Assembly (NCBI GenBank): GCA_017309015.1
Contig: JAEDAG010000007.1
Coordinates: 28,483 to 92,482, forward strand
DNA length: 64,000 bases
Reading direction: 5' to 3'
From: Faecalicatena absiana
GTDB taxonomy: Bacteria > Bacillota > Bacilli > Lactobacillales > Lactobacillaceae
The notes beneath the pieces were generated by a model. It was not told the origin of the DNA, ran no database searches, and saw only the letters and a list, made by a program, of their open reading frames with translations. The position numbers and the translations under genes are program-made. Below, piece after piece: positions 1 to 64,000 of this stretch; the stretch's first letter is position 1; each line of letters begins with the position of its first letter.

Positions 1-1344
1 TACCACGAATGGGTAGACGATCATAGAAGAGGCACCTACCTCAGCCGAAAATATGGGATGGAGCGTGGAGGAATCCAATATTTGGTAGACTTGATCCAAA
101 AGCATGGCGAAGCCATTTTGGATCGCCCTCAACAGAAATATACTGCTGATTTCAAGCTCGCTGCCATTGATAGAGTTCTGCTAGGTGGTGAAGCTCTTAG
201 GCAGGTTTCCTTAGACTTAGGGCTTACGAATCAAGGAATTCTTGCTAATTGGCTTCGCTCTTTCAAAGAAAACGGGTATACTGTCATTACCAAGAAGAAA
301 GGTAGACCACCCAAGAATGCCCAAAAACAAGGACAAACAACGGATCAAAGAGCTGGAAGAGCAGGTAAAGAGGCTTACAGTCGAGCTTGCATACGTAAAA
401 AAATTGGAGGCCTTAATTCAAGAACGGAAGAGCCAAGAAAAGAAGAATTAGCTCGTGCAATCACTGAATTAAGGCAAGAATTGCGGCTTAGCGTTAAGTA
501 CATTATCGACGTTATCAATGCCAATCCTGGATTGCCTCATATTTCAAGAAGTAACTACTACTATCAGACTCATAAGCCAGACAAGGATTCTCGTAACCAG
601 AAGCTGATGGATCGAATCAAAGAGATCTATCTTGAACATAGCCGGCGCTATGGGTACCGGAGAATCTGCGGACAACTCCGCCGGGAAGGCTATGAGATCA
701 ACCATAAGAAGGTGCAGAGGCTCATGCAAAAGATGGGCTTATTCGCCATCTCAATCCGCAAGAAACGCAAATACAGCAGCTATTATGGCGTTCAAGGCAA
801 GATCAAGCCAGACTTAATCAAACGCAATTTCTACGCAATTATTCCCGACAGACATTGGTTTACCGACGTGACAGAATTCCATCTTAAAGATCAAAAGCTC
901 TACCTCTCTCCAATTATCGATGGTTGTACCCAAGAAATCATCTCCTACAACATTTCTAGACACCCAGACCTTAAGCAAGTGATGACTATGCTAGATGATG
1001 CATTTGAGAAGCACCCGGCTCTTAACGGGCTTATTTTCCACTCAGACCGTGGCTGGCAATATCAGCACTATGCATATCAATCCGCTCTGGCTAACAGAGG
1101 GATCGATCAGAGTATGTCCAGGCTAGGCAACTCTCTTGACGACGGCCTAATGGAGGGCTTCTTCGGTATTCTTAAGCGGGAGATGTTCTACGGCCAAGAG
1201 CATAAATACAAGGACTTAGATGAGCTTGAACAAGCTATTCACAAATATATCGATTACTACAACAACGTAAGAATCAAAACAGGACGAAAAAACATGACCC
1301 CGATTGAATATCGGAATCATGTTTTAACAACCTTAACGGCATAA
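1..1344 (+). CDS. IS3-family transposase, orfA and orfB joined by a frameshift
   Basis: The protein catalyses transposition by a DDE mechanism. The N-terminal part (from before base 1 to about 310) is the OrfA helix-turn-helix region. From about 480 on it is OrfB with an integrase core: the first Asp is in HWFTDVTEF, the second in HSDRGWQY, and the Glu in GLMEGFFG. The leucine-zipper end of OrfA is not in this frame. It reads in the next frame at about 311-451 and ends at a stop beside an A-rich stretch (near 438-448) typical of the programmed -1 shift. A one-base insertion in the C run near 308-312 would explain why the OrfA head sits in the OrfB frame. The fused product has nonsense sequence in place of the zipper, so activity is doubtful. 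The start lies upstream of the window. Confidence 0.75.
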   Translation, partial: YHEWVDDHRRGTYLSRKYGMERGGIQYLVDLIQKHGEAILDRPQQKYTADFKLAAIDRVLLGGEALRQVSLDLGLTNQGILANWLRSFKENGYTVITKKKGRPPKNAQKQGQTTDQRAGRAGKEAYSRACIRKKIGGLNSRTEEPRKEELARAITELRQELRLSVKYIIDVINANPGLPHISRSNYYYQTHKPDKDSRNQKLMDRIKEIYLEHSRRYGYRRICGQLRREGYEINHKKVQRLMQKMGLFAISIRKKRKYSSYYGVQGKIKPDLIKRNFYAIIPDRHWFTDVTEFHLKDQKLYLSPIIDGCTQEIISYNISRHPDLKQVMTMLDDAFEKHPALNGLIFHSDRGWQYQHYAYQSALANRGIDQSMSRLGNSLDDGLMEGFFGILKREMFYGQEHKYKDLDELEQAIHKYIDYYNNVRIKTGRKNMTPIEYRNHVLTTLTA

Positions 1345-1374
1345 TACTAATTTGTCCCAATTTTGGGGGTCACA
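1..1374 (+). mobile_element. IS3-family insertion sequence, 5' end outside window
   Basis: This is the 3' portion of an IS3-family (IS150-like) element. The window opens inside orfA. The right end is placed at about 1374, where a terminal-repeat-like sequence reads, on the complement, TGTGACCCCCAAAATTGGG. IS3 elements typically begin with TG, which supports this boundary. The left terminal repeat and any target duplication lie outside the window, so the limits are partly inferred. Confidence 0.8.
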
Positions 1375-1455
1375 TCAAATCGGTAATTTTTTATTTATTT
1401 TCTCTGTCTACTTGACAAGGGCCGTATCAGATTGAGCAGAAGCTTTTTTGTTGAT

Positions 1456-3183
1456 TTAATCAGGCAAATCCGCCCCGGCTTGCCTGGAGCTGAAGGTGAA
1501 CTGGTCTTGGCTGCCCTGGGCCAGAATGGTCAGATCCTGCTGGCGGCTGACGGAATAGCGGGCCAGGGTGCAGGCCTGGCCGCCCGGGAAGAAAATTTCC
1601 ACTGAATTCTTGTCCGTGTAGACGTTCAAATTCAGCTCCGTGCTGGGTGGAAACTGCCCGTTTTGCTGAGCCTGGTAGTCGGCCTTGGCCTGGCCCAGCA
1701 GCTCGTTGGCCACTCTGGTGACCTGGTAGGTGCCAGTTGCCGCGTTGAGCTGCAGCTCGATCTGGTCGCTGCCTTGGATCAAAAACAGCTGGACTGTGCC
1801 CGTGAACTTGGTCAGCTTTAACTGGTAGTGGCTGTTGGCGGGCTGGCGCTTCAGGCTGGCGATCTGCTTCCAGTTGCTGCCGGAAAGCTGCCCCTGGCTG
1901 CTCTTGGCGGCCGTTTCGTACAGTTTCGCCGTCACCGGCGTTTGCAGCAGCTGCTGGCCGTTTAAGAAGAGCTTTCTAGCCAAGCTGTATGAGCCTAAGC
2001 GCCTTGACTTCTTGGCCTGGCTGCTTTGGCCGGCCAAGATCCCGCTGGCCGTATAGCTCCAGTTGCCGATCCAGCCCATGGCATAGATGGCCTGGTCTGG
2101 GGCAGCGGAATCAGGGCTGCCAGTGAAGTTGGCTCCATAGAAGTCGCTCCCCTGGTCCAGGCGCTGGCTGGAGCCTTCCGGAGTGAAGAGGCCGTTTTGG
2201 TCCAAGTGGCCCACGATGTAGTAGGTTCCCGTGGTCTGCCCGTTTTGCGGCATCTTGGCCCCAAAGAAGAGGACGGTCTTGGCCTGCCCCTGGGCATTTT
2301 TCATGAACCTGACGACTGGGCACTCAAGGGGTTGGTCTTGCTCGTTGAAGCCGTTCAGGACGCTGGTCCCCAGAACCTTGGACGCGCCTTTTTCATCAGC
2401 CTTGGTCCAGGTCAGGCCGTTCGCGGACTGGTAGACGCCGAACTGGTTGCCTTCAGCCACATACATGATCATTTTGCCATTATTGTAGAAAACCGCCGGA
2501 TCCCGCTCCTGGTCGGCCTTTTGGGAGGCAAAGGGCCAGGAGTGGTCCAAAACGGGCTTGCCATCATTTAACGGATGGCTGAAGGTCAAGCCGCCGTCGC
2601 TGGACCAGGCGGCCCAGACGTTCTGGGAGCCGTCGCGCCGCTTCAGGCCTGAGAAGTAGGCCACAGGCGCGCCCTTGGGCACGCCCTGGACCAAGCCGGT
2701 GTTTTGGATCACGCTGCCGGTCCAGGCTGACTTCCAGGCCTCAGCGTGGGTCAAATAGGTGGCCTTAATGGCGGTCTTTTGCTTGGAAAAATGAATGAAA
2801 TCCTTGGTCGAAGTTACCGTCCAGCTTTGTCCCTTGGGGCCAAAAGGCTTGGTGGCGCCATCTCTGGAATGCAAAAAGTAGATCCGGTAGGACTGGCTCT
2901 GCTGGTCATAATAGATCGTCTGCAGGTCGTTGGACCAGCCTTGGCTGCTGGTCAGGTGATAAGCAGCTTGATGCTCAGGCGAGGTGAGCGTGGGCTGCTT
3001 ATACGTGAAGCCATGATCAGCGTAGCTGTCCGTCTGCTCGTCATGCCTTACCCAGAGGGCAATCAGGCCCAGGAGCAGCAAGAAGCCGCCGATCCAGTAG
3101 CAGGGGAGGAACTTGTCGCGTCCCATGCTGGTCTGCCATTTGCCTTGCTTTCTGCGGCTCATTTTAAATCTCATCGTCGTCAT
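1456..3183 (-). CDS. Membrane-anchored GH32 fructan/sucrose hydrolase
   Basis: This is a glycoside hydrolase family 32 protein of 575 aa, predicted to release fructose from fructans or sucrose outside the cell. The GH32 landmarks are visible: WSNDLQT (variant of the WMNDPNG nucleophile motif), ERDPAVF (RDP transition-state motif) and ECPVV (EC acid/base motif). A basic N-terminus is followed by one hydrophobic segment at about residues 28-45, which suggests an N-terminal membrane anchor with the enzyme outside. The nucleophile motif departs from consensus (Ser for Met, Leu-Gln for Pro-Asn), so substrate range is uncertain. The start at 3183 is preceded by a weak AAAGGG. The gene stands alone between an IS3 element and a TetR-type gene, and no PTS gene adjoins it. 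Levanase, inulinase and invertase are all possible. Confidence 0.75.
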   Translation of the reverse strand: MTTMRFKMSRRKQGKWQTSMGRDKFLPCYWIGGFLLLLGLIALWVRHDEQTDSYADHGFTYKQPTLTSPEHQAAYHLTSSQGWSNDLQTIYYDQQSQSYRIYFLHSRDGATKPFGPKGQSWTVTSTKDFIHFSKQKTAIKATYLTHAEAWKSAWTGSVIQNTGLVQGVPKGAPVAYFSGLKRRDGSQNVWAAWSSDGGLTFSHPLNDGKPVLDHSWPFASQKADQERDPAVFYNNGKMIMYVAEGNQFGVYQSANGLTWTKADEKGASKVLGTSVLNGFNEQDQPLECPVVRFMKNAQGQAKTVLFFGAKMPQNGQTTGTYYIVGHLDQNGLFTPEGSSQRLDQGSDFYGANFTGSPDSAAPDQAIYAMGWIGNWSYTASGILAGQSSQAKKSRRLGSYSLARKLFLNGQQLLQTPVTAKLYETAAKSSQGQLSGSNWKQIASLKRQPANSHYQLKLTKFTGTVQLFLIQGSDQIELQLNAATGTYQVTRVANELLGQAKADYQAQQNGQFPPSTELNLNVYTDKNSVEIFFPGGQACTLARYSVSRQQDLTILAQGSQDQFTFSSRQAGADLPD

Positions 3184-3279
3184 GCCCTTTATTTCTGCTT
3201 ATTTTCTGCTTGCTTTTGCTTAAAATTATACAACATCTAAAGCGTGAAAAAAGAAGCCTGGCGCTGTTGCTGGGCTTCT

Positions 3280-3828
3280 TCAGACATCTTTGTTCCATTT
3301 GCCCTTGATCTTGGCCGTGACCAAGCCACTGATCTCTTCAACCGACAGGCTGAAGTCGCTTTGAAACCAGTGAATCAGGATCTGCGTGATGGCTCCGGCC
3401 AGGTAGGCCGCGGAATAATCCAAGTGCTGTCCCTGCCTGGCCGTGGCCTGCAAGCAGGAAATTTGGGGCAGATAGTGCTCAAACTCATCGACCATAAAGG
3501 CGTTCAGGCCGTTATCGATCAATTCTTGGAAAAATTCGCGCTCTTTGTAGAAAAAATAAAAAGAAGCGGTGACCAGCTCCTTAACCTGCATCTGGTCCAA
3601 ATCCCGGTGCTGCCGGCGGAACTCGATGAACATGCAGCTGAACTGGTAGTGCATGACCTCGTCTTTTGAGCTGAAGATCTGATAAAAAGTCTGCCGGGAC
3701 AAGTGGGCCCGGCGGCAGATGGCGGTAACGGTGATCTCGGAATACTTCTCTTCTTTAAGCAGGTCCAAGAAAGCATCTTTGAGCCAGGCGCGGGACCTTA
3801 GGGCGGTTGGATTGCTGCCAGTATACAT
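3280..3828 (-). CDS. TetR/AcrR-family transcriptional regulator
   Basis: This is a 182-aa DNA-binding repressor of the TetR type. The N-terminal helix-turn-helix is recognisable at about residues 25-55 (ITVTAICRRAHLSRQTFYQI). The remainder is a helical ligand-binding or dimerisation domain like that found with lactobacillar TetR proteins of the DhaS type. The open frame extends upstream to 3924, but an AGGAGGG box ends 5 bases before the ATG at 3828, so that start is preferred. The gene lies just upstream of the GH32 gene in the same direction with about 100 bases between them. Whether it controls that gene is not shown. The ligand is unknown. Confidence 0.8.
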   Translation of the reverse strand: MYTGSNPTALRSRAWLKDAFLDLLKEEKYSEITVTAICRRAHLSRQTFYQIFSSKDEVMHYQFSCMFIEFRRQHRDLDQMQVKELVTASFYFFYKEREFFQELIDNGLNAFMVDEFEHYLPQISCLQATARQGQHLDYSAAYLAGAITQILIHWFQSDFSLSVEEISGLVTAKIKGKWNKDV

Positions 3829-4361
3829 GGACTTCCCTCCTGAAAAGTCTGACAGATCATAAAATATGTAAGACTTATGAAAGTGCATTGACGTGTTTCG
3901 CATGCTTTTGTATGATAATAGCACAGATTAGCACTATTACGCTAGTCTGAAAAGGATAAACATCCTTTTGCTTTCAATTCATCTCCAGGCTAAAATTAAC
4001 AAAAACTAATAAGACAACGCGGAAATTGCTGTAATTTATGCTCCCAGTACTCATGGCTAAACCATTCTCACCCTTCATGGCGTCCTGTGGTTCAAGCGGC
4101 GCCATGTCATTTCTCGTCATTCCATGGTTTCAGGAGTTGCGCGTTCTGTCAGGAGAAATAGTTTTTAGATAGCAGGCTGGATTTGGATTGAAGGTGCGAA
4201 AGGTCCGGGCATCGATGCCTGGGCCTTTTTGCCGTCTTGCTGATATTCTATAACATGGCTGCTTTAAAAGGTGAGCAAAAGCCACCACTTTGTCTGCCGG
4301 CGTGTTATAGTTGTTTCAGCAATCTGTCTTGAATCAGCAAAGAAAGGGGCAAGCAGCAAGC
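3829..4361. other. Intergenic region with nested inverted repeat
   Basis: There is no convincing gene in these 533 bases. A nested inverted repeat occupies about 4059-4130: an outer AAACCAT/ATGGTTT pair (4059-4065, 4124-4130) encloses CATGGCG/CGCCATG (4076-4082, 4100-4106). A rho-independent terminator follows at about 4198-4232. This may be a leader or small RNA on the plus strand ahead of the DUF1232 gene. No function is recognised. Confidence 0.4.
4198..4232 (+). terminator. Rho-independent terminator
   Basis: A GC-rich stem, AGGTCCGGGCAT / ATGCCTGGGCCT, with a CG loop is followed by a T run. It ends no annotated gene, so it may terminate an unannotated plus-strand transcript. Confidence 0.6.
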
Positions 4362-4736
4362 ATGAACAAACTCAAGCAGACAGCCCGAAAACTCAAGCAG
4401 GACCTGCCGGCCCTGGCCTTGGCCCTGAAGGATCCGGCCATGCCACTGGTCGCCAAGCTGCTGGCGGCCATCACCGTGGCCTACGCCCTGTCGCCGGTTG
4501 ACCTGGTACCGGACTTTATACCGGTCTTGGGCTACCTGGATGACCTGCTCATCCTGCCGGCCTTGGCAGCCTTGACTTGCAAGCTGATCCCAGCTGAAGT
4601 CTGGGACCGCTGCCGGAAAGCGAGTGCCGGGGTGTGGGCTGGCGGCAAGCCCAAGAAATGGTATTACGCCATTCCGGTCGTAATTTTTTGGCTTTTGCTC
4701 CTTTTTGTTATCTATAAAAGCTTTTTTAGCCGCTAA
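4362..4736 (+). CDS. DUF1232 (YkvA-like) small membrane protein
   Basis: This 124-aa protein has the DUF1232 signature at about residues 38-65 (YALSPVDLVPDFIPVLGYLD), a conserved membrane-associated segment of unknown function. A C-terminal hydrophobic helix lies at about residues 104-121. The start at 4362 follows AAAGGGG by about ten bases, and the upstream in-frame ATG at 4311 lacks a ribosome site. The gene is alone, with a terminator downstream at 4812. Members of this family occur across bacteria without an assigned role, and I do not propose one. Confidence 0.8.
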   Translation: MNKLKQTARKLKQDLPALALALKDPAMPLVAKLLAAITVAYALSPVDLVPDFIPVLGYLDDLLILPALAALTCKLIPAEVWDRCRKASAGVWAGGKPKKWYYAIPVVIFWLLLLFVIYKSFFSR

Positions 4737-4811
4737 AGGGGCAAAAAACTTGTAATTTTGCTAACGCTTTTAAAAAAGAGTAAAAATGTGCTAAAGATTA
4801 AACTTAGCTCT

Positions 4812-4844
4812 AAGGATGCCAGTCTCAACTGGCATCCTTTTTTG
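4812..4844 (+). terminator. Rho-independent terminator after the DUF1232 gene
   Basis: A perfect stem AAGGATGCCAGT / ACTGGCATCCTT with a CTCA loop is followed by TTTTTT. Confidence 0.85.
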
Positions 4845-4946
4845 CTCAGCGCACCCGCAAAAATAGACCAATTCGCTGCTTGGGCCAAAAAAATTTGCCG
4901 AGTGGAAGCTAAAGCTGACCCAAGACCATCATACGAATCACATGCG

Positions 4947-5017
4947 TAAAAGCGCTAACAACAAGGGCTCAGCCAAGTCTATGTGAAAACAGGGCAGACC
5001 GACTGAAAGCGCTTAAC
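4947..5017 (+). promoter_or_regulatory. Two cre-like (CcpA) sites upstream of the glycogen operon
   Basis: TAAAAGCGCTAACA at 4947-4960 and TGAAAGCGCTTAAC at 5004-5017 match the cre consensus TGWAARCGYTWNCW at 12-13 of 14 positions. They lie 300-380 bases ahead of glgB in a 587-base gap that otherwise holds only a terminator and AT-rich sequence. Carbon catabolite control is inferred. Confidence 0.5.
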
Positions 5018-5201
5018 GTTCGAATTTTCAATCCTATGAAAAATAAATAAGAAAATGAAATCCTCTATATACAAAAACAGAAGCTTTTTAATGCTAAAAA
5101 ACGATATTCGCAATTTCCTTAAGAAATTTACGCTAAGCACCGTCTTAGATGGGATCAAAGTCGGCGCTAATTTTATTCTTTTTAATAAAATGATTTTAGA
5201 T

Positions 5202-5253
5202 AGTGAAAAATATCCGAAATGCATTATAATGTAAGTGAGCGAAAACCGCTTAC
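5202..5253 (+). promoter_or_regulatory. Putative glg promoter with overlapping cre-like site
   Basis: A perfect -10 hexamer TATAAT lies at 5225-5230, with only a weak -35 (AGTGAA or TAGTGA). Immediately downstream, on the complement, is TGTAAGCGGTTTTC (5240-5253), a cre-like sequence. A roadblock or repressor position of this kind would lower glg expression in the presence of preferred sugars. This is inference. Confidence 0.55.
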
Positions 5254-5323
5254 AGCAATTTATAATTTATTTAATAGAGTTATAGGAAAAACGAGATTTT
5301 TGGAACAGAAAGTGGGGTATGAA

Positions 5324-7228
5324 ATGGACGAGCTGGATCAACATCTCCAGAATTTTGTAAACGGCAATGAGCTGCATTTGCAAGATTACTTAGGCTGCCA
5401 TGCTGATGGGAATGGCTATACCTTTAGAGTCTGGGCACCACATGCCCAGCAAGTCTGGCTGGTCGGCGACTTCAATAATTGGGATAAGAGTCTGCCAATG
5501 TCCAAGGATGCTTATGGGGTTTGGTCAGCATACAGCGACCAGGCCCAGGTTGGCCAACTGTACAAATTCCTGGTCAAGCAGGCATCTGGCAAGGAGATCA
5601 TGAAGATCGATCCGCTGGCGCTGGAATTTGAAAAGCGTCCTGGCAATGCTGCCGTGATCGTGAATCATGAGCCCAAGCATTGGACTGACGGCGCCTGGTT
5701 TGGCTGGCACAAGCGGTCAAACCACTTCGCGCGGCCAATCAACATTTATGAGGTGCACGTCAATTCCTGGAAGCAGCATGAGGACGGTTCCCTGTACACG
5801 TTGAAGGACCTGCAAAGGGAACTGATCCCCTATGTCAAGGAGCAGGGCTTCAACTATATTGAATTTCTGCCGCTGACGGCGCACCCGCTCGACGCGTCAT
5901 GGGGCTACCAGACGACGGGCTACTTTGCCTTGGAACATGCCTATGGGAAGCCGAGGGACTTGCAAGACTTTGTAGAGGCTTGCCACAAGGAAAACATCGG
6001 GGTCTTGGCTGACTGGGTGCCAGGGCACTTCTGCATCAACAATGATGCCTTGGCTTACTACGACGGGACGCCAACCTATGAGTTCGCCGAAAAGTGGCGG
6101 GCTGAAAACAAGGGCTGGGGGGCTTTGAACTTTGACTTGGGGAAGCCGCAAGTTCAATCCTTCCTCCTCTCCAGTGCCCTCTTCTGGCTGGACTACTACC
6201 ACTTGGACGGCTTGCGGGTCGACGCGGTCTCCAACATGCTGTACCGCGACTACGACCGCGGACCGGGCGAATGGACGCCTGACCAGTATGGCGGCAACCG
6301 GAACATTGAAGGGATCGAATTCCTCCACAAGTTCAACACGACCTTGAAGGGAATTCACCCAGAGCGGCTCTTGATCGCTGAGGAAAGCTCAGCGCAAGTC
6401 AAGATTACCGGCCGGGTGGAAGACGGCGGCCTGGGCTTTGACTACAAGTGGAACATGGGCTGGATGAACGACATTTTGACCTTTTACTCAATGGACCCAT
6501 TGTTCAGAAAGGACAACTTCAACCTGTCGACCTTCTCCTTCATGTACCGCATGAGCGAGAACTTCATTTTGCCTTTGTCGCACGACGAAGTCGTTCACGG
6601 CAAGCGGAGCCTGATGAACAAGATGTTCGGCGACCGGCCGGCCCAATTTGACCAGCTGCGCAATCTGAATACCCTGCTGATGACCTACCCGGGCAAGAAA
6701 TTGCTCTTTATGGGCGGGGAATTCGGCCAATACCTGGAATGGCGCTACAAGGAAGGCCTGGAATGGTCTGAGTTGAGCGATGACTTTAATGCCAAGATGC
6801 TGAAATTCAATCGAAGCTTGAACCACTTCTACTTGAATGAGCCAGCCTTGTGGCAGTTGGAGCAGGAAGACCGATCCGTAGAGATCATTGATGCCGACAA
6901 CCGGGATCAGTCAGTCTTGTCCTTCATTCGTCAAGGGAAGGTGCGGCACGACTTTGTCATTGTTCTGCTGAACTTTACGCCGGTTGAGCGCAAGAACTTC
7001 TCAATCGGAGTCCCATACGCGGGCTCATATAAGGAAGTCTTGAACTCAGCTTGGGAAGAGTTCGGCGGCACGTCAACGGCCAAACCGCAGAAGGTCAAGA
7101 CCAGAGCGGAGAAATTCAAGAATTATGACTACCAGATTTCCGTGGATCTCCCAGGATTCAGTGCCATGATTCTGCAGCCTGATAAGGTTACTATCAAGAG
7201 AAAGCGCTCAAAGAAGCACAGCAAGTAG
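5324..7228 (+). CDS. glgB: 1,4-alpha-glucan branching enzyme
   Basis: GlgB transfers alpha-1,4-glucan segments to alpha-1,6 positions and so creates glycogen branches. The 634-aa protein has an N-terminal CBM48-type domain ([11 protein letters not shown]) and a GH13 barrel with [12 protein letters not shown] (nucleophile Asp), LIAEESS (acid/base Glu) and [10 protein letters not shown] (third carboxylate). The frame runs back to 5219, but that ATG overlaps the -10 box. The ATG at 5324 follows GAAAGTGGGG and is chosen. It is the first gene of the operon, with glgC 40 bases downstream. A Lys-rich tail ends the protein. Confidence 0.93.
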
Positions 7229-7268
7229 CTTGAGTGCAATGATGAGAAATGTAGGGAAGGAACTTACC

Positions 7269-8417
7269 ATGAGTACAAAAATGCTAGGTATCATTTTAGC
7301 CGGCGGCAAAGGGACTAGACTTGGCAAGCTGACCGCGAACCAGGCCAAGCCAGCCGTACCATTTGGGGGACGGTACCGGATTATCGATTTCCCCCTGAGC
7401 AACTGCGCCAATTCTGGAGTCCGCAACGTCGGCGTGATTACGCAATATGAACCACTTCGCTTGAACAACCACATCGGCAACGGCTCATCTTGGGGGCTGG
7501 ATGGCTTGAACGCCTCAGCCACGATCCTGCAGCCATATACTGACAACGGCGGCTCCAAGTGGTTTGAAGGCACCGCGCACGCCATCTACCAAAACATCGA
7601 CTACATCGACAGTCAGGATCCGGAATACGTGCTGGTGCTTTCCGGGGACCACATCTACAAGATGGACTACGATGACATGCTCGAAGAACATGAAAAGAAC
7701 CACGCTTCCTTGACGGTTGCCGTCATCGATGTTCCTTGGGAAGAAGCACCGCGCTTCGGGATCATGAATACCGACTCGTCCGGCCGGATCATCGAATTCG
7801 AAGAAAAGCCGGCTCATCCAAAGTCAAACCACGCCTCAATGGGGATCTACATCTTCAACTGGAAGCGGCTGCGTGAGGTCTTGACTGCTGGTTTCGCAAC
7901 GGCCGATGACATGGTCGACTTCGGGAAGAACGTCATTCCGTACTACCTGAAGAGCGATGAAAGAGTCTTCTCTTACCAATTTTCCGGCTACTGGAAGGAC
8001 GTTGGGACCATTGACTCCTTGTGGCAAGCCAACATGGAATTCCTGGACGGCACTGACGGCCTGAACCTGGATGACCGCAGCTGGCGGATCTACTCCAAGA
8101 ACACGATCGACCCGCCACAAATGATTACCGACAACGCCGATGTCGAAAATTCAATGATCGTGGATGGCTGCTACATTGACGGGACGATCAAGCACTCAAT
8201 TATTTCCGGCAATGTTGACGTCCAGCGCGGCTCAGTTATTGAAGACTCAGTCATCATGCCTGGGGCAAAGATCGGCAAGAACGTCAAGATCAAGAAGGCA
8301 ATCGTCGGCGAAAACGCGATCATCGGCGATGGTTCAGTCGTTGAAGAAGAAGATGGGAAGATTGCTGTAGTCGGCAACCATGAAAAGATCGGAGTGTTAC
8401 CAAATGAAAACAAGTAA
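7269..8417 (+). CDS. glgC: Glucose-1-phosphate adenylyltransferase, catalytic subunit
   Basis: GlgC makes ADP-glucose and pyrophosphate from ATP and glucose-1-phosphate, the committed step of glycogen synthesis. The 382-aa protein carries the intact nucleotidyltransferase signature [20 protein letters not shown] near residue 14 and a C-terminal left-handed beta-helix of hexapeptide repeats. The start at 7269 follows AGGGAAGGAA; the ATG at 7230 has no ribosome site. The 3' end overlaps glgD by 14 bases, as expected for translationally coupled subunits of a GlgC/GlgD heterotetramer. Confidence 0.94.
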
Positions 8418-9546
8418 GATGTGCGCAATCTTTAGTAATCAGCACGAATACAGCCAATTAAAGCCTTTGACTGATGAACGAGCTTTGTCAACTTTAGCAT
8501 TTGCCGGCAAATATCGTTTGATGGACTTCCCACTTTCAAGCATCGTCAACTCCGGGATCACCCAACTCTACACCTTGATCAGTCAGGAAAAGGTCAGATC
8601 ATACCTGGACCACTGGGGTGGCGGTAAGGAATGGGGGATGGACACGATTGGCTCCTACCAGTACCTGGACTTCTACCAGAACTTGATGGCCCGCCGGTCA
8701 AGAGGGGAAGAGTACTTTGACGACCTGATCATCTTCTTGAAGACCTGCAACGTCCCATACACCGTCTTCATCGGCAACAAGATGGCCGCCAACTTTGACT
8801 TGAAGGCAGTCCTGCACTTCCACCAAAGCAATGGCAACCACATTACCCCGGTCTTCAAGCGGGTCAACCGCTGTGATATTGCCGCTGACGACCGCACCTT
8901 TGTTTTGAGCGACAACAACGTGGTGGCTGCCAGCCATGAAGCCATTGAACTGAATGGCGAAGGTCCATTCAACCTTTCAGCCAACGTTTACGTGATGGAC
9001 ACCGACTGGCTGATCAACGAACTGGACAAGGCGCAAAAGAGCGGGGTTTCATACGACATCTCCGAAAGATTGTCAGTATTGGCCGTCAGAGAAAAGGCCA
9101 ACGCCTACGAGTACACCGGCTACTTGCGCAGCATTCACGACATTTCCAGCTACTACGAAGCCAACATGGACATGCTGAAGAAGGACAAGCGCGACTCCCT
9201 GCTTTACGGCAACCAGAAGATTATCACCAGAATCAGAAACGAAGTCGGCACCTACTACGACAAGGACTCTGAAGTCAAGAACACTTTGATCGCCACTGGC
9301 GGCAAGATCAAGGGCGGACTGCACAACTGCGTCGTTTCCAGAAGAGTAGTGGTTGGCAAGGAAGCCGAAGTTGAAAGCTCAATCTTGATGGCTGGCGACC
9401 ATATTAAGAGCGGGGCGAAGGTTGAATACGCCATCCTCGACAAGAACGTTGTCGTTGAAAAGGGCGTAACCATTAAAGGCAAGCCTGAAAGCCCAGTCGT
9501 CATCAAGAAGGGGACTGTCGTTGACAAGGACTTTATTTTGGATTAG
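8404..9546 (+). CDS. glgD: GlgD, non-catalytic subunit of glucose-1-phosphate adenylyltransferase
   Basis: The 380-aa protein is homologous to GlgC, but the N-terminal GGxGTRL nucleotide loop is replaced by [20 protein letters not shown]. It is therefore expected to be a regulatory rather than catalytic partner. The [13 protein letters not shown] block and the C-terminal beta-helix are retained. The start at 8404 lies inside the end of glgC; the upstream in-frame ATG at 8380 lies deeper in glgC and is less likely. glgA follows after 11 bases. Confidence 0.92.
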
Positions 9547-9557
9547 GAGGAGCAAAC

Positions 9558-10988
9558 GTGAGAATTTTATTTGTCGGAGCTGAATGCGCGCCATTCTTCA
9601 AGACTGGCGGTTTGGGTGACGTGATGGGCGCCCTGCCTAACCAATTGGCCAAGGATGGCGACGAAGTTGGCGTGGCCCTGCCGCTTTACCAGGACATTCC
9701 TGAAAAGTACCGCGAGAAGCTGGTCTACCAAGGCAATTTCTACGTGCCAGTTGGCTGGCGCGACCAGTACTGCGGGATCTTCACTTTGGAAATGAACGGG
9801 GTCAAGTACTTCTTCATTGACAATGAATACTACTTCAAGCGGCCAGGCATCTACGGCTACTACGATGACGGCGAACGCTACGCCTTCTTCCAGCAAGCCG
9901 TGATCATGATGATGGAGCGCTACAACTTCATTCCAAACATCCTGCACTGCAATGACTACCACACTTCATTTATCCCATTCCTGTTAAGGGAAAAGTGGGG
10001 CTTCGTCTCCGCCTACAGCGGCATCAAGACCGTCTTGACCATCCACAACCTGGAATTCCAAGGCAAGTATGATGCCAAAACCCTGCCAAACTTCTTCGGC
10101 CTGGGCTATGAATGGTTCGACAACGGCACGGTTCGCTTCAACAACGACGTCAACTGGATGAAGACCGGGATTCTGTACGCTGACCGGGTAACGACGGTCA
10201 GCCCATCTTACGCTGAAGAAATCCAAACCCCTGAATTTGGCCAAGGGCTGGACGGCATCCTGCGCAGCGTCAGCTACAAGCTGAACGGGATTCTGAACGG
10301 GATTGACTTTGACAAGTACAACCCGGCCACCGACCCAATCATCAAGGTGCGCTATGACGTCAACCACTTGAAGCACAAGCGCAGAGACAAGAACGACCTG
10401 CAAAAGACGGTCGGGCTGCCAGTTGTTGCCAATGTTCCAGTGATCGGCATGGTTACCCGCTTGACGGCCCAAAAGGGCTGCCAATTGCTGCTGGAAGAAT
10501 TGGACAACATCCTGCAATTCAACGTGCAAGTCGTGATCTTGGGCAATGGTGACCAATACTATGAAAACGCACTGCGTGAAATCGCGGCTCGGCACGAGGA
10601 CAAGCTGAAGCTGGTCTTGGCCTTTGACGTCAAGCTGGCGCAAAAGATCTATGCCGGCGCGGATGCCTTCTTGATGCCATCAGCCTTTGAGCCTTGCGGC
10701 CTGTCACAATTGATCGCCCTGCGCTACGGGACCTTGCCAATCGTTCACCAAATTGGCGGTTTGGCCGATACCGTTTGGGTTTATGACAAGACCAAGAATG
10801 AAGGCGACGGCTTCGGCTTCCGTGAATTCAACGGCTATCAAATGGTCGAGGCCATCAAGAAGATGCTGGACCTGTACCACGAGAAGGAGAAGTGGGCTAA
10901 GTGCCAGCGGATCGCAATGAAGTCAGACTTCTCATGGAAGAACTCAGCAAGCAAGTACCAATGGATGTACGGCGAGCTGCTGGGCTAG
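9558..10988 (+). CDS. glgA: Glycogen synthase (ADP-glucose dependent)
   Basis: GlgA extends alpha-1,4-glucan from ADP-glucose. It is a GT5 enzyme of 476 aa with the N-terminal KTGGLGDV nucleotide-sugar motif at about residues 16-23 and a C-terminal Rossmann fold containing FEPCGLSQLIALRYG. The start codon is GTG at 9558, preceded by AGGAGG with good spacing. It sits 11 bases after glgD and 41 before glgP, in the order typical of lactobacillar glg operons. Confidence 0.94.
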   Translation: MRILFVGAECAPFFKTGGLGDVMGALPNQLAKDGDEVGVALPLYQDIPEKYREKLVYQGNFYVPVGWRDQYCGIFTLEMNGVKYFFIDNEYYFKRPGIYGYYDDGERYAFFQQAVIMMMERYNFIPNILHCNDYHTSFIPFLLREKWGFVSAYSGIKTVLTIHNLEFQGKYDAKTLPNFFGLGYEWFDNGTVRFNNDVNWMKTGILYADRVTTVSPSYAEEIQTPEFGQGLDGILRSVSYKLNGILNGIDFDKYNPATDPIIKVRYDVNHLKHKRRDKNDLQKTVGLPVVANVPVIGMVTRLTAQKGCQLLLEELDNILQFNVQVVILGNGDQYYENALREIAARHEDKLKLVLAFDVKLAQKIYAGADAFLMPSAFEPCGLSQLIALRYGTLPIVHQIGGLADTVWVYDKTKNEGDGFGFREFNGYQMVEAIKKMLDLYHEKEKWAKCQRIAMKSDFSWKNSASKYQWMYGELLG

Positions 10989-11029
10989 GCTGCAACTACG
11001 AGCATTAGGATTAAAGAGGAAACTGAAAA

Positions 11030-13438
11030 GTGACTTTAACTAAAGAAGAATTTAAGAAGCGTTTGAAGGAAAAGCTTGACCGCCACTTTGAAGAAAACTT
11101 GAGTCAAGCTTCTGATGAAGACATTTTTGCATGTATCTGTTCAATTGTGCGCGATGGCTATTCCAGCAAGTGGCGCCGGACCCGGATCGCGGAAACCACT
11201 AACCAGCACAAGCAAACCTATTATTTCTCAATTGAATTTCTGCCAGGCACGCTTTTGAAGAGCAACCTGCTTAACTTGGGCTGGCTGGACACTGTCAAAG
11301 AGGCCATGAAGGAACTGGGCCTGGACTTTGACAAGATCGCGGCGATTGAGCCGGACATGGCCTTGGGCAACGGGGGCTTGGGCCGCTTGGCCGCGGCCTT
11401 CATGGACTCACTGGCTTCAACAGGCTATGCCGGCAACGGGAACGGCCTGCGCTACAAGTACGGTCTGTTCAAGCAGAAGTTCGTCAACGGCTACCAGAAG
11501 GAGTTGCCGAACGACTGGCTGCAAAGCGGTGACTACTGGGAAGTCAGACGTGAAAGCAAGTCGGTATTGGTGCGCTTTGGCGGCCACTACAACATGGTTG
11601 ACGACCACGGCTGGATGACTCCGCAATACGATGGGGCTTCAATCGTGCGGGCCGTTCCTTATGACGTGGCCATGGTTGGCTACCGCAACGGCTTGGCCAA
11701 CACCTTGCGCCTGTGGGACGCGGAAATCGCGCCAGAGGACGAATTGAACTACCCATCAATTGCTGACCGGCGCAAGGTTGAAGACTTGACTTCAATCCTT
11801 TACCCGGATGACTCTAACTATGACGGGCGGCTGCTGCGCTTGAAGCAGGAATACTTCTTCGTTTCGGCCGGCTTGCAAAGCATTGTCAACTACTTCGTCA
11901 AGGACTTGAAGGGAACCAACTTTGAAGAGTTCCCTAAGTACGTGGCCGTGCACATCAACGATACCCACCCAGCGATGGCGGTTGCTGAACTGATGCGCCT
12001 GCTCGTTGACGAGCACCGCGTTGACTGGGACACTGCCTGGGACATTACCCAAAAGACCATGAGCTACACCAACCACACCATCATGGCTGAAGCTCTGGAA
12101 AAGTGGGACGTCAACATGTTCAAGGAACTCTTGCCAAGACTCTTTGACATCATCACGGAAATCGACCGGCGCTACGTTGAATCGCTTGAAGGCAAGGTTG
12201 ACGGTGGCGTGATCGACAGAACCCGCATCATCAAGGGCAACCAAATTCACATGGCTCACTTGGCCATCATTGGTTCTCACTCAGTCAACGGGGTAGCTGC
12301 CTTGCACACCCAATTGCTGGAAACGGAAGTCTTGCGCGACTTCTACGATCTCTACCCAGACCGCTTCAACAACAAGACCAACGGGATTACCCTGCGCCGC
12401 TGGCTGCAAATTGCCAACCCGGAATTGTCCAAGCTCTTGGACAAGACCATTGGCAGCAAGTGGCGCTATGACTCCAAGGAACTGCTGAAGTTTGAAGAGT
12501 ACTACCACGACACGGCAACCTTGAGCAGCTTGATCAAGATCAAGGCTGACAACAAGAAGAAGCTGGCCAAGGTCATCAAGGAAAAGACCGGCGTGGTAGT
12601 TGACCCAACCGCGATCTTTGACGTCCAGGTCAAGCGGCTGCACGCCTACAAGCGGCAAACCTTGAAACTGCTCCACGTCATCAAGCTCTACCAAGACTTG
12701 AAGGCCGGCATCAGCCACCCGAAGCGCGTGGTCATCTTTGGGGCGATCGCTGCTCCTAGCTACGTCTTTGCCAAGCAAGTGATCAAGGTGATCAACTCAG
12801 TTGCCGACTTGGTCAACAATGACCCGGAAATCGGCGACAAGCTGAAGGTTGTCTTCCTTGAAAACTACAATGTTTCCCTGGCTGAACAGATCATCCCGGC
12901 GGCTGACTTGAGCGAACAGATTTCAACTACTACCAAGGAAGCCTCAGGCACTTCCAACATGAAGCTGATGGCGAACGGGGCTCTGACCGTCGCTACCATG
13001 GATGGGGCCAACATTGAAATCAAGGATGCTGTCGGCAGCGAAAACATCTTCGCCTTTGGCTTGGACAAGGACGAAGTCTACAAGTATTACGCAAACCACA
13101 GCTACCACCCAAGAGACATGTACGAAAAGGATCCAGTCATGAAGAAGACGGTCGATGCCTTGATTGATGGCACCATTCCTGGCTGCCAAAGTGAAGGCCG
13201 CGCCCTTTACGACAACTTCCTGGGCGATAACGAGCAATTCCTGGTTCTGGCCGACTTTGAAGCCTACCTGCACGCGCAAGACTTGGCCGAAAAGGTTTGG
13301 AAGAACAAGCGGCAATGGGCTCAAAAGAGCCTGGTCAACATTGCCCACTCAGAGCGCTTTGACTCTGACAAGACCATCGAACGCTACGCTAGCGAAATTT
13401 GGCATCTGGACAAGGTTGAGATCGAGGACAAGGCCTAA
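11030..13438 (+). CDS. glgP: Glycogen/alpha-glucan phosphorylase
   Basis: This PLP-dependent phosphorylase (802 aa, GT35) cuts glycogen with phosphate to glucose-1-phosphate. The PLP-lysine motif EASGTSNMKLMANGALT lies at about residues 632-648, and DMALGNGGLGRLAA marks the N-terminal domain. Translation starts at GTG (11030) after AAAGAGGAAA. Its product feeds Pgm at the operon end for glycolysis, or GlgC for resynthesis. Confidence 0.94.
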   Translation: MTLTKEEFKKRLKEKLDRHFEENLSQASDEDIFACICSIVRDGYSSKWRRTRIAETTNQHKQTYYFSIEFLPGTLLKSNLLNLGWLDTVKEAMKELGLDFDKIAAIEPDMALGNGGLGRLAAAFMDSLASTGYAGNGNGLRYKYGLFKQKFVNGYQKELPNDWLQSGDYWEVRRESKSVLVRFGGHYNMVDDHGWMTPQYDGASIVRAVPYDVAMVGYRNGLANTLRLWDAEIAPEDELNYPSIADRRKVEDLTSILYPDDSNYDGRLLRLKQEYFFVSAGLQSIVNYFVKDLKGTNFEEFPKYVAVHINDTHPAMAVAELMRLLVDEHRVDWDTAWDITQKTMSYTNHTIMAEALEKWDVNMFKELLPRLFDIITEIDRRYVESLEGKVDGGVIDRTRIIKGNQIHMAHLAIIGSHSVNGVAALHTQLLETEVLRDFYDLYPDRFNNKTNGITLRRWLQIANPELSKLLDKTIGSKWRYDSKELLKFEEYYHDTATLSSLIKIKADNKKKLAKVIKEKTGVVVDPTAIFDVQVKRLHAYKRQTLKLLHVIKLYQDLKAGISHPKRVVIFGAIAAPSYVFAKQVIKVINSVADLVNNDPEIGDKLKVVFLENYNVSLAEQIIPAADLSEQISTTTKEASGTSNMKLMANGALTVATMDGANIEIKDAVGSENIFAFGLDKDEVYKYYANHSYHPRDMYEKDPVMKKTVDALIDGTIPGCQSEGRALYDNFLGDNEQFLVLADFEAYLHAQDLAEKVWKNKRQWAQKSLVNIAHSERFDSDKTIERYASEIWHLDKVEIEDKA

Positions 13439-13482
13439 TTTAGTAGAAAAAGTTAACACGCAATCGTAAGTAAAGACAATCA

Positions 13483-15288
13483 ATGAAAGCTACTTTTAAT
13501 TCTTGGGACGGAAAATACAGGCAGCCCTTTGGGGCAATTCAAGCCGGGACCAGCGTCAAGTGGTCCGTGGCGATTGATGAAGAGGTTCAGGAGGTCACGC
13601 TTTGGCTGACGAAGATCAACGAAGACGATATGGCCTACCCGATGACCTACAATTCAGAGACGAAGATGTATGAGACCAGCATTCGCATCGGAACCTCGGG
13701 CTTGTACTACTACTACTTCAACATCAAGCAGAACAACCAATACTACTTCCTGCAGCGGGCCAGGGACCAGTTTGGGGAGGCAGAGCTCACCCAAGACAGC
13801 ACTGATGTCCGTACCTTCCAGCTCACCTGCTATGACCGGCAGGTGCCACAGGAGCCGTGGTATACCCAGGGGGTGGTCTACCAGATTTTTCCGGACCGCT
13901 TCAACAACGGCAACCCCCATGGGGAGATCACGGGCCGCAAGAAGAACAGCTTCCTGTATGCCACGCCAGAAGACACCCCGTACTACATCAAGGATGAGCA
14001 CGGAGCGATGGCCCGGTGGGACTTTTTTGGCGGAAACCTGAAGGGGATTACCGAAAAGGTGCCTTACCTTAAGAAGCTTGGGGTAACCGCCATCTACCTG
14101 AATCCAATCTTCATGGCCTCCAGCAACCACCGCTATGACACCCAGGACTTTATGAAGATTGATCCAATGCTGGGGACGGAGCAGGACTTGCAGGAGCTGA
14201 TCCAGACCCTGCACGACAACAAGATGCACTTGATTTTAGACGGGGTCTTTAACCACGTCGGGGCTGACTCCAAGTACTTCTTGAAGGCCACGCAGGACAA
14301 GAACAGCGACTACTTCTCTTGGTTCAACTTTATCCACTACCCGGACAAGTACCAGTCATGGTGGGGCGTGACGACCCTGCCTGAGGTCAACAAGCACAAC
14401 AAGCAGTACGTCAACTACATCACTGGTCCTAAGGGCGTTTTGGCCAAGTGGACCAAGATGCAGGTTGACGGCTGGCGGCTGGACGTGGCCGACGAGTTGC
14501 CGATGGAATTCCTGCGGGCGATCCGCGACCGCCTGCAGAAAGAAAACTGCCAGCTGGTCATTGGGGAAGTCTGGGAAGACGCCTCCCACAAGTTCGTCAA
14601 CAGCGAATTTCGCCCTTACATGGCTGGGGACAACCTGACTGGGGTGATGAACTACCCAATGCGGAACCTGATCATCAACCTCTTGCAGGCCAAGGATGAG
14701 GCCGGCGAAATTTCTGCCATGAACGACTTGGAAAAATTAGTGGAAAACTACCCAAAGGCCTTTTTGGAAAATTGCCTGAACAACATCGGCACCCACGACA
14801 CGGAGCGGATCAAGACCGTGCTGGGGGGCGATGAGGAGCTGGTGGCCATGGCCTTTGGCTTGATGTTCGCGGCTCCTGGGGTCCCTTGCATCTACTACGG
14901 CGATGAAGCCGGGCTGATCGGGGGCAAGGACCCGGACAACCGGCGCTGCTTCCCATGGGGTAAGGAAAGCCATTTCCTGGAGGAGACGGTCTCCATGCTG
15001 GCCAGCGCCCGCAAGGCCAACCCCGCCTTGGTCAGCGGCAAAATTGGCTTTATCAAGATTCGGTTAGGAATCAACGCGATAGTGCGTTATAATGATCGTG
15101 AAATCGTTGTTTACTGCTACAATCGGACTAATGAAGACGTGGATCTCGACGCAAGCGAGATGAAAGCCTACTGCCTGCCAGAGACGATCGCCGATCTAGT
15201 TCGTGATCTGCTTGATCAAGAAGTAGCAACCAAGAAAGATTTTCTGCTTAAGAAAGCAGATATAATGGAGAAGGAAGAAAAAGAATAA
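13483..15288 (+). CDS. GH13 neopullulanase/cyclomaltodextrinase-type amylase
   Basis: This 601-aa enzyme has an N-terminal beta-rich (CBM34-like) domain at about residues 1-120, then a GH13_20-type barrel. Catalytic residues are visible in GWRLDVADE (nucleophile Asp), VIGEVWED (acid/base Glu) and IGTHDTERI (third carboxylate). It probably trims branched or short glucans left by GlgP; lactobacillar glg operons often end with such an amylase. There is no signal peptide, so it is cytoplasmic. The stop TAA overlaps the pgm ATG by one base, which implies coupling. Neopullulanase, maltogenic amylase and cyclomaltodextrinase cannot be told apart by eye. Confidence 0.88.
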   Translation: MKATFNSWDGKYRQPFGAIQAGTSVKWSVAIDEEVQEVTLWLTKINEDDMAYPMTYNSETKMYETSIRIGTSGLYYYYFNIKQNNQYYFLQRARDQFGEAELTQDSTDVRTFQLTCYDRQVPQEPWYTQGVVYQIFPDRFNNGNPHGEITGRKKNSFLYATPEDTPYYIKDEHGAMARWDFFGGNLKGITEKVPYLKKLGVTAIYLNPIFMASSNHRYDTQDFMKIDPMLGTEQDLQELIQTLHDNKMHLILDGVFNHVGADSKYFLKATQDKNSDYFSWFNFIHYPDKYQSWWGVTTLPEVNKHNKQYVNYITGPKGVLAKWTKMQVDGWRLDVADELPMEFLRAIRDRLQKENCQLVIGEVWEDASHKFVNSEFRPYMAGDNLTGVMNYPMRNLIINLLQAKDEAGEISAMNDLEKLVENYPKAFLENCLNNIGTHDTERIKTVLGGDEELVAMAFGLMFAAPGVPCIYYGDEAGLIGGKDPDNRRCFPWGKESHFLEETVSMLASARKANPALVSGKIGFIKIRLGINAIVRYNDREIVVYCYNRTNEDVDLDASEMKAYCLPETIADLVRDLLDQEVATKKDFLLKKADIMEKEEKE

Positions 15289-17009
15289 TGAACGCAAAAG
15301 AAGTCTATGAACAATGGAAGAAAGCACCTTTGCCAGAAGAGCTTGCCGACCAGTTGGCAGAGCTTGGTCAAGACGACAAGTGGATTGAAGATGCTTTCGG
15401 TCAAGACATCAACTTCGGGACTGCCGGCATGCGTGGCCTGCTTGAACCAGGGACCAACCGGATCAACCTCTTTACGGTTGGCCGCGTCACTGAAGGCCTG
15501 GCCCGCCTGATCGATGAAAACGGGGAAGAAGCCAAGAAGCGCGGGGTCGTTATTTCCTTTGACTCACGCTACAACTCACGCGAATTGGCCATGCACGCGG
15601 CGCGCGTTTTGGGTGCCCACGGCATTCACGTCTACCTCTTTGACGACTTGCGCCCAACGCCAGAATTGTCATTCTCCGTTCGCTACCTGCACACCTTTGC
15701 CGGGATCAACATCACGGCTTCTCACAACGCAAAGCAATACAACGGCTACAAGGCCTACGGCGAAGACGGTGCCCAAATGGGTCCTGAAAACGCCGACCGC
15801 CTCTTTGCTTACGCGCAAAAGGTTGAAGACATCTTCAGCGTTAAGGCTGCTCCAGTCAAGAAGCTGCGTGCCGAAGGCACTTTGCAATTGATCGGCGAAG
15901 ATGTTGACGAAGCTTACTTGAAGGCTTTGGACACGGTCAACGTGAACAAGGAAATGATCAAGGAAAATGCTGACAAGCTGAAGATCGTTTACACTCCGCT
16001 CCATGGTACGGGGAAGATGCTGTACGACCGGGCCTTCCGTCAAGGCGGCTTCACCAACGTGGTGCCAGTTCCAAGTCAAGCCATCATTGACCCAGAATTC
16101 CCGACTTGCAAGAAGCCAAACCCAGAATTCCGTGACGTCTTCAACCCAGGCGTAGAATTGGCCAACGAAATCGGGGCGGACATGATCGTTGCTACCGACC
16201 CAGACGCTGACCGGATGGGGGCTTGCGTAAGAACCGACAAGGGCGACTTCCAAGTCTTGACTGGCAACCAAATTGCCACTTTGATGTCATACTACCTGCT
16301 TCAAAACTTGAAGGAATCAGGCAAGCTGACTCCAGACTACGAAATCGTAACTTCCATCGTTTCCAGCGCTCTGCCATTCAAGATCGCCAAGGACTTCGGC
16401 ATCAAGACCAAGTCAGTTTTGACTGGCTTCAAGTACATCGGCGAAGAAGTCGACAGAATGAAGAAGGAAAACGACGGCAAGTTCTTGATGGGCTTTGAAG
16501 AAAGCTACGGCTACCTCTTCCAGCCATTTGCCCGTGACAAGGATGCTATGCAAGGGGCTTTGATGTTCGCTGAAGTGGCCAGCTACTACGCTAGCCACGG
16601 CATGACTGTTTTTGACGGTTTGCAAGAAATCTGGAAGAAGTACGGCGTTGCCTACGAAATCACCCGGGCAATTGAAATGCCAGGGATTGGCGGTCAAAAG
16701 AAGATGGCCGCATTGATGAGCAAGCTGCGCAGCGAGCACCTGACTGAAATCAACGGGGTCAAGGTAGTTAAGACTGAAGACTACCAAGAACAAGTAACGC
16801 TTGAAGACGGCAAGGAAACGCCATTGACTGGCTTCCCTAAGTCAAACGTCTTGAAGTACTTCCTGGAAGATGAAACTTGGGTAGCCCTGCGGCCATCAGG
16901 TACTGAACCAGTTATTAAGGCTTACGTTGGCGTCAACAAGAAGGACATTGAAACTGCTGAAGCTTCAGCTCAATCATTCCAAGACGCAATCAGCGAATTG
17001 CTTAAGTAA
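15288..17009 (+). CDS. pgm: Phosphoglucomutase/phosphomannomutase
   Basis: The enzyme interconverts glucose-1-phosphate and glucose-6-phosphate and links glycogen to glycolysis. The 573-aa protein is of the alpha-D-phosphohexomutase superfamily: the catalytic serine is in TASHNAKQYNGYK, the metal loop is ATDPDADRMG, and the phosphate-binding loop near the C-terminus is RPSGTEPVIK. It is the last gene of the glg operon and shares one base with the amylase stop codon. A hairpin terminator follows. Confidence 0.93.
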   Translation: MNAKEVYEQWKKAPLPEELADQLAELGQDDKWIEDAFGQDINFGTAGMRGLLEPGTNRINLFTVGRVTEGLARLIDENGEEAKKRGVVISFDSRYNSRELAMHAARVLGAHGIHVYLFDDLRPTPELSFSVRYLHTFAGINITASHNAKQYNGYKAYGEDGAQMGPENADRLFAYAQKVEDIFSVKAAPVKKLRAEGTLQLIGEDVDEAYLKALDTVNVNKEMIKENADKLKIVYTPLHGTGKMLYDRAFRQGGFTNVVPVPSQAIIDPEFPTCKKPNPEFRDVFNPGVELANEIGADMIVATDPDADRMGACVRTDKGDFQVLTGNQIATLMSYYLLQNLKESGKLTPDYEIVTSIVSSALPFKIAKDFGIKTKSVLTGFKYIGEEVDRMKKENDGKFLMGFEESYGYLFQPFARDKDAMQGALMFAEVASYYASHGMTVFDGLQEIWKKYGVAYEITRAIEMPGIGGQKKMAALMSKLRSEHLTEINGVKVVKTEDYQEQVTLEDGKETPLTGFPKSNVLKYFLEDETWVALRPSGTEPVIKAYVGVNKKDIETAEASAQSFQDAISELLK

Positions 17010-17052
17010 TTCCAATAGTAAAATTTGAATTTAGATCGCTAGTTTAATAGCA

Positions 17053-17093
17053 GAAAAGAAGTTGTCTCTCGATGAGGCACTTCTTTTTTGTTT
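17053..17093 (+). terminator. Probable terminator of the glg operon
   Basis: AGAAGTTGTCTC and GAGGCACTTCT form an imperfect hairpin followed by TTTTTT, 45 bases after pgm. Confidence 0.7.
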
Positions 17094-17236
17094 GGCTGGG
17101 AATTTTTTCTTGTCCTGGAAATGCTTCGAACTCGGAAAAGTAGTTTCAGGACCGTAAAAAAATAAAAAAACGAGAAGCAACGTGTACACAGTTGGCATAA
17201 AAGTGTGCACGATATATACTGTGATCATAAAGATCA

Positions 17237-17407
17237 ATGAGATCAAAAAACGCGACCAGTCCTAGCCAGGAACTGCTTGACGACCTGGTAAGCGTCATCA
17301 ACAACTATTCCACCCGTTTACCTTATGGGATTTTACTTGGACGTCCTGGTCAACTTACTGACATTTTGCTTATAGACAACGAAGACCAAAAAAGATCTGG
17401 AAACTAA
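17237..17407 (+). CDS. Small open frame, possible hypothetical protein
   Basis: A 56-codon frame begins ATG AGA TCA and ends at TAA 17405-17407. The product (start MRSKNATSPSQELLDDL, end DNEDQKRSGN) looks protein-like and contains a helix-prone acidic stretch. There is no good ribosome-binding site and I recognise no family. It lies in the 482-base gap between pgm and the trehalose locus and is followed by a hairpin at 17421. It may be a remnant or chance frame. Confidence 0.25.
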   Translation: MRSKNATSPSQELLDDLVSVINNYSTRLPYGILLGRPGQLTDILLIDNEDQKRSGN

Positions 17408-17420
17408 AATTCCCATAGAA

Positions 17421-17466
17421 AAAGGCTGTATTAGCTCACGTAAGTGAGTCAATGCAGCCTTTTTGC
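17421..17466 (-). terminator. Terminator of the phospho-alpha-glucosidase gene (bidirectional shape)
   Basis: AAAAGGCTGTATTAGCTCAC pairs with GTGAGTCAATGCAGCC, followed on both strands by a T-rich run. It lies 26 bases past the stop of the minus-strand gene. Confidence 0.8.
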
Positions 17467-17491
17467 TGTTTACTTTTAAATTCTCTACCAG

Positions 17492-19147
17492 TTACTCAGC
17501 CTTAAAACAGATGGCCTCATAAGGGGCGATTTCCGCGCAAGCGGGCACTTCGGTCCAGGCGCAGGCGTCGTTTGCGAGCAGGACGCGGCCTGTTTGCCCA
17601 ACCCAGCTTGCCGGCAAGTCCAGCTGGCGGCTCTTTGCGTAGAAGTTGCAGAGGACCAGGAGGCGCTGGCCGTTCAAAGTTCGCTCATAGGCAAAAATCT
17701 GCGGGTCATCTTTTAAGAGCCCCTTGATCATTCCGTCTTGGATCAGGGCCTCGCTCTTGCGCAGCTTGATCAGGTCTTGGTAGAAGCTGAAGATGTGGCC
17801 TTCGCTTAGTTCTTTCTTGACGTTGATCCGGTCTTGGTCAGTCGGGAGCAGCCATGGGGTGACGGTGCTGAAGCCAGCATACTTGGAGTCGTCCCAGTGC
17901 ATCGGCACGCGGGAGTTGTCCCGGGCCTTGCTGTGCACGATGGCAAAAGCCTCGTCTGCTTGATACCCCTTGTCCAAAAGCATCTTGTATGCGTTCTTGG
18001 CTTCGATGTCGACATAATCGTCCATTGAGCGGTAGTCAGGGTCGATCATGCCCAATTCTTCGCCCATGTAGATGAAAGGGGTGCCCCGCATCAGCTGCAT
18101 GGCCATGCCCAGCATTTGGGCTGACTTGACCCGGTACTTGCCCGTGTCGCCAAAGCGGTTGAGTGCCCATGGCTGGTCGTGATTGTTCCAAAAGAGGGCC
18201 TGCCAGCCGCCACCTTGGTAAATTTCTTCCTGCCAGTCCAAAAGGATCTGCTTGAGGCTCATAAAGTCAAACGGAGCCTTGGACCACTTTTCCCCATCCT
18301 TGTAGTCGGTCTTCAGGTGGTGGAAGGTGAAGACCATGGACAGCTCGTGGTCCTCAGGCTTGGTGTAGGCGATTGAGTTGGCAATGGTCGTTGAGGACAT
18401 TTCACCGACCGTTACGCTGTCTTCATCCTGGCCAAAGGAGTTGCGGTTCAATTCTTTAAGGTAGTCCTGCACGACTGGGGTGTCGGTGTACAAGTGCTTT
18501 TCTTCGATTGGGTCAGTGGAGTCGGCCAAAAGCTCGTCCTTGCCAGTGACGTTGATGACGTCAAAGCGGAAGCCGTGAACCCCCTTGGCGCGCCAGAAGT
18601 TGACCACGCCGGCCAGTTCCTTGCGGACTTCTGGGTTGTGCCAGTCGAGGTCGGCCTGGCTTGGAGCGTACAAGTGCAGGTAGTAGTAGTCGCTGTCGCC
18701 AAACTTTTCCCAGGCCGGGCCACCGAACTTGGACTGCCAGTTGTTTGGCAGCTGGCCATCCTTGCCCTTGCGCAGGTAGAAGAACTTTTGGTACTTCTTG
18801 TCTCCGGCCAGGGCCTTTTGGAACCATTCATGCTCAGTTGAGCAGTGGTTCAAGACCATGTCCAGCATCACGCCGACGTTGATCTCCTTGAGCTTGGCTA
18901 CCAGTTCCTCAAAGTCGGCCATGGTCCCAAAGCGGGGATCGATCCGCTTGTAGTCAGCGATGTCATAGCCGTTGTCTTTTTGCGGGGACACGAAGAAGGG
19001 GTTGAACCAAATCATGTCCACGTTCAGCTGCTTAAGGTAGTCGATCTTCTGAATGATCCCGCGCAGGTCGCCAATCCCGTCGCCATTGGAATCAAAAAAT
19101 GACTTGGGGTAGATCTGGTAAATGACCTTGCTGCCTAACTTTTGCAT
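17492..19147 (-). CDS. treC: Alpha,alpha-phosphotrehalase (GH13 phospho-alpha-glucosidase)
   Basis: This is a GH13 enzyme of 551 aa, expected to split trehalose-6-phosphate into glucose and glucose-6-phosphate in the cytoplasm. Motifs include GIGDLRGI (calcium-type loop), GFRFDVINVTGK (nucleophile Asp), TVGEMSS (acid/base Glu) and FWNNHDQPWALNRFG. The start at 19147 follows GAAAGGAAC; the frame extends to 19228 without a ribosome site. treR follows upstream after 43 bases in the same direction, and the EIIABC transporter is divergent. This context supports trehalose over dextran or isomaltose glucosidase, which share the fold. Confidence 0.85.
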   Translation of the reverse strand: MQKLGSKVIYQIYPKSFFDSNGDGIGDLRGIIQKIDYLKQLNVDMIWFNPFFVSPQKDNGYDIADYKRIDPRFGTMADFEELVAKLKEINVGVMLDMVLNHCSTEHEWFQKALAGDKKYQKFFYLRKGKDGQLPNNWQSKFGGPAWEKFGDSDYYYLHLYAPSQADLDWHNPEVRKELAGVVNFWRAKGVHGFRFDVINVTGKDELLADSTDPIEEKHLYTDTPVVQDYLKELNRNSFGQDEDSVTVGEMSSTTIANSIAYTKPEDHELSMVFTFHHLKTDYKDGEKWSKAPFDFMSLKQILLDWQEEIYQGGGWQALFWNNHDQPWALNRFGDTGKYRVKSAQMLGMAMQLMRGTPFIYMGEELGMIDPDYRSMDDYVDIEAKNAYKMLLDKGYQADEAFAIVHSKARDNSRVPMHWDDSKYAGFSTVTPWLLPTDQDRINVKKELSEGHIFSFYQDLIKLRKSEALIQDGMIKGLLKDDPQIFAYERTLNGQRLLVLCNFYAKSRQLDLPASWVGQTGRVLLANDACAWTEVPACAEIAPYEAICFKAE

Positions 19148-19190
19148 AATAGTTCCTTTCGTCTGTTTAATAATGTGGTTTATTGCTGAA

Positions 19191-19922
19191 TTAAAACTTG
19201 ATCTGCTTGCGCCGGGCAAAGTCGACAAACTTGAACTTGTCGGGCCGGTGGCAGGAGACCGTCAGCTGGAAGAGGGTCGTGTCGTCCAGAAAGTTCCGGC
19301 TGGCTACGACGACAATTTCGTCGCCTGGCAGGTCCATGAGCTGCTTGACGCGCTCTGGAGCCTGCTGAACGGTGATTTCCTTGGTGGCGTAGCTAATGTT
19401 CAAGCCCAAGTCCTCTTCAAAGTAGTGGTAGAGGGAAGTCTGGGCGGCTTTTAGCGGAATTTCCTTAATTGGTGGATTCAGGACAAAGTCGCAGTCCAAG
19501 ACGGCCTTGGTGCCATCGATCGTCCGCAGGCGCTCCAAATAGGTGCCTTGCAGATTCTCGTTCTCGCTGTCTGTAAAAAAGCGGGCGATCTCTGTTGGAA
19601 TTGCCTGGGCCTCTCTGAATTCCACGACCTCAGTCACGGCATTCATCCCTTGCTGCTTGGCCAATTCCGCGAAGCTCGTGATCCCGGAGATCGGGAAGGC
19701 GTAGCGGGCCAGGTCCAAGACGATCGACCCCTTGCCGCGGATGGGCTGAATCAAGCCCAGGGCCTGCAATTGCCGCAGGGCCTTTCGGACGGTTTCCCTT
19801 GAAGTTCCATAGAGCTCAGTCAGCTGGCTTTCGCTAGGCAAAAAAGTGCCTGGCTCATACAGCTTATGCTTGATCTTGTCAGCCAAGTCCTGGGCAATCA
19901 TGTCTGCTTTTGCTTGTGCCAT
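19191..19922 (-). CDS. treR: GntR-family (TreR-like) repressor
   Basis: This 243-aa regulator has an N-terminal winged helix-turn-helix (FLPSESQLTELYGTSRETV, about residues 28-46) and a C-terminal UTRA ligand domain, the architecture of TreR, which senses trehalose-6-phosphate. The ATG at 19922 follows GAGGTGATGATT; the ATG two codons upstream is too close to the AGGTG box. Two copies of GTCTAGAC in the divergent promoter region are its probable operators. Confidence 0.85.
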   Translation of the reverse strand: MAQAKADMIAQDLADKIKHKLYEPGTFLPSESQLTELYGTSRETVRKALRQLQALGLIQPIRGKGSIVLDLARYAFPISGITSFAELAKQQGMNAVTEVVEFREAQAIPTEIARFFTDSENENLQGTYLERLRTIDGTKAVLDCDFVLNPPIKEIPLKAAQTSLYHYFEEDLGLNISYATKEITVQQAPERVKQLMDLPGDEIVVVASRNFLDDTTLFQLTVSCHRPDKFKFVDFARRKQIKF

Positions 19923-19954
19923 AATCATCACCTCACTATTAATTATCAACAGAA

Positions 19955-20051
19955 GTCTAGACAAGTCAAGAGGAAAGAAAAAACCTGCTAAGTTAATTTT
20001 GTATTCCCTTACAATAAAATTGTTGACAACCTGTCTAGACAGGATTATGAT
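19955..20051 (+). promoter_or_regulatory. Trehalose PTS promoter with two TreR-type operators
   Basis: The -35 TTGACA (20023-20028) and the -10 TATGAT (20046-20051) are 17 bases apart. The spacer contains the palindrome CCTGTCTAGACAGG (20030-20043). A second GTCTAGAC core lies at 19955-19962, 78 bases upstream, near the treR side. Binding at both could repress both directions. Consensus is judged by eye. Confidence 0.75.
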
Positions 20052-20098
20052 TAAGCCGTAAAGACTTGAAACCGAATTCAAAATGAGGAGAAAGAATT

Positions 20099-22027
20099 AT
20101 GGCTAATGAGAATGTAAAGCTGCTGAACCCAGTCAAGGGTGAGGTAGTGGCTTTGGCCAAGACCAGCGACCCGATCTTCAGTCAAGGGATCATGGGCCAG
20201 GGCTTTGGCACCAAGCCGGCAAACGGGCAGGTCCTCGCGCCAGTCAGCGGACAGGTCTCCATGGTGGCTGACAGCAAGCATGCCATCGGAATCGTGACTG
20301 ACCAGGGACTGGAAGTCCTGCTCCATATGGGCGTGGACACGGTCAGCCTGAAGGGCGAGCCCTTCAAGGTCCTGGTCAAGACCGGGACAGGGGTCAAGGC
20401 TGGTGAGCCGGTGGCTGAAATGAACCTGGAACAAATCAAGGATAAGCAACTGGACCCGACGGTCATGACCTTGGTCACCAACTCAGCTGACAAGCTGTCA
20501 GGCCTAGACCTGACTGAAGGGGAGGCCGAAGCTGGCCAGGAGGTCGCGGTGGCCTACCTGAAGAGCGGCGGGGAAGCGGCTCCCTCAAGCAAGAAGCTGT
20601 CCCATAAAGAACTGGCAGCCTTCATCATCAAGCAGGTCGGCGGCAAGGACAACGTGAACAACGTCATCCACTGCATTACCCGCCTGCGCTTCTACTTAAA
20701 GGATGAAAGCAAGGCTAATGACGAAGCCCTGAAGGCCCAGCGCGGCATTTTGGACGTCATGCATGCCTCCGGCCAGTACCAGGTGGTCATCGGCAACGAA
20801 GTTGCCGCCGTCTTTGACGAAGTCGTCAAGCAATTGGGCGACTTAGGCGACGCGCCCCAAAGCCAGCCGGTAGATGACGGCAAGAATCCAGTCTCACGGG
20901 CTTTTGGCAACCTGATCGGCTTCATTACCGGTTCCATGAGTCCAGTGGTCGGCGTCATTGCCGCGGCCGGGATCATCAAGGGCCTGCTGGCCCTGCTGAC
21001 TCTGCCGCAGCTGGGGGCGCTATTGAACGTGCACAGCACGGCCTACATCACGGTCTCAGCGATCGCTGACGCGGCCTTCTTCTTCCTGCCAGTCCTGGTT
21101 GGCTTCTGCGCGGCCCAGCGTCTGAACTCTGACCCGGTCATTGCCGCGGTCATTGGGGCGGCTCTGGTCTACCCGCAATTGATCACTTGGGGCGGGCAGT
21201 ACAAGACCATGTTCGCGCTTGGCTCTTTCAAGTTCCAATTCCTGAACTACTCCTACTCGATCTTCCCAATGATCCTGGCCGCTTGGCTGGCCAAGAAGTT
21301 GGAAGACTGGCTGAAGCAGCACTTGCCGGCCTACCTGCAGATGATCTTCGTGCCTTTGATCACCATCCTGGTCGTTTCCTTGATCACTTTGGCCATCACT
21401 GGCCCAATCATCCAAGGGATCGCCAACGGGATCGCGGTCGGCATCAACTGGCTGGTCAAGTCCTCCGGCTGGCTGGGCGGCTTCGTGATTGGCGGCCTCT
21501 ACCAGCTCCTGGTCATCTTCGGCCTGCACTGGGGCGTCGTGCCGCTGGTTGCCCAGCAGATTGCCGGCTCCGGCGAATCTGCCCTGAACGCCATCATCTG
21601 CTCAACCATGATTTCCCAAGGGGCAGCCGTTTTAGCAGTGGCCATCAAGTCCAAGAAGGCCGACATGAAGGAATTGGGCTTTGCCGCCGCGATTTCCGCC
21701 TTCTGCGGGGTGACTGAGCCAGCTATCTACGGGATCAACCTGCGCTACCGCAAGGTCTTCATCTCCGGCTTGATCGGCTCAGCTTTCGGCGGCTTGATCA
21801 CGGGCTTGATGCACGGGACCATGTTTGGCTTTACTGGCGGTCTGATCGGCTTCTCCAGCTTCTTCAACCCGAAGAACCCGGCGGACCTGACCAGCTTCTA
21901 CGCCTTCTTGATTGCGTCCGCGGTTTCTATCGTGGTCTCCTTCATCGTTACCTGGGTCTGGGGCTACAATGACAACATGACCCAAGGGGCCAAGGTGGAA
22001 AAGAAGAAGCGGCCAGGCACGATGTAA
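20099..22027 (+). CDS. treB: PTS EIIABC, trehalose-type
   Basis: This single-chain sugar permease of 642 aa imports and phosphorylates trehalose using phosphate relayed from HPr. Domain order is EIIA (residues 1-150, active His76 in VLLHMG), EIIB (about 168-250, active Cys192 in VIHCITRLRF) and EIIC (about 260-630, many membrane helices). Having EIIA first is less usual than the EIIBCA order of ScrA in this window. GAGGAG precedes the ATG at 20099. It is divergent from treR and treC and followed by a strong terminator. The trehalose specificity rests on those neighbours. Confidence 0.85.
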   Translation: MANENVKLLNPVKGEVVALAKTSDPIFSQGIMGQGFGTKPANGQVLAPVSGQVSMVADSKHAIGIVTDQGLEVLLHMGVDTVSLKGEPFKVLVKTGTGVKAGEPVAEMNLEQIKDKQLDPTVMTLVTNSADKLSGLDLTEGEAEAGQEVAVAYLKSGGEAAPSSKKLSHKELAAFIIKQVGGKDNVNNVIHCITRLRFYLKDESKANDEALKAQRGILDVMHASGQYQVVIGNEVAAVFDEVVKQLGDLGDAPQSQPVDDGKNPVSRAFGNLIGFITGSMSPVVGVIAAAGIIKGLLALLTLPQLGALLNVHSTAYITVSAIADAAFFFLPVLVGFCAAQRLNSDPVIAAVIGAALVYPQLITWGGQYKTMFALGSFKFQFLNYSYSIFPMILAAWLAKKLEDWLKQHLPAYLQMIFVPLITILVVSLITLAITGPIIQGIANGIAVGINWLVKSSGWLGGFVIGGLYQLLVIFGLHWGVVPLVAQQIAGSGESALNAIICSTMISQGAAVLAVAIKSKKADMKELGFAAAISAFCGVTEPAIYGINLRYRKVFISGLIGSAFGGLITGLMHGTMFGFTGGLIGFSSFFNPKNPADLTSFYAFLIASAVSIVVSFIVTWVWGYNDNMTQGAKVEKKKRPGTM

Positions 22028-22073
22028 TTCCTCAAAGCTCCCATTTGCATGACAACTCTGAAAAACTTAAACG

Positions 22074-22106
22074 AAAAAGCTCCTGCAGAAATTGCAGGAG
22101 CTTTTT
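22074..22106. terminator. Bidirectional terminator between treB and the phosphofructokinase gene
   Basis: AAAAAGCTCCTGCA / TGCAGGAGCTTTTT is a perfect stem between two convergent genes and serves both strands. Confidence 0.9.
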
Positions 22107-22123
22107 GCATATTTAACTTGGAG

Positions 22124-23203
22124 CTACTTGTCACCGAAGGTAACGCCCATCAGGCGGGCATTGTTGACCGTCTTGCCTTCAGGGTCGACGTAGGCCAGCT
22201 TGCCGGCGGTGTCTTCCAGGGCAATGGAGTCGACTTCGCCGCGCTTTAAGACGACCAGCCGGCCAAATGACCGGTTCATGATCAAGCGGGCACCCTCAAT
22301 CCCAAAGCGGGTTGAGATGGCTCTGTCGTACGCGTCAGGGGCGCCGCCGCGTTGGGCGTGGCCGATTACCGCGGTCCGGACTTCCTTGGCTGGGAAGAGC
22401 TTCTGGAGGTCTTCACCGAGGCCAACGACGACTGACTGCCCGTTTCTGGCAGCGACCTTGGCCTTGTACTTCTTCTTAGGCAGCTTGGCGTCTTCCTTGG
22501 AGATGGCCCCTTCAGCACAGGCGATCACCGTGAAGTTCTTGCCTTGCTTTTCGCGCTGCTTGATCTTCTTGGCAATGACGTCCAGGTCGTAAGGGATTTC
22601 TGGCAAAAGAATGATGTCGCTGCCGGCGGCCAGACCAGCGTGCAGGGTAATGTGGCCGACCTTGTGGCCCATGACCTCAACGACGAAGATCCGGGAGTGG
22701 GACTGGGCCGTGGTGCGGATGTCATCCAGGTAGCGGGTCGCGACGTCTACGGCGCTTTGGAAGCCGAAGGTGTAGTCAGTGCCCCAGGTGTCGTTGTCGA
22801 TGGTCTTAGGCAGCCCGATCACGTTCAGTCCTTCTTGGGCCAGCATGTTGGCTGACTTCAAAGACCCGTTGCCGCCCAAAACGGCCAAGGCATCCAGGTT
22901 CAGCTTCTTGTAGGTCTTCTTCATGGCAGCGACCTTGTCAAAGCCGTCTTCGATGACGCGCATGTACTTGAATGGCTGGCGGGAAGTACCAAGGATGGTG
23001 CCGCCCTGGTCGATGATGCCTGAGAAGTCTTTTGGCTGCATCTTGACGTACTTCTCATGCATCAGGCCGTAATAGCCATTCTTGAAGCCGATGATTTCAA
23101 CGTCGTCGACGCAATTGTAGAGCGTCTTGGCCAAGCCGCGCATGGTCGCGTTCAAGGCCTGGCAGTCGCCGCCGGAAGTTAAAATTCCAACTCTTAATGT
23201 CAT
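22124..23203 (-). CDS. Atypical 6-phosphofructokinase
   Basis: The 359-aa PfkA-superfamily protein is predicted to phosphorylate fructose-6-phosphate to the 1,6-bisphosphate. SGGDCQALNATMRG (about residues 10-23) is the nucleotide or phosphate loop. GGNGS at 110-114 carries Gly at the position that separates ATP (Gly) from pyrophosphate (Asp) enzymes, but the usual GGDGS Asp is Asn. PKTIDND at 132-138 has the Lys seen in pyrophosphate and some ATP enzymes. It is longer than the usual 319-aa lactobacillar PfkA. The start at 23203 follows GGAGAGGAAC. It stands between the trehalose and sucrose PTS loci, perhaps to draw off fructose-6-phosphate. The phosphate donor is unproven. Confidence 0.8.
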   Translation of the reverse strand: MTLRVGILTSGGDCQALNATMRGLAKTLYNCVDDVEIIGFKNGYYGLMHEKYVKMQPKDFSGIIDQGGTILGTSRQPFKYMRVIEDGFDKVAAMKKTYKKLNLDALAVLGGNGSLKSANMLAQEGLNVIGLPKTIDNDTWGTDYTFGFQSAVDVATRYLDDIRTTAQSHSRIFVVEVMGHKVGHITLHAGLAAGSDIILLPEIPYDLDVIAKKIKQREKQGKNFTVIACAEGAISKEDAKLPKKKYKAKVAARNGQSVVVGLGEDLQKLFPAKEVRTAVIGHAQRGGAPDAYDRAISTRFGIEGARLIMNRSFGRLVVLKRGEVDSIALEDTAGKLAYVDPEGKTVNNARLMGVTFGDK

Positions 23204-23319
23204 AGTCGTTCCTCTCCGTTTAACTTGCTTTGTCTGTAACCTTTTCTTTTCTATAAATCTTAAAACAGGTAACAGCTTTAATGCAAGAAGCAAATGTTAC
23301 AAAAACTTATTTCTGTTAG

Positions 23320-23360
23320 AAAAAAGAGCCACCCGCTTAAGTGACGCGGATGACTCTTTT
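23320..23360 (-). terminator. Terminator of scrA
   Basis: Imperfect hairpin: AAAAGAGTCATCCGC and GCGGGTGGCTCTTTT on the minus strand, followed by T-rich sequence, 52 bases past the scrA stop. Confidence 0.75.
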
Positions 23361-23412
23361 ATTAATATTTTGAAGAAAGAAATTCAAGTATGAGAATGAG
23401 AATCAGTTGATC

Positions 23413-25359
23413 CTAGTGGGCCGCTACGGCTACCAGGCTGTCGCCGTGCTTGACGCTGTCGCTTTCAACGCGGTCAACGTCAGTGTAGGCGTTGGTGTTG
23501 GTGATAACGACCATCACCGTCGTGTCGTAGCCTTCCTTCTTAACGGCGTCAAGGTCAACTTCGCCAAGCTTGTCGCCCTTGTTGACGTGCTGGCCTTGGG
23601 TTACGAAGGACTTGAAGTGCTTGCCTTGCAGGTTGACCGTGTCCAGACCGATGTGGATCAGGACTTCGGCACCATCGTCAGACTTCAAGCCGTAGGCGTG
23701 GCCAGTCTTGTAGGCAACTGAAACGACGCCAGTTACTGGTGAGTAGACGGTGTTGTCGCTTGGGACGATGGCCGCGCCATCACCCATCAGCTTTTGTGAG
23801 AAGACTTCGTCGTTGACTTGTGAAAGGTCTTCTGACTTGCCGTCTACAGGAGCAACGATAACTTCGTCCTTAACGGCTGAAACCTTGGCAGCTTCGGCTT
23901 GAGCTTCAGCTGGAACTTCTTCAGTTGCAGTTTCGTCTGCGGCGTCAACTACGGCAACTTCTTCCTTCAGGTTCTTCTTCCCGTAGAGGAAGGTCAAGGC
24001 GAAGGCAACCGCGAAGGCAACGAGTTCGCAGACAACGTACATTGGGATCGTCTTTGGGTAAATTGACAGGAAGCCCAGGAAGCCGGCTGAACCGAGGGCA
24101 GCGGCTTCAACCTTGAGCAGGCCGGCCAATGCTGATGCAACGCCTGAACCGATCAGGGCGCAGAAGAATGGGAAGCGGTACTTCAGGTTAACCCCGAAGA
24201 GGGCTGGTTCGGTGATCCCCAGCAGGGCTGAGACACCGGCTGATGATGACAGACCCTTCATCTTCTTGTCCTTAGTCAAGAACCAGATAGCGAAGGTTGC
24301 GGCACCTTGGGCAACGTTGGCCATTGAGGCAACGACGAAGATAAAGTCCCCGGCCCCCTTGCCTGAGGCAAAGGCCGTCAGCAATTGCGTTTCAATGGCT
24401 GGGAATGATTGGTGAAGACCGGTCATAACGATGGCTGAGTAGCAAAGACCAAACAGACCCATGCCGACGAAGCCAGCGGTGTTGTACAGCCAGACGAAGG
24501 CGTTGGTGATCCAGTCGGAAACGGTCTTCATCACTGGCCCAACGACAACGAAGGTCAAGAAGCCAGTCAAAAGAAGAGAGATCAGTGGGGTGAAGGTAAA
24601 GTCAACTGCTGAAGGCAGGTGCTTGTGGAGCCACTTTTCCAAGATGGACAGGATCCAGATGGCAGCCAGGACTGGGATAACTTGGTATTGGTAGTTGGTT
24701 TGCGATACGTGCAGACCGAAGATGTTCCAGTACTTAGCAGCCCCGCCCAAGGCAGGAGTAGTCATGATCAAGCCCATGGCCGCGCCAAGGAATTCGTTGG
24801 CGCCAAAGCGCTTGGCGGCAGACATGCCGACCAGGACTGGCATGAACATGAATGGAGCAGCTGACATGACTTGGATCATGTCGGAAATCCCCTTAAGGGC
24901 AGGATTCAATTGAATCAATGCCTTAGTTGGGTTGAACAAGCCTGGGCTAGTCAGGAAGTTGTTGAGGGCCATCATCAAACCACCCGCAACCAGGGCAGGG
25001 ATGATTGGCACGAAGATGTCACTCAGCAGCTTGATAAAGGCCATCACTGGGTTGACCTTCTTACCAGAAGCGGCAACCTCCTTCAAGTCGTCGGTTGACA
25101 ATTCCTTCAAGCCGGTCTTCTTGATCAATTCGGCGTAGACGTTGTCAACGTCACCAGGCCCGATGATAACCTGGTATTGGCCGTTGGTCTTGAAAGTCCC
25201 CTTAACGTCAGGGTCCTTGTCCAAGGCTGCTTGGTTAACTTTCGTGTCGTCCTTGAGGACTAAACGTAAACGAGTAGCACAGTGCGCTGCGGCTACCAGA
25301 TTGTCGCGACCGACATCGGCGATCACGCGATCGGCAACCTTGCTATAATCCATTGCCAC
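23413..25359 (-). CDS. scrA: PTS EIIBCA, sucrose-type
   Basis: The 648-aa membrane protein imports sucrose as sucrose-6-phosphate. EIIB is N-terminal (active Cys27 in [11 protein letters not shown]), EIIC follows (about residues 105-460), a Glu/Ala-rich linker lies at about 475-500, and EIIA is C-terminal with the active His in [10 protein letters not shown]. The start is GTG at 25359, spaced 9 bases from AAGGAG; the ATG two codons later is too far from it. It is divergent from scrB-scrR with shared operators. Other beta-fructoside or alpha-glucoside specificity is possible, but the scrB partner favours sucrose. Confidence 0.87.
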
Positions 25360-25398
25360 GAGAAAACACTCCTTACTATTTACTACATAACTTGTATC

Positions 25399-25412
25399 TG
25401 AAAACGCTTTTC
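25399..25412 (-). promoter_or_regulatory. cre-like site in the scrA leader
   Basis: TGAAAACGCTTTTC on the plus strand matches the cre consensus at 13 of 14 positions. It lies downstream of the scrA -10, a roadblock position. CcpA binding is inferred. Confidence 0.5.
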
Positions 25413-25427
25413 TTGATTTCGATTACT

Positions 25428-25466
25428 ATGATAGCGGTTACCAGCTAATATGTCAATCGCTTGACA
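25428..25466 (-). promoter_or_regulatory. scrA promoter overlapped by a ScrR-type operator
   Basis: Reading the minus strand, TTGACA (complement of 25451-25456) and TATCAT (complement of 25428-25433) are 17 bases apart. The -35 is one half of the palindrome TGTCAATCGCTTGACA (25451-25466), typical of LacI-family operators with a central CG. Confidence 0.8.
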
Positions 25467-25517
25467 CAAAATTTTACAAGAAATCTTCCGCCCAGCAATT
25501 TTATAGTATTTTTAACA

Positions 25518-25556
25518 TGTCAACCGTTTGACATGTTAGCGCTTTATTCATACAAT
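25518..25556 (+). promoter_or_regulatory. scrB promoter overlapped by a ScrR-type operator
   Basis: The palindrome TGTCAACCGTTTGACA (25518-25533) contains the -35 TTGACA (25528-25533). The -10 TACAAT (25551-25556) follows after 17 bases. It mirrors the scrA side 67 bases away. The 319-base gap between scrA and scrB is accounted for by these two promoters. Confidence 0.8.
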
Positions 25557-25678
25557 ATAAATAATCACAGAACCATTTGTGATATTGCAAAGACAGGTAG
25601 TTTCCACTATATGGTAATTCAGAGAATTTAAAATAAAATCAAATTCGGATTGTTTTTAGATTAAGCGAGGCAATAAAA

Positions 25679-27136
25679 ATGGAGTGGACAAGAGAACAAA
25701 GATATCTTCCTTATGAGAAGTGGTCAGCCTTAACCCTGCTGAAGCTGCAGAGCCAGGCAGCCAAGTCGAAGTACCAATTGCACTACCACATTCACCCGAC
25801 CAGCGGCCTGCTGAACGACCCCAACGGCTTTTCCTACTATAATGGCCAATGGCACGTCTTCTACCAGTCATACCCATTCGGCGCCGTTCACGGCTTGAAG
25901 TCCTGGGTGCACCTGGTTTCAGATGACCTGGTGACTTGGACCAACTTGGGTCAGGCCGTTCTGCCGGACACCAAGCTGGACAGCCACGGGGCATATTCCG
26001 GCTCAGCCCGCCAGATTGGCGACAAGCTCTTTTTGATGTATACGGGCAACGTTCGCGATCAAAACTGGGTCCGGACCTCTTACCAAATCGGGGCCTGGAT
26101 GGATGAAGCCGGCAACGTCACCAAGCTGGACAAGCCTTTGATCGAGGCGCCAGACCACGTGACCGAGCACTTCCGCGACCCGCAGATTCTGATGCACAAC
26201 GGCAAGTACTACGCCATCTTAGGGGCGCAGGACAAGAAGAACCAGGCTGGCAAGATCAGCATCTGGCGCACCGACAAGATTGATGGCCAGTGGGAAGACC
26301 TGGGCTACGTTGACCTGCCGGACATGGGCTACATGATCGAATGCCCGAACCTGATCTTCGTTGACGACAAGCCGGTCTTCATCTTCTGCCCGCAAGGGCT
26401 GGACAAGCGGATCACCGCTTATGACGACGTGTACCCGAATATGTACTGGATCGGCGAAAGCTTTGACTTTGACAGCGGCCATTTCGTCACCAAGCAGAAG
26501 GCCCCAATCAACTTGGACTACGGCTTTGACGTCTATGCCACCCAAGCCTTCAACGCGCCGGACGGCAACGCCTACGCCATCAGCTGGGTCGGCCTGCCGG
26601 ACTCAAGCTACCCGACTGACGATGAAGGCTGGGCCAACTGCCTGAGCCAGGTCAAGAAGCTGTCCATCAAGAAGGGCAAGCTGGTGCAAAAGCCGGTTGC
26701 GGCCATGAAGAGCCTGCGCCGCTATCCGGAAAGCCTGGCCGGGGACCTGGAATTTGATGAAGGCGGCCAGTATGAGCTTAAGCTGGCCATCAAGAAGGAT
26801 CAGGAAGGCACCTTGACCCTGGCGGCCGACAAGAACTTTGAGCAGGGCCTGAAGCTCAGCTTCTCAACGGGCAGCCACGCTTCCTTGACCTTGGACCGGG
26901 GCAATGTCGGCGCTGACGTCAACGTTGACTACGGCACCACCCGCTCGCTGGCCCTGCCAAAGAACCGGGAACTGAAGCTGCGGATTTTTGTCGACCATTC
27001 CTTGATCGAAGTCTTCGTTGACGGCGGTCAGGAGGTCTTGACCGGCCGCTTCTTTGCCCCAGCTGGCAACACCTACGCCAAGATGAGCACGGGCATCGAC
27101 TACAAGGGCAGCCTGTGGCAGCTGAAAGACATGTAG
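25679..27136 (+). CDS. scrB: Sucrose-6-phosphate hydrolase (GH32)
   Basis: The cytoplasmic 485-aa enzyme hydrolyses sucrose-6-phosphate to glucose-6-phosphate and fructose. GH32 motifs are LLNDPNGFSYYNG (nucleophile Asp), EHFRDPQI (RDP) and MIECPNL (acid/base Glu), followed by a C-terminal beta-sandwich. There is no signal peptide, unlike the GH32 protein at 1456-3183. The ATG at 25679 follows GCGAGG. It is co-directional with scrR, 50 bases apart, and divergent from scrA. Confidence 0.92.
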   Translation: MEWTREQRYLPYEKWSALTLLKLQSQAAKSKYQLHYHIHPTSGLLNDPNGFSYYNGQWHVFYQSYPFGAVHGLKSWVHLVSDDLVTWTNLGQAVLPDTKLDSHGAYSGSARQIGDKLFLMYTGNVRDQNWVRTSYQIGAWMDEAGNVTKLDKPLIEAPDHVTEHFRDPQILMHNGKYYAILGAQDKKNQAGKISIWRTDKIDGQWEDLGYVDLPDMGYMIECPNLIFVDDKPVFIFCPQGLDKRITAYDDVYPNMYWIGESFDFDSGHFVTKQKAPINLDYGFDVYATQAFNAPDGNAYAISWVGLPDSSYPTDDEGWANCLSQVKKLSIKKGKLVQKPVAAMKSLRRYPESLAGDLEFDEGGQYELKLAIKKDQEGTLTLAADKNFEQGLKLSFSTGSHASLTLDRGNVGADVNVDYGTTRSLALPKNRELKLRIFVDHSLIEVFVDGGQEVLTGRFFAPAGNTYAKMSTGIDYKGSLWQLKDM

Positions 27137-27186
27137 TTTGACAAAAAAGTTAAGCAAGTTGCATTTTTTAGAGGAAGGGGAGAATT

Positions 27187-28173
27187 ATGCGGCCAAAGCT
27201 TACAGACGTTGCCGAAAAGGCAGGCTGCTCGCCAACGACGGTGTCGCGCGTGATCAACAATCACGGCTACATCAGTCAGAAGACCAAGGACAAGGTGTTC
27301 GCGGCCATGCGGGAGCTCAACTACCAGCCCAACACCCTGGCCAGGTCCTTGCAGGGCAAGCAGACCAAGATGATCGGCATGATCGTCCCGAATATCACCA
27401 ACCCCTTCTTCGCGGAGCTGGTGGCGGGCGTTGAGCAGACCCTGGCCGATGACGGCTACAAGCTGCTCTTGTGCGATGCCGACCGCGACAGCGACAAGGA
27501 GCACCTCTACCTGCAGATGCTGGAGGCCAACCAGGTCGACGGGATCATCACGGGCTCGCACAATCTGGGACTGGAGGAATACCAGCGTGTCGGCCTGCCG
27601 ATCGTGTCTTTTGACCGGGACCTGTCTGATGAGGTGCCAATCGTCACCTCGGACAACTATCACGGGGGATGCCTGGCCACCCAGGCCCTGATCGATGCCG
27701 GCTGCCAGGACATCTATTTTGTCGGCAACCCCTCAAAGACTGGCAATCCGACCACCAAGCGCTTTTCGGGCTACATGGACACAATGGCGGCGGCTGGCTT
27801 GCCGTCGCACACGGCCCGGTCAGCCTTCTATGAGTCGCCTTTGGCCAAGTCCATGGCCATGCGCGAGCTTTTGCAAAGCGACCGCAAGCTTGACGGGGTC
27901 TTCTGCTCAGACGACCTGACCGCGATCCTGCTGCTCAAGCAGGCCCAGCGTTTGGGGATCAGGGTTCCGGAAGACTTGAAGGTGATCGGCTTTGACGGGA
28001 CCAAGCTGGTGCAGACCTATCTGCCGGAATTGGCCACGATCGTCCAGCCAATTGGCGATCTGGCGGCCTTGCTGGTCAAGCTCTTGTATGAGCGGATTGC
28101 CGATCCTGACAAGCATTTGGACAAGAACAGCTACGTCATGCCGGTCAAGCTCTTGCGCAACCAGACGATTTAG
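27187..28173 (+). CDS. scrR: LacI-family sucrose operon repressor
   Basis: This is a 328-aa LacI-type regulator with an N-terminal helix-turn-helix (TDVAEKAGCSPTTVSRVIN, about residues 6-24), a hinge helix near LARSLQGK and a periplasmic-binding-like effector domain. A strong AGAGGAAGGGGAG box precedes the ATG at 27187. Its likely operators are the two TGTCAA-N4-TTGACA palindromes between scrA and scrB. The effector is presumably a sugar phosphate; this is not shown. Confidence 0.9.
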   Translation: MRPKLTDVAEKAGCSPTTVSRVINNHGYISQKTKDKVFAAMRELNYQPNTLARSLQGKQTKMIGMIVPNITNPFFAELVAGVEQTLADDGYKLLLCDADRDSDKEHLYLQMLEANQVDGIITGSHNLGLEEYQRVGLPIVSFDRDLSDEVPIVTSDNYHGGCLATQALIDAGCQDIYFVGNPSKTGNPTTKRFSGYMDTMAAAGLPSHTARSAFYESPLAKSMAMRELLQSDRKLDGVFCSDDLTAILLLKQAQRLGIRVPEDLKVIGFDGTKLVQTYLPELATIVQPIGDLAALLVKLLYERIADPDKHLDKNSYVMPVKLLRNQTI

Positions 28174-28319
28174 CTGAATGAAACAGACAATTTGCAAAAG
28201 ATGCGGAAGAAAGGGCCAATTTCCTGTTGGCGCTTTCTTTTTGCTTTCATGTGCGCGAAAAGGAGGCTATAATCGAGGTAAGAACAGCATTGATTAGCAA
28301 GCGAAAGAAGGTAACTGCA

Positions 28320-28517
28320 ATGGACAAGAACAAGAAAAAAACGATGTTGACCCTGGCCCTGTGCTTAGGGATTCTGGGGATTTTGATCTATGCTGGCGAA
28401 GTGGCTTACGCCTTCTTGAGAGACCGCAACAAGGACATGGACTATACTTTTGACGACTTTGAGGATGACGACATTGGGCCAGAAGAGGCCGAAGCCATCT
28501 ACAAGAACGAAGAGTAG
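28320..28517 (+). CDS. Small single-pass membrane protein, unknown function
   Basis: The 65-aa product has a Lys-rich start (MDKNKKK), one hydrophobic helix at about residues 9-31, and a very acidic C-terminal tail ending EEAEAIYKNEE. The arrangement predicts one membrane helix; the topology is not certain. The start at 28320 follows GAAAGAAGG; the longer frame from 28227 has no ribosome site. A terminator follows at 28551. I recognise no family. Confidence 0.6.
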   Translation: MDKNKKKTMLTLALCLGILGILIYAGEVAYAFLRDRNKDMDYTFDDFEDDDIGPEEAEAIYKNEE

Positions 28518-28550
28518 GCTGGAAAGCGAGAAAAGTGAAAAATGAGCAAA

Positions 28551-28582
28551 AAAAGAACCAGCAGCGATGCTGGTTCTTTTGT
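28551..28582. terminator. Bidirectional terminator
   Basis: AAAAAGAACCAGC / GCTGGTTCTTTT hairpin with an AGCGAT loop, between the convergent small membrane gene and the GNAT gene. Confidence 0.88.
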
Positions 28583-28603
28583 GGTTTTATTTGTTTTCTA
28601 AGG

Positions 28604-29140
28604 CTATTTCAGCACGTATTCCAGCAGGTCGCAGCTGGTTGGGCCGGTATCCTTGTAGCGGACCTTGGCGGTTGCAAAATAGTTGAAGCCATTGCGCTCA
28701 TACAGCTTGCGGGCGGGCAGGTTGCCGGACTTGCAGTCCATGCGGATGACCTTGCAGCCAAGCTGCTTGGCTGCTTCTTTGGCGTAGTTCAAGAGCACGG
28801 CTGACAAGCCCTGGCCCCGGAAGTCGGGGTGGACGGCGTACAAGTGGATGATGGCGATCTCTTTGTCGTCTTTGATTGGCGTTGGCCAGGCAAAGGGCAG
28901 GTAGATGGGGGCATTGCCCACGGTCAGCTGGCAGGCGGCCATGATGCGGTTGTCTTTCAAGCTGAGCAGGAACTGCTGCTGGTCGACGGCTTCGGCCAGG
29001 CCGTCTTGAGTAGGGTACTTGCCCCAGTGCCAACTGGGACCATATTCGTCATACACCTGGTGCCGGCAGACTTCCATATAAAAAGTGCGCACAGCCGGCT
29101 TGTCTTCGGCTTGGGCGCAGCGGTTGATTATGTTACTCAT
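28604..29140 (-). CDS. GNAT-family N-acetyltransferase
   Basis: The 178-aa protein has the GNAT acetyl-CoA loop at about residues 109-120 (VHPDFRGQGLSAVLL) and the C-terminal ARKLYERNGFNYF block typical of the family. The acceptor substrate cannot be read from sequence. It is a single gene; the ATG at 29140 lies 12 bases after AGGTAGG. It ends at a bidirectional terminator shared with the small membrane gene. Confidence 0.82.
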   Translation of the reverse strand: MSNIINRCAQAEDKPAVRTFYMEVCRHQVYDEYGPSWHWGKYPTQDGLAEAVDQQQFLLSLKDNRIMAACQLTVGNAPIYLPFAWPTPIKDDKEIAIIHLYAVHPDFRGQGLSAVLLNYAKEAAKQLGCKVIRMDCKSGNLPARKLYERNGFNYFATAKVRYKDTGPTSCDLLEYVLK

Positions 29141-29368
29141 GTTAGTTCCTACCTGTTTCTTCTATTTTTCTTGATTTTTTGTTTTGCCTTTCTTTGAGCT
29201 CCTGATGATTGACTGATTCCTCAAAGACTTAAGATATTGTTGCTCACACAAAAATAACGCCGTTAAAGCGGTTACTCTGGAAAAATTATAGCATGCATGC
29301 AAGAGCATGTACAAATATAGGCGTTAACCGTAATATAACTGAAATAATTGCAAATTGGGCACAAAAAA

Positions 29369-29390
29369 CCGGAGTCAAAATTGACTCCGG
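29369..29390 (-). terminator. Terminator of tRNA-Leu
   Basis: CCGGAGTCAA / TTGACTCCGG perfect stem, followed on the minus strand by TTTTTTG, 10 bases beyond the tRNA 3' end. Confidence 0.85.
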
Positions 29391-29400
29391 CTGTCTTTGG

Positions 29401-29486
29401 TGCGGACTAGAAGACTTGAACTTCCACGACCTAAAGCGGTCACAAGATCCTTAGTCTTGCGCGTCTGCCAATTCCGCCAAGCCCGC
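29401..29486 (-). tRNA. tRNA-Leu (anticodon AAG)
   Basis: The 86-base class II tRNA has acceptor ends GCGGGCT and AGTCCGC plus discriminator A. The anticodon stem CAAGA/TCTTG encloses CTAAGGA, which places AAG at positions 34-36. A long variable arm and TTCAAGT T-loop are present. CCA is not encoded. Confidence 0.92.
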
Positions 29487-29571
29487 AAGCACAAATATTA
29501 GTATATCAGAGGGAAAGAAAAGTGCAAGCCCTTTTTGGCAAAAAGATTTTGCGCTTTTTTCTAATAAAGGC

Positions 29572-29599
29572 TTGCTTTTTCGGCTCAGTTCCGTATAAT
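29572..29599 (+). promoter_or_regulatory. Promoter of the tRNA-Glu/tRNA-Val unit
   Basis: TTGCTT (29572-29577) and TATAAT (29594-29599) are separated by 16 bases, about 40 bases ahead of tRNA-Glu. Confidence 0.8.
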
Positions 29600-29639
29600 A
29601 ATAATCGTGCCTCGGTGAGGGACGGCAAATACAAATAAT

Positions 29640-29711
29640 GGCCCGTTGGTCAAGTGGTTAAGACACCGCCCTTTCACGGCGGTAACATGAGTTCAAATCT
29701 CGTACGGGTCA
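29640..29711 (+). tRNA. tRNA-Glu (anticodon TTC)
   Basis: 72 bases; acceptor GGCCCGT pairs with ACGGGTC, and anticodon loop CTTTCAC gives TTC. It is followed after three bases by tRNA-Val. Confidence 0.95.
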
Positions 29712-29714
29712 TAT

Positions 29715-29787
29715 GGAGGATTAGCTCAGCTGGGAGAGCATCTGCCTTACAAGCAGGAGGTCATAGGTTCGAGCCCTATATCCTCCA
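29715..29787 (+). tRNA. tRNA-Val (anticodon TAC)
   Basis: 73 bases; acceptor GGAGGAT pairs with ATCCTCC, and anticodon loop CTTACAA gives TAC. Co-transcribed with tRNA-Glu. Confidence 0.95.
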
Positions 29788-29817
29788 TTTTTTATATCAT
29801 AATCCAATATACAAGCA

Positions 29818-29849
29818 AAGCCATCATGATTTCGGTCATGATGGCTTTT
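29818..29849 (+). terminator. Terminator of the tRNA-Glu/Val unit
   Basis: AAAGCCATCATGA / TCATGATGGCTTTT stem with loop TTTCGG, convergent with the end of thrC. Confidence 0.85.
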
Positions 29850-29871
29850 GGCTTGATTTGGGTTATGGCAG

Positions 29872-31350
29872 CTAGATGCCTAAGATCTGCTTGACTTCAG
29901 CCGGCATGTCGCTGGCTTCGATGACGGTTTCCGCGCCGGTGTGGCCGAGGAACTTTTCAATTGACTTTGGCAGGTAGTGGGTAAAGTCGGTCAGCTGCTT
30001 GAGGGCTGGCATCCCCGCCCGCTTGACTTCCAAGCCGCTGATGGCGTGGTAGACCGTTTCCGGGAACTTGTAAGGCGAAGCCGTTGACAAGACGACCGTC
30101 GGGTGGGCGCCGTCCTGCTTCTTGAAGCGGTGGGCGGCCAGGGAAGCCACGGCGGTATGCGGATCGATCACGTAACCGCTGGCGGCGTAGACGCGCTTGA
30201 TTTCGCCTTCGATTTCCGCTGGGGTGGCAAAGTCAGCCACAAAGGTGCCCAGCTTCTCGTACATAGCCTTAGGAAGCTGGTAGCGGCCCTTTTCATTCAG
30301 CTCAGCCATTAGTCCCTTGACCGTTGCTGGATCCTGGCAGATGTCAAACAAGAGCCGTTCCAGGTTGGATGAGACCAGAATGTCCATTGACGGGGAGTTG
30401 GTCACGTAGAATTCCCGGTTCTTGTTGTAGATGCCGGTCTTGAAGAATTCGGTCAGGACGTTGTTCTTGTTTGAGGCGCAGATCAGCTTGCCGACCGGCA
30501 GGCCCAGCTTCTTGGCATAGTAGCCGGCCAGGATGTCGCCGAAGTTGCCCGTTGGAACGGAGAAGTTGACCAAGCCGCCCGCTTGAACGATCCCGCGCTT
30601 GACCAATTGGCCGTAAGCATAGAAGTAGTAGACGACTTGGGGCAGCAGGCGGCCGACGTTCATGGAGTTGGCGCTGGAGAAGGCGAAGCCGTGTTCGTTT
30701 AATTCGGCGCCGAATTCCTTGTCAGAGAAAATGCGCTTGACGTTGGTCTGTGCCTGGTCGAAGTTGCCTTTGACGGCGATGGCCACCGTGTTGCCGCCGG
30801 ATTCGCTGAGCATCTGCTTCAACTGGATTGGGGCCACGCCCTGGTAAGGGTAGAAGACGATGACTCTGGTCTTTTCCAGCTGGCTAAAGCCGCGCATGGC
30901 CGCGGTCCCAGTGTCCCCGGAAGTGGCGGTCAGAATGACGATCTCATGGCTGTCCTTTTGGATCTCCAAGGCGGTCTTCATCAAGCGGGGCAGGCATTGC
31001 AGGGCAATATCCTTAAAGGCCAGGGTTGGGCCGTGGAAGAGCTCCAAGAAGTAATTGCCGCCGCGTTCTTCAGAAACCGGGGCGATGCGGTCGTCATCCC
31101 ATTGGTCGCCATAGGCGCCCTTGACGATTTCATGCAGCTGCTCAGGACTGTAATCAGTCAAAAAGCGGCTGAGCACTTTTTCAGCCAGCTCCTGATAGGA
31201 AAGGCTGAACAGGTCTTTGAGCTCGTCTTCAGTAAAGGCTGCGGGGAATTCTTCGGGCACGAACAAGCCACCGTCAGGGGCCAGGCCCTGAATAATGGCT
31301 TGAGCGGCTGAAACTTGCCAGTCATGGCTGCGAGTACTGCGATAAATCAT
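29872..31350 (-). CDS. thrC: Threonine synthase
   Basis: ThrC converts O-phosphohomoserine to threonine with PLP. The 492-aa protein is of the longer fungal/gamma-proteobacterial type, with an N-terminal RSTRSHDWQVSAAQAI block and the PLP lysine in HGPTLAFKDIALQ. TATSGDTGTAAMRGF is the phosphate-binding segment. AGGAGGTACC directly precedes the ATG at 31350. It is divergent from thrB across 183 bases. No homoserine dehydrogenase lies nearby in the window. Confidence 0.92.
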   Translation of the reverse strand: MIYRSTRSHDWQVSAAQAIIQGLAPDGGLFVPEEFPAAFTEDELKDLFSLSYQELAEKVLSRFLTDYSPEQLHEIVKGAYGDQWDDDRIAPVSEERGGNYFLELFHGPTLAFKDIALQCLPRLMKTALEIQKDSHEIVILTATSGDTGTAAMRGFSQLEKTRVIVFYPYQGVAPIQLKQMLSESGGNTVAIAVKGNFDQAQTNVKRIFSDKEFGAELNEHGFAFSSANSMNVGRLLPQVVYYFYAYGQLVKRGIVQAGGLVNFSVPTGNFGDILAGYYAKKLGLPVGKLICASNKNNVLTEFFKTGIYNKNREFYVTNSPSMDILVSSNLERLLFDICQDPATVKGLMAELNEKGRYQLPKAMYEKLGTFVADFATPAEIEGEIKRVYAASGYVIDPHTAVASLAAHRFKKQDGAHPTVVLSTASPYKFPETVYHAISGLEVKRAGMPALKQLTDFTHYLPKSIEKFLGHTGAETVIEASDMPAEVKQILGI

Positions 31351-31533
31351 GGTACCTCCTGATTTTTAATAAAAGTAACGAAATCATAAATATCATTAAA
31401 TTTTGGTGTTGTTGACTCAATTATAACGGCTTAAGCATTTTTCTAAAAGGCTAAGCATGATAAAATGATTAAAATGCGACCGCAAGGTCCAACTGTCAAT
31501 TTTTGTATTTATAAATCGAGGTAAGAAAAAGCA

Positions 31534-32400
31534 ATGAAGATTAAGGTTCCCGCATCAAGTGCCAATCTTGGCCCTGGCTTTGACTCTATCGGGATTGCGA
31601 TTTCCCTGTATTTGACCATTGAGGTGCTGGGCGAAACGAGCCACTGGTACGTTGACCACCAGATGACTGACATCCCTCATGACGAAACGAACATGATCGT
31701 CGCTTCCGCATTGAAGGTGAAGCCGGACTTGCCGCCGCACAAGCTGCGCGTCTACTCAGACATTCCGCTGGCTCACGGCCTAGGCTCAAGCTCCAGTGCC
31801 ATCGTGGGCGGGATTGAGATTGCTGACCGCTTGGGCCACTTGGGCTTGGAAGACCACGAAAAGATTGAGATGGCCGCGCAGATGGAAGGGCACCCGGATA
31901 ACGTGGCGCCAACCATTCTGGGCAGCCTGGTTGTCGGCTGCAAGGTCCACGGGCACTTTACCGCGGTTAAGGCGCCGGTACCGCCTTTTGCCTTGATTGC
32001 CTACATTCCTGCCTACAATTTAAAGACCAGCGACTCCCGGGCCGTTTTGCCCAAGAGCCTGACTTTCGCGGACGCGGTGCAGGCCAGCGCCGTCGCCAAT
32101 ACGGCCGTGGCCGCGCTTTTTGCCCAAGATTACCAGAAGGCCGGGGAATTGATGGAGAGCGACCTCTTCCATGAGCGCTACAGAAGCCAATTGGTGCCGG
32201 AACTGGAGATTATCCGCAACGTGGGCCACAAGCATGGAGCCATTGCCACTTACTTGTCCGGTGCCGGTCCAACGGTCATGAGCCTGGTTGACCCGCAGCA
32301 CATCAATGACTTCGTCAACGGGGTCAGAGAGGCTGGGTTAAAGGATGAAATCCGCCGTCTGGAAGTTGCCCCGACTGGGGTCAAGTATCTGGAAGACTAG
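31534..32400 (+). CDS. thrB: Homoserine kinase
   Basis: This GHMP-family kinase of 288 aa phosphorylates homoserine, the substrate-forming step for ThrC. VPASSANLGPGFDSIG is the N-terminal signature, PLAHGLGSSSSAIVGG (about residues 77-92) the ATP loop, and LSGAGPTVMSLV the C-terminal glycine-rich motif. It is divergent from thrC with a shared AT-rich promoter region. I saw no T-box leader. A terminator follows. Confidence 0.92.
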   Translation: MKIKVPASSANLGPGFDSIGIAISLYLTIEVLGETSHWYVDHQMTDIPHDETNMIVASALKVKPDLPPHKLRVYSDIPLAHGLGSSSSAIVGGIEIADRLGHLGLEDHEKIEMAAQMEGHPDNVAPTILGSLVVGCKVHGHFTAVKAPVPPFALIAYIPAYNLKTSDSRAVLPKSLTFADAVQASAVANTAVAALFAQDYQKAGELMESDLFHERYRSQLVPELEIIRNVGHKHGAIATYLSGAGPTVMSLVDPQHINDFVNGVREAGLKDEIRRLEVAPTGVKYLED

Positions 32401-32410
32401 TTAGGGATGC

Positions 32411-32446
32411 AAAGCTCCTGCTGACAAGACGTCGGCAGGAGTTTTT
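32411..32446 (+). terminator. Terminator of thrB
   Basis: AAGCTCCTGC / GCAGGAGTTTTT hairpin, extended by GAC/GTC, 11 bases past the stop. Confidence 0.85.
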
Positions 32447-32479
32447 GCGTTGTGCGGAGCGTATTTTTGGGAAACGCGT

Positions 32480-32516
32480 CAGTAGGGTACTATTAGGTGC
32501 GAATATGTACCTATAG
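32480..32516. repeat. Degenerate solitary copy of the 42-bp repeat family (tentative)
   Basis: CAGTAGGGTACTATTAGGTG resembles the AGTTGGGTACTTTTAGGGG core of the arrays near 42.9 kb and is followed by a short inverted GTACCTA. It lies in the 317-base gap between thrB and tRNA-Lys. The similarity is modest. Confidence 0.3.
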
Positions 32517-32648
32517 AAAATAGCTTCGAAAAGAGTGGGTTGCTGCAGCTTTTTTCACAAGTTCAGGCCAAAAAATCCTTTTGTCGCGGGAATTTTAAGC
32601 TAAAATAAGGGGGAAAGATGGAAATTTGCAATTTTTTGAAGAAAGGTC

Positions 32649-32676
32649 TTGCATTGGCCTAGTATTTCTGTATAAT
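32649..32676 (+). promoter_or_regulatory. Promoter of the tRNA-Lys pair
   Basis: TTGCAT (32649-32654) and TATAAT (32671-32676) with a 16-base spacer, about 40 bases ahead of the first tRNA-Lys. Confidence 0.8.
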
Positions 32677-32717
32677 AAATAAATGTCGGTTGACGAAAAG
32701 TCAGCCGCAACCCATTC

Positions 32718-32790
32718 GGGTCGTTAGCTCAGCTGGCAGAGCACCGGACTCTTAATCCGGGTGTCCAGGGTTCGATCCCCTGACGACCCA
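32718..32790 (+). tRNA. tRNA-Lys (anticodon CTT), first copy
   Basis: 73 bases; acceptor GGGTCGT/ACGACCC, anticodon stem CCGGA/TCCGG, loop CTCTTAA giving CTT. Confidence 0.95.
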
Positions 32791-32826
32791 TCCATGCTTC
32801 GGCGTGAACAATCAAATAACCCATTT

Positions 32827-32899
32827 GGGTCGTTAGCTCAGCTGGCAGAGCACCGGACTCTTAATCCGGGTGTCCAGGGTTCGATCCCCTGACGACCCA
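32827..32899 (+). tRNA. tRNA-Lys (anticodon CTT), second copy
   Basis: Identical to the first copy over 73 bases, 36 bases downstream. A tandem duplication within one transcription unit. Confidence 0.95.
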
Positions 32900-32902
32900 T
32901 CG

Positions 32903-32936
32903 CAGAACATCAAGCATTGCTTGGTGTTCTTTTTTT
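32903..32936 (+). terminator. Terminator of the tRNA-Lys unit
   Basis: AGAACATCAAGC / GCTTGGTGTTCT hairpin with an ATT loop followed by TTTTTTT. Confidence 0.85.
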
Positions 32937-33138
32937 GCTTTTCAGCCATGTAACAGAAGGTAAAATTCAGGGCAATTGCGGGTTAAAAATGGGTGAAGCG
33001 GGTCCTTTTTTGCCCAAAAATCAGGAAAAAAGGGGCAGATTTTCCCAATTTTCTCCAGAAGAAAGCCCTTTCACGTCACTTTAGGTCCAATCGTCCAAAA
33101 GCTTGGGCAAGTAAGGCAGGGGGCCGCTTTTTTCGGCA

Positions 33139-33170
33139 AATGTTACAAAAAAGTCCGGTTTTGTAACATT
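33139..33170 (+). promoter_or_regulatory. Perfect 12-bp inverted repeat upstream of the Apf-like gene
   Basis: AATGTTACAAAA (33139-33150) and TTTTGTAACATT (33159-33170) are perfect complements separated by 8 bases. They sit about 145 bases before the start codon in the otherwise gene-free stretch 32900-33314. It looks like a regulator site. The half-site TGTAAC resembles the WalR-type element, but the spacing and orientation differ. The regulator is unknown. Confidence 0.5.
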
Positions 33171-33260
33171 CTCTTAACTCTCCCGTCACTTGCTTGGAAT
33201 TATTTTGCAACTTTCCCCTGTTACTATATTCATTGTCAGGAATGACATATACGAGTTACG

Positions 33261-33299
33261 GCAGGGCGCTACCGCAGATGCGGCCAGAGGACCCTGCCA
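33261..33299 (+). promoter_or_regulatory. Structured 5' leader of the Apf-like gene
   Basis: GGCAGGG and CCCTGCC close a stem around about 25 bases immediately ahead of the AAGGAG ribosome site, so the mRNA leader can fold just upstream of translation start. It may stabilise the transcript, as expected of a highly expressed surface gene. This is inference. Confidence 0.4.
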
Positions 33300-33314
33300 C
33301 AAAGGAGAATTTTT

Positions 33315-34100
33315 TTGAACATCAAATCTAACGTACTTAAATCAGTATTTGCTGCAGGCTTGGCTTTGACTGGCGTGGCAGCGATCAGCTTAGGCACGAA
33401 TGGTCAAGCGGACGCAGCCACTGTTGGTGGAACTGTTACCGTTGACTACATTGATGGACAATCAATTGCCACCTGGAGTAATTACGAAAATGCCAAAGTT
33501 ACCGGTTCAGCCAAGGACGGCAGTTCATGGACTGTCTTAAAGACTGCCAAGGACCTTTCCGGTCACAAGTGGTACAAGATCGGGGCTGGTCAATGGATCT
33601 TGGCCAAGTACACCCACGATGCTGCCGCTTCATCAAACACGACTAACAGCACTGCAAGCAGCGCCAACAACTACAGCTACAAGTCAAACGCTGCGTCAAA
33701 CACGCAAAGCTACAGCTACAGCAACAACTCAAATGCTTCAAGCTATGCAAACTACGGCTCAAGCTCAAATGCTTCAAGCTACTCAAATACCAGCTCTAAC
33801 TACTCAAATAGCTACAGCTCAGCCGCAAATACCTCATCATCAGCTTCATCAACGACTTCAAGCTCATCAGCTTCTTCATCAGAATCAGCTGCCAAGGCTT
33901 GGATCGCCAACAAGGAAAGCGGTGGCTCATACACTGCCTCAAACGGCAACTACTACGGCAAGTACCAACTTTCACGCAGCCTCTTGGGTGGCAACACTTC
34001 AGCCGCAGCTCAAGAAGCCGCAGCCGACAGCTACGTTGCAAGCCGCTACGGCTCATGGACTGCAGCCAAGTCCTTCTGGGAAGCTAACGGCTGGTACTAA
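33315..34100 (+). CDS. Secreted Apf-like (aggregation-promoting factor) surface protein
   Basis: This is a 261-aa secreted protein. Translation starts at TTG (33315) after AAAGGAGAA. Residues 1-34 form a signal peptide ending in a GQADAA-type cleavage region. An SH3-like beta domain follows (about 35-98), then a long Ser/Asn/Tyr/Ala-rich linker (about 99-195) and a conserved C-terminal domain beginning AKAWIANKESGGSY. That domain is typical of Apf proteins and related to lysozyme-like or transglycosylase-like folds, with a catalytic-type Glu in KESGG. The family influences cell shape and aggregation. The exact activity here is not shown. Confidence 0.85.
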   Translation: MNIKSNVLKSVFAAGLALTGVAAISLGTNGQADAATVGGTVTVDYIDGQSIATWSNYENAKVTGSAKDGSSWTVLKTAKDLSGHKWYKIGAGQWILAKYTHDAAASSNTTNSTASSANNYSYKSNAASNTQSYSYSNNSNASSYANYGSSSNASSYSNTSSNYSNSYSSAANTSSSASSTTSSSSASSSESAAKAWIANKESGGSYTASNGNYYGKYQLSRSLLGGNTSAAAQEAAADSYVASRYGSWTAAKSFWEANGWY

Positions 34101-34144
34101 GCCTAAAATTTATTAGCTGATCTAAAACTTAATAATCTAGAGCA

Positions 34145-34173
34145 AAGTCCAAGCCTTTAAGCTTGGGCTTTTT
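34145..34173 (+). terminator. Terminator of the Apf-like gene
   Basis: AGTCCAAGC / GCTTGGGCT hairpin followed by TTTTT. Confidence 0.8.
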
Positions 34174-34271
34174 CTCTGCAAAAAACAGACAATTTGCCGT
34201 AGAAAGAACACCCGTGTTATAATAAAATTGCGGGAATATTAGGAAAGATTAGAAGAACTGAGGTTTAACGG

Positions 34272-35168
34272 ATGAAGAAAATCGTCAAGACGGCTTTGAT
34301 CGCTTTGCTGGCCAGCGCGGGCTTCGCGGCCATGCAAGCAGCGCCAGCACAAGCGGCTGCTTATTCCAAGGCCCGCTTCACGCTGCCGAAGGGCTACACG
34401 AAGGCCAATCTGAAGAAGGCGTACCTGTATTCAGAAATGCCCAAGTCCCAGCAGAAGAAGTGGCTCAAGAACAAGAAAAATGCTGCCTGGCTAAAGAAGT
34501 GGCGCAAGATCAACGTCAAGGGGATGAAGGCCAATACTTTTGACCAAAAAGGCCAAGGCGAGTCGGCTAAGGACAACAAGACCGTCGTGACCCTGAAGAA
34601 TGGCCAGGTGGCGCCGGGCCAAGCCAAGACCTTGGCAACTTACTCTCTGCGCCTCATCAACGATGCCCGGGGCAAGATGGGCTTGCCCAAGTGGAAGTAC
34701 AGCAAGGGCAGCCAGACGCTGGCCAAGTACATTGCGGCCGAATACGTGGCCAACAAGAAGACGATCGCGACCGGCCACTACGTGCCAGGAATCGTCCGGG
34801 CCTGCAACAAGGCAGGCCTTCGCCTGCCTGGCAACTACAACTACCTTGAAGACATGGCGGGCTTCAAGGATGGCAAGCTGGTGACCATGACGGCCATGAA
34901 GAAGGACATCTACTTTGGCTTGAAGACGATGGTTTTTGGCTACCGGGCCGCCAATCTGGCCAAGGTCAGCCAGCTCAGCCAGTACGGGGAATGGTCCCAC
35001 GCCGGTGACTTGATGAACACCCAAGGCGGTCATTATGATGGCGACTGGGACTACTACGGCTTCTCCGTTTCTTATACTGGCGGAACTTACTCCCTGCACT
35101 ACATCGGCGTGCCAAGCCACTTGAAGTGGGCCTACGGCGGCGCCTACTGGGGCAAGTTTAAGGCCTAG
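34272..35168 (+). CDS. Secreted CAP/SEC10-PgrA-type surface protein
   Basis: The 298-aa protein has a signal peptide (MKKIVKTALIALLASAGFAA, cleavage after about residue 29). A basic Lys-rich segment follows, then a domain that resembles the SCP/CAP-like region of SEC10/PgrA surface-exclusion proteins (LRLINDARGKMGLPKWKYSK, then a His-bearing TGHYVPG). There is no LPXTG anchor. A TATAAT box lies about 40 bases before the start. In related bacteria such domains occur on conjugation-exclusion proteins and many secreted proteins of unknown role, so no specific function is claimed. Confidence 0.7.
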   Translation: MKKIVKTALIALLASAGFAAMQAAPAQAAAYSKARFTLPKGYTKANLKKAYLYSEMPKSQQKKWLKNKKNAAWLKKWRKINVKGMKANTFDQKGQGESAKDNKTVVTLKNGQVAPGQAKTLATYSLRLINDARGKMGLPKWKYSKGSQTLAKYIAAEYVANKKTIATGHYVPGIVRACNKAGLRLPGNYNYLEDMAGFKDGKLVTMTAMKKDIYFGLKTMVFGYRAANLAKVSQLSQYGEWSHAGDLMNTQGGHYDGDWDYYGFSVSYTGGTYSLHYIGVPSHLKWAYGGAYWGKFKA

Positions 35169-35183
35169 GGAAAAATCGCGGCC

Positions 35184-35223
35184 AAAAAAGGCATGAATCC
35201 AAGCAATTGGATTCATGCCTTTT
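35184..35223. terminator. Bidirectional terminator between the CAP-like gene and galT
   Basis: AAAAGGCATGAATCC / GGATTCATGCCTTTT perfect stem; T runs on both strands; convergent genes. Confidence 0.9.
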
Positions 35224-35233
35224 AATTTCCGGC

Positions 35234-36706
35234 TTAATTATTTTCAGCGCCAATCGTGGCTAAAAACTTTTGCCAGCCTGCCTCGCCGGCCGCATCGGCT
35301 TTGTAGACGCCAGCATCGGCGAGGACTTGGTCAAAGATGTCAAGCAGCTCATGCTGCAGGATTTCATCAACGTTTTGCTGGCTAATGTCTGGGTGCTTTG
35401 CTTGCAGCTGCTTAGCCCATGGCAGGTGGATCTCAGCGATTTGGTTGTCCTGGCCAAGCAGGTATTTCTTGACCTCGCCCAGTTCGCCCTTCAGACGGCC
35501 TGGCAGGATGGCCCGGCCCATGACTTCAATCAAGCCGATGTTCTCCTTCTTGATGTGCCACTTGTCCTGGTGCGGGTGGAAGATGCCCAGAGGGTATTGC
35601 TCGCTAGTGTTGTTATCGCGCAGAACCAGCTCTAAGACATATTCATCCCCGTCCTTGTGGGCAATTGGCGTGACTGTATGGTGGCGGGCAGTTTTGTCTT
35701 CGGCCACAATCCCCAGGTCGGGATCGCTGTACTTTTGCCAGGATTTGATAATCTTAGTCCCCAGTTCAATCAAGGCTTCAGTATCCTGGCTGATCAAGCG
35801 GATGTCGCTCATTGGCCAGTCGACGATGCCGCCGTGGACTGCTGGGTAGCCGGCAAAAGTGAGCTCCTCCTTGATTGCCGCGTTCATCATTGGGAAGCGG
35901 TGACCACCGCCCTGGTAGTGCTCATGCGACAGGAGCGACCCGCCGACGATTGGCAGGTCAGCATTTGACCCGACCATGTAGTGGGGGAAGGTCTTAACGA
36001 TTTCCAGCAGGTTGATTAGAGTCTGCTGGTTGATGACCATTGGCTCATGAATTTGGTCCAAGAAGATGCAGTGCTCGTTGAAGTAGGCATAAGGGGAGTA
36101 CTGCATCCCCCATTTCTCCCCGCCGATATTGATCCGGATAATCCGCAGGTTGCTTCTGGCGTTCTTCCCATAGTCGCCCAAGTAGCCTTCGTTTTCCAGG
36201 CACAGGTCGCATTTCGGGTAGTCAGCATCCTTCTTTTTGGCAGCGGCGGCAATGGCTTTAGGATCCTTTTCCGGCTTGGAGAGGTTGATCGTGACTTCCA
36301 GCGGGTGCCCATAGGAACTGTTGCCAGAGAAGACGATGTTCTTGGCAATCGCGGTCTTCTTGACGTAGTTGTTGTGGGTACAGAGATCGTAGAACCAGTC
36401 CGTGGCTGCCTTTGGGTTTTCATCGTACTTGTTCCAGAAAAGCTCGTTGACCTTGCTTGGGGCAGGGGTTAAAAAATCGGCCAGCTGGTCAGCCAGGATC
36501 TCCCGGCTGGTCGCGTCGTCTGGAATCTTGCCGCGCTTGACGGCCAGATCAACCAGCTGCAGCAAGGCTTCTTCATCAGAAGCAGCCTCGCTGTCAACGT
36601 CCCCGTCGCCAACCAAGGCCTGCACCCGGTTAAAGAGGTAGACCCGGTCCAGTTCTTGATAATCGTTAGCAGCGATAATTTTTTGCACGAAGTTCTCAAT
36701 CAGCAT
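35234..36706 (-). CDS. galT: Galactose-1-phosphate uridylyltransferase
   Basis: GalT exchanges UMP between UDP-glucose and galactose-1-phosphate in the Leloir pathway. The 490-aa protein is the long Gram-positive form (GalT class II). Visible blocks include KCDLCLENEGYLGDYGKNAR and LSHEHYQGGGHRFPM, a His-rich region. The ATG at 36706 lies 24 bases past galK and the two form one unit. Confidence 0.92.
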   Translation of the reverse strand: MLIENFVQKIIAANDYQELDRVYLFNRVQALVGDGDVDSEAASDEEALLQLVDLAVKRGKIPDDATSREILADQLADFLTPAPSKVNELFWNKYDENPKAATDWFYDLCTHNNYVKKTAIAKNIVFSGNSSYGHPLEVTINLSKPEKDPKAIAAAAKKKDADYPKCDLCLENEGYLGDYGKNARSNLRIIRINIGGEKWGMQYSPYAYFNEHCIFLDQIHEPMVINQQTLINLLEIVKTFPHYMVGSNADLPIVGGSLLSHEHYQGGGHRFPMMNAAIKEELTFAGYPAVHGGIVDWPMSDIRLISQDTEALIELGTKIIKSWQKYSDPDLGIVAEDKTARHHTVTPIAHKDGDEYVLELVLRDNNTSEQYPLGIFHPHQDKWHIKKENIGLIEVMGRAILPGRLKGELGEVKKYLLGQDNQIAEIHLPWAKQLQAKHPDISQQNVDEILQHELLDIFDQVLADAGVYKADAAGEAGWQKFLATIGAENN

Positions 36707-36730
36707 TTTGCTTTCTTGTCTCCTTAGTTC

Positions 36731-37897
36731 TTACAGCTTGTGGGTTCCGTCAACGATCTTGGCTTCGTAGAAGCTGGCGGCATAGCCAATGGTTTCTTGG
36801 TAGATTTTGCCAACGTTTTCCATGAATTCCGCGGCTTTGTCTTCTTTGACGATGGCGATGGCGCTTCCGCCAAAGCCCCCGCCGATCATTCTGGCGCAGA
36901 GGCAGCCGTCTTGCTTCCAGGCGCTTTCAGCAAGGGTGTCCAATTCCTTCCCGGTGACCTCATAGTCAAAGTGCAGGGACACGTGGGAGGCATTGATCAA
37001 ACGGCCCAGCCGGTCTAAGTCCTTGTCTGCCATGGCCTTGGTCGCCTTGATGGTTCTTTGGTTTTCAAAGACGGCATGGCGGGCCCGCTTAAGCAGGGTC
37101 TCGTCATTGATCAAGTAAGAGTATTCGTCAAAAGTTTCTTCATCAATATCGCCCAAGTGGTCAATGCTGAGCTTTTCCTGCAGCTTGGAAGTTGCTTCCT
37201 GGCATTCACGGACGCGGTCATTGTAGGCGGAGTCAGCCAGGGTGTGCTTCTTGTTGGTGGACATAATGATGATTTCGTAGTCGCCCAAGTCCAGTGGCAG
37301 GTAGTCATACTGCAAAGTCGCGCAGTCAAGGAAGATAGCATGGTCTTTCTTGGACATGTTGACGGCAAACTGGTCCATGATCCCGGAAGAGAGACCGATA
37401 AATTCGTTTTCGGTCTTCTGGCCGAGCTGAGCCAGCTTGACTGGATCGATTTCCAGTTCATATTCTTCAGTTAAAACGTGGCCAACCAGCATTTCAATTG
37501 AGGCTGATGATGACAGGCCAGCCCCGTATGGCAGGTTGCCCCAAACATAGAGGTTGAAGCCATGGTCAATTTCACTTGTCTCGTCTTGTACGTAGGCGGT
37601 CATGCCTTTGAAGTAGTTGATCCACTTGTGGTCAGGGTCATTTTCTAACTCGCGGTCGCCAATTTCGAAAATAACCAGGTCGTCATCCATGTTACCGGAG
37701 CAGACGGCAATTTTCTTATCTGCCCGGGGACCGTAAGCGGCATAGGTCCCTAAGCTGATGGCACAAGGAAAGACGTGGCCGCCGTTGTAGTCGGTGTGTT
37801 CACCGATGATGTTGATCCGGCCTGGTGAGAAGAAGAGGTCGGCTGCTTGTTGATTAAAAATCTGTTCAAAATTATTTTTTAAAAAATCAGTGTTCAT
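36731..37897 (-). CDS. galK: Galactokinase
   Basis: GalK phosphorylates galactose at C1. It is a 388-aa GHMP kinase with the galactokinase signature GRINIIGEHTDYNGG near residue 27, the ATP loop GAGLSSSASIEMLVGH (about residues 122-137) and C-terminal GGGFGGSAIAIV. GAGGAC precedes the ATG at 37897. It is the first gene of a galK-galT unit, divergent from galM with about 97 bases between them. Confidence 0.94.
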   Translation of the reverse strand: MNTDFLKNNFEQIFNQQAADLFFSPGRINIIGEHTDYNGGHVFPCAISLGTYAAYGPRADKKIAVCSGNMDDDLVIFEIGDRELENDPDHKWINYFKGMTAYVQDETSEIDHGFNLYVWGNLPYGAGLSSSASIEMLVGHVLTEEYELEIDPVKLAQLGQKTENEFIGLSSGIMDQFAVNMSKKDHAIFLDCATLQYDYLPLDLGDYEIIIMSTNKKHTLADSAYNDRVRECQEATSKLQEKLSIDHLGDIDEETFDEYSYLINDETLLKRARHAVFENQRTIKATKAMADKDLDRLGRLINASHVSLHFDYEVTGKELDTLAESAWKQDGCLCARMIGGGFGGSAIAIVKEDKAAEFMENVGKIYQETIGYAASFYEAKIVDGTHKL

Positions 37898-37938
37898 TTT
37901 TGTGTCCTCATTTGTTACAATTTGTTTGTAGTTAACAT

Positions 37939-37952
37939 TTTAACCGCTTTCA
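37939..37952 (-). promoter_or_regulatory. cre-like site in the galK/galM divergent region
   Basis: On the minus strand TGAAAGCGGTTAAA resembles the cre consensus (about 11-12 of 14). It lies within a region rich in TTTGTTTG and GTAAACATTT elements, possible DeoR/LacI-type regulator half-sites. Confidence 0.4.
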
Positions 37953-37994
37953 AACAAAAAGTAAACATTTTTGATCAAAAAGGAAACAAAAAAT

Positions 37995-39014
37995 ATGAGA
38001 CTAACATTTAAAAAATACGGCTGGCTTCAAGGGAGAGACCTTTGCGAGTTTGTCCTGGAAAATGATCATGGTATGTCTGTTAAGCTCCTGAACTACGGGG
38101 CCACTTTAGAAGACGTGGCTGTTCCGGTAGATGGGGCAAAGCGCCATGTCATCCTCTCTTTAAAGCAAGCAGAGGATTATAGCAAAGAGCGCAATTTCTT
38201 AGGCGGGACGGTTGGCCGGATTGCCGGCCGGGTCTGGCGCGGGCAGTGGAAGAACGGTGACCATATCCTCCAATTGCCAATCAACGATGGCGAAAATCAC
38301 ATTCACGGCGGCTTTGGGACCGACCAGCAGGTTTGGTCCTTCAGACCAGAGCGGGGGGAAGACTTTGTCTCCGTTCACTTCAGTTTGCTTGATCCAGATG
38401 GTCATAATGGCTTTCCCGGCAACCTGCAGCTGGAGGCAACTTACACTTTGAATAATTCTGGTGAACTTTTGTATGATTTGACGGCGTACTCAGACAAGCT
38501 GACAATTTTTAACCCGACCAACCATACTTACTTTTGCCTGGACGGCCTGGGGACCGAGATCAACCAGACCAGGCTGTTTCTTGACGCGGACTATTATCTG
38601 CCAGTGAAGGAAGATGGCTTGCCGGTCGGCGGAATGGAGTCAGTTGAAGGCACGGCTTTTGACTTCAGAAAGGGCAAGAGCATGGGGGAAGCCTTAAAGA
38701 GCGGGGATGCACAGATTGCCTTGCGTGAGGGGCTGGATCATCCATTTATTTTGAATGGGCAAAAGACTGCTGCTAAAGTTGTGGCTAGCGATGGCAAGGT
38801 TTCTATGAAGATGAGCACGAACGCGCCAGCAATCATCATTTATACGGCCAACAGTTTTGGCAAGGGGGAAAAGCTGGTCAAAGACCTGCCGCAATATGGT
38901 GGCTTGACCTTAGAGGCCCAAAACGCGCCTGCTCCGAGCAATGACTTGCGTGAAATTACGCTTGAGCCAGGTAAGACTTGGCGCCGACACGTCAGCTGGA
39001 AGTTTGACTATTAA
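37995..39014 (+). CDS. galM: Aldose 1-epimerase (galactose mutarotase)
   Basis: GalM interconverts alpha and beta anomers of galactose before GalK acts. The 339-aa protein shows GGTVGRIAGRV, the substrate-binding HIHGG motif (catalytic-type His), NPTNHTYFCL and the C-terminal GGLTLEAQNAP (catalytic-type Glu). An AAGGAAAC box precedes the ATG at 37995; an upstream in-frame ATG at 37971 overlaps this region. It is divergent from galK-galT. Confidence 0.92.
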   Translation: MRLTFKKYGWLQGRDLCEFVLENDHGMSVKLLNYGATLEDVAVPVDGAKRHVILSLKQAEDYSKERNFLGGTVGRIAGRVWRGQWKNGDHILQLPINDGENHIHGGFGTDQQVWSFRPERGEDFVSVHFSLLDPDGHNGFPGNLQLEATYTLNNSGELLYDLTAYSDKLTIFNPTNHTYFCLDGLGTEINQTRLFLDADYYLPVKEDGLPVGGMESVEGTAFDFRKGKSMGEALKSGDAQIALREGLDHPFILNGQKTAAKVVASDGKVSMKMSTNAPAIIIYTANSFGKGEKLVKDLPQYGGLTLEAQNAPAPSNDLREITLEPGKTWRRHVSWKFDY

Positions 39015-39072
39015 TGAATTCTTAGTTCAATCCCAAAATAATCGAAAGCTAACACAAGAAAGAAGCAGAAAA

Positions 39073-39515
39073 ATGATTTTAACGGTCACAATGAATCCAT
39101 CAATTGATATTTCTTATCCACTTGTGAACATCTGAAGATTGATGACGTCAATCGGGGTGATAAGGTCAGCAAAGTTGTCGGTGGTAAAGGCTTAAACGTA
39201 TCCAAGGTTATTAACATTCTAAATTGTGATCTTTTAGCTACGGGGATTACCGGTGGCTACTTTGGTAAATTTATCGAAAAGCAGCTTTTTGACCTGGACC
39301 TGCCTTATAAGTTCTATCACATTGACCAAGAGACTCGCAGCTGCATTGCCATTCTTCATGATGGTGGTAAGCAGACCGAAGTGCTTGAAGCAGGTCCAAC
39401 CTTAACTGAAGTAGATGGGGACAAGTTCTTGGATCACTTCAAAGGTTTGCTCAATGATGCTTCTATGGTTACCATGTCTGGTTCTTTGCAGCGAGGACTG
39501 TCCAGTGATTACTAA
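39073..39515 (+). pseudogene. lacC: Broken lacC (tagatose-6-phosphate kinase) 5' remnant
   Basis: The start MILTVTMNPSIDISYPL is the PfkB-type N-terminus of LacC or 1-phosphofructokinase. A TGA interrupts the frame at about 39135. Shifting by one base near 39124 restores EHLKIDDVNRGDK, then KVVGGKGLNVSKVINIL and SGSLQRGLSSDY. The match stops at about 39512, so roughly the first half survives. There are two lesions: a one-base loss and a 3' deletion that joins it to a lacX remnant. Its base composition is more AT-rich than the neighbours, consistent with acquisition. It is the relic of a tagatose-6-phosphate pathway. Confidence 0.8.
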
Positions 39516-39996
39516 TCGAATTAACAACTTTACTGCAAATACGATGTACTATTCGTTGGGTTTCCACCCTGCTTTCAATATTGAAGGCGATGTGGCTGAC
39601 TACCGCTTAGACTTTGCACCAGAACAGGAGAAGCTGACAGATTTGCTGATTGATCCAGCACCATTTAGAAGTGAAAAAGAAGCAGCGGTTGAGCTCAAGG
39701 ACTCCAGTCTGCCATTGAGCTATCCAATGCTGGACAAAGGCCTTAAAATCTATAATGCTGATGATATTTCGACTGTTAAACTAACTAGCAGTCATACCCA
39801 CTCAATTACCATGGATCTGCACGACTTTCCTTTCTTAGCCGTTTGGAGTCCAGAAAAGAAGCAGGCATCTTTTGTCTGTGTTGAGGCCTTTCGTGGGTTG
39901 TCAGATCAGTATGGCAAGGTGGGAGAGCTAAAAGAAAGGGGAACAAGTTGTTTTCCCAGAGTTGTACAATTTGCTGGCAACGTCGATTACTTTTAA
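39505..39996 (+). pseudogene. lacX: lacX-like aldose epimerase, 3' remnant
   Basis: About 163 C-terminal residues of a LacX-type galactose mutarotase family protein remain (NTMYYSLGFHPAFNIEGD, FPFLAVWSPEKKQASFVCVE). The N-terminal half is missing. In lactic lac operons lacX ends the lacABCDFEGX cluster, so joining lacC to lacX implies loss of the genes between. The open frame upstream to 39415 is out-of-frame lacC sequence, not real N-terminus. Confidence 0.8.
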
Positions 39997-40273
39997 TTAA
40001 GTGGTAATTAGGCCAATTTTGGCCCAAAATAAACAATTCATTGTTAAGGCTGACGCTTTTTTGTTCGAATTTGTCAAAAAGGTGTCAGCTTTTTCATACA
40101 TTTGTTTTAGAATTATAGGAGAGAGCAGTGGAAACACAGTCATCTCGGTGGAAAAGTTTGCAAAAAGCAAATGAATTTGTTTTGTTAAAAAGTGTTGAAA
40201 AAAGTGTTTGCAGATGTTATATTGTGTTTGTAAGTGAACATAATCAAACATCTGCTATCAAGAGGCATATAGT

Positions 40274-41035
40274 ATGTTAAAAAGAGAACGTCTTGATCAG
40301 ATAATGAAGATGGTTACCGAGGAGAACTTCATCTCGGTCGCTGATTTAGCGAAAAGCCTGCAGGTCTCAGAAATGACGATCCGCCGCGACTTAGACGAGT
40401 TGTCCAAGTCTGGCAAGGTGATCCGCCTGCATGGCGGCGCTCAAGCCATTTCCAGCCAGGACGGGGTGGAGCAGAGCTTCCAGCAGAAGCGGGGCATTCA
40501 CATCCAAGAGAAGCAGGAAATTGCTAAAATTGCCGCGTCGCTGGTACACGACGGCGATACGATCTATGTTGGCCCCGGAACCACTTTGGAAACTATGGTC
40601 GCTGACTTAAAACAAGAGAACTTGCGGATCGTGACCAATTCGCTGCCGGTCTTTAAGGAAGCCCGGGAGAATCCGCATAATTACGAGCTGATTCTGGTAG
40701 GCGGTTCCTATCGCCGGGTCAGCGGGACTTTTTACGGCGCCCTGTCCAACAACGAATTGGATGCCATGAACTACGATCAGGCTTTCGTTGGCGTCAATGG
40801 CATCAGCGATGCGGCCTTGCTCACCGCGGACATCGAAGAAGGGCAGACGCAGAGCATTGGCCTGCGAAATTCCCAGCGGCGGATCATCGTCGCGGACATG
40901 TATAAGTTTAACCACCGCGACTTCTACCAGTTCTACAACCTGTATGACATCGATGAATTGGTTACCAATCCCCAAGTTTCTCCTGATATTCTGGAATACT
41001 ACCGGCAATATACTTCGATACGCACGAGTATTTAG
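40274..41035 (+). CDS. lacR: DeoR-family (LacR-like) repressor
   Basis: The 253-aa regulator has an N-terminal DeoR helix-turn-helix (ISVADLAKSLQVSEMTIRRD, about residues 18-37) and a C-terminal sugar-phosphate sensor domain (DGDTIYVGPGTTLETM). It closely resembles LacR, which answers to tagatose-6-phosphate. Several TGTTTG-like elements lie just upstream (40150-40255) and may be its sites. It is intact although the adjacent lac genes are broken, so it may now regulate the gal genes or nothing nearby. Confidence 0.82.
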   Translation: MLKRERLDQIMKMVTEENFISVADLAKSLQVSEMTIRRDLDELSKSGKVIRLHGGAQAISSQDGVEQSFQQKRGIHIQEKQEIAKIAASLVHDGDTIYVGPGTTLETMVADLKQENLRIVTNSLPVFKEARENPHNYELILVGGSYRRVSGTFYGALSNNELDAMNYDQAFVGVNGISDAALLTADIEEGQTQSIGLRNSQRRIIVADMYKFNHRDFYQFYNLYDIDELVTNPQVSPDILEYYRQYTSIRTSI

Positions 41036-41142
41036 GAACTAGATGAAAGGGAGCATGCAGATGAACTAGTGGATTTTGCTCGTTAGACTAAACTTTTACC
41101 TACATTTTTGATATATTTCGCAAAACCATATTCAAAACAAGC

Positions 41143-41177
41143 AAAAAGCAAGCTGACCAATCGTCGGCTTGCTTTTT
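41143..41177. terminator. Bidirectional terminator between lacR and the zinc-ribbon gene
   Basis: AAAAAGCAAGC / GCTTGCTTTTT stem between convergent genes. Confidence 0.85.
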
Positions 41178-41207
41178 AATTTGTTTTCTGTTGATATCGT
41201 CGCTGTC

Positions 41208-42506
41208 TTAATCATTAATAGCGTCATTAAAGGCGTTTTTTGCGGCTTGGTTTTGTGAGACATTGAAGTTTGGCTTGCCATCGCTGCCTGAGTAGGTGTG
41301 GTTCTCAGCATCATGGTTGGCGCCAGTGTCGACCAGGACGACAGGGTGGTTAGCCTTGTTAAAGGCAAAGACGTAGGTGACTTCGTCATCGTTGTCATTG
41401 AAGACGGCAACGACGCGGTAGTCGTAGGTTGAGTCGGAACTCCAGCTCCAGCCCATGGAAACCGGACTGCCGCCTACCGTAGCGCTCTTGAAGGCATCTG
41501 GGAACTTGCCGCTGGTTACGGTGTCGAATTTATCACCCATGTAATGGAAATCGTAGGACTGGTCTTGAAGTGCGTCATCGTCTTCAGACTCATCATCGAA
41601 GTCATCGCCAAGCTCATCATTCTGGTCGCTGCTCCACAGGTCATTCTTGGTTCCCTCGGCTGGCCGGCTTGATCTTGAGCTTGAATGAGCTGAGGCACTG
41701 GATGCACTGGAAGCGGAGCTGGCCTTGCTTGCCTTGCTTGAGCTGGCGGCACTAGCGGCGGAAGCGCTTGGACTTGCTTGACTGCTGTCCAGGGTCAGGT
41801 CCACGGTCGTGTTGCCGTCAACTGCCGCTTTAGCGGTCTTGGTAGCATGTTGCGGACCGACCAGCTTGAAGCTGTAGTTGCCAAAAATGTAGCTTGAAGG
41901 CAGCTTGGTTGCTCCGGAGGCCAGCTTAGCGGTCTTGGCCCCGTCAACGTAAAGAACGCCAGGCATGTTGGTCTTGACTGTTGGCTTGTAGGTCTTGACC
42001 ATCAGCTTGTATTTTGGATAGATCAAGAAGTAGCGTCCGCTCGTGACCAAGGAGATCTTGTCCTTGGAGTGTGGCACGTAGGCAGAACTCTGGAAGCTGC
42101 TGATTAGCTCATTGGCCTTGGAAGGGTGAGCCTGGTAGTACTTCTGCAGTGGCAGGACGCTGTTTGAGCTGACTTCGAAACTGGAGTCGTCAGTCGTCAC
42201 GTAGGGCGACAGGTCCTGGCTAGTGTTCTTCATGGCCGTGCTGATTTCAGCCAGCTGCTTGTCCTTGCTGTAGTTGGCCCGGCCCACGAAGTAGAGGCCA
42301 ATCAAGGCCAAGGCGACGACCGCGGCACTGATGCCCCAGACGGCCTTTTTCTTGCTCCTGCCTTGAGTCTGGGTACTGGTCCCCATGATGGTCGTGGCTT
42401 TAGTTGTGGCTGGCGTGTTGCTTTCATCGCCCAGCGGCGCGCCGCAGTTCTTGCAGAACTTGGCGTTGGGCTTGTTCTCCGCCCAGCAGTTTGGACATTT
42501 GATCAT
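41208..42506 (-). CDS. Zinc-ribbon membrane protein with Ser-rich linker
   Basis: This is a 432-aa protein. Its N-terminal zinc ribbon has two Cys pairs (CPNCW, then CKNCGAP), followed by a polar stretch, one membrane helix at about residues 55-75 and an outside region. A Ser/Ala/Lys-rich linker lies at about 245-285, followed by an acidic patch and a C-terminal domain starting NDLWSSDQND that may be DUF4767-like. The architecture recalls YvbJ/TcaA-type zinc-ribbon membrane proteins linked to cell-envelope functions. No specific role is assigned. The ATG at 42506 follows AAAGGGGAG. Confidence 0.65.
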   Translation of the reverse strand: MIKCPNCWAENKPNAKFCKNCGAPLGDESNTPATTKATTIMGTSTQTQGRSKKKAVWGISAAVVALALIGLYFVGRANYSKDKQLAEISTAMKNTSQDLSPYVTTDDSSFEVSSNSVLPLQKYYQAHPSKANELISSFQSSAYVPHSKDKISLVTSGRYFLIYPKYKLMVKTYKPTVKTNMPGVLYVDGAKTAKLASGATKLPSSYIFGNYSFKLVGPQHATKTAKAAVDGNTTVDLTLDSSQASPSASAASAASSSKASKASSASSASSASAHSSSRSSRPAEGTKNDLWSSDQNDELGDDFDDESEDDDALQDQSYDFHYMGDKFDTVTSGKFPDAFKSATVGGSPVSMGWSWSSDSTYDYRVVAVFNDNDDEVTYVFAFNKANHPVVLVDTGANHDAENHTYSGSDGKPNFNVSQNQAAKNAFNDAIND

Positions 42507-42739
42507 TTTTTCTTACTCCCCTTTATATGTACAGATAATAGTTAATGGTAAGCCATCAAGCGGGAAAAAACAAGGCCTGGCGGGGACTTAGCCATTTGAA
42601 AAGCGTTTCAGGCTGTTTGCATTTTACTTTATATTTTGCCAAAAATCCAGCTTTCTTTTTGCATAAGACAAGCCAAAAATGACCGCTTTTTTCGCTCAGA
42701 TGAAAATTATTGCCGCGGAAAGTATTGTAGAATACTTTA

Positions 42740-42907
42740 TGAAGCGATTAGGACCAGCGCCTACCTGCTAGTCCTGATCGGCGTCGGCACTTGCCAACCA
42801 TGGCAGTCGGCGTAAAGCCCCAGGTTTTAGGACTTAGGGTCTGGCTCTTATACTTAATTTATCTTTTCACAACTTTGGCCCGGGTGCGTTGCCCGGGCCT
42901 TTTTTTT
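42740..42907 (+). ncRNA. Candidate structured small RNA with its own terminator
   Basis: A -10-like TAGAAT (42728-42733) is followed by about 168 bases that end in a very strong terminator. GGACCAG (42751-42757) pairs with CTGGCTC (42841-42847), CTAGTCCT (42768-42775) with AGGACTTAG (42829-42837), and TGCCA with TGGCA (42792-42805). The result is a rod with asymmetric internal loops. No open frame fits. The shape loosely recalls 6S-type RNAs, but I cannot identify a family. It sits in the 819-base gap between the zinc-ribbon gene and the beta-glucosidase gene. Confidence 0.5.
42877..42907 (+). terminator. Strong rho-independent terminator
   Basis: GGCCCGGG / CCCGGGCC stem with TTTTTTTT. No gene precedes it on this strand except the candidate RNA. 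Confidence 0.9.
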
Positions 42908-42930
42908 GGTAGAGCGTGTCAAAACATCGG

Positions 42931-43084
42931 CAGTTGGGTACTTTTAGGGGATCATTTTGGTCAAAACTGCGGTAGTTGGGTACTTTTAGGGGATCATTTT
43001 GGTCAAAACTGCGGTAGTTGGGTACTTTTGGGGGATAAAATTTTTGAAAAGGGGCGTATTTAGGTATTTTTAGGGGTAAAAAAT
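42931..43084 (+). repeat. 42-bp tandem array, left arm (about 3.7 units)
   Basis: Units start at 42931, 42973, 43015 and 43057 and share the core AGTTGGGTACTTTTAGGGG with ATCATTTT. The first two are nearly identical and the last is shortened and degenerate. It faces an inverted array beginning at 43085. Confidence 0.85.
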
Positions 43085-43252
43085 CCCCGTAAAGTCCCCA
43101 ACTAAAGTCAAAATTGCGAAATTCATCCCTATAAAGTCCCCAACTAAAGCCGAAATCGCGAAATTCATCCCCGTAAAGTCCCCAACTAAAGCCGGAATCG
43201 CGAAATTCATCCCCGTAAAGTCCCCAACTAAAGCCAAAAACTTCGTGATCCA
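43085..43252 (-). repeat. 42-bp tandem array, right arm (4 units, inverted)
   Basis: Units start at 43085, 43127, 43169 and 43211, each with CCCCGTAAAGTCCCCAACT (or one base different). Read on the complement this is AGTTGGGGACTTTACGGGG, so it is the inverted partner of the left arm. The two arms meet at a hairpin apex near 43083. Confidence 0.85.
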
Positions 43253-43325
43253 ATAGAAAAAATGATCAAGATTGCAAACACAGTCTTGATCGTTTTTCGT
43301 TTAGATGCGAGTAAAATTGTTCCGC

Positions 43326-44801
<1,476 letters not shown>

Positions 44802-44843
44802 TCAGTATATAACGACTTGTTTTCACTGTTTCGCTTCTCTTCA

Positions 44844-44857
44844 GGAAACCGCTTACG
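44844..44857 (-). promoter_or_regulatory. cre-like site upstream of the 6-phospho-beta-glucosidase gene
   Basis: On the minus strand CGTAAGCGGTTTCC resembles the cre consensus at about 12 of 14 positions, about 75 bases before the start. Confidence 0.45.
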
Positions 44858-45014
44858 AAAGTGATTATAGTTGGGATCGCTCATTAATGCAAGGGGAGCT
44901 GCATAGCGCTTTTTGTCGAAAAAATAGCACTTTGACCAGTTGGTGTTTGCTTGATGATGCGATTTGACTTTGTCTGCGGCAGTTGTGGGGATTGGCTGGC
45001 GCGGATTTTGTTTT

Positions 45015-45059
45015 AGTTGGGTACTTTTCCAAAGCCTTTTTCCCGAAAGATCCCCAACT
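45015..45059. repeat. Solitary inverted pair of the 42-bp repeat family
   Basis: AGTTGGGTACTTTTCC pairs with GAAAGATCCCCAACT in one hairpin. This is the same core as the array at 42.93-43.25 kb but with one unit on each side. Confidence 0.65.
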
Positions 45060-45099
45060 GCTTTTAAAAAAATCGCCCAACCAAAGATGGCACACAAAA

Positions 45100-45124
45100 A
45101 CACTCATCTGACCTAGATGAGTGC
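45100..45124 (-). terminator. Terminator of the amino acid permease gene
   Basis: On the minus strand CACTCATCT / AGATGAGTG hairpin with GTTTTTGTG after it. Confidence 0.8.
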
Positions 45125-45145
45125 GGAAATCAATGTTTTAACTTA

Positions 45146-46540
45146 CTAGCTTAAGCGCGGGTTGGCACCGCGGTGCTTCTCGCTGATCCAGCACCAGCTG
45201 CCGAACAAGAGGGTCCAGGCCACGGCCAGGGTAGCACCGAAGACGTCAGCCTTGATGAAGAAGAGGCTGAAGAAAATGACCAGGAAGAAGGCGATGGTCA
45301 AAGGACTTGCGACCTTGTAGAAAGGCATCTTGAAGCCGTCTTCCATGAAATCGCTGGAAGCACGGTACTTGCGGTGGGCAAAAAGGGCCAGAACGTAGAC
45401 CAAGATGTACATGTCGCTGGTTGCCCCAGCTACGGTGCCGAAGACTTCAATCGCGGTGCTTGAAAAACTCATGATTGGCGCGATCAGCATCAAAGCAACT
45501 GAAACCGCGATCCCCGCGGCCGGCACGCCGTTGGTGGAAATCTTGGCGAAGTGCTTATTAAGGAAGGAATCCTTTGGTGCCTCTTCAGCCAATTGGAAGA
45601 AGTGGCGGCCAGCTGAGAAGATCCCGGAGTTAAGCGAAGAAGCCGCGGCCGTCAAGACGACGAAGTTGAAGATTGAGGCCACGGCATTGAAGCCGGCAAT
45701 CTTGAAGACTTGAACGAAAGGACTTGATCCGCTCGTGATCTTGCCCCAAGGGATGACGCACATGATTACGACCAGGGTCGCGATGTAGAACAAGAGGATC
45801 CGGAGCAGGGTTTCGTTGACAGCCTTCTTGATGACCTTCTTCGGGTTCTTGGCTTCACCGATGGTGATGGTCACGAATTCAATCCCGGCAAAGGAGAAGA
45901 AGACCATTGGAAAGGCGGTGAAGAAGGCATACTTGCCCTTTGGCAAAAGGGAAAAATTGCCGGTAAAGTTGCTCAAGCTGGCGTGGCCGACCGGGGTCTT
46001 AGCGTTCATGGCAACCATGATGATCCCCGTCACGACTAGGGAGACGATAGCGATGATCTTGATCATGGCAAACCAGAATTCCGTTTCCCCGAACAGTCTG
46101 GCGGCCGTCAGGTTAAGCAGGGTCAACAGGCCCAAGACCGCAACTTCAATCAGCCAGGCTGGCAGGTTGGGCAGCCAGTACTGGACATAAGTCGAAACGG
46201 CGGTCAGTTCCGCCATGCAGGCAAAGAGGATGCCGATCCAGTAGGTCCAGCCGGCAAAGCGTCCGGCCGCGTCGCCCAGATATCTGGTGATGAAGGAGAC
46301 GAAGGTGTGACTGTTGCAGTCAAAGTAGAACATTTCCCCCAAGGCCCGCAAGAGAAAGAAGAAGAACAGGCCCATGATGGCGTAGATAAAAATAACTGAC
46401 GGGCCAGTAGCGGAAATCGTGGTCCCTGCCCCCAAGAAGAGGCCAGTCCCGATCGTGCCGCCAATGGCAATCATCTGCACGTGCCGGTTGGACAAGGAGC
46501 GGATGGTCCCGTCCGCGTTTTCAATGCTGCGATCTTCCAT
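45146..46540 (-). CDS. Amino acid permease (APC family)
   Basis: The 464-aa integral membrane protein has about 12 predicted helices. IGGTIGTGLFLGAGTTISATGP near residue 26 is the APC-family signature in helix 1, and FSFAGIEFVTITIGEAKNP near residue 215 marks helix 6 and the following loop. Specificity (for example Ser, Ala or Lys) cannot be read. The ATG at 46540 follows GAAAGGAA; a TTG two codons upstream is less likely. It is the intact relative of the deleted gene immediately upstream. Confidence 0.88.
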   Translation of the reverse strand: MEDRSIENADGTIRSLSNRHVQMIAIGGTIGTGLFLGAGTTISATGPSVIFIYAIMGLFFFFLLRALGEMFYFDCNSHTFVSFITRYLGDAAGRFAGWTYWIGILFACMAELTAVSTYVQYWLPNLPAWLIEVAVLGLLTLLNLTAARLFGETEFWFAMIKIIAIVSLVVTGIIMVAMNAKTPVGHASLSNFTGNFSLLPKGKYAFFTAFPMVFFSFAGIEFVTITIGEAKNPKKVIKKAVNETLLRILLFYIATLVVIMCVIPWGKITSGSSPFVQVFKIAGFNAVASIFNFVVLTAAASSLNSGIFSAGRHFFQLAEEAPKDSFLNKHFAKISTNGVPAAGIAVSVALMLIAPIMSFSSTAIEVFGTVAGATSDMYILVYVLALFAHRKYRASSDFMEDGFKMPFYKVASPLTIAFFLVIFFSLFFIKADVFGATLAVAWTLLFGSWCWISEKHRGANPRLS

Positions 46541-46644
46541 AAGCAATTCCTTTCATGCAAGTAAATTAAAAACAAATAAGAATCAGTAGCTTTATAATAT
46601 AATCTTCAGCATTTTTTGTAAAGCAAAATCGATTTGCAAAAGTG

Positions 46645-46690
46645 TAAAAAAAACAGGCCTCCAAAACAAAATGAAGTTGGAGACCTGCTA
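46645..46690 (-). terminator. Terminator of the deleted permease gene
   Basis: CAGGTCTCCAA / TTGGAGGCCTG hairpin on the minus strand followed by a long T run. Confidence 0.75.
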
Positions 46691-46743
46691 AGCTTAAATA
46701 TATTCTGTTTCAGTCGACTAAAACTAAATAAAATTAGCCAAGC

Positions 46744-47628
46744 CTAGGAATTTACCTTTTTTCGCCGTTCCCTGATCCAGCACCAGCTGCCGAAAAACAG
46801 GGTCCAAAGGACGGACAGGGTCGCGCCAAAGACGTCGTTTGGAATGAAGAAGAGGCTGAAGAAGATGATCAAGAAGAACAAGATGGTCAAAGGACTGGCC
46901 ACCTGGTAAAGCGGCATCTTAAAGCCGTCTTCCATAAAGTCGCTTGACTGCCGGTACTTGCGGTGGGCCAGAAGGGCCAGAACGTAGACCAGGATGAACA
47001 TGTCGCTGGTTGCCCCGGCAACCTTGCTGAAGACCTCAATCGCCGCGCTGGAGAAGCTCAGGGCCGGCGCGATGAGGACGAAGCAGACGGAAACGAGCAA
47101 TCCGCGGGCCGGCACACCATTTGGTGAGATTTTGGCAAAATGCTTCTTAAGGAAGGAACCCTTTGGCGCTTCTTCGGCCAGCTGGAAGAGGTGGCGGCCA
47201 GAAGAGAAGATGCAGGAGTTCAAGGCACTTGCCGCTGCCGTGAGGACGATAAAGTTAAAGACGGAAGCGACCGCGTTGAAGCCGGCGATCTGGAAGACCT
47301 GAACGAAGGGGGAGCTGCTTGCGGAAATCGTCCACCAAGGGATGACGCACATGATCACGACCAAGGTCGCGATGTAGAACAAGAGAATCCGGAGCAAAGT
47401 TTCGTTGACGGCCTTCTTGATGACGTGCTGGGGATCCTTGGCCTCGCCGATAGTGATGGTCACGAATTCAATCCCGGCAAAGACGACTGATGGTCCAGTG
47501 GCCGAAATGGTGGTCCCAGCCCCCAAGAAGAGGCCAGTCCCGATCGTGCCGCCAATCGCGATCATCTGCACGTGGCGGTTGGACAGAGAGCGGATGGTCC
47601 CGTCCCTGTTTTCGATTTTGTCTGCCAT
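46744..47628 (-). pseudogene. Amino acid permease with large in-frame internal deletion
   Basis: The 294-codon frame matches the neighbouring permease from its first residues to ISATGPSVV. It then jumps directly to FAGIEFVTITIGEAKDP. About 170 residues (roughly helices 2 to 5 and the start of 6) are absent, but the reading frame is kept. The start at 47628 follows AAGGAGTC. Half a transporter core is missing, so transport is unlikely. It is a tandem paralogue of the gene at 45146-46540, and the retained parts are still highly similar. Confidence 0.8.
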
Positions 47629-47726
47629 GTTAAGACTCCTTAAATTTAAATTAGAAACAAAACAATAAGTCCATAATATAGATAATAGTTGTTTTTGTAA
47701 AGGAAAAATCTTATAAATGACAGAAA

Positions 47727-47762
47727 GCAGGCCTTCATTCCTAATAAAGGAACGCAGGCCTG
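47727..47762 (-). terminator. Terminator of the unknown gene at 47789
   Basis: AGGCCTGCGTTCCT / AGGAATGAAGGCCT imperfect hairpin on the minus strand, 27 bases past the stop. Confidence 0.65.
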
Positions 47763-47788
47763 GCAGTTTGCTGATCTTGCTATTTAAT

Positions 47789-48550
47789 TTAGCAATCGAG
47801 GAGGCCAAGCAGCGGCTTGCACTTGTCCAGCGGATAGGGGGCGTCAGGCGCGGCGTGCAGCTCAACGCGCTTGACGCGGACGGTCTTCAGCTCCTGGCCG
47901 GCCTGGACGATGCCTACCGCGCCTGCATAAGCCTGGACTTGGTCAGCCAGGTAGCAGTACTCCCGGTCGCTGTCTTCATCATCGTCAGTGAAAGCAACGA
48001 TGGCAAAGGCATGCTGGCCGGCCGCGGGCAGGATCCGGTTTGTCCAGCAGATGCCTTGGCAGCTGGCGGGCAGGTACTTGCGCAAGAGGGCTGCCAGGTC
48101 AGCGCCATTGAAGCATGGTTCTGTCCAAGTAGGCAAATAGCCTTTCCAGACCTGCAGGTCCTCGTCTTCAAAGCGCAGCTTCAGCTCGTCGTCTAGGTCA
48201 CTGGCTTGGCCTGCTGCCTCCTGCTCAGTGAAATACTGGCGGAAGCTGGTCAAAAGATAGTCCGCCGTCTGCTTAGGCAGGGTGAAGCGGTGGCGCTCCC
48301 GGCAGCGCACCTTGGCATTCAGGCCAGGAAAGCTAAGTGGCGGTATTTCGGAATCCGTGACCAAGTCGAAGGCGGAATAGCTGCCATGGCCATTGCTCAT
48401 TAAGCTGAGCCGCTGCTTGCAGTCCTGGATGAGCACGTCATTACCCGGCAAAAATTCAGAAGTTTGCAGGATGGTCATGGGGTTGTTGACAAGAGTGAGC
48501 TTTTTGATGGGACCTAAGTCGCTGATTTTGTTCACGGTTGTATGTTTCAT
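47789..48550 (-). CDS. Unknown 253-aa protein
   Basis: I do not recognise this protein. It has no signal peptide or membrane helix. It contains a Cys/Arg patch (KVRCRERHRF), an acidic run (FTDDDEDSDREYCYLADQV) and a proline-leucine C-terminus. GC-rich codon use matches its neighbours, which supports a real gene. It is a single gene between the deleted permease and pepV, each with its own terminator or promoter. The start at 48550 has a moderate purine-rich box upstream. Confidence 0.65.
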   Translation of the reverse strand: MKHTTVNKISDLGPIKKLTLVNNPMTILQTSEFLPGNDVLIQDCKQRLSLMSNGHGSYSAFDLVTDSEIPPLSFPGLNAKVRCRERHRFTLPKQTADYLLTSFRQYFTEQEAAGQASDLDDELKLRFEDEDLQVWKGYLPTWTEPCFNGADLAALLRKYLPASCQGICWTNRILPAAGQHAFAIVAFTDDDEDSDREYCYLADQVQAYAGAVGIVQAGQELKTVRVKRVELHAAPDAPYPLDKCKPLLGLLDC

Positions 48551-48645
48551 AATCTGCCTCGCTTTTTTTGCAATTGTCGATATTGGTTTGAGCTAAGGCA
48601 ATTTTAGCAAAAAGAAAAAGCGATGCAACCGCACCGCTTTTCAGT

Positions 48646-50055
48646 TTAATCAGCGTCTTTAGTCAGTTCGTAGATGGCTTCGGCGTAGATCGCGATTGAG
48701 TCGATCAGGTCCTTGACCATCATGTATTCGTTGGCCGCGTGCATGACCATCGGGCCGTTTTCCGGCTGGGCGCCGAAGGCAACCCCGCGCTTGAAGAGGC
48801 GGCCGTAGGTACCGCCGCCGATAACGACTTCGTGGCCCTTGTTCCCGGTCTGCTTTTCGTAGACCTTGAGCAGGGTTTGAACCAGTGGATCGTCGCCTGG
48901 CACGTAGTGCGGCTCTTCAAAGCCATTGTAGCTGACGTCCAGGATGCCGCCGAACTTGGCCATGACCTGCTTGACCATGGTGTCAGGGTCAGTGCCTTGC
49001 GGGTAGCGGACGTTGTTCTTCATCAAGGCCTCGCCGTCGTGTTCGTAGGCAAAAATGGTTGAGGAGCTGGCGATTTGGCCCATCAAGTCGTCCTTGTGGT
49101 AGATGCCCAGCTTTTTCCCGTAGAAGTCTTCGTGAGCCACGTCGGCTAAGAAGTGAAGGAAGTTCTTGTCTCTGCCGGCAAAAGCATAGCGGTCCAAGAA
49201 CAAGGCCAGGAAGGTGGCGGAGTTCTTGCCGACTTGCGGGGCAGAGGCGTGGGCGCCTTGGCCAACCAGCACGATGTCGGCTGCGTCTCCCTTGACGTCA
49301 AAGCTGCCTTCCAGGCCATTGTCGGCCAAGAAGAGCTGGTAGGCAGCGGCCATGTCGTCCAGCTTTGGCCCTGTGATCGTGGCCCGGGTTACCTGTGGAG
49401 TCACGTTGGTGGCGATGCCGGCCTTGAAGGACTGCAGGACGCAGTCGCCCTTGGCGGCGTCGTTTTTGAAGGTGAATTCCAGGGTAAAGATCCCTTGTTC
49501 GCCGTTGATGATCGGGTATTCAGCGTCAGGGGAGAAGACGATGTCTGGCGTTGGCTCATGCTTCAAGTAGTAGTCGATGCCAACCCAGTTGGTTTCTTCA
49601 TTGGTTCCCAAGACGAAGTCGATCTTCTTTTTGGGCTTAAAGCCGGCTTCCTTTAAAAGGAGCATCCCGTAGTAGGCTGCCAGGCTTGGTCCCTTGTCGT
49701 CGGCACTGCCGCGTCCGTAGATCCGGCCTTCAGCGTCGATTTCCATCTTGAAGGGGTCATGGGTCCAGCCATCGCCGGCAGGAACGACGTCCATGTGGCC
49801 GATGATGCCCAGGCGCTGGTCGCCTTCACCGAAGTTGACCCGGCCAGCGTAGTTGGCGAAGTTTTCCGTGTCAAAGCCGTCGCGCTGGGCGAAGCTGAGG
49901 AACTTGGTCATAGCCTTGACCGGGCCAGGGCCAACGGGGTATTCCGCGCTGGCCTTGGCCAGGTCTTCGGATGAGTCGATGGCGATCAATTCCGCCAAGT
50001 CCTTGAGGATGGCGTCCTTTTTGGCGGCCGCGAGTTCTTTGTAGTTTAATTCCAT
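48646..50055 (-). CDS. pepV: Dipeptidase PepV (M20 family)
   Basis: PepV is a zinc-dependent cytoplasmic dipeptidase of 469 aa that completes peptide breakdown after oligopeptide uptake. Metal and catalytic landmarks are GHMDVVPAGDGW, GRGSADDKGP, GTNEETNW and SPDAEYP, with a lid-domain His in GQGAHAS. Overall it resembles the well-studied L. delbrueckii enzyme very closely. The ATG at 50055 follows CAGGAGAAAATA. The adjacent upstream DNA holds the 42-bp arrays. Confidence 0.94.
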   Translation of the reverse strand: MELNYKELAAAKKDAILKDLAELIAIDSSEDLAKASAEYPVGPGPVKAMTKFLSFAQRDGFDTENFANYAGRVNFGEGDQRLGIIGHMDVVPAGDGWTHDPFKMEIDAEGRIYGRGSADDKGPSLAAYYGMLLLKEAGFKPKKKIDFVLGTNEETNWVGIDYYLKHEPTPDIVFSPDAEYPIINGEQGIFTLEFTFKNDAAKGDCVLQSFKAGIATNVTPQVTRATITGPKLDDMAAAYQLFLADNGLEGSFDVKGDAADIVLVGQGAHASAPQVGKNSATFLALFLDRYAFAGRDKNFLHFLADVAHEDFYGKKLGIYHKDDLMGQIASSSTIFAYEHDGEALMKNNVRYPQGTDPDTMVKQVMAKFGGILDVSYNGFEEPHYVPGDDPLVQTLLKVYEKQTGNKGHEVVIGGGTYGRLFKRGVAFGAQPENGPMVMHAANEYMMVKDLIDSIAIYAEAIYELTKDAD

Positions 50056-50169
50056 TATTTTCTCCTGTTTCAGCTGCTTTTATCAGATTAGTTACAAAAA
50101 GTAACCAAATGCTTAAGTAAAATTCTAACAATCTTCGCCAGCCCTGGCAAACAATTAGGCATGGGCTTT

Positions 50170-50498
50170 GGCTGCGGTAAAAGCGGGGCTGATTTTTGTT
50201 GATTTTGCCATGGCTGCGGTAAAAACGGGGCTGATTTTGTTTGATTTGGCTTTGGCTGCGGTAAAAACGGGGCTGATTTTGTTTGATTTGGCTTTGGCTG
50301 CGGTAAAAACGGGGCTGATTTTTGTTGATTCGGCTTTGGCTGCGGTAAAAGCGGGGCTGATTTTGTTTGATTTGGCTTTGGCTGCGGTAAAAACGGGGCT
50401 GATTTTGTTTGATTCGGCTTTGGCTGCGGTAAAAACGGGGCTGATTTTGTTTGATTTGGCTTTGGCTGCGGTAAAAGCGGGGCTGATTTATTGTTTAG
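50170..50498 (+). repeat. 42-bp tandem array, left arm (8 units)
   Basis: Units begin at 50170, 50212, 50254, 50296, 50338, 50380, 50422 and 50464. The shared core is GGCTGCGGTAAAAACGGGG then CTGATTTT. Units differ by a few substitutions (A or G before CGGGG; TTTTTGTT or TTTTGTTT). The array faces an inverted array that begins at 50499. It occupies most of the gap upstream of pepV. Confidence 0.9.
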
Positions 50499-50573
50499 AT
50501 CCCCGTTTATTACTGAACCAAACGTTTTTTTCGAAAAATGATCCCCGTTTATTACTGAGCCAAACGTTTTTTT
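50499..50573 (-). repeat. 42-bp tandem array, right arm, first part (cut by ISL3 element)
   Basis: Units begin at 50499 and 50541, with core GATCCCCGTTTATTACTGA. The second unit is interrupted at 50573 by the insertion sequence and resumes at 52086-52101. Confidence 0.88.
50566..50573 (+). repeat. Target-site duplication of the ISL3 element, left copy
   Basis: GTTTTTTT directly before the left terminal repeat; the same 8 bases occur at 52086-52093 after the right end. Eight bases is the size expected for ISL3-family elements. Confidence 0.85.
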
Positions 50574-52085
50574 GGTTCTGTATAAAAACGTGTGTAAATT
50601 AACTAAGGGACTTAAGGCTTCTTCCGAGATAATTCCATTAATCTCAAGAAGAAATATTCATCATCTGGATATCCATAACCCTTGCGTCTCTCAGTTTTGA
50701 TCTTGTTGTTAATACCCTCTAATTTGCCCGTAGATATCCTGTACTTAGCGAATGAATAGATTCCTGACAGGTGGCGCTGTAAGAGTCTGGCAAACCACTT
50801 AAAGTGGCTATTCTCAGTCTCGATACAAATATCTATGATGTACTCGAGTTTGACGCACATCTCCACTTCATCATTTGAGCTATATGCCTGATCCAATAGG
50901 TCTTTGACGATGTCTATTGTGAAGAACAATCTGTTTTCCTCTAGTAGATCGTCATACCAGCTCTCATTATCACCATGAGCTCTAATCTCTGGCTTATTGA
51001 AGATTTCGCCAGGCACAGATACTAGCTTTCCTTGTCGAGCATCTCCATCCTTTTGAACTAGGGTAGATCGTTTAGACATCAAGATATAACGAGAGTTCTT
51101 AAGCAATTTGGCTGCTTCTGGGGTACCTTCTTCAGCTAGTCTCTTTTGTTCATCCTTACGGATTTCAGAAACAACTTTATCGTTGAAATTCTTGATGATG
51201 TGGAAGCGGTCATAGACAATGTCTAGCTTGGGATAGCGCTCTTTAAAGGCTTCTTCAAAGTCTGAGTTCATGTCACAAGCAACTGCTTCAACCTTAGACA
51301 TCCACTCATCGCCAACATGATCCATAAACTCATAAACAACGGCCTTCTTCTTGCCATGGGCTAAGTAAAGAATGTGCCCAGTTTCCCAGTCAATGATTAC
51401 AGTGGCGTATTTATAACCATCGTGCAGTTTGAATTCATCTATGGCTAAGTATCTTGCCTGTCTTTCAGGTTTAATGAGCGTCTTTCCATCGATTGTAAAT
51501 TTAGATAATAGGAGTTCCTTGTGAATCGACTTAACTGTCATTTTATCAAGGCCAGTAATTTCAGCGACTTGTTTTAGAGTGCATCCATCGCTTAGTAGGC
51601 GCTCAGTGCATTCTTTTAAAGCCTTGGTAATTCGATAACCATTGGCTTTAAAGGGAATAGACTGACTTCTGGTATTAAATTTACAATCAGTATTGAGACA
51701 ACGAAAACGTGCGTAAGATACCTTAATCTTAGTATGTTCTAGTCCCAGAGGAATATGCCTAAGGGTAGTGACAAGGGTTCCATTCTTGACTAGCTTCGTT
51801 GAGCAGTCGGGGCAGAAACCAGGTTCACACTCGGCTAATTTTCCAACAAAGATTTTTTCACCTTCATTTTGAATTGGCATACCCAATTGAATAAAGTCGG
51901 TTAAGCCAGATTCGAAAAATAAGATGCCTTTGTTAGATTCAAAGCCTTGAGTAGAAACTGTCTGTTCTGTATAATTCATAGTAAGAAGGGCCCCTCGTGT
52001 TTTTGTGGTTATTAACATTGTAAGGGACAACCCTTCTTTTTTGTTGTCTAATTTTTACTATTTACACACGAATTTATACTGAACC
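50574..52085 (-). mobile_element. ISL3-family insertion sequence, complete
   Basis: A 1512-base element bounded by inverted repeats: the left end reads GGTTCTGTATAAAAACGTGT, and the right end on the complement reads GGTTCAGTATAAATTCGTGT, continuing GTAAAT on both. It is flanked by an 8-base duplication GTTTTTTT and carries one transposase gene on the minus strand. It is inserted inside the 42-bp array. Confidence 0.93.
50612..51979 (-). CDS. ISL3-family transposase
   Basis: The 455-aa protein has an N-terminal zinc finger (CPDCSTKLVKNG and a CLNTDCKF pair), a helix-turn-helix near LKQVAEITGLDKMTVKSIHK and a C-terminal DDE_Tnp_ISL3 catalytic domain (AIDEFKLHDGYKYATVIIDW, then VACDMNSDFEEAF, with a distal TGKLEGINNKIK Glu). 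The start is uncertain: ATG at 51979 is taken, while an in-frame ATG at 52018 would add 13 residues. It appears intact, and the flanking duplication suggests recent insertion. Confidence 0.92.
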   Translation of the reverse strand: MNYTEQTVSTQGFESNKGILFFESGLTDFIQLGMPIQNEGEKIFVGKLAECEPGFCPDCSTKLVKNGTLVTTLRHIPLGLEHTKIKVSYARFRCLNTDCKFNTRSQSIPFKANGYRITKALKECTERLLSDGCTLKQVAEITGLDKMTVKSIHKELLLSKFTIDGKTLIKPERQARYLAIDEFKLHDGYKYATVIIDWETGHILYLAHGKKKAVVYEFMDHVGDEWMSKVEAVACDMNSDFEEAFKERYPKLDIVYDRFHIIKNFNDKVVSEIRKDEQKRLAEEGTPEAAKLLKNSRYILMSKRSTLVQKDGDARQGKLVSVPGEIFNKPEIRAHGDNESWYDDLLEENRLFFTIDIVKDLLDQAYSSNDEVEMCVKLEYIIDICIETENSHFKWFARLLQRHLSGIYSFAKYRISTGKLEGINNKIKTERRKGYGYPDDEYFFLRLMELSRKKP

Positions 52086-52353
52086 GTTTTTTTCGAAAAA
52101 TGATCCCCGTTTATTACTGAGCCAAGCGATTTTTTCGAAAAATGATCCCCGTTTATTACTGAGCCAAGCGATTTTTTCGAAAAATGATCCCCGTTTATTA
52201 CTGAGCCAAGCGATTTTTTCGAAAAATGATCCCCGTTTATTACTGAGCCAAGCGATTTTTTCGAAAAACGATCCCCGTTTATTACTGAACCACGAGATTT
52301 TTTCAAAAAATGATCCCCGTTTATTACTGAACCAAACGATTTTTGCATCAGTT
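52086..52353 (-). repeat. 42-bp tandem array, right arm, second part
   Basis: After the insertion the broken unit resumes (52086-52101). Six more units begin at 52102, 52144, 52186, 52228, 52270 and 52312. Together with 50499 and 50541 they make eight units, equal to the left arm. Some units are identical over 42 bases; the last two show more changes. Confidence 0.9.
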
Positions 52354-52475
52354 AGGTACCTTTAGGGGATCATTTTGATAAAAATGTCAGTAGTTAGGTA
52401 CTTTTAGGGGCTGATTTGCGATGTAGTTAGTCATTTTTGAAAAAATGTTCCCCGCAAAGTCCCCAACTGCCGCCT
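52349..52475. repeat. Additional repeat-family copies with hairpin
   Basis: Two copies of AGTTAGGTACNTTTAGGGG (near 52351 and 52393) are followed by CCCCGCAAAGTCCCCAACT near 52452, which can fold back on them. These match the type seen at 42.93-43.25 kb rather than the adjoining array. Confidence 0.65.
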
Positions 52476-52488
52476 CCAGCCCAATCAA

Positions 52489-52511
52489 AAAAGCTGCCTT
52501 TCGGCAGCTGA
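52489..52511 (-). terminator. Terminator of the RpiR-type gene
   Basis: CAGCTGCC / GGCAGCT hairpin with loop GAAA and TTTTTT on the minus strand, immediately after the stop. Confidence 0.85.
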
Positions 52512-53267
52512 TTAATGGCGGTATTTGGTTGCGGCAATATCGATGACTCTTTCGGTAAAGACGACGGGGATTGACTGCGGGTCGACCGGCAGCCCTTGAG
52601 CCAGGTTCTTGCCTGGCAGGATGATGACCTTCTTGAAGTACTTTTTCAAAGGCGTGTCTGGGTTCATCGTGATCAAGTAGCTGTGCTTGAAATGTGAGAT
52701 GGACTTAGGCAGGGGGGAGGAGCCAAAAAGCTTGGAGATCCCGGAAACCGAGTAGAAGACGGCAGTTGAGTCTTCATTGCTCAAAGGGAAGAGGTGCTCG
52801 CCAGCAGCCAGGGCATCCCCGAAGTAGGTCGCCTTCCCCAGGTCCCGCATCCCCATGCAGAGCAGGCGGGCCGGCAATTCAGAATAGTAGATCCCGAAGA
52901 TGAAATTGTTGGAGCTGTTGATCAGGACGTCAGCCAGCTCATCGGCATCGGTCTCGTTGGTGGTCCAGACTTGATTGATGGCATCGTGGTAGTCCTGCAG
53001 GTATTCGCTGGTCGAGACCATGGCGCTCTGGCTTTCCTGCTTCTTGATGTAGGTCAGCAGCTGAAACTTGAATTCCTTGAAGCCAGAATAGCCCATCTTC
53101 TGGCAAAAGCGCTGTACGGAGGCCAGGCTGGTCCCGGCTTCTTCCGCCAGGTGATTGATGGTCAGGGATTCAACGTTGGTCAAGTCCTTGGTCATGCGGT
53201 TCATGATCTTACGGTCGGATTTGGAAAGCTCCGATGACTCGACCGTGAAAAAATTAGTGATGTCCAT
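52512..53267 (-). CDS. RpiR/MurR-family regulator
   Basis: The 251-aa protein has an N-terminal RpiR helix-turn-helix (INHLAEEAGTSLASVQRFCQ, about residues 37-56) and a C-terminal SIS-like sugar-phosphate domain (NFIFGIYYSELPARLL). Such regulators often sense amino sugars or other sugar phosphates. The ATG at 53267 is about 10 bases past GTGGGGA. It lies beside a cluster with a beta-lactamase-fold hydrolase and dipeptide epimerase that may act on wall peptides. A regulatory link is only suggested by proximity. Confidence 0.82.
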   Translation of the reverse strand: MDITNFFTVESSELSKSDRKIMNRMTKDLTNVESLTINHLAEEAGTSLASVQRFCQKMGYSGFKEFKFQLLTYIKKQESQSAMVSTSEYLQDYHDAINQVWTTNETDADELADVLINSSNNFIFGIYYSELPARLLCMGMRDLGKATYFGDALAAGEHLFPLSNEDSTAVFYSVSGISKLFGSSPLPKSISHFKHSYLITMNPDTPLKKYFKKVIILPGKNLAQGLPVDPQSIPVVFTERVIDIAATKYRH

Positions 53268-53412
53268 GTTTTGCAATCCCCACTTTTAAATAAAATTAAC
53301 AGTTACTATCAATTTTATCATAATTTCTGAAAAATTATCAAAATATTGTGGCTGGAAAGGCCCGCTGCGCGGCAATTACGAGATTGACTTTGCATGGAGA
53401 AAGCAATTTGGT

Positions 53413-53463
53413 CTTAACTTGGGTACTTTTCGGGAAACCGATGTTGAAAAAATACCTAACACC
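53413..53463. repeat. Degenerate solitary repeat-family copy (tentative)
   Basis: TTAACTTGGGTACTTTTCGGG followed 30 bases later by ATACCTAAC resembles the AGTTGGGTACTTTT core. It lies between the RpiR-type gene and the hydrolase gene. Confidence 0.4.
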
Positions 53464-53484
53464 GCGCGTGCCCCAGCCCACACA

Positions 53485-53513
53485 AAAACACTCATCCAAC
53501 TGAGATGAGTGTT
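53485..53513 (-). terminator. Terminator of the beta-lactamase-fold gene
   Basis: CACTCATCT / GGATGAGTG hairpin followed on the minus strand by TTTTTG. It closely resembles the permease terminator at 45100. Confidence 0.78.
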
Positions 53514-53546
53514 CTAAAGCGTCTCCCGTTCGGGCAGCGCGGATAA

Positions 53547-54305
53547 TTATGAAATTGTTCCGCCTAATTCCTGGTAGGCCAGCTCGCCGACCTGGTTCAT
53601 GGCCAGGATGATCTTGGCGCGCTCGCGCAGGCCTTGGTAGTGGCTCATGAAGCAGACGTCCAGATACTGGTCATCGACCATGATTCTGGCGATGTCATGC
53701 TCAGTGTCGTCCAGCTCCCCGGTCTTGTTCCAGGAGCAGCCTTCCGGAAGGTTTTCGATCAATTTGTTGCGGGAGCTTTGGTTGTACATGGCCCCGCGGC
53801 AGATCTCGCCAAAGGGGCTGGGATCGTCCAGCAGCTGCTTGAAGAGCTTCATGGCCGCAGCCGCGGTGATGTAGTTTTCCTTCCCGGTCTGGCTGTCGGC
53901 TTCGGCCATCAGGTAGCGGCCCAGGTGCAGGCCTTGATAGCATTCTTTAAACCAGGCTTCCAGCTGGTCAAAGCCGCACCAGTCGATCAGGACGTTGGTG
54001 GCGGTATTGTCTGAATCTGACAGCATCAAGTCCAGCAGGTCCCGCAAGCTCCAATTCCTTTGGGCCAGGTGGCAGAGCATCCCGCCTTCCACGATCGCCT
54101 CATCTTTGACCGTGACCGTCTGGGTCAGGTCCATAGGGTGGGCCTGCATGTAGGCGGCTACCCCTAATTTGATCAGGCTGGCTGACTTGAAGCGGTCATT
54201 GACGCTGTCTGTTTGAAAAAGAACCTCTCCGGCCGCGTTCGTGATCAGCAGGGCTTCTCTGCCCGGCAAGGGGCGCAGGAGCTGGTCGAGCTTGCTTGCT
54301 AACAT
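53547..54305 (-). CDS. Cytoplasmic class A beta-lactamase-fold serine hydrolase
   Basis: The 252-aa protein shows the penicillin-recognising triad: SASLIK (SxxK, nucleophile Ser at about residue 42), SDSDN (SDN loop, about residue 97) and KTGEL (KTG, about residue 194). There is no signal peptide or membrane helix, so it should stay in the cytoplasm. That argues against a wall transpeptidase or classical resistance enzyme. It lies 24 bases downstream of the dipeptide epimerase gene, so a role in processing peptides from wall turnover is plausible. GGAGGCAAAGCC precedes the ATG. The substrate is unknown. Confidence 0.8.
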   Translation of the reverse strand: MLASKLDQLLRPLPGREALLITNAAGEVLFQTDSVNDRFKSASLIKLGVAAYMQAHPMDLTQTVTVKDEAIVEGGMLCHLAQRNWSLRDLLDLMLSDSDNTATNVLIDWCGFDQLEAWFKECYQGLHLGRYLMAEADSQTGKENYITAAAAMKLFKQLLDDPSPFGEICRGAMYNQSSRNKLIENLPEGCSWNKTGELDDTEHDIARIMVDDQYLDVCFMSHYQGLRERAKIILAMNQVGELAYQELGGTIS

Positions 54306-54329
54306 GGCTTTGCCTCCTTAATGAAAAAA

Positions 54330-55388
54330 TTACTTAACCGTAATCGTATCGCCCGCCGCCACGGCAAAATTAGCCATGTCAGGGTCCTGGTCAGCCATAA
54401 AGACTGAGTCAAGGTCGGCGAAGACGACGTTGGGATTGGCCAGGACGAAGGAGCAGGCGGCAGAGATCGACTCAATCGATTCGATCATGCAGCCGACCAT
54501 GGTCTTGATCCCGCGGCTTTCAGCCAGGTCGTTGATCTTTTGGGCCTCGCTCAAGCCCCCGGTCTTCATCAGCTTGATGTTGATATAGTCAGCGGCCCGC
54601 TTTTCAACCACCTTTTGGGCATCAAGATAGCTCTCCACGGCCTCGTCAGCCATGATTGGGTAAGGGGAGGTCTTGGTCAGCCAGGCCATGGCGTCCAAGT
54701 CGCCGGCTGGCACTGGCTGCTCGATAAAGTCGATGGCCAGCTTGTGCTTCTTCCAGTAGTTGGCGGCGGCTAAGGTTTCCCGCGCGCTCCAGGCCTGGTT
54801 CATGTCCAGGCGCAGGTGGATCATTGGTCCAACGGCATAGGCAAAGTCTTCCACCAGCTTGATGTCCCGGTCCACGTGCCCGTGGCCCAATTTCAGCTTG
54901 AGGGACTTAAAGCCGGCTTCGACGTGCTTTTGTCCTTCGGCAATCATCTGGTCGGGGTCGCCAATGGAAATGGTGTAGTCGGTGTGGACGCTGCCGCCCT
55001 TGCCGCCCAAGAGCTCAGTCAGGCTGATGCCCAAAAGCTGGCGCTTGGCGTCATAGAGGGCCAGCTCAACGGCGGCTTTGGCCGGGCCGTTGTGGACGAT
55101 GCTGGCTTGCACCAATTGCAAGAGCCGGCGCCAGTCGCCAAAGTCCTGGCCTAAAAGCAGTGGCCGGATGACCTCCTTGATGACGGCCGCGGCGCTGTTG
55201 ATCGTGTCGCCCGTGACCTTCTCATTAGGGGTGCAGGTCCCCGTGCCCACGATTCCATTGGAAAGGGCGACTCTGACGCGGACGGCGTTGATGCTGTCCA
55301 CCCGGTGCAGGGCCGTCACGAAGGGGGTGGTCAGGGGGATCACCTTTAAATCGACTTGCAGATCTTTAATCGTTAGCGTTTCTGTCAT
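54330..55388 (-). CDS. Dipeptide epimerase (enolase superfamily, YkfB-like)
   Basis: The 352-aa enzyme probably epimerises L-Ala-D-Glu to L-Ala-L-Glu so that peptidases can use wall dipeptides. Enolase-superfamily features are the KLKLG catalytic lysine strand, metal ligands in LRLDMNQ, DFIEQPV and IMADEAVES, and the second catalytic lysine in NIKLMKTGG. It sits in a tight co-directional group with a serine hydrolase downstream and a GNAT gene upstream. Other dipeptide or N-succinyl substrates are possible within the family. Confidence 0.87.
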   Translation of the reverse strand: MTETLTIKDLQVDLKVIPLTTPFVTALHRVDSINAVRVRVALSNGIVGTGTCTPNEKVTGDTINSAAAVIKEVIRPLLLGQDFGDWRRLLQLVQASIVHNGPAKAAVELALYDAKRQLLGISLTELLGGKGGSVHTDYTISIGDPDQMIAEGQKHVEAGFKSLKLKLGHGHVDRDIKLVEDFAYAVGPMIHLRLDMNQAWSARETLAAANYWKKHKLAIDFIEQPVPAGDLDAMAWLTKTSPYPIMADEAVESYLDAQKVVEKRAADYINIKLMKTGGLSEAQKINDLAESRGIKTMVGCMIESIESISAACSFVLANPNVVFADLDSVFMADQDPDMANFAVAAGDTITVK

Positions 55389-55415
55389 CTCCTGCTATGC
55401 TCCTTGTTGCTTGAT

Positions 55416-55943
55416 TTATTCTGCTGGCAGATTGAGTTCGTAAGCCAGGCGGCTGGGATCGATAGAGTCGCTGGTGACCTTGATGATCCCGCGCAGCTGA
55501 AAGCCATGGCTAAGCGCCAGGTGCTGCATGGCCGCGTTGGCCTTGCCGGTGTCGACGCGGAAGTTCTTGATCCCCCGGCTTAAGCCCAGGGCAATGAGCT
55601 GGTTCAAGAACTGCCCGGCCAAGTGCTGGCCGCGGAAGGCTGAGCCGATGGCAATCCGGTGGATCGCCGCGTAGGGGTCGGCCACGTTGGCCCAAGCCCC
55701 GTCAATTACGGCGTAGTTGGGGTCTTGTCCGGTGATCGCGGCATAAGCGGCAATTTGCCCGTCAGTCTTCAGGATGAAGCCGGCCTGCTCCTTGATGTCG
55801 CTTAAGATGGCGGCTTCGTCAGGATAGCTTTCCTGCCACTGGCTGGAGCCGGATGCTTTTAAAAAAGCCTTCGCGTCATTGATGATATGCATGATGGCGG
55901 CTAGATCCGCCACCCGAGCTTCGGTGATGTAGCTTAAAGCCAT
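55416..55943 (-). CDS. GNAT-family N-acetyltransferase
   Basis: The 175-aa protein has a GNAT acetyl-CoA loop at AIGSAFRGQHLAGQFLNQ and the usual C-terminal NAAMQHLALSHGFQLRGI block. The start is ATG at 55943, 4 bases after the stop of the DJ-1-like gene. The longer open frame to 56045 is an out-of-frame reading of that gene. The substrate is unknown. It is part of the gene group with the epimerase and serine hydrolase. Confidence 0.82.
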   Translation of the reverse strand: MALSYITEARVADLAAIMHIINDAKAFLKASGSSQWQESYPDEAAILSDIKEQAGFILKTDGQIAAYAAITGQDPNYAVIDGAWANVADPYAAIHRIAIGSAFRGQHLAGQFLNQLIALGLSRGIKNFRVDTGKANAAMQHLALSHGFQLRGIIKVTSDSIDPSRLAYELNLPAE

Positions 55944-55947
55944 GGGA

Positions 55948-56529
55948 CTAGTCCAGGTTGATGTGGTCGCGCAGGTAGTTGTACTGCATCGCGTTTTCCA
56001 AGTCTTCCGTGTCCTTGCCCAAGACGCGGGCGATCGCGTAGGCAAAAGCCCAGGAAGTAGCTGGTCCGCGGCTGGTAATCAGCTTGTGCTCAGCGTCAAC
56101 GACGACCGGAGTGTCCATGTAGTGGCTGCTTGGGTTTTCTGACTGCACTTGGGCCTTGAAGTCCGGGTGGCTGGTCCAGTTGGCGTTTTCCAAGAGCCCG
56201 TACTTGGACAAGGCAATCGGGGAGGCGCACATGGCGGCGTCCCACTTGCCTTGCCGGTGGCGCTCAGCCATCAGTTCGCCCAGCTTGACGCTGTCGCGCA
56301 AGTGGTGGGCGTTAGGCGCGCCGCCTGGGAAGGAGACCAGGTCGTAGTCCAAGAGGCTGTCGTCCAGGGTCTTGTCGCATTCAAAAACGATCCCGTGGCC
56401 GCCGCGGATGGTCTTGCTGGTCAGGCCGATCATGTCGCAAGGGATGTCCAAGCGGCGCAAAACGTCGACTTGGCTCAAGCCTTCAACTTCTTCACATCCA
56501 TCTGAAAATACGATTGCTGCTTTAACCAT
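55948..56529 (-). CDS. DJ-1/PfpI-family protein
   Basis: The 193-aa protein has the flavodoxin-like DJ-1 fold: VVFSDGCEEVE at the N-terminus (conserved Glu) and the nucleophile-elbow cysteine in AAMCASPIAL (about residue 100), followed by TSRGPATSWAFA. Members act as deglycases, chaperones or stress proteins. The exact activity cannot be read. It is first in the GNAT-epimerase-hydrolase run. The start at 56529 lies about 10 bases from GCGAGGTAA. Confidence 0.85.
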   Translation of the reverse strand: MVKAAIVFSDGCEEVEGLSQVDVLRRLDIPCDMIGLTSKTIRGGHGIVFECDKTLDDSLLDYDLVSFPGGAPNAHHLRDSVKLGELMAERHRQGKWDAAMCASPIALSKYGLLENANWTSHPDFKAQVQSENPSSHYMDTPVVVDAEHKLITSRGPATSWAFAYAIARVLGKDTEDLENAMQYNYLRDHINLD

Positions 56530-56697
56530 GATTTTTACCTCGCATTTGTCGAAAATTCTGATCTTGAGTTTGCTTAAGCCTATTGTACTTCATTTCCTGG
56601 CCAAAAAGCACAAATGCTTGCTTCACGTGGGTGAAAATCAACTACAATAAATAAGTTGGAATTTTTTAGCAAGCAAAATAAAGCAAAGGAAGTATTT

Positions 56698-57444
56698 ATG
56701 CTGATTGTCTACTTAATCGTCTTGGGCATCCTGGCCGGAATCGTCTCTTCCGTGGCCAGCATGGCCTCTTTGGCTTCTTACCCCGGCCTGTTGCTGGTCG
56801 GGCTCAGTCCGGTCGTGGCCAACATGACCAACACGGCCTCTTTGGTGACTACAGGCTTTGGGGCTTTGACCTCCTGCCTCAAGGAAATGAAAGGGCACTG
56901 GCGGGAACTGGCCTGGTACGGCCTCTTCCAGCTCTCCGGGGCGGCCATTGGGGGCTGGCTTTTGTCAGCCTTTCCCGGCGAAATCTTTAAGAAAATCGTC
57001 CCCCTCCTGGTCTTGATGAGCGGGGGCCTCTTGGTCTGGAGCGGGCGGCGGCCGATCTACACCCGGGACTCAGACAGCAAGCTCAAGCTGGTCCTGGCCT
57101 ACCTGGGCCTGTTTATGGCTGGCATTTACGCCGGCTACTTCGGGGCGGCTTCCGGCGTCTTGACCCTGGTCTTTTTGACCTACTTGTCAAAATCCAGCTT
57201 CATCGTCATCAACGGGATCAAGGCCATCATTGGCTCTTTGGCCAACCTGGTCGCCCTCTTGATCTTCATGTACCGCGGACTGGTCCGCTGGGACGTGGCT
57301 ATCCCTTTGGCGGCGGGGATGTTTATCGGTGGCTTTCTTGGCCAGAAACTGATTAAATATCTAAAGCCGAGCCTGGTCAGAGGGGTGACCGCCGCCTTTT
57401 CCGTGGTCCTGGCGGCTTATCTGGCGGCCTCTGCCTGGTTTTAG
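56698..57444 (+). CDS. TauE/SafE-family membrane permease
   Basis: The 248-aa integral membrane protein has about seven or eight helices. GILAGIVSSVASMASLASYP near the N-terminus and YAGYFGAASGVLTLVFL midway are the repeated glycine-rich motifs of TauE/SafE proteins, associated with sulfite, sulfonate or organic-anion export. The start at 56698 follows AAAGGAAG; an upstream ATG at 56656 has no such box. It is divergent from the DJ-1-like gene. The substrate is unknown. Confidence 0.85.
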   Translation: MLIVYLIVLGILAGIVSSVASMASLASYPGLLLVGLSPVVANMTNTASLVTTGFGALTSCLKEMKGHWRELAWYGLFQLSGAAIGGWLLSAFPGEIFKKIVPLLVLMSGGLLVWSGRRPIYTRDSDSKLKLVLAYLGLFMAGIYAGYFGAASGVLTLVFLTYLSKSSFIVINGIKAIIGSLANLVALLIFMYRGLVRWDVAIPLAAGMFIGGFLGQKLIKYLKPSLVRGVTAAFSVVLAAYLAASAWF

Positions 57445-57508
57445 TGAAATTGCTAGCAAAGTAAGTTAGAATAGAGTAGTTCGATAAAGATAAAAAAGGA
57501 GGAAATGT

Positions 57509-58189
57509 TTGAAAACTGAAGTCTATTTAGTCCGTCATGGCGAGACCCTGTTCAACCGCTTGGGCAAGGTGCAGGGCTGGTGCGACACTCCCTTGACCAT
57601 CAGGGGGATCGATGATTTGAAGAAGACCGCCTTGGCCTTGGCGCAGATTCACTTTGACAACATGTATTCTTCCGACCTCAAGCGGGCGATCGACACCGTC
57701 CACTTGATGAAGAATGCCAACGTGGTCTCCCAGATCGGGAAGATCAAGAAGCTGCCGGAATTCCGGGAAGTCTTTTTCGGCTCCTTTGAAGGCGACAGCA
57801 TTGACGAGACCTGGCGGGCCGTTTCCAAGGCCGCTGGCATCCCGGAGACCGCAGACGTGAAGGCGATCATCGATGCCGTTGGCATCTACAAGTTCAGAGA
57901 GGCCACCAAGAAGGCGGACCCACGGCACCTGGCCGAAAACGTGGAGGAACTGGACCTACGCATGCAGCGGGCCGTCAAGGTCCTGCGCGAGGAAACCAGA
58001 AACGAGGCGCGGGTGCTGGTCGTTTCCCATGGGGACTTTATCAAGACCTTGGGCATCAAGTACTGGGACCAGAGTGATGGCCTCCACGACATCCCTTTCC
58101 CGGAAAACGGCAGCGTGACGCGCGGGATTCTGGATGAAGCGGGGAACTTTAAGATCGTTGACTACAATTGTTCAGCAGATGATTTATAA
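57509..58189 (+). CDS. Histidine phosphatase (phosphoglycerate mutase superfamily)
   Basis: The 226-aa protein has the RHGET phosphohistidine motif (YLVRHGETLFNRLGKVQGW) at residues 6-24 and a second catalytic His in VVSHGDFIKTLG. The sequence departs from dPGM enzymes, so it is a phosphatase of unknown substrate rather than a glycolytic mutase. The start codon is TTG at 57509, 7 bases past AGGAGG; the nearby ATG at 57505 hits a stop at once. It heads a run with two tiny membrane genes and a dPGM-like gene. Confidence 0.83.
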   Translation: MKTEVYLVRHGETLFNRLGKVQGWCDTPLTIRGIDDLKKTALALAQIHFDNMYSSDLKRAIDTVHLMKNANVVSQIGKIKKLPEFREVFFGSFEGDSIDETWRAVSKAAGIPETADVKAIIDAVGIYKFREATKKADPRHLAENVEELDLRMQRAVKVLREETRNEARVLVVSHGDFIKTLGIKYWDQSDGLHDIPFPENGSVTRGILDEAGNFKIVDYNCSADDL

Positions 58190-58200
58190 GAGGGAAAAAC

Positions 58201-58392
58201 ATGAAGTGGGATACGCATACTTTTACCTTTATTTTGTTGTTGATCGTTGGCCTGTGGGAACTGGCCCGCGGCTTTAACGCGTCCAAGACCATGAAGGAGG
58301 GGCAGGTTAAATTGACCGCCAGATCCTACTACCTGACCGGGGCAGTCGTCTTGATCGCGGCGATTTACTACGCCTACAAGCTTTGGGGGTAA
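58201..58392 (+). CDS. Small two-helix membrane protein, first of a pair
   Basis: The 63-aa product has hydrophobic segments at about residues 9-24 and 44-61 and a polar loop between them. It starts 11 bases after the histidine phosphatase gene, with GAGGG before the ATG. It resembles the next gene in layout (WELARGF here, WDLATGI there). No family is recognised. Confidence 0.65.
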   Translation: MKWDTHTFTFILLLIVGLWELARGFNASKTMKEGQVKLTARSYYLTGAVVLIAAIYYAYKLWG

Positions 58393-58395
58393 GCG

Positions 58396-58584
58396 ATGAA
58401 CGTTCATTCATGGTGGGTCCCGTACGCGGTCCTGTTGTTTGGCATCTGGGACTTGGCGACCGGAATCTCGAGAAAGATCAAGGACCGAAAGGGCGCTCAG
58501 CCATCCAAGGGCTTGAGCAGCAACGCCTTTCTGTTTTTGGGCGTATTGTTTATCATTACCGGCATCTGGGCATTTTTTGCATAG
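58396..58584 (+). CDS. Small two-helix membrane protein, second of a pair
   Basis: The 62-aa product has helices at about residues 6-22 and 43-61 and a basic loop (RKIKDRKGAQPSKG) between them. It begins 3 bases after the stop of the previous gene, with a GGGGG ribosome site inside that gene's end. It is probably a diverged tandem duplicate. Function unknown. Confidence 0.65.
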   Translation: MNVHSWWVPYAVLLFGIWDLATGISRKIKDRKGAQPSKGLSSNAFLFLGVLFIITGIWAFFA

Positions 58585-58596
58585 AAGGTTAGCATT

Positions 58597-59271
58597 ATGG
58601 CAAAATTGGCACTGCTTAGGCATGGCGAAAGCGAAGCCAATGCCGCAAACGTATATACTGGCTGGAACGACGTTCCTTTGACTGACAAGGGCCGCGCGCA
58701 GGCAAGAGCGGCCGGGGAGAAATTGGCGCAGCTATCTGATTTCCAGCCAACGCGCATTCACACCTCGGTTTTGTCGCGGGCAATTGAGACGGCCAACATC
58801 GTGGCCGAGACCTGTGGCTTCCTGTGGCTGCCGATGACCAAGACCTGGCGGCTCAATGAGCGCCACTACGGGGCTTTGCGCGGTTTAAACAAGGACGTGT
58901 CCCGCAAGGTCTTTGGCAAGGAACAGGTCTTGGAGTGGCGGCGCGGCTTTGACGCGGTCCCACCAGCCCAAGGGTCGCCGACGATCGACCGGCGCTACCG
59001 GTACGTTGACCCCAAGCTCTTGCCTAGGGCGGAAAGCCTGCACCAGACCCAGCTGCGCCTGCTTCCTTACTATGAAGACGAGGTGGCCAGCCGCCTGCGC
59101 CAGGGCGAGGACCAGCTGATCGTGGCCCATGGCTCCAGCCTGCGGGCTTTGATCAAGTACCTGGAGCAGATCAACAATGTGGACATCTTGAAGCTGGAAG
59201 TACCTAACGCCAAGGCCATTGTCTACGATTTTGACCACGAATTGCGGATTATCAACAAGCAGATCCTGTAA
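58597..59271 (+). CDS. gpmA: dPGM-type phosphoglycerate mutase-like protein
   Basis: The 224-aa protein has LLRHGESEANAANVYTGWND (phospho-His motif, residues 6-25), NERHYGALRGLNK (catalytic Glu segment) and VAHGSSLRALI, all diagnostic for 2,3-bisphosphoglycerate-dependent mutase. It would interconvert 3- and 2-phosphoglycerate. Its place beside other small genes suggests it may be an extra copy; another gpm elsewhere cannot be excluded. The ATG at 58597 follows AGAAGG. Confidence 0.85.
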   Translation: MAKLALLRHGESEANAANVYTGWNDVPLTDKGRAQARAAGEKLAQLSDFQPTRIHTSVLSRAIETANIVAETCGFLWLPMTKTWRLNERHYGALRGLNKDVSRKVFGKEQVLEWRRGFDAVPPAQGSPTIDRRYRYVDPKLLPRAESLHQTQLRLLPYYEDEVASRLRQGEDQLIVAHGSSLRALIKYLEQINNVDILKLEVPNAKAIVYDFDHELRIINKQIL

Positions 59272-59308
59272 AAAGCATGATTTTTTAACGAAAACAAGAG
59301 GAGAATTT

Positions 59309-60622
59309 ATGTCACACAAGCTTAGCTTAGAAGAAATCGCTGAATTCAGCCGCGACTTCAACGCGGATCCCAAGAACCAAGTCATTGCCAGAGCCGCTGG
59401 CCGCAGCGGGGTCATTGAGGCTGCCTGGAACCCGGAAGTTTCCCGGAGCTTGAACCGGACCTTCTCAGTGGAACTGGACACGGACAACGTGACCAACCAA
59501 GAGCGGTCTGGCCGCTGCTGGCTCTTTTCAACCTTGAACGTCGTCCGCCACAACTTTGGCGCCAAGAACAAGGCCAAGAACTTCACCTTCTCCCAGGCCT
59601 ACAACTACTTCTGGGACAAGATTGAGCGGGCCAACTTCTTCTACGACCGGATTATTGCCACGGCAGACCGGCCACTGGATGACCGGACCGTGCGCGGCTA
59701 CCTGGACTGGACTACGACTGACGGCGGCCAGTGGCACATGGCGGCCTCAGTGATCGCCAAGTACGGGGTCGTACCGTCATACGTCATGCCGGAAACTTTC
59801 AACAGCAATCACTCAGATGCCTTGAACATGGTCTTGTCCGACAAGCAGAAGAAGGATGCCCTGACCTTGCGCAAGCTGGTTCAAGCCGGGGATGAAGCCG
59901 CCGTTGAAGCCAAAAGAAAAGAGTTCTTGGCCGAGATCTACAAGATCATGGCCATTGCCGTTGGCGAGCCGCCAAAGACCTTTGACCTGGAATTCAGAGA
60001 CGACGACAAGCACTACCACTTGGAAAAGAACCTGACCCCGGTTGAGTTCTTCAACAAATACTGCGACACCGACTTTGACGACTACGTGGTCTTGGCCAAC
60101 GCGCCGGATCATGAACTGAACCGGGTCTTGCACCTGGGCTTTGAGGACAACGTGGCCGGCGGGTTGCCCAACTTGTTCGTCAACGTGCCAATGGAATACC
60201 TGGAAGACGCCACGGTAAAGATGCTGCAGAGCGGGCGGGCAGTTTGGTTTGGCAACGACGTTCTGCGCCAGATGGACCGCAAGACCGGCTTCATGGATCC
60301 AGACCTCTACAAGCTCGACGACCTGCTGGGCATCGATACGTCCATGACCAAGGCTGAGCGCCTGGCCACCGGCGTGGGGATGTCCTCACACGACATGGCG
60401 ATCGTCGGGGTTGACGTCGACCACGGGGAAATCCGGCAATGGAAGGTTGAAAACTCATGGGGCGACAAGAGCGGGGCCAAGGGCTACTTCGTCATGAGCA
60501 ACGACTGGTTTAGAGAATACGTTTATGAAGTGACCGTCAAGAAGGAATTCGTGCCAAAGCAGATCCTGGACTTGCTGGAAACCGAGCCAGTGGAACTGAA
60601 TCCATGGGATTCCTTGATTTAG
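59309..60622 (+). CDS. C1-family aminopeptidase/endopeptidase (PepC/PepG/PepE type)
   Basis: The 437-aa cysteine peptidase is of the bleomycin-hydrolase family, acting on peptides in the cytoplasm. The catalytic Cys is in RSGRCWLFSTLN (about residue 70), the His in SSHDMAIVGVD and the Asn in VENSWGDKSG. The C-terminus ends NPWDSLI, the tail that lines the active site. The length agrees better with PepG/PepE than PepC (about 449 aa), but I cannot assign which. The ATG at 59309 follows AGAGGAGAA. A terminator lies 7 bases after the stop. Confidence 0.9.
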   Translation: MSHKLSLEEIAEFSRDFNADPKNQVIARAAGRSGVIEAAWNPEVSRSLNRTFSVELDTDNVTNQERSGRCWLFSTLNVVRHNFGAKNKAKNFTFSQAYNYFWDKIERANFFYDRIIATADRPLDDRTVRGYLDWTTTDGGQWHMAASVIAKYGVVPSYVMPETFNSNHSDALNMVLSDKQKKDALTLRKLVQAGDEAAVEAKRKEFLAEIYKIMAIAVGEPPKTFDLEFRDDDKHYHLEKNLTPVEFFNKYCDTDFDDYVVLANAPDHELNRVLHLGFEDNVAGGLPNLFVNVPMEYLEDATVKMLQSGRAVWFGNDVLRQMDRKTGFMDPDLYKLDDLLGIDTSMTKAERLATGVGMSSHDMAIVGVDVDHGEIRQWKVENSWGDKSGAKGYFVMSNDWFREYVYEVTVKKEFVPKQILDLLETEPVELNPWDSLI

Positions 60623-60628
60623 TGGAAT

Positions 60629-60665
60629 TAAAAGCTTTCCTTACAAAAAGTAGGAAAGCTTTTTT
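60629..60665 (+). terminator. Terminator of the C1 peptidase gene
   Basis: AAAAGCTTTCCT / AGGAAAGCTTTT hairpin followed by T's. Confidence 0.85.
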
Positions 60666-60757
60666 GATGAAAAATAAGGCATTCCGCGCGACAGATGGCC
60701 AAGTTATGGTAAAATCGAATTTGATATTCAAAATAGTTTTTTACAATGGAGCGAAAT

Positions 60758-61693
60758 ATGCGCAAATTATTTCTTTTAAGAGGCGCACCTGGCTCTGGCA
60801 AATCTTCATTCATCGCGCGGCACCACCTGATGCCTTACGCGATCAGCGGAGATGAGATTCGGCTGCTTCTGGCGGATCTTACCGTATACTATGACAAGAA
60901 GACTGACGTACTGCACCAAGTGATTCCGCGGCACGTCACGGATCAAACCAACAGAATGAAGGACAATCTGATTGAGCACAAGATGTCCTATGGTGAGACC
61001 GTGATCGTGGACGGCACCCACATCGTGCCTAGCGAAATCGACCACTACAAGAAGTGGTGTGAAAAGTACCACTACGAATGCTATGTGGTCGACTTGATGC
61101 AAAATCAGACTCTTGAAGGCTTATTGAAGAGAAACCAGGTCCGGATGCAGTACGACTGGGTCAAGCCCGAAGTAATCGCCATGATGTACAACTCATACAT
61201 GGCGCACCCGGAAGTGCCCGACTGGGTCAAGGGCATCAAGCCCACCCAGATGGAACATGCCCTTTTGCAAAGGGAAAACAACCTGGACCGATATTCACAT
61301 GTGATCGCGATTCCTGATGAAGTCAAAGAAGAAGACTTTCCACATGTGCATATCTCCAACTTCTACTTCTCCTTCAACGACAAGTTCAGTGAGAAGTATG
61401 GCACCTACCGCAATGTGGTGACGATCGGCAAGACCAAGGAAGAGGTCGTGGACGAGTTCCGTCTTCCTTACTTCGTCTTCAAGTTCCACCACAAGCACTT
61501 CCTGATTTCGGCTTATCCAATCAGAAACGAGATGCTGGACCCGATCAAGAAGGTCAAGGGCGTTTGGTCCTATTCAACGGGGCTGTACAACGTAGCCGAC
61601 TTCTTGCGGGAATTCCCGGAAAACGAGAAGCAGCACGTGCACCAATTCAACCTGTCCAAGCTGGATAGAAGCAGACTGCTGCACATTTGGTAA
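60758..61693 (+). CDS. P-loop kinase of AAA/polynucleotide-kinase type
   Basis: The 311-aa protein has a Walker A motif RGAPGSGKSSFI (about residues 7-18) and a Walker B-type VIVDGTHI segment, as in small kinases related to T4 polynucleotide kinase. The C-terminal half (from about residue 195) is less familiar and rich in aromatic and His residues. The start at 60758 is spaced correctly from ATGGAG; the ATG at 60746 is within that box. The substrate is unknown. A terminator follows. Confidence 0.72.
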   Translation: MRKLFLLRGAPGSGKSSFIARHHLMPYAISGDEIRLLLADLTVYYDKKTDVLHQVIPRHVTDQTNRMKDNLIEHKMSYGETVIVDGTHIVPSEIDHYKKWCEKYHYECYVVDLMQNQTLEGLLKRNQVRMQYDWVKPEVIAMMYNSYMAHPEVPDWVKGIKPTQMEHALLQRENNLDRYSHVIAIPDEVKEEDFPHVHISNFYFSFNDKFSEKYGTYRNVVTIGKTKEEVVDEFRLPYFVFKFHHKHFLISAYPIRNEMLDPIKKVKGVWSYSTGLYNVADFLREFPENEKQHVHQFNLSKLDRSRLLHIW

Positions 61694-61698
61694 AACAT

Positions 61699-61739
61699 GA
61701 AAAAAGCTTTTCCTTCATTTGGAAGGAAAAGCTTTTTTC
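61699..61739 (+). terminator. Terminator of the P-loop kinase gene
   Basis: AAAAAAGCTTTTCCTT / AAGGAAAAGCTTTTTT strong stem. Confidence 0.9.
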
Positions 61740-61886
61740 GTTTAGGAGTCTTTATAAAATCCTGAAAAGTCAGTTATCTTTTTAATTAATGATAAAAATC
61801 ACAAATTCTGATTGTGTGGGCTTCGTCCTAGTGTTACGATCACGATTAAGAGAAAAGTAACATAAGCAACAGAAAGAAGGATGAAA

Positions 61887-63740
61887 ATGAAGGCTGGAAA
61901 ATACACGGTTGACGCGCAAGGCCACAATGGTAAGTTCAAGCTGACGGTAACGGTTGATAAAGACCGAATTGAAGATGTCCAAGTGGCTGAAGGAGAAACA
62001 GCGGGCATTTCGGACGCGGCTTTGAAGCGGATTCCGGAAGCAATTGTGAAAGGCCAAACTTTGAATGTGGATGTAGTTTCCGGGGCTTCTTTGACTAGCC
62101 ACGGGATCTTGGACGGGGTTGGCCACGCCATTGAATTAGCTGGCGGGGATGCTGATGAATTCAAGAAGCGGCCAAAGTACCAAGCAGCTGAAACAGGCAG
62201 TCAGGAAATCACGGTTGACGTGGCCGTGGTTGGTGCCGGCGGGGCTGGTTTTACCGCGGCTGTCCGTTCATTGCAACATGGTCTGAAGGTTGCCTTGCTG
62301 GAAAAGGCGCCAACCGTTGGTGGTAACACCATGCGGTCAGGTGGTTTCTTAAACGCCGCTGACCCAGAATGGCAAAACAAGTTTCCAGCCTTGCCAGGGG
62401 AAAACGTCACCTTGGAGCAAATGATGGAAGTCAAGGAAGACGAAATCGCGCCGGAATACCGGGACGACTTTAAGGAGATGCAAAAGCAGATCAAAGCTTA
62501 CCTTGACAGTGGTAAGAATTACCTGTTTGACTCAGTTCTCTTCCACCGTCTGCAAACTTACCTGGGCGGCAAGCGGGTTGACTTAAAAGGTAACGAAATT
62601 TACAGTGACTACTCCTTGGCCAAGACTTTGACTGATCACGCCTTGGAATCAGTCAAGTGGCTGGCTTCAATTGGCGTTGACTTCAACATGTCAGCCGTAA
62701 CCATGCCAGTCGGTGCTTTGTGGCGCCGGGCCCACAAGCCAGTGGAAAGCGACGGCTTTGGTTACATCAAAGCTTTGAAGAAGTACTATGATGAACATGG
62801 CGGTCAGACTTTCACTGACGCGAAGGTAACGGACTTGCTGCTTGAAAACGGCCGGGTAACTGGGGTTAAGACCGATAAACTGACCGTTCACGCCAAAGCC
62901 GTGATTTTGACGGCGGGCGGCTACAGTGCCAATACCAAGATGCTACAAAAGTACAACACTTACTGGGACGACATTCCAGACAACATGAAGACCACCAATG
63001 CCCCATATATTACCGGTGACGGGATCAACTTGGGCTTGGAAGCAGGCGCGGCCTTGGTTGGTATGGGCTTCACCCAAATGATGCCAGTCGCCGACCCAAA
63101 GACGGGTGAATACAACACTGGTTTGCAAGTCCCGCCAGCTGACTTTGTCATGGTTAACCAAAAGGGTGACCGTTTCGTTAACGAATACGCTGGTCGTGAC
63201 ACTTTGGCAAAAGCCGCCATTGCCAATGGTGGTTTGTTCTACTTGATTGCCGATGAAACGATCAAGAACTCAGCCTACAATACTGATGAAAACAAGATCA
63301 AGCAAGAAATTGCCAATGGGCAATTGTACAAGGCAGACACCTTGGAAGAATTGGCTAAGCAGATCAAGGTTGATCCTGACCACTTGCTGGCAAGCATCAA
63401 GAAGTACAACCAATACGTTGACCAAGGGGACGACCCGGAATTCCACAAGAGCGTCTTTGACCACCGGGTTGAAAATGGTCCATTCTACGCTACACCACGT
63501 CAACCAGCCATGCACCACACCATGGGCGGGTTGAAGATTGATGCCGGAGCCCACGTCTTAAACGAAGCAGGGCAAAGAATTGCCGGTCTCTACAGTGCCG
63601 GGGAAAATGCCGGTGGGGTTCACGCCGGCAACCGCTTGGGCGGTAACGCCTTGGCTGACGTCTTTACCTTTGGCCGGATTGCGGCGGACAGCGCCAATGC
63701 TGAACTCGTGGTTGACACGGTCAGTGGGGCATCACGCTAA
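61887..63740 (+). CDS. Flavocytochrome-c-type flavoprotein (fumarate reductase-like) with FMN-binding domain
   Basis: The 617-aa protein has an N-terminal FMN-binding domain with a flavinylation-like motif VSGASLTS (about residues 64-71; Ser in the place of the usual Thr of SGAT). A FAD Rossmann fold follows ([14 protein letters not shown], about 113-126), then the fumarate reductase/succinate dehydrogenase catalytic region. A soluble fumarate or urocanate reductase is likely; without a signal peptide it would act in the cytoplasm. The ATG at 61887 is spaced 6 bases from AAGG, and the ATG at 61881 abuts it. GGT and TTG codons are somewhat commoner than in neighbours. Confidence 0.85.
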
Positions 63741-63759
63741 GGCGAGAAAAAGATTTGCG

Positions 63760-63796
63760 ATACACAACTCCATTTTTGGGGTTGTGTATTTTTTTA
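63760..63796 (+). terminator. Terminator of the flavoprotein gene
   Basis: ATACACAACTCC / GGGGTTGTGTAT hairpin with a run of T's. Confidence 0.85.
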
Positions 63797-63821
63797 CAAA
63801 AGAACTTTTTGTGGAAAACTA

Positions 63822-64000
63822 CCAAAACCGGAAACGAAGCCAACTACTCCAGAAACGAAGCCAGAGACTAAACCGGAAGTCAAGCCAGAAGCTAAGCCGA
63901 CCAAGTCAAAGCCAAAGCCGACTAAGCCGAAGGCCAAGCCAACCAAGACCAAGAGTGAGCCAACTAAGCCAAAGGTTAAGCCGCTTGTCCGGAAGACTAA
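63822..64000 (+). pseudogene. Lys-Pro-rich cell-wall-spanning segment, 5' part missing
   Basis: An open frame encodes PKPETKPTTPETKPETKPEV and similar Lys-Pro-Glu/Thr repeats up to the window edge. Such repeats typify the wall-spanning region ahead of an LPXTG anchor in surface proteins. No start codon, ribosome site or signal peptide precedes it, and the flavoprotein terminator lies just upstream. It looks like the tail of a deleted surface-protein gene. The continuation lies outside the window. Confidence 0.5.

Follow-up and report, generated by a model that had tools for sequence, protein, structure and literature searches.

The window, by which we mean the whole stretch of 64,000 nucleotides analysed here, lies in contig C19 of the source genome G000 (2.23 Mb in 21 contigs) and contains an intergenic locus at which two rows of 42-bp units face each other. 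We judge the chances to be evenly balanced that this locus belongs to a set of iteron-like arrays spread over the genome, with putative binding by a Rep3 protein. The arrays of 42-base units probably serve as docking sites for a protein that we call NERD-Rep3, a relative of plasmid replication initiators that is chromosomal and fused to a nuclease-like domain (NERD, nuclease-related domain), and are unlikely to form one long hairpin; the word chromosomal refers to array-bearing contigs of up to 733 kb and to housekeeping neighbors, in a draft assembly rather than a finished genome. The occurrence of NERD-Rep3 genes beside arrays is the best lead that we have, and it suggests putative binding of the protein to the units.

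The locus, array A, lies between the gene for an RpiR-type regulator with an HTH_6 domain (52512–53276, minus strand) and pepV (48646–50055, minus strand), which is its downstream neighbor, so that the array is upstream of the pepV start; a terminator-like hairpin is present between the regulator gene and the array. The left arm (50170–50489, plus strand) is made of eight class a units with the core GGCTGCGGTAAAAACGGGG, whose starts run in 42-bp steps from 50170 and 50212 to 50464. After the central part of the apex (50490–50500; the offset from the a core to the b core is 37), the right arm begins on the minus strand with two class b units (50501–50573) whose cores, GGCTCAGTAATAAACGGGG or close to it, start at 50501 and 50543, and it continues beyond an insertion sequence with six more (52094–52349; cores at 52105–52333, with starts from 52105 to 52315 in 42-bp steps). 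The first-pass annotation had described eight units facing eight across an apex near 50495, equal in number once an ISL3 insertion is removed and alike at about half of their positions. All of this was confirmed: the apex lies between 50482 and 50501, our script counts eight cores on each side with the insertion set aside, and the two consensus units, read in the same sense, are equal at 23 of 42 positions (counted by hand). The interrupting element (50574–52085, minus strand) is indeed of the ISL3 family, with inverted ends, a DDE_Tnp_ISL3 transposase (PF01610, E = 9e-46; ORF 50612–52030) and an 8-bp target duplication, GTTTTTTT, at 50566–50573 and 52086–52093; an identical copy is found elsewhere, at L054:7505–9016. 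The two arms have Tandem Repeats Finder (TRF) scores of 568 and 465, which exclude chance as the origin of array A. The product of the neighboring pepV gene has its best PDB match in 1lfw, which we take to be the Lactobacillus delbrueckii PepV enzyme, and it is 85% identical to PepV of three members of the genus (G061, G010 and G031).

The window holds more units of this kind. Directly to the right of array A there is a small companion (52350–52468), in which two class d units (52350–52433, plus strand) that follow the b arm are faced by one class c unit (52450–52468, minus strand), so the order in this array is a-b-d-c. A second array of the same design, array B (42932–43229), has four class d units (42932–43076, plus strand) facing four class c units (43085–43229, minus strand). 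There are also solitary d/c elements, such as the hairpin-like one at 45015–45059; elements of this sort with a TTTTCGGGA ending occur at window positions 45015 and 53417 and at loci L235–L249, and several of them lie just 3' of similar terminator-like hairpins (CTCATCTAA..TTAGATGAG). Among 75 genomes of the genus, the solitary-type c/d pattern was found in G000 and in none of the others.

By pattern and model searches of G000 and of the stretches fetched from it, we found arrays on eight contigs (C1, C2, C12, C15, C16, C18, C19 and C20). Clusters of at least four units, as called by script in the fetched set, number 15 in G000, 20 in the congener G011, three in G061 and one in G010, where one of the G000 clusters is array A together with a solitary unit close to it, and contig ends truncate several of those in G011. 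The units fall into six classes that form three facing pairs, and the facing arms differ in unit type: the class a core GGCTGCGGTAAAAACGGGG faces the class b core GGTTCAGTAAAAAGCGGGG, the class c core AGTTGGGGACTTTGCGGGG faces the class d core AGTTGGGTACTTTCCGGGG, and the class e core GGTTGAGTCAACTTGGGGG faces the class f core GGTTGACATACTTTGGGGG, although in a few arms the script gave single units the label of a neighboring class (L192 and L200 came out as f/f, for instance, and L123 as b/b). Three G000 arrays are a-b-c-d composites, and one more reads a-b-c up to an assembly gap.

Each 42-bp unit consists of a conserved 19-bp core and a diverging spacer. Between loci, the consensus sequences of arms are 0.89–0.96 identical in their cores but 0.61–0.82 in their spacers; in this comparison class d contributed three arms, and some b and c arms, which border two junctions, were entered twice. 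The e/f core has the conserved ends GGTTGA and GGGGG. Arms contain up to 23 units, and the step within arms is 42 bp in 542 of 562 cases, 43 bp in 13, 41 bp in six and 32 bp in one; spacings other than 41–43 bp are under-counted, because the unit caller favors neighbors at those distances. The apices are also regular: the offset is 25 bp at every one of the 23 e/f apices and 36 or 37 at nine of the ten a/b apices (68 at the other), and the b-to-c offset is 45 at all four junctions of that type, whereas c/d apices are variable. We rejected a protein-coding repeat of 14 residues, since the period-3 power of column variability (0.038) is close to the neighboring values, and a CRISPR array, since whole 42-bp units including their spacers match one another at 92% and 95% within the two arms. 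Several e arms are adjoined by a different, two-armed satellite with 32-bp units (core CTTACTCAAGTA, with inverted partners), whose step corresponds to about three helical turns; in G011 and G061 its place is on the outer side of the e arm, and it was seen at L253:4740–4930, L201:4790–4910, L188:4440–4750, L190 and L251. At three related e/f loci, a COG3610-DE RNA (RF03066) lies just before the f arm (L252:4272–4388, L193:12151–12267 and L186:4796–4912).

The idea that 42 bases, as four turns, would set the cores on one face of the helix is supported in a modified form: the A/T steps peak at the 10.5-bp harmonic, which is the largest in 44 of 60 arms. This peak fits sites that are aligned for a protein. 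In a permutation test of A/T runs, the observed mean power was 0.165 compared to a null mean of 0.092, exceeding all 5,000 draws (maximum 0.130), but only nine of the 60 arms, which are related to one another, were above their own 95% limit.

A candidate for such a protein is encoded beside two of the arrays. The ORF adjoining the a/b array L122 of G000 (paralog 1) combines a NERD domain (PF08378) with Rep3_N (PF01051) and Rep3_C (PF21205), and an ortholog with 97% identity adjoins the orthologous a/b array of G061. A second paralog, with NERD and Rep3_N domains, adjoins an e/f array of G011, and a copy of it (97% identity) is found next to the syntenic e/f array in G000, from which it is separated by an inserted insertion sequence. 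The two paralogs are 45.5% identical. NERD and Rep3_N were found in all four proteins and Rep3_C in paralog 1 only; in the NERD part, all four share D124, E137 and K139, residues that are presumably catalytic in such nucleases. In the stretches that were fetched, the gene occurs at these two loci, each in two genomes; tblastn searches of the fetched loci found no homolog at the other array neighborhoods, array A included, and we found no partner protein for class c/d. Upstream of paralog 2 lies the e/f array with its inverted apex. The array at paralog 1 is at the 3' end of the gene, and no core-like site was found upstream of its start. None of the 626 plasmid records matching NERD-Rep3 covers 80% of it, the 20 matches listed among them all start at residue 248 or later, and searches of phages and viral contigs found no NERD-Rep3. 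The two proteins that were compared with NCBIfam have no match there, a profile of all four has no sequence match in the PDB up to E = 1, and a single-sequence structure model is poor (pLDDT 39.7).

The arrays share several properties with the iteron origins of theta plasmids that use Rep3 (RepB/RepE/pi-type) initiators: a core of about 19 bp is repeated in tandem and in one direction, with a spacing of whole helical turns; the inverted apex is a possible counterpart of the inverted half-repeat; and at two loci a gene for an initiator of the two-winged-helix kind lies nearby. The repeat length does not agree. Rep3 iterons are repeats of about 17–22 bp, and the units here have a step of 42 bp around their 19-bp core. 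A review (PMC4980987) gives 17 bp as the lower end of iteron lengths and states that Rep proteins bind iterons cooperatively and that a displacement by half a turn abolishes the cooperativity. Among three related Rep3 plasmids that we examined, L262 has 22-bp direct iterons, with an inverted half-iteron immediately preceding rep; the direct iterons of L263 measure 21–22 bp, and no iteron array was found in L261. Unlike Rep3 origins, the arrays described here are on large contigs, are many and dispersed, use 42-bp instead of 21–22-bp units in arms of up to 23, and have two unit types facing each other, and the protein is fused to a NERD domain.

We also considered that the arrays might be a neutral intergenic repeat family, a selfish satellite in the manner of BOX or BIME with no dedicated binding protein, whose arms vary by slippage and whose NERD-Rep3 neighbors are coincidental. 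Their genomic location is compatible with this. Of 31 elements, 23 have ORFs on both sides, and by our own reading 16 of these lie between convergent, six between co-directional and one between divergent ORFs, compared to 22 convergent gaps among 132 background gaps of at least 50 bp at the same loci (Fisher P = 7e-7; ORFs were defined by length only, at 80 aa for the elements and 100 aa for the background, some flanking ORFs are short, and one at L053 runs through an assembly gap). Both arrays in the window are among the six between co-directional ORFs. To the left of array B, at 42740–42910, there is a possible non-coding transcript on the plus strand with a strong terminator, which would make the gap of array B convergent too; around array B, the stretch 42740–42910 included, Rfam gave matches below gathering scores only, and at gathering scores it found only five tRNAs in the whole window. 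A plain selfish repeat could equally be enriched in convergent gaps, as has been published for BOX (PMC3049150).

The distribution is patchy as well, which again suits a neutral repeat. Among the 75 genus genomes, the tandem c/d pattern was found in one, the b tandem pattern in two, a generic five-fold GGGG pattern at 42 bp in three, and the e/f apex in four (at four places in G000, 18 in G011, and one each in G010 and G061). Unit counts vary freely, and the gap of G010 that corresponds to the one between the RpiR-type gene and pepV lacks an array. At family level, the generic 42-bp GGGG pattern was found in five of 397 genomes, of which G254, G363 and G379 have units that look unrelated, and an a/b-type pattern was found in G000 and, once, in G379. 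G254 and G379, from another genus of the family, have 42-bp tandem units of GGGGCC..GAGCCCC and GGGGCCAGACT types, apparently unrelated to those described here. A b tandem query of GTDB contigs found one record, a Lactobacillus metagenome-assembled genome (MAG), in a search that may leave out the query's own records, and no array was matched in phages, plasmids or viral contigs with the queries used; a short c/d pattern matches three IMG/VR stretches. What speaks against neutrality is that cores have been kept while spacers diverged, that all 23 e/f apices have exactly the same offset, and that the association between gene and array recurs, with two paralogs at two unit classes. We regard a neutral repeat as a credible but doubtful explanation.

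Known repeat families differ from these arrays in design. REP/BIME elements and REPINs are short extragenic imperfect palindromes in inverted pairs; the arrays are similar in the inverted pairing of short extragenic units, but they have long same-strand tandem arms with a 42-bp step. Streptococcus BOX elements (boxA-boxB(n)-boxC; PMC3049150) are likewise modular, intergenic, variable in tandem number and over-represented between convergent genes. In BOX, one tandem module lies between two ends. The arrays described here consist of two tandem arms, each with its own unit type, set at nearly constant apex offsets, and a protein is a candidate partner for them. We rejected a modular repeat of the BOX type, with two unique end modules around one tandem module, as both arms are tandem and meet at an apex. 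Non-coding satellite families of bacteria are also intergenic tandem repeats dispersed in one genome, without the face-to-face arms (PMC6749651); Lactobacillus does not appear in the main text of that paper. Among the literature matches listed, in a search whose coverage mostly leaves out subscription papers, there is no description of these arrays or of the NERD-Rep3 fusion.

The ends of ISL3 elements begin GGTTC[AT]GTATAAA, similar to b units, and one copy lies inside a b arm (window 50574–52085). The arrays might accordingly be amplified transposon ends, with a and b derived from the left and right ends of ISL3-type elements, opposed as they would be in a miniature element, and with e/f resembling the junction of a circle with abutted ends. 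The right end of ISL3, GGTTCAGTATAAATTCG, agrees with the b core in 12 of 14 positions counted from the first base, a comparison made post hoc, and this score is reached at only three other places among 351,702 14-mers outside arrays in other G000 loci; a relative of ISL3 also begins beside another b arm (L123:5290). Yet the two other types of insertion sequence that we examined have nothing in common with any class, none was seen with e/f or c/d ends, and insertion sequence ends lack the 42-bp repetition, so we consider this origin improbable.

The first-pass annotation had proposed that the locus could form a very long hairpin in RNA or a cruciform in DNA. The capacity to fold is there: without the insertion sequence, array A folds in silico with 238 left–right pairs and a minimum free energy (MFE) of −257.1, compared to a mean of −237.6 when the left-arm spacers are permuted and the cores kept, although one of the 15 permutations goes down to −262.4. 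A function for the fold did not stand up to comparison among loci. Matched arm counts are not a rule, as 24 of 31 complete facing pairs are unequal (38 pairs were listed, from which three b/c junctions and four pairs cut by contig ends were removed); the seven equal pairs slightly exceed chance (P = 0.043; the permutations gave 3.66 on average). Within classes, the lengths of the two arms show no significant correlation (e/f, rho = 0.31, P = 0.21, n = 18; a/b, rho = 0.38, P = 0.32, n = 9; c/d, rho = 0.63, P = 0.37, n = 4), and the pooled correlation (rho = 0.49, P = 0.005) mixes classes of different size. Nor are the arms of related loci kept equal: L122 and L131, 94% identical over 3.2 kb on one side, have a7/b7 and at least a11/b5 (a minimum, since L131 is cut by a contig end), and four loci with a common flank (94–99%; L186, L252, L184 and L193) have f9/e7, f11/e8, f11/e10 and f17/e8. 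Arms pair no better with their own partners than with foreign ones, for a/b (n = 10; P = 0.35, 0.59 and 0.26) or e/f (n = 16; P = 0.74, 0.75 and 0.58). In the stem at the e/f apex, 96.5% of cells pair in 21 of the 24 apex sequences, with no pair changed on both sides; five of its eleven pairs are invariant, partly because the search pattern demands them. Because arms are unequal, have no advantage with their own partners and show no compensatory change at the apex, a functional long hairpin is not supported for these arrays, and we consider a hairpin or cruciform function highly improbable. The differing arm types make the inverted repeat imperfect, so cruciform instability should be lower.

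If a Rep3 protein does bind these arrays, each core would be the site of one monomer, with two winged-helix domains contacting the two ends of the core. A step of 42 bp, equal to two iteron lengths and four turns, would line up the monomers of an arm along a single side of the DNA, and the inverted apex would be a two-fold site, similar to the operator-type inverted half-site of iteron plasmids, that sets the meeting point of the two rows. Cutting or nicking at the arrays may be the part of the NERD domain. More speculatively, the arrays may derive from plasmid-like replication sites that became integrated. Recombination would lengthen and shorten each arm separately, the arrays would have spread into neutral intervals where genes converge, and they would persist because the Rep3 protein acts on them.

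In full, and somewhat short of even confidence, we propose a chromosomal iteron system in which nuclease-fused Rep3 proteins each have their own family of two-armed 42-bp arrays, located mostly in convergent gaps and organized into putative protein lattices, and which is either selfish, by descent from integrated plasmids, or domesticated for plasmid sensing or chromosome organization. The lattice may be a selfish remnant of integrated replicons, or it may serve in plasmid sensing or incompatibility, or in the organization of the chromosome. If the proposal is true, plasmid-type initiators moved onto a bacterial chromosome and, with a nuclease-like domain, built paralog-specific binding arrays across the genome. 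They would offer a natural experiment on the evolution of iteron specificity, and on how dispersed iterons affect plasmid incompatibility, replication and chromosome structure, and the puzzling matched inverted repeat would be accounted for without a giant RNA hairpin.
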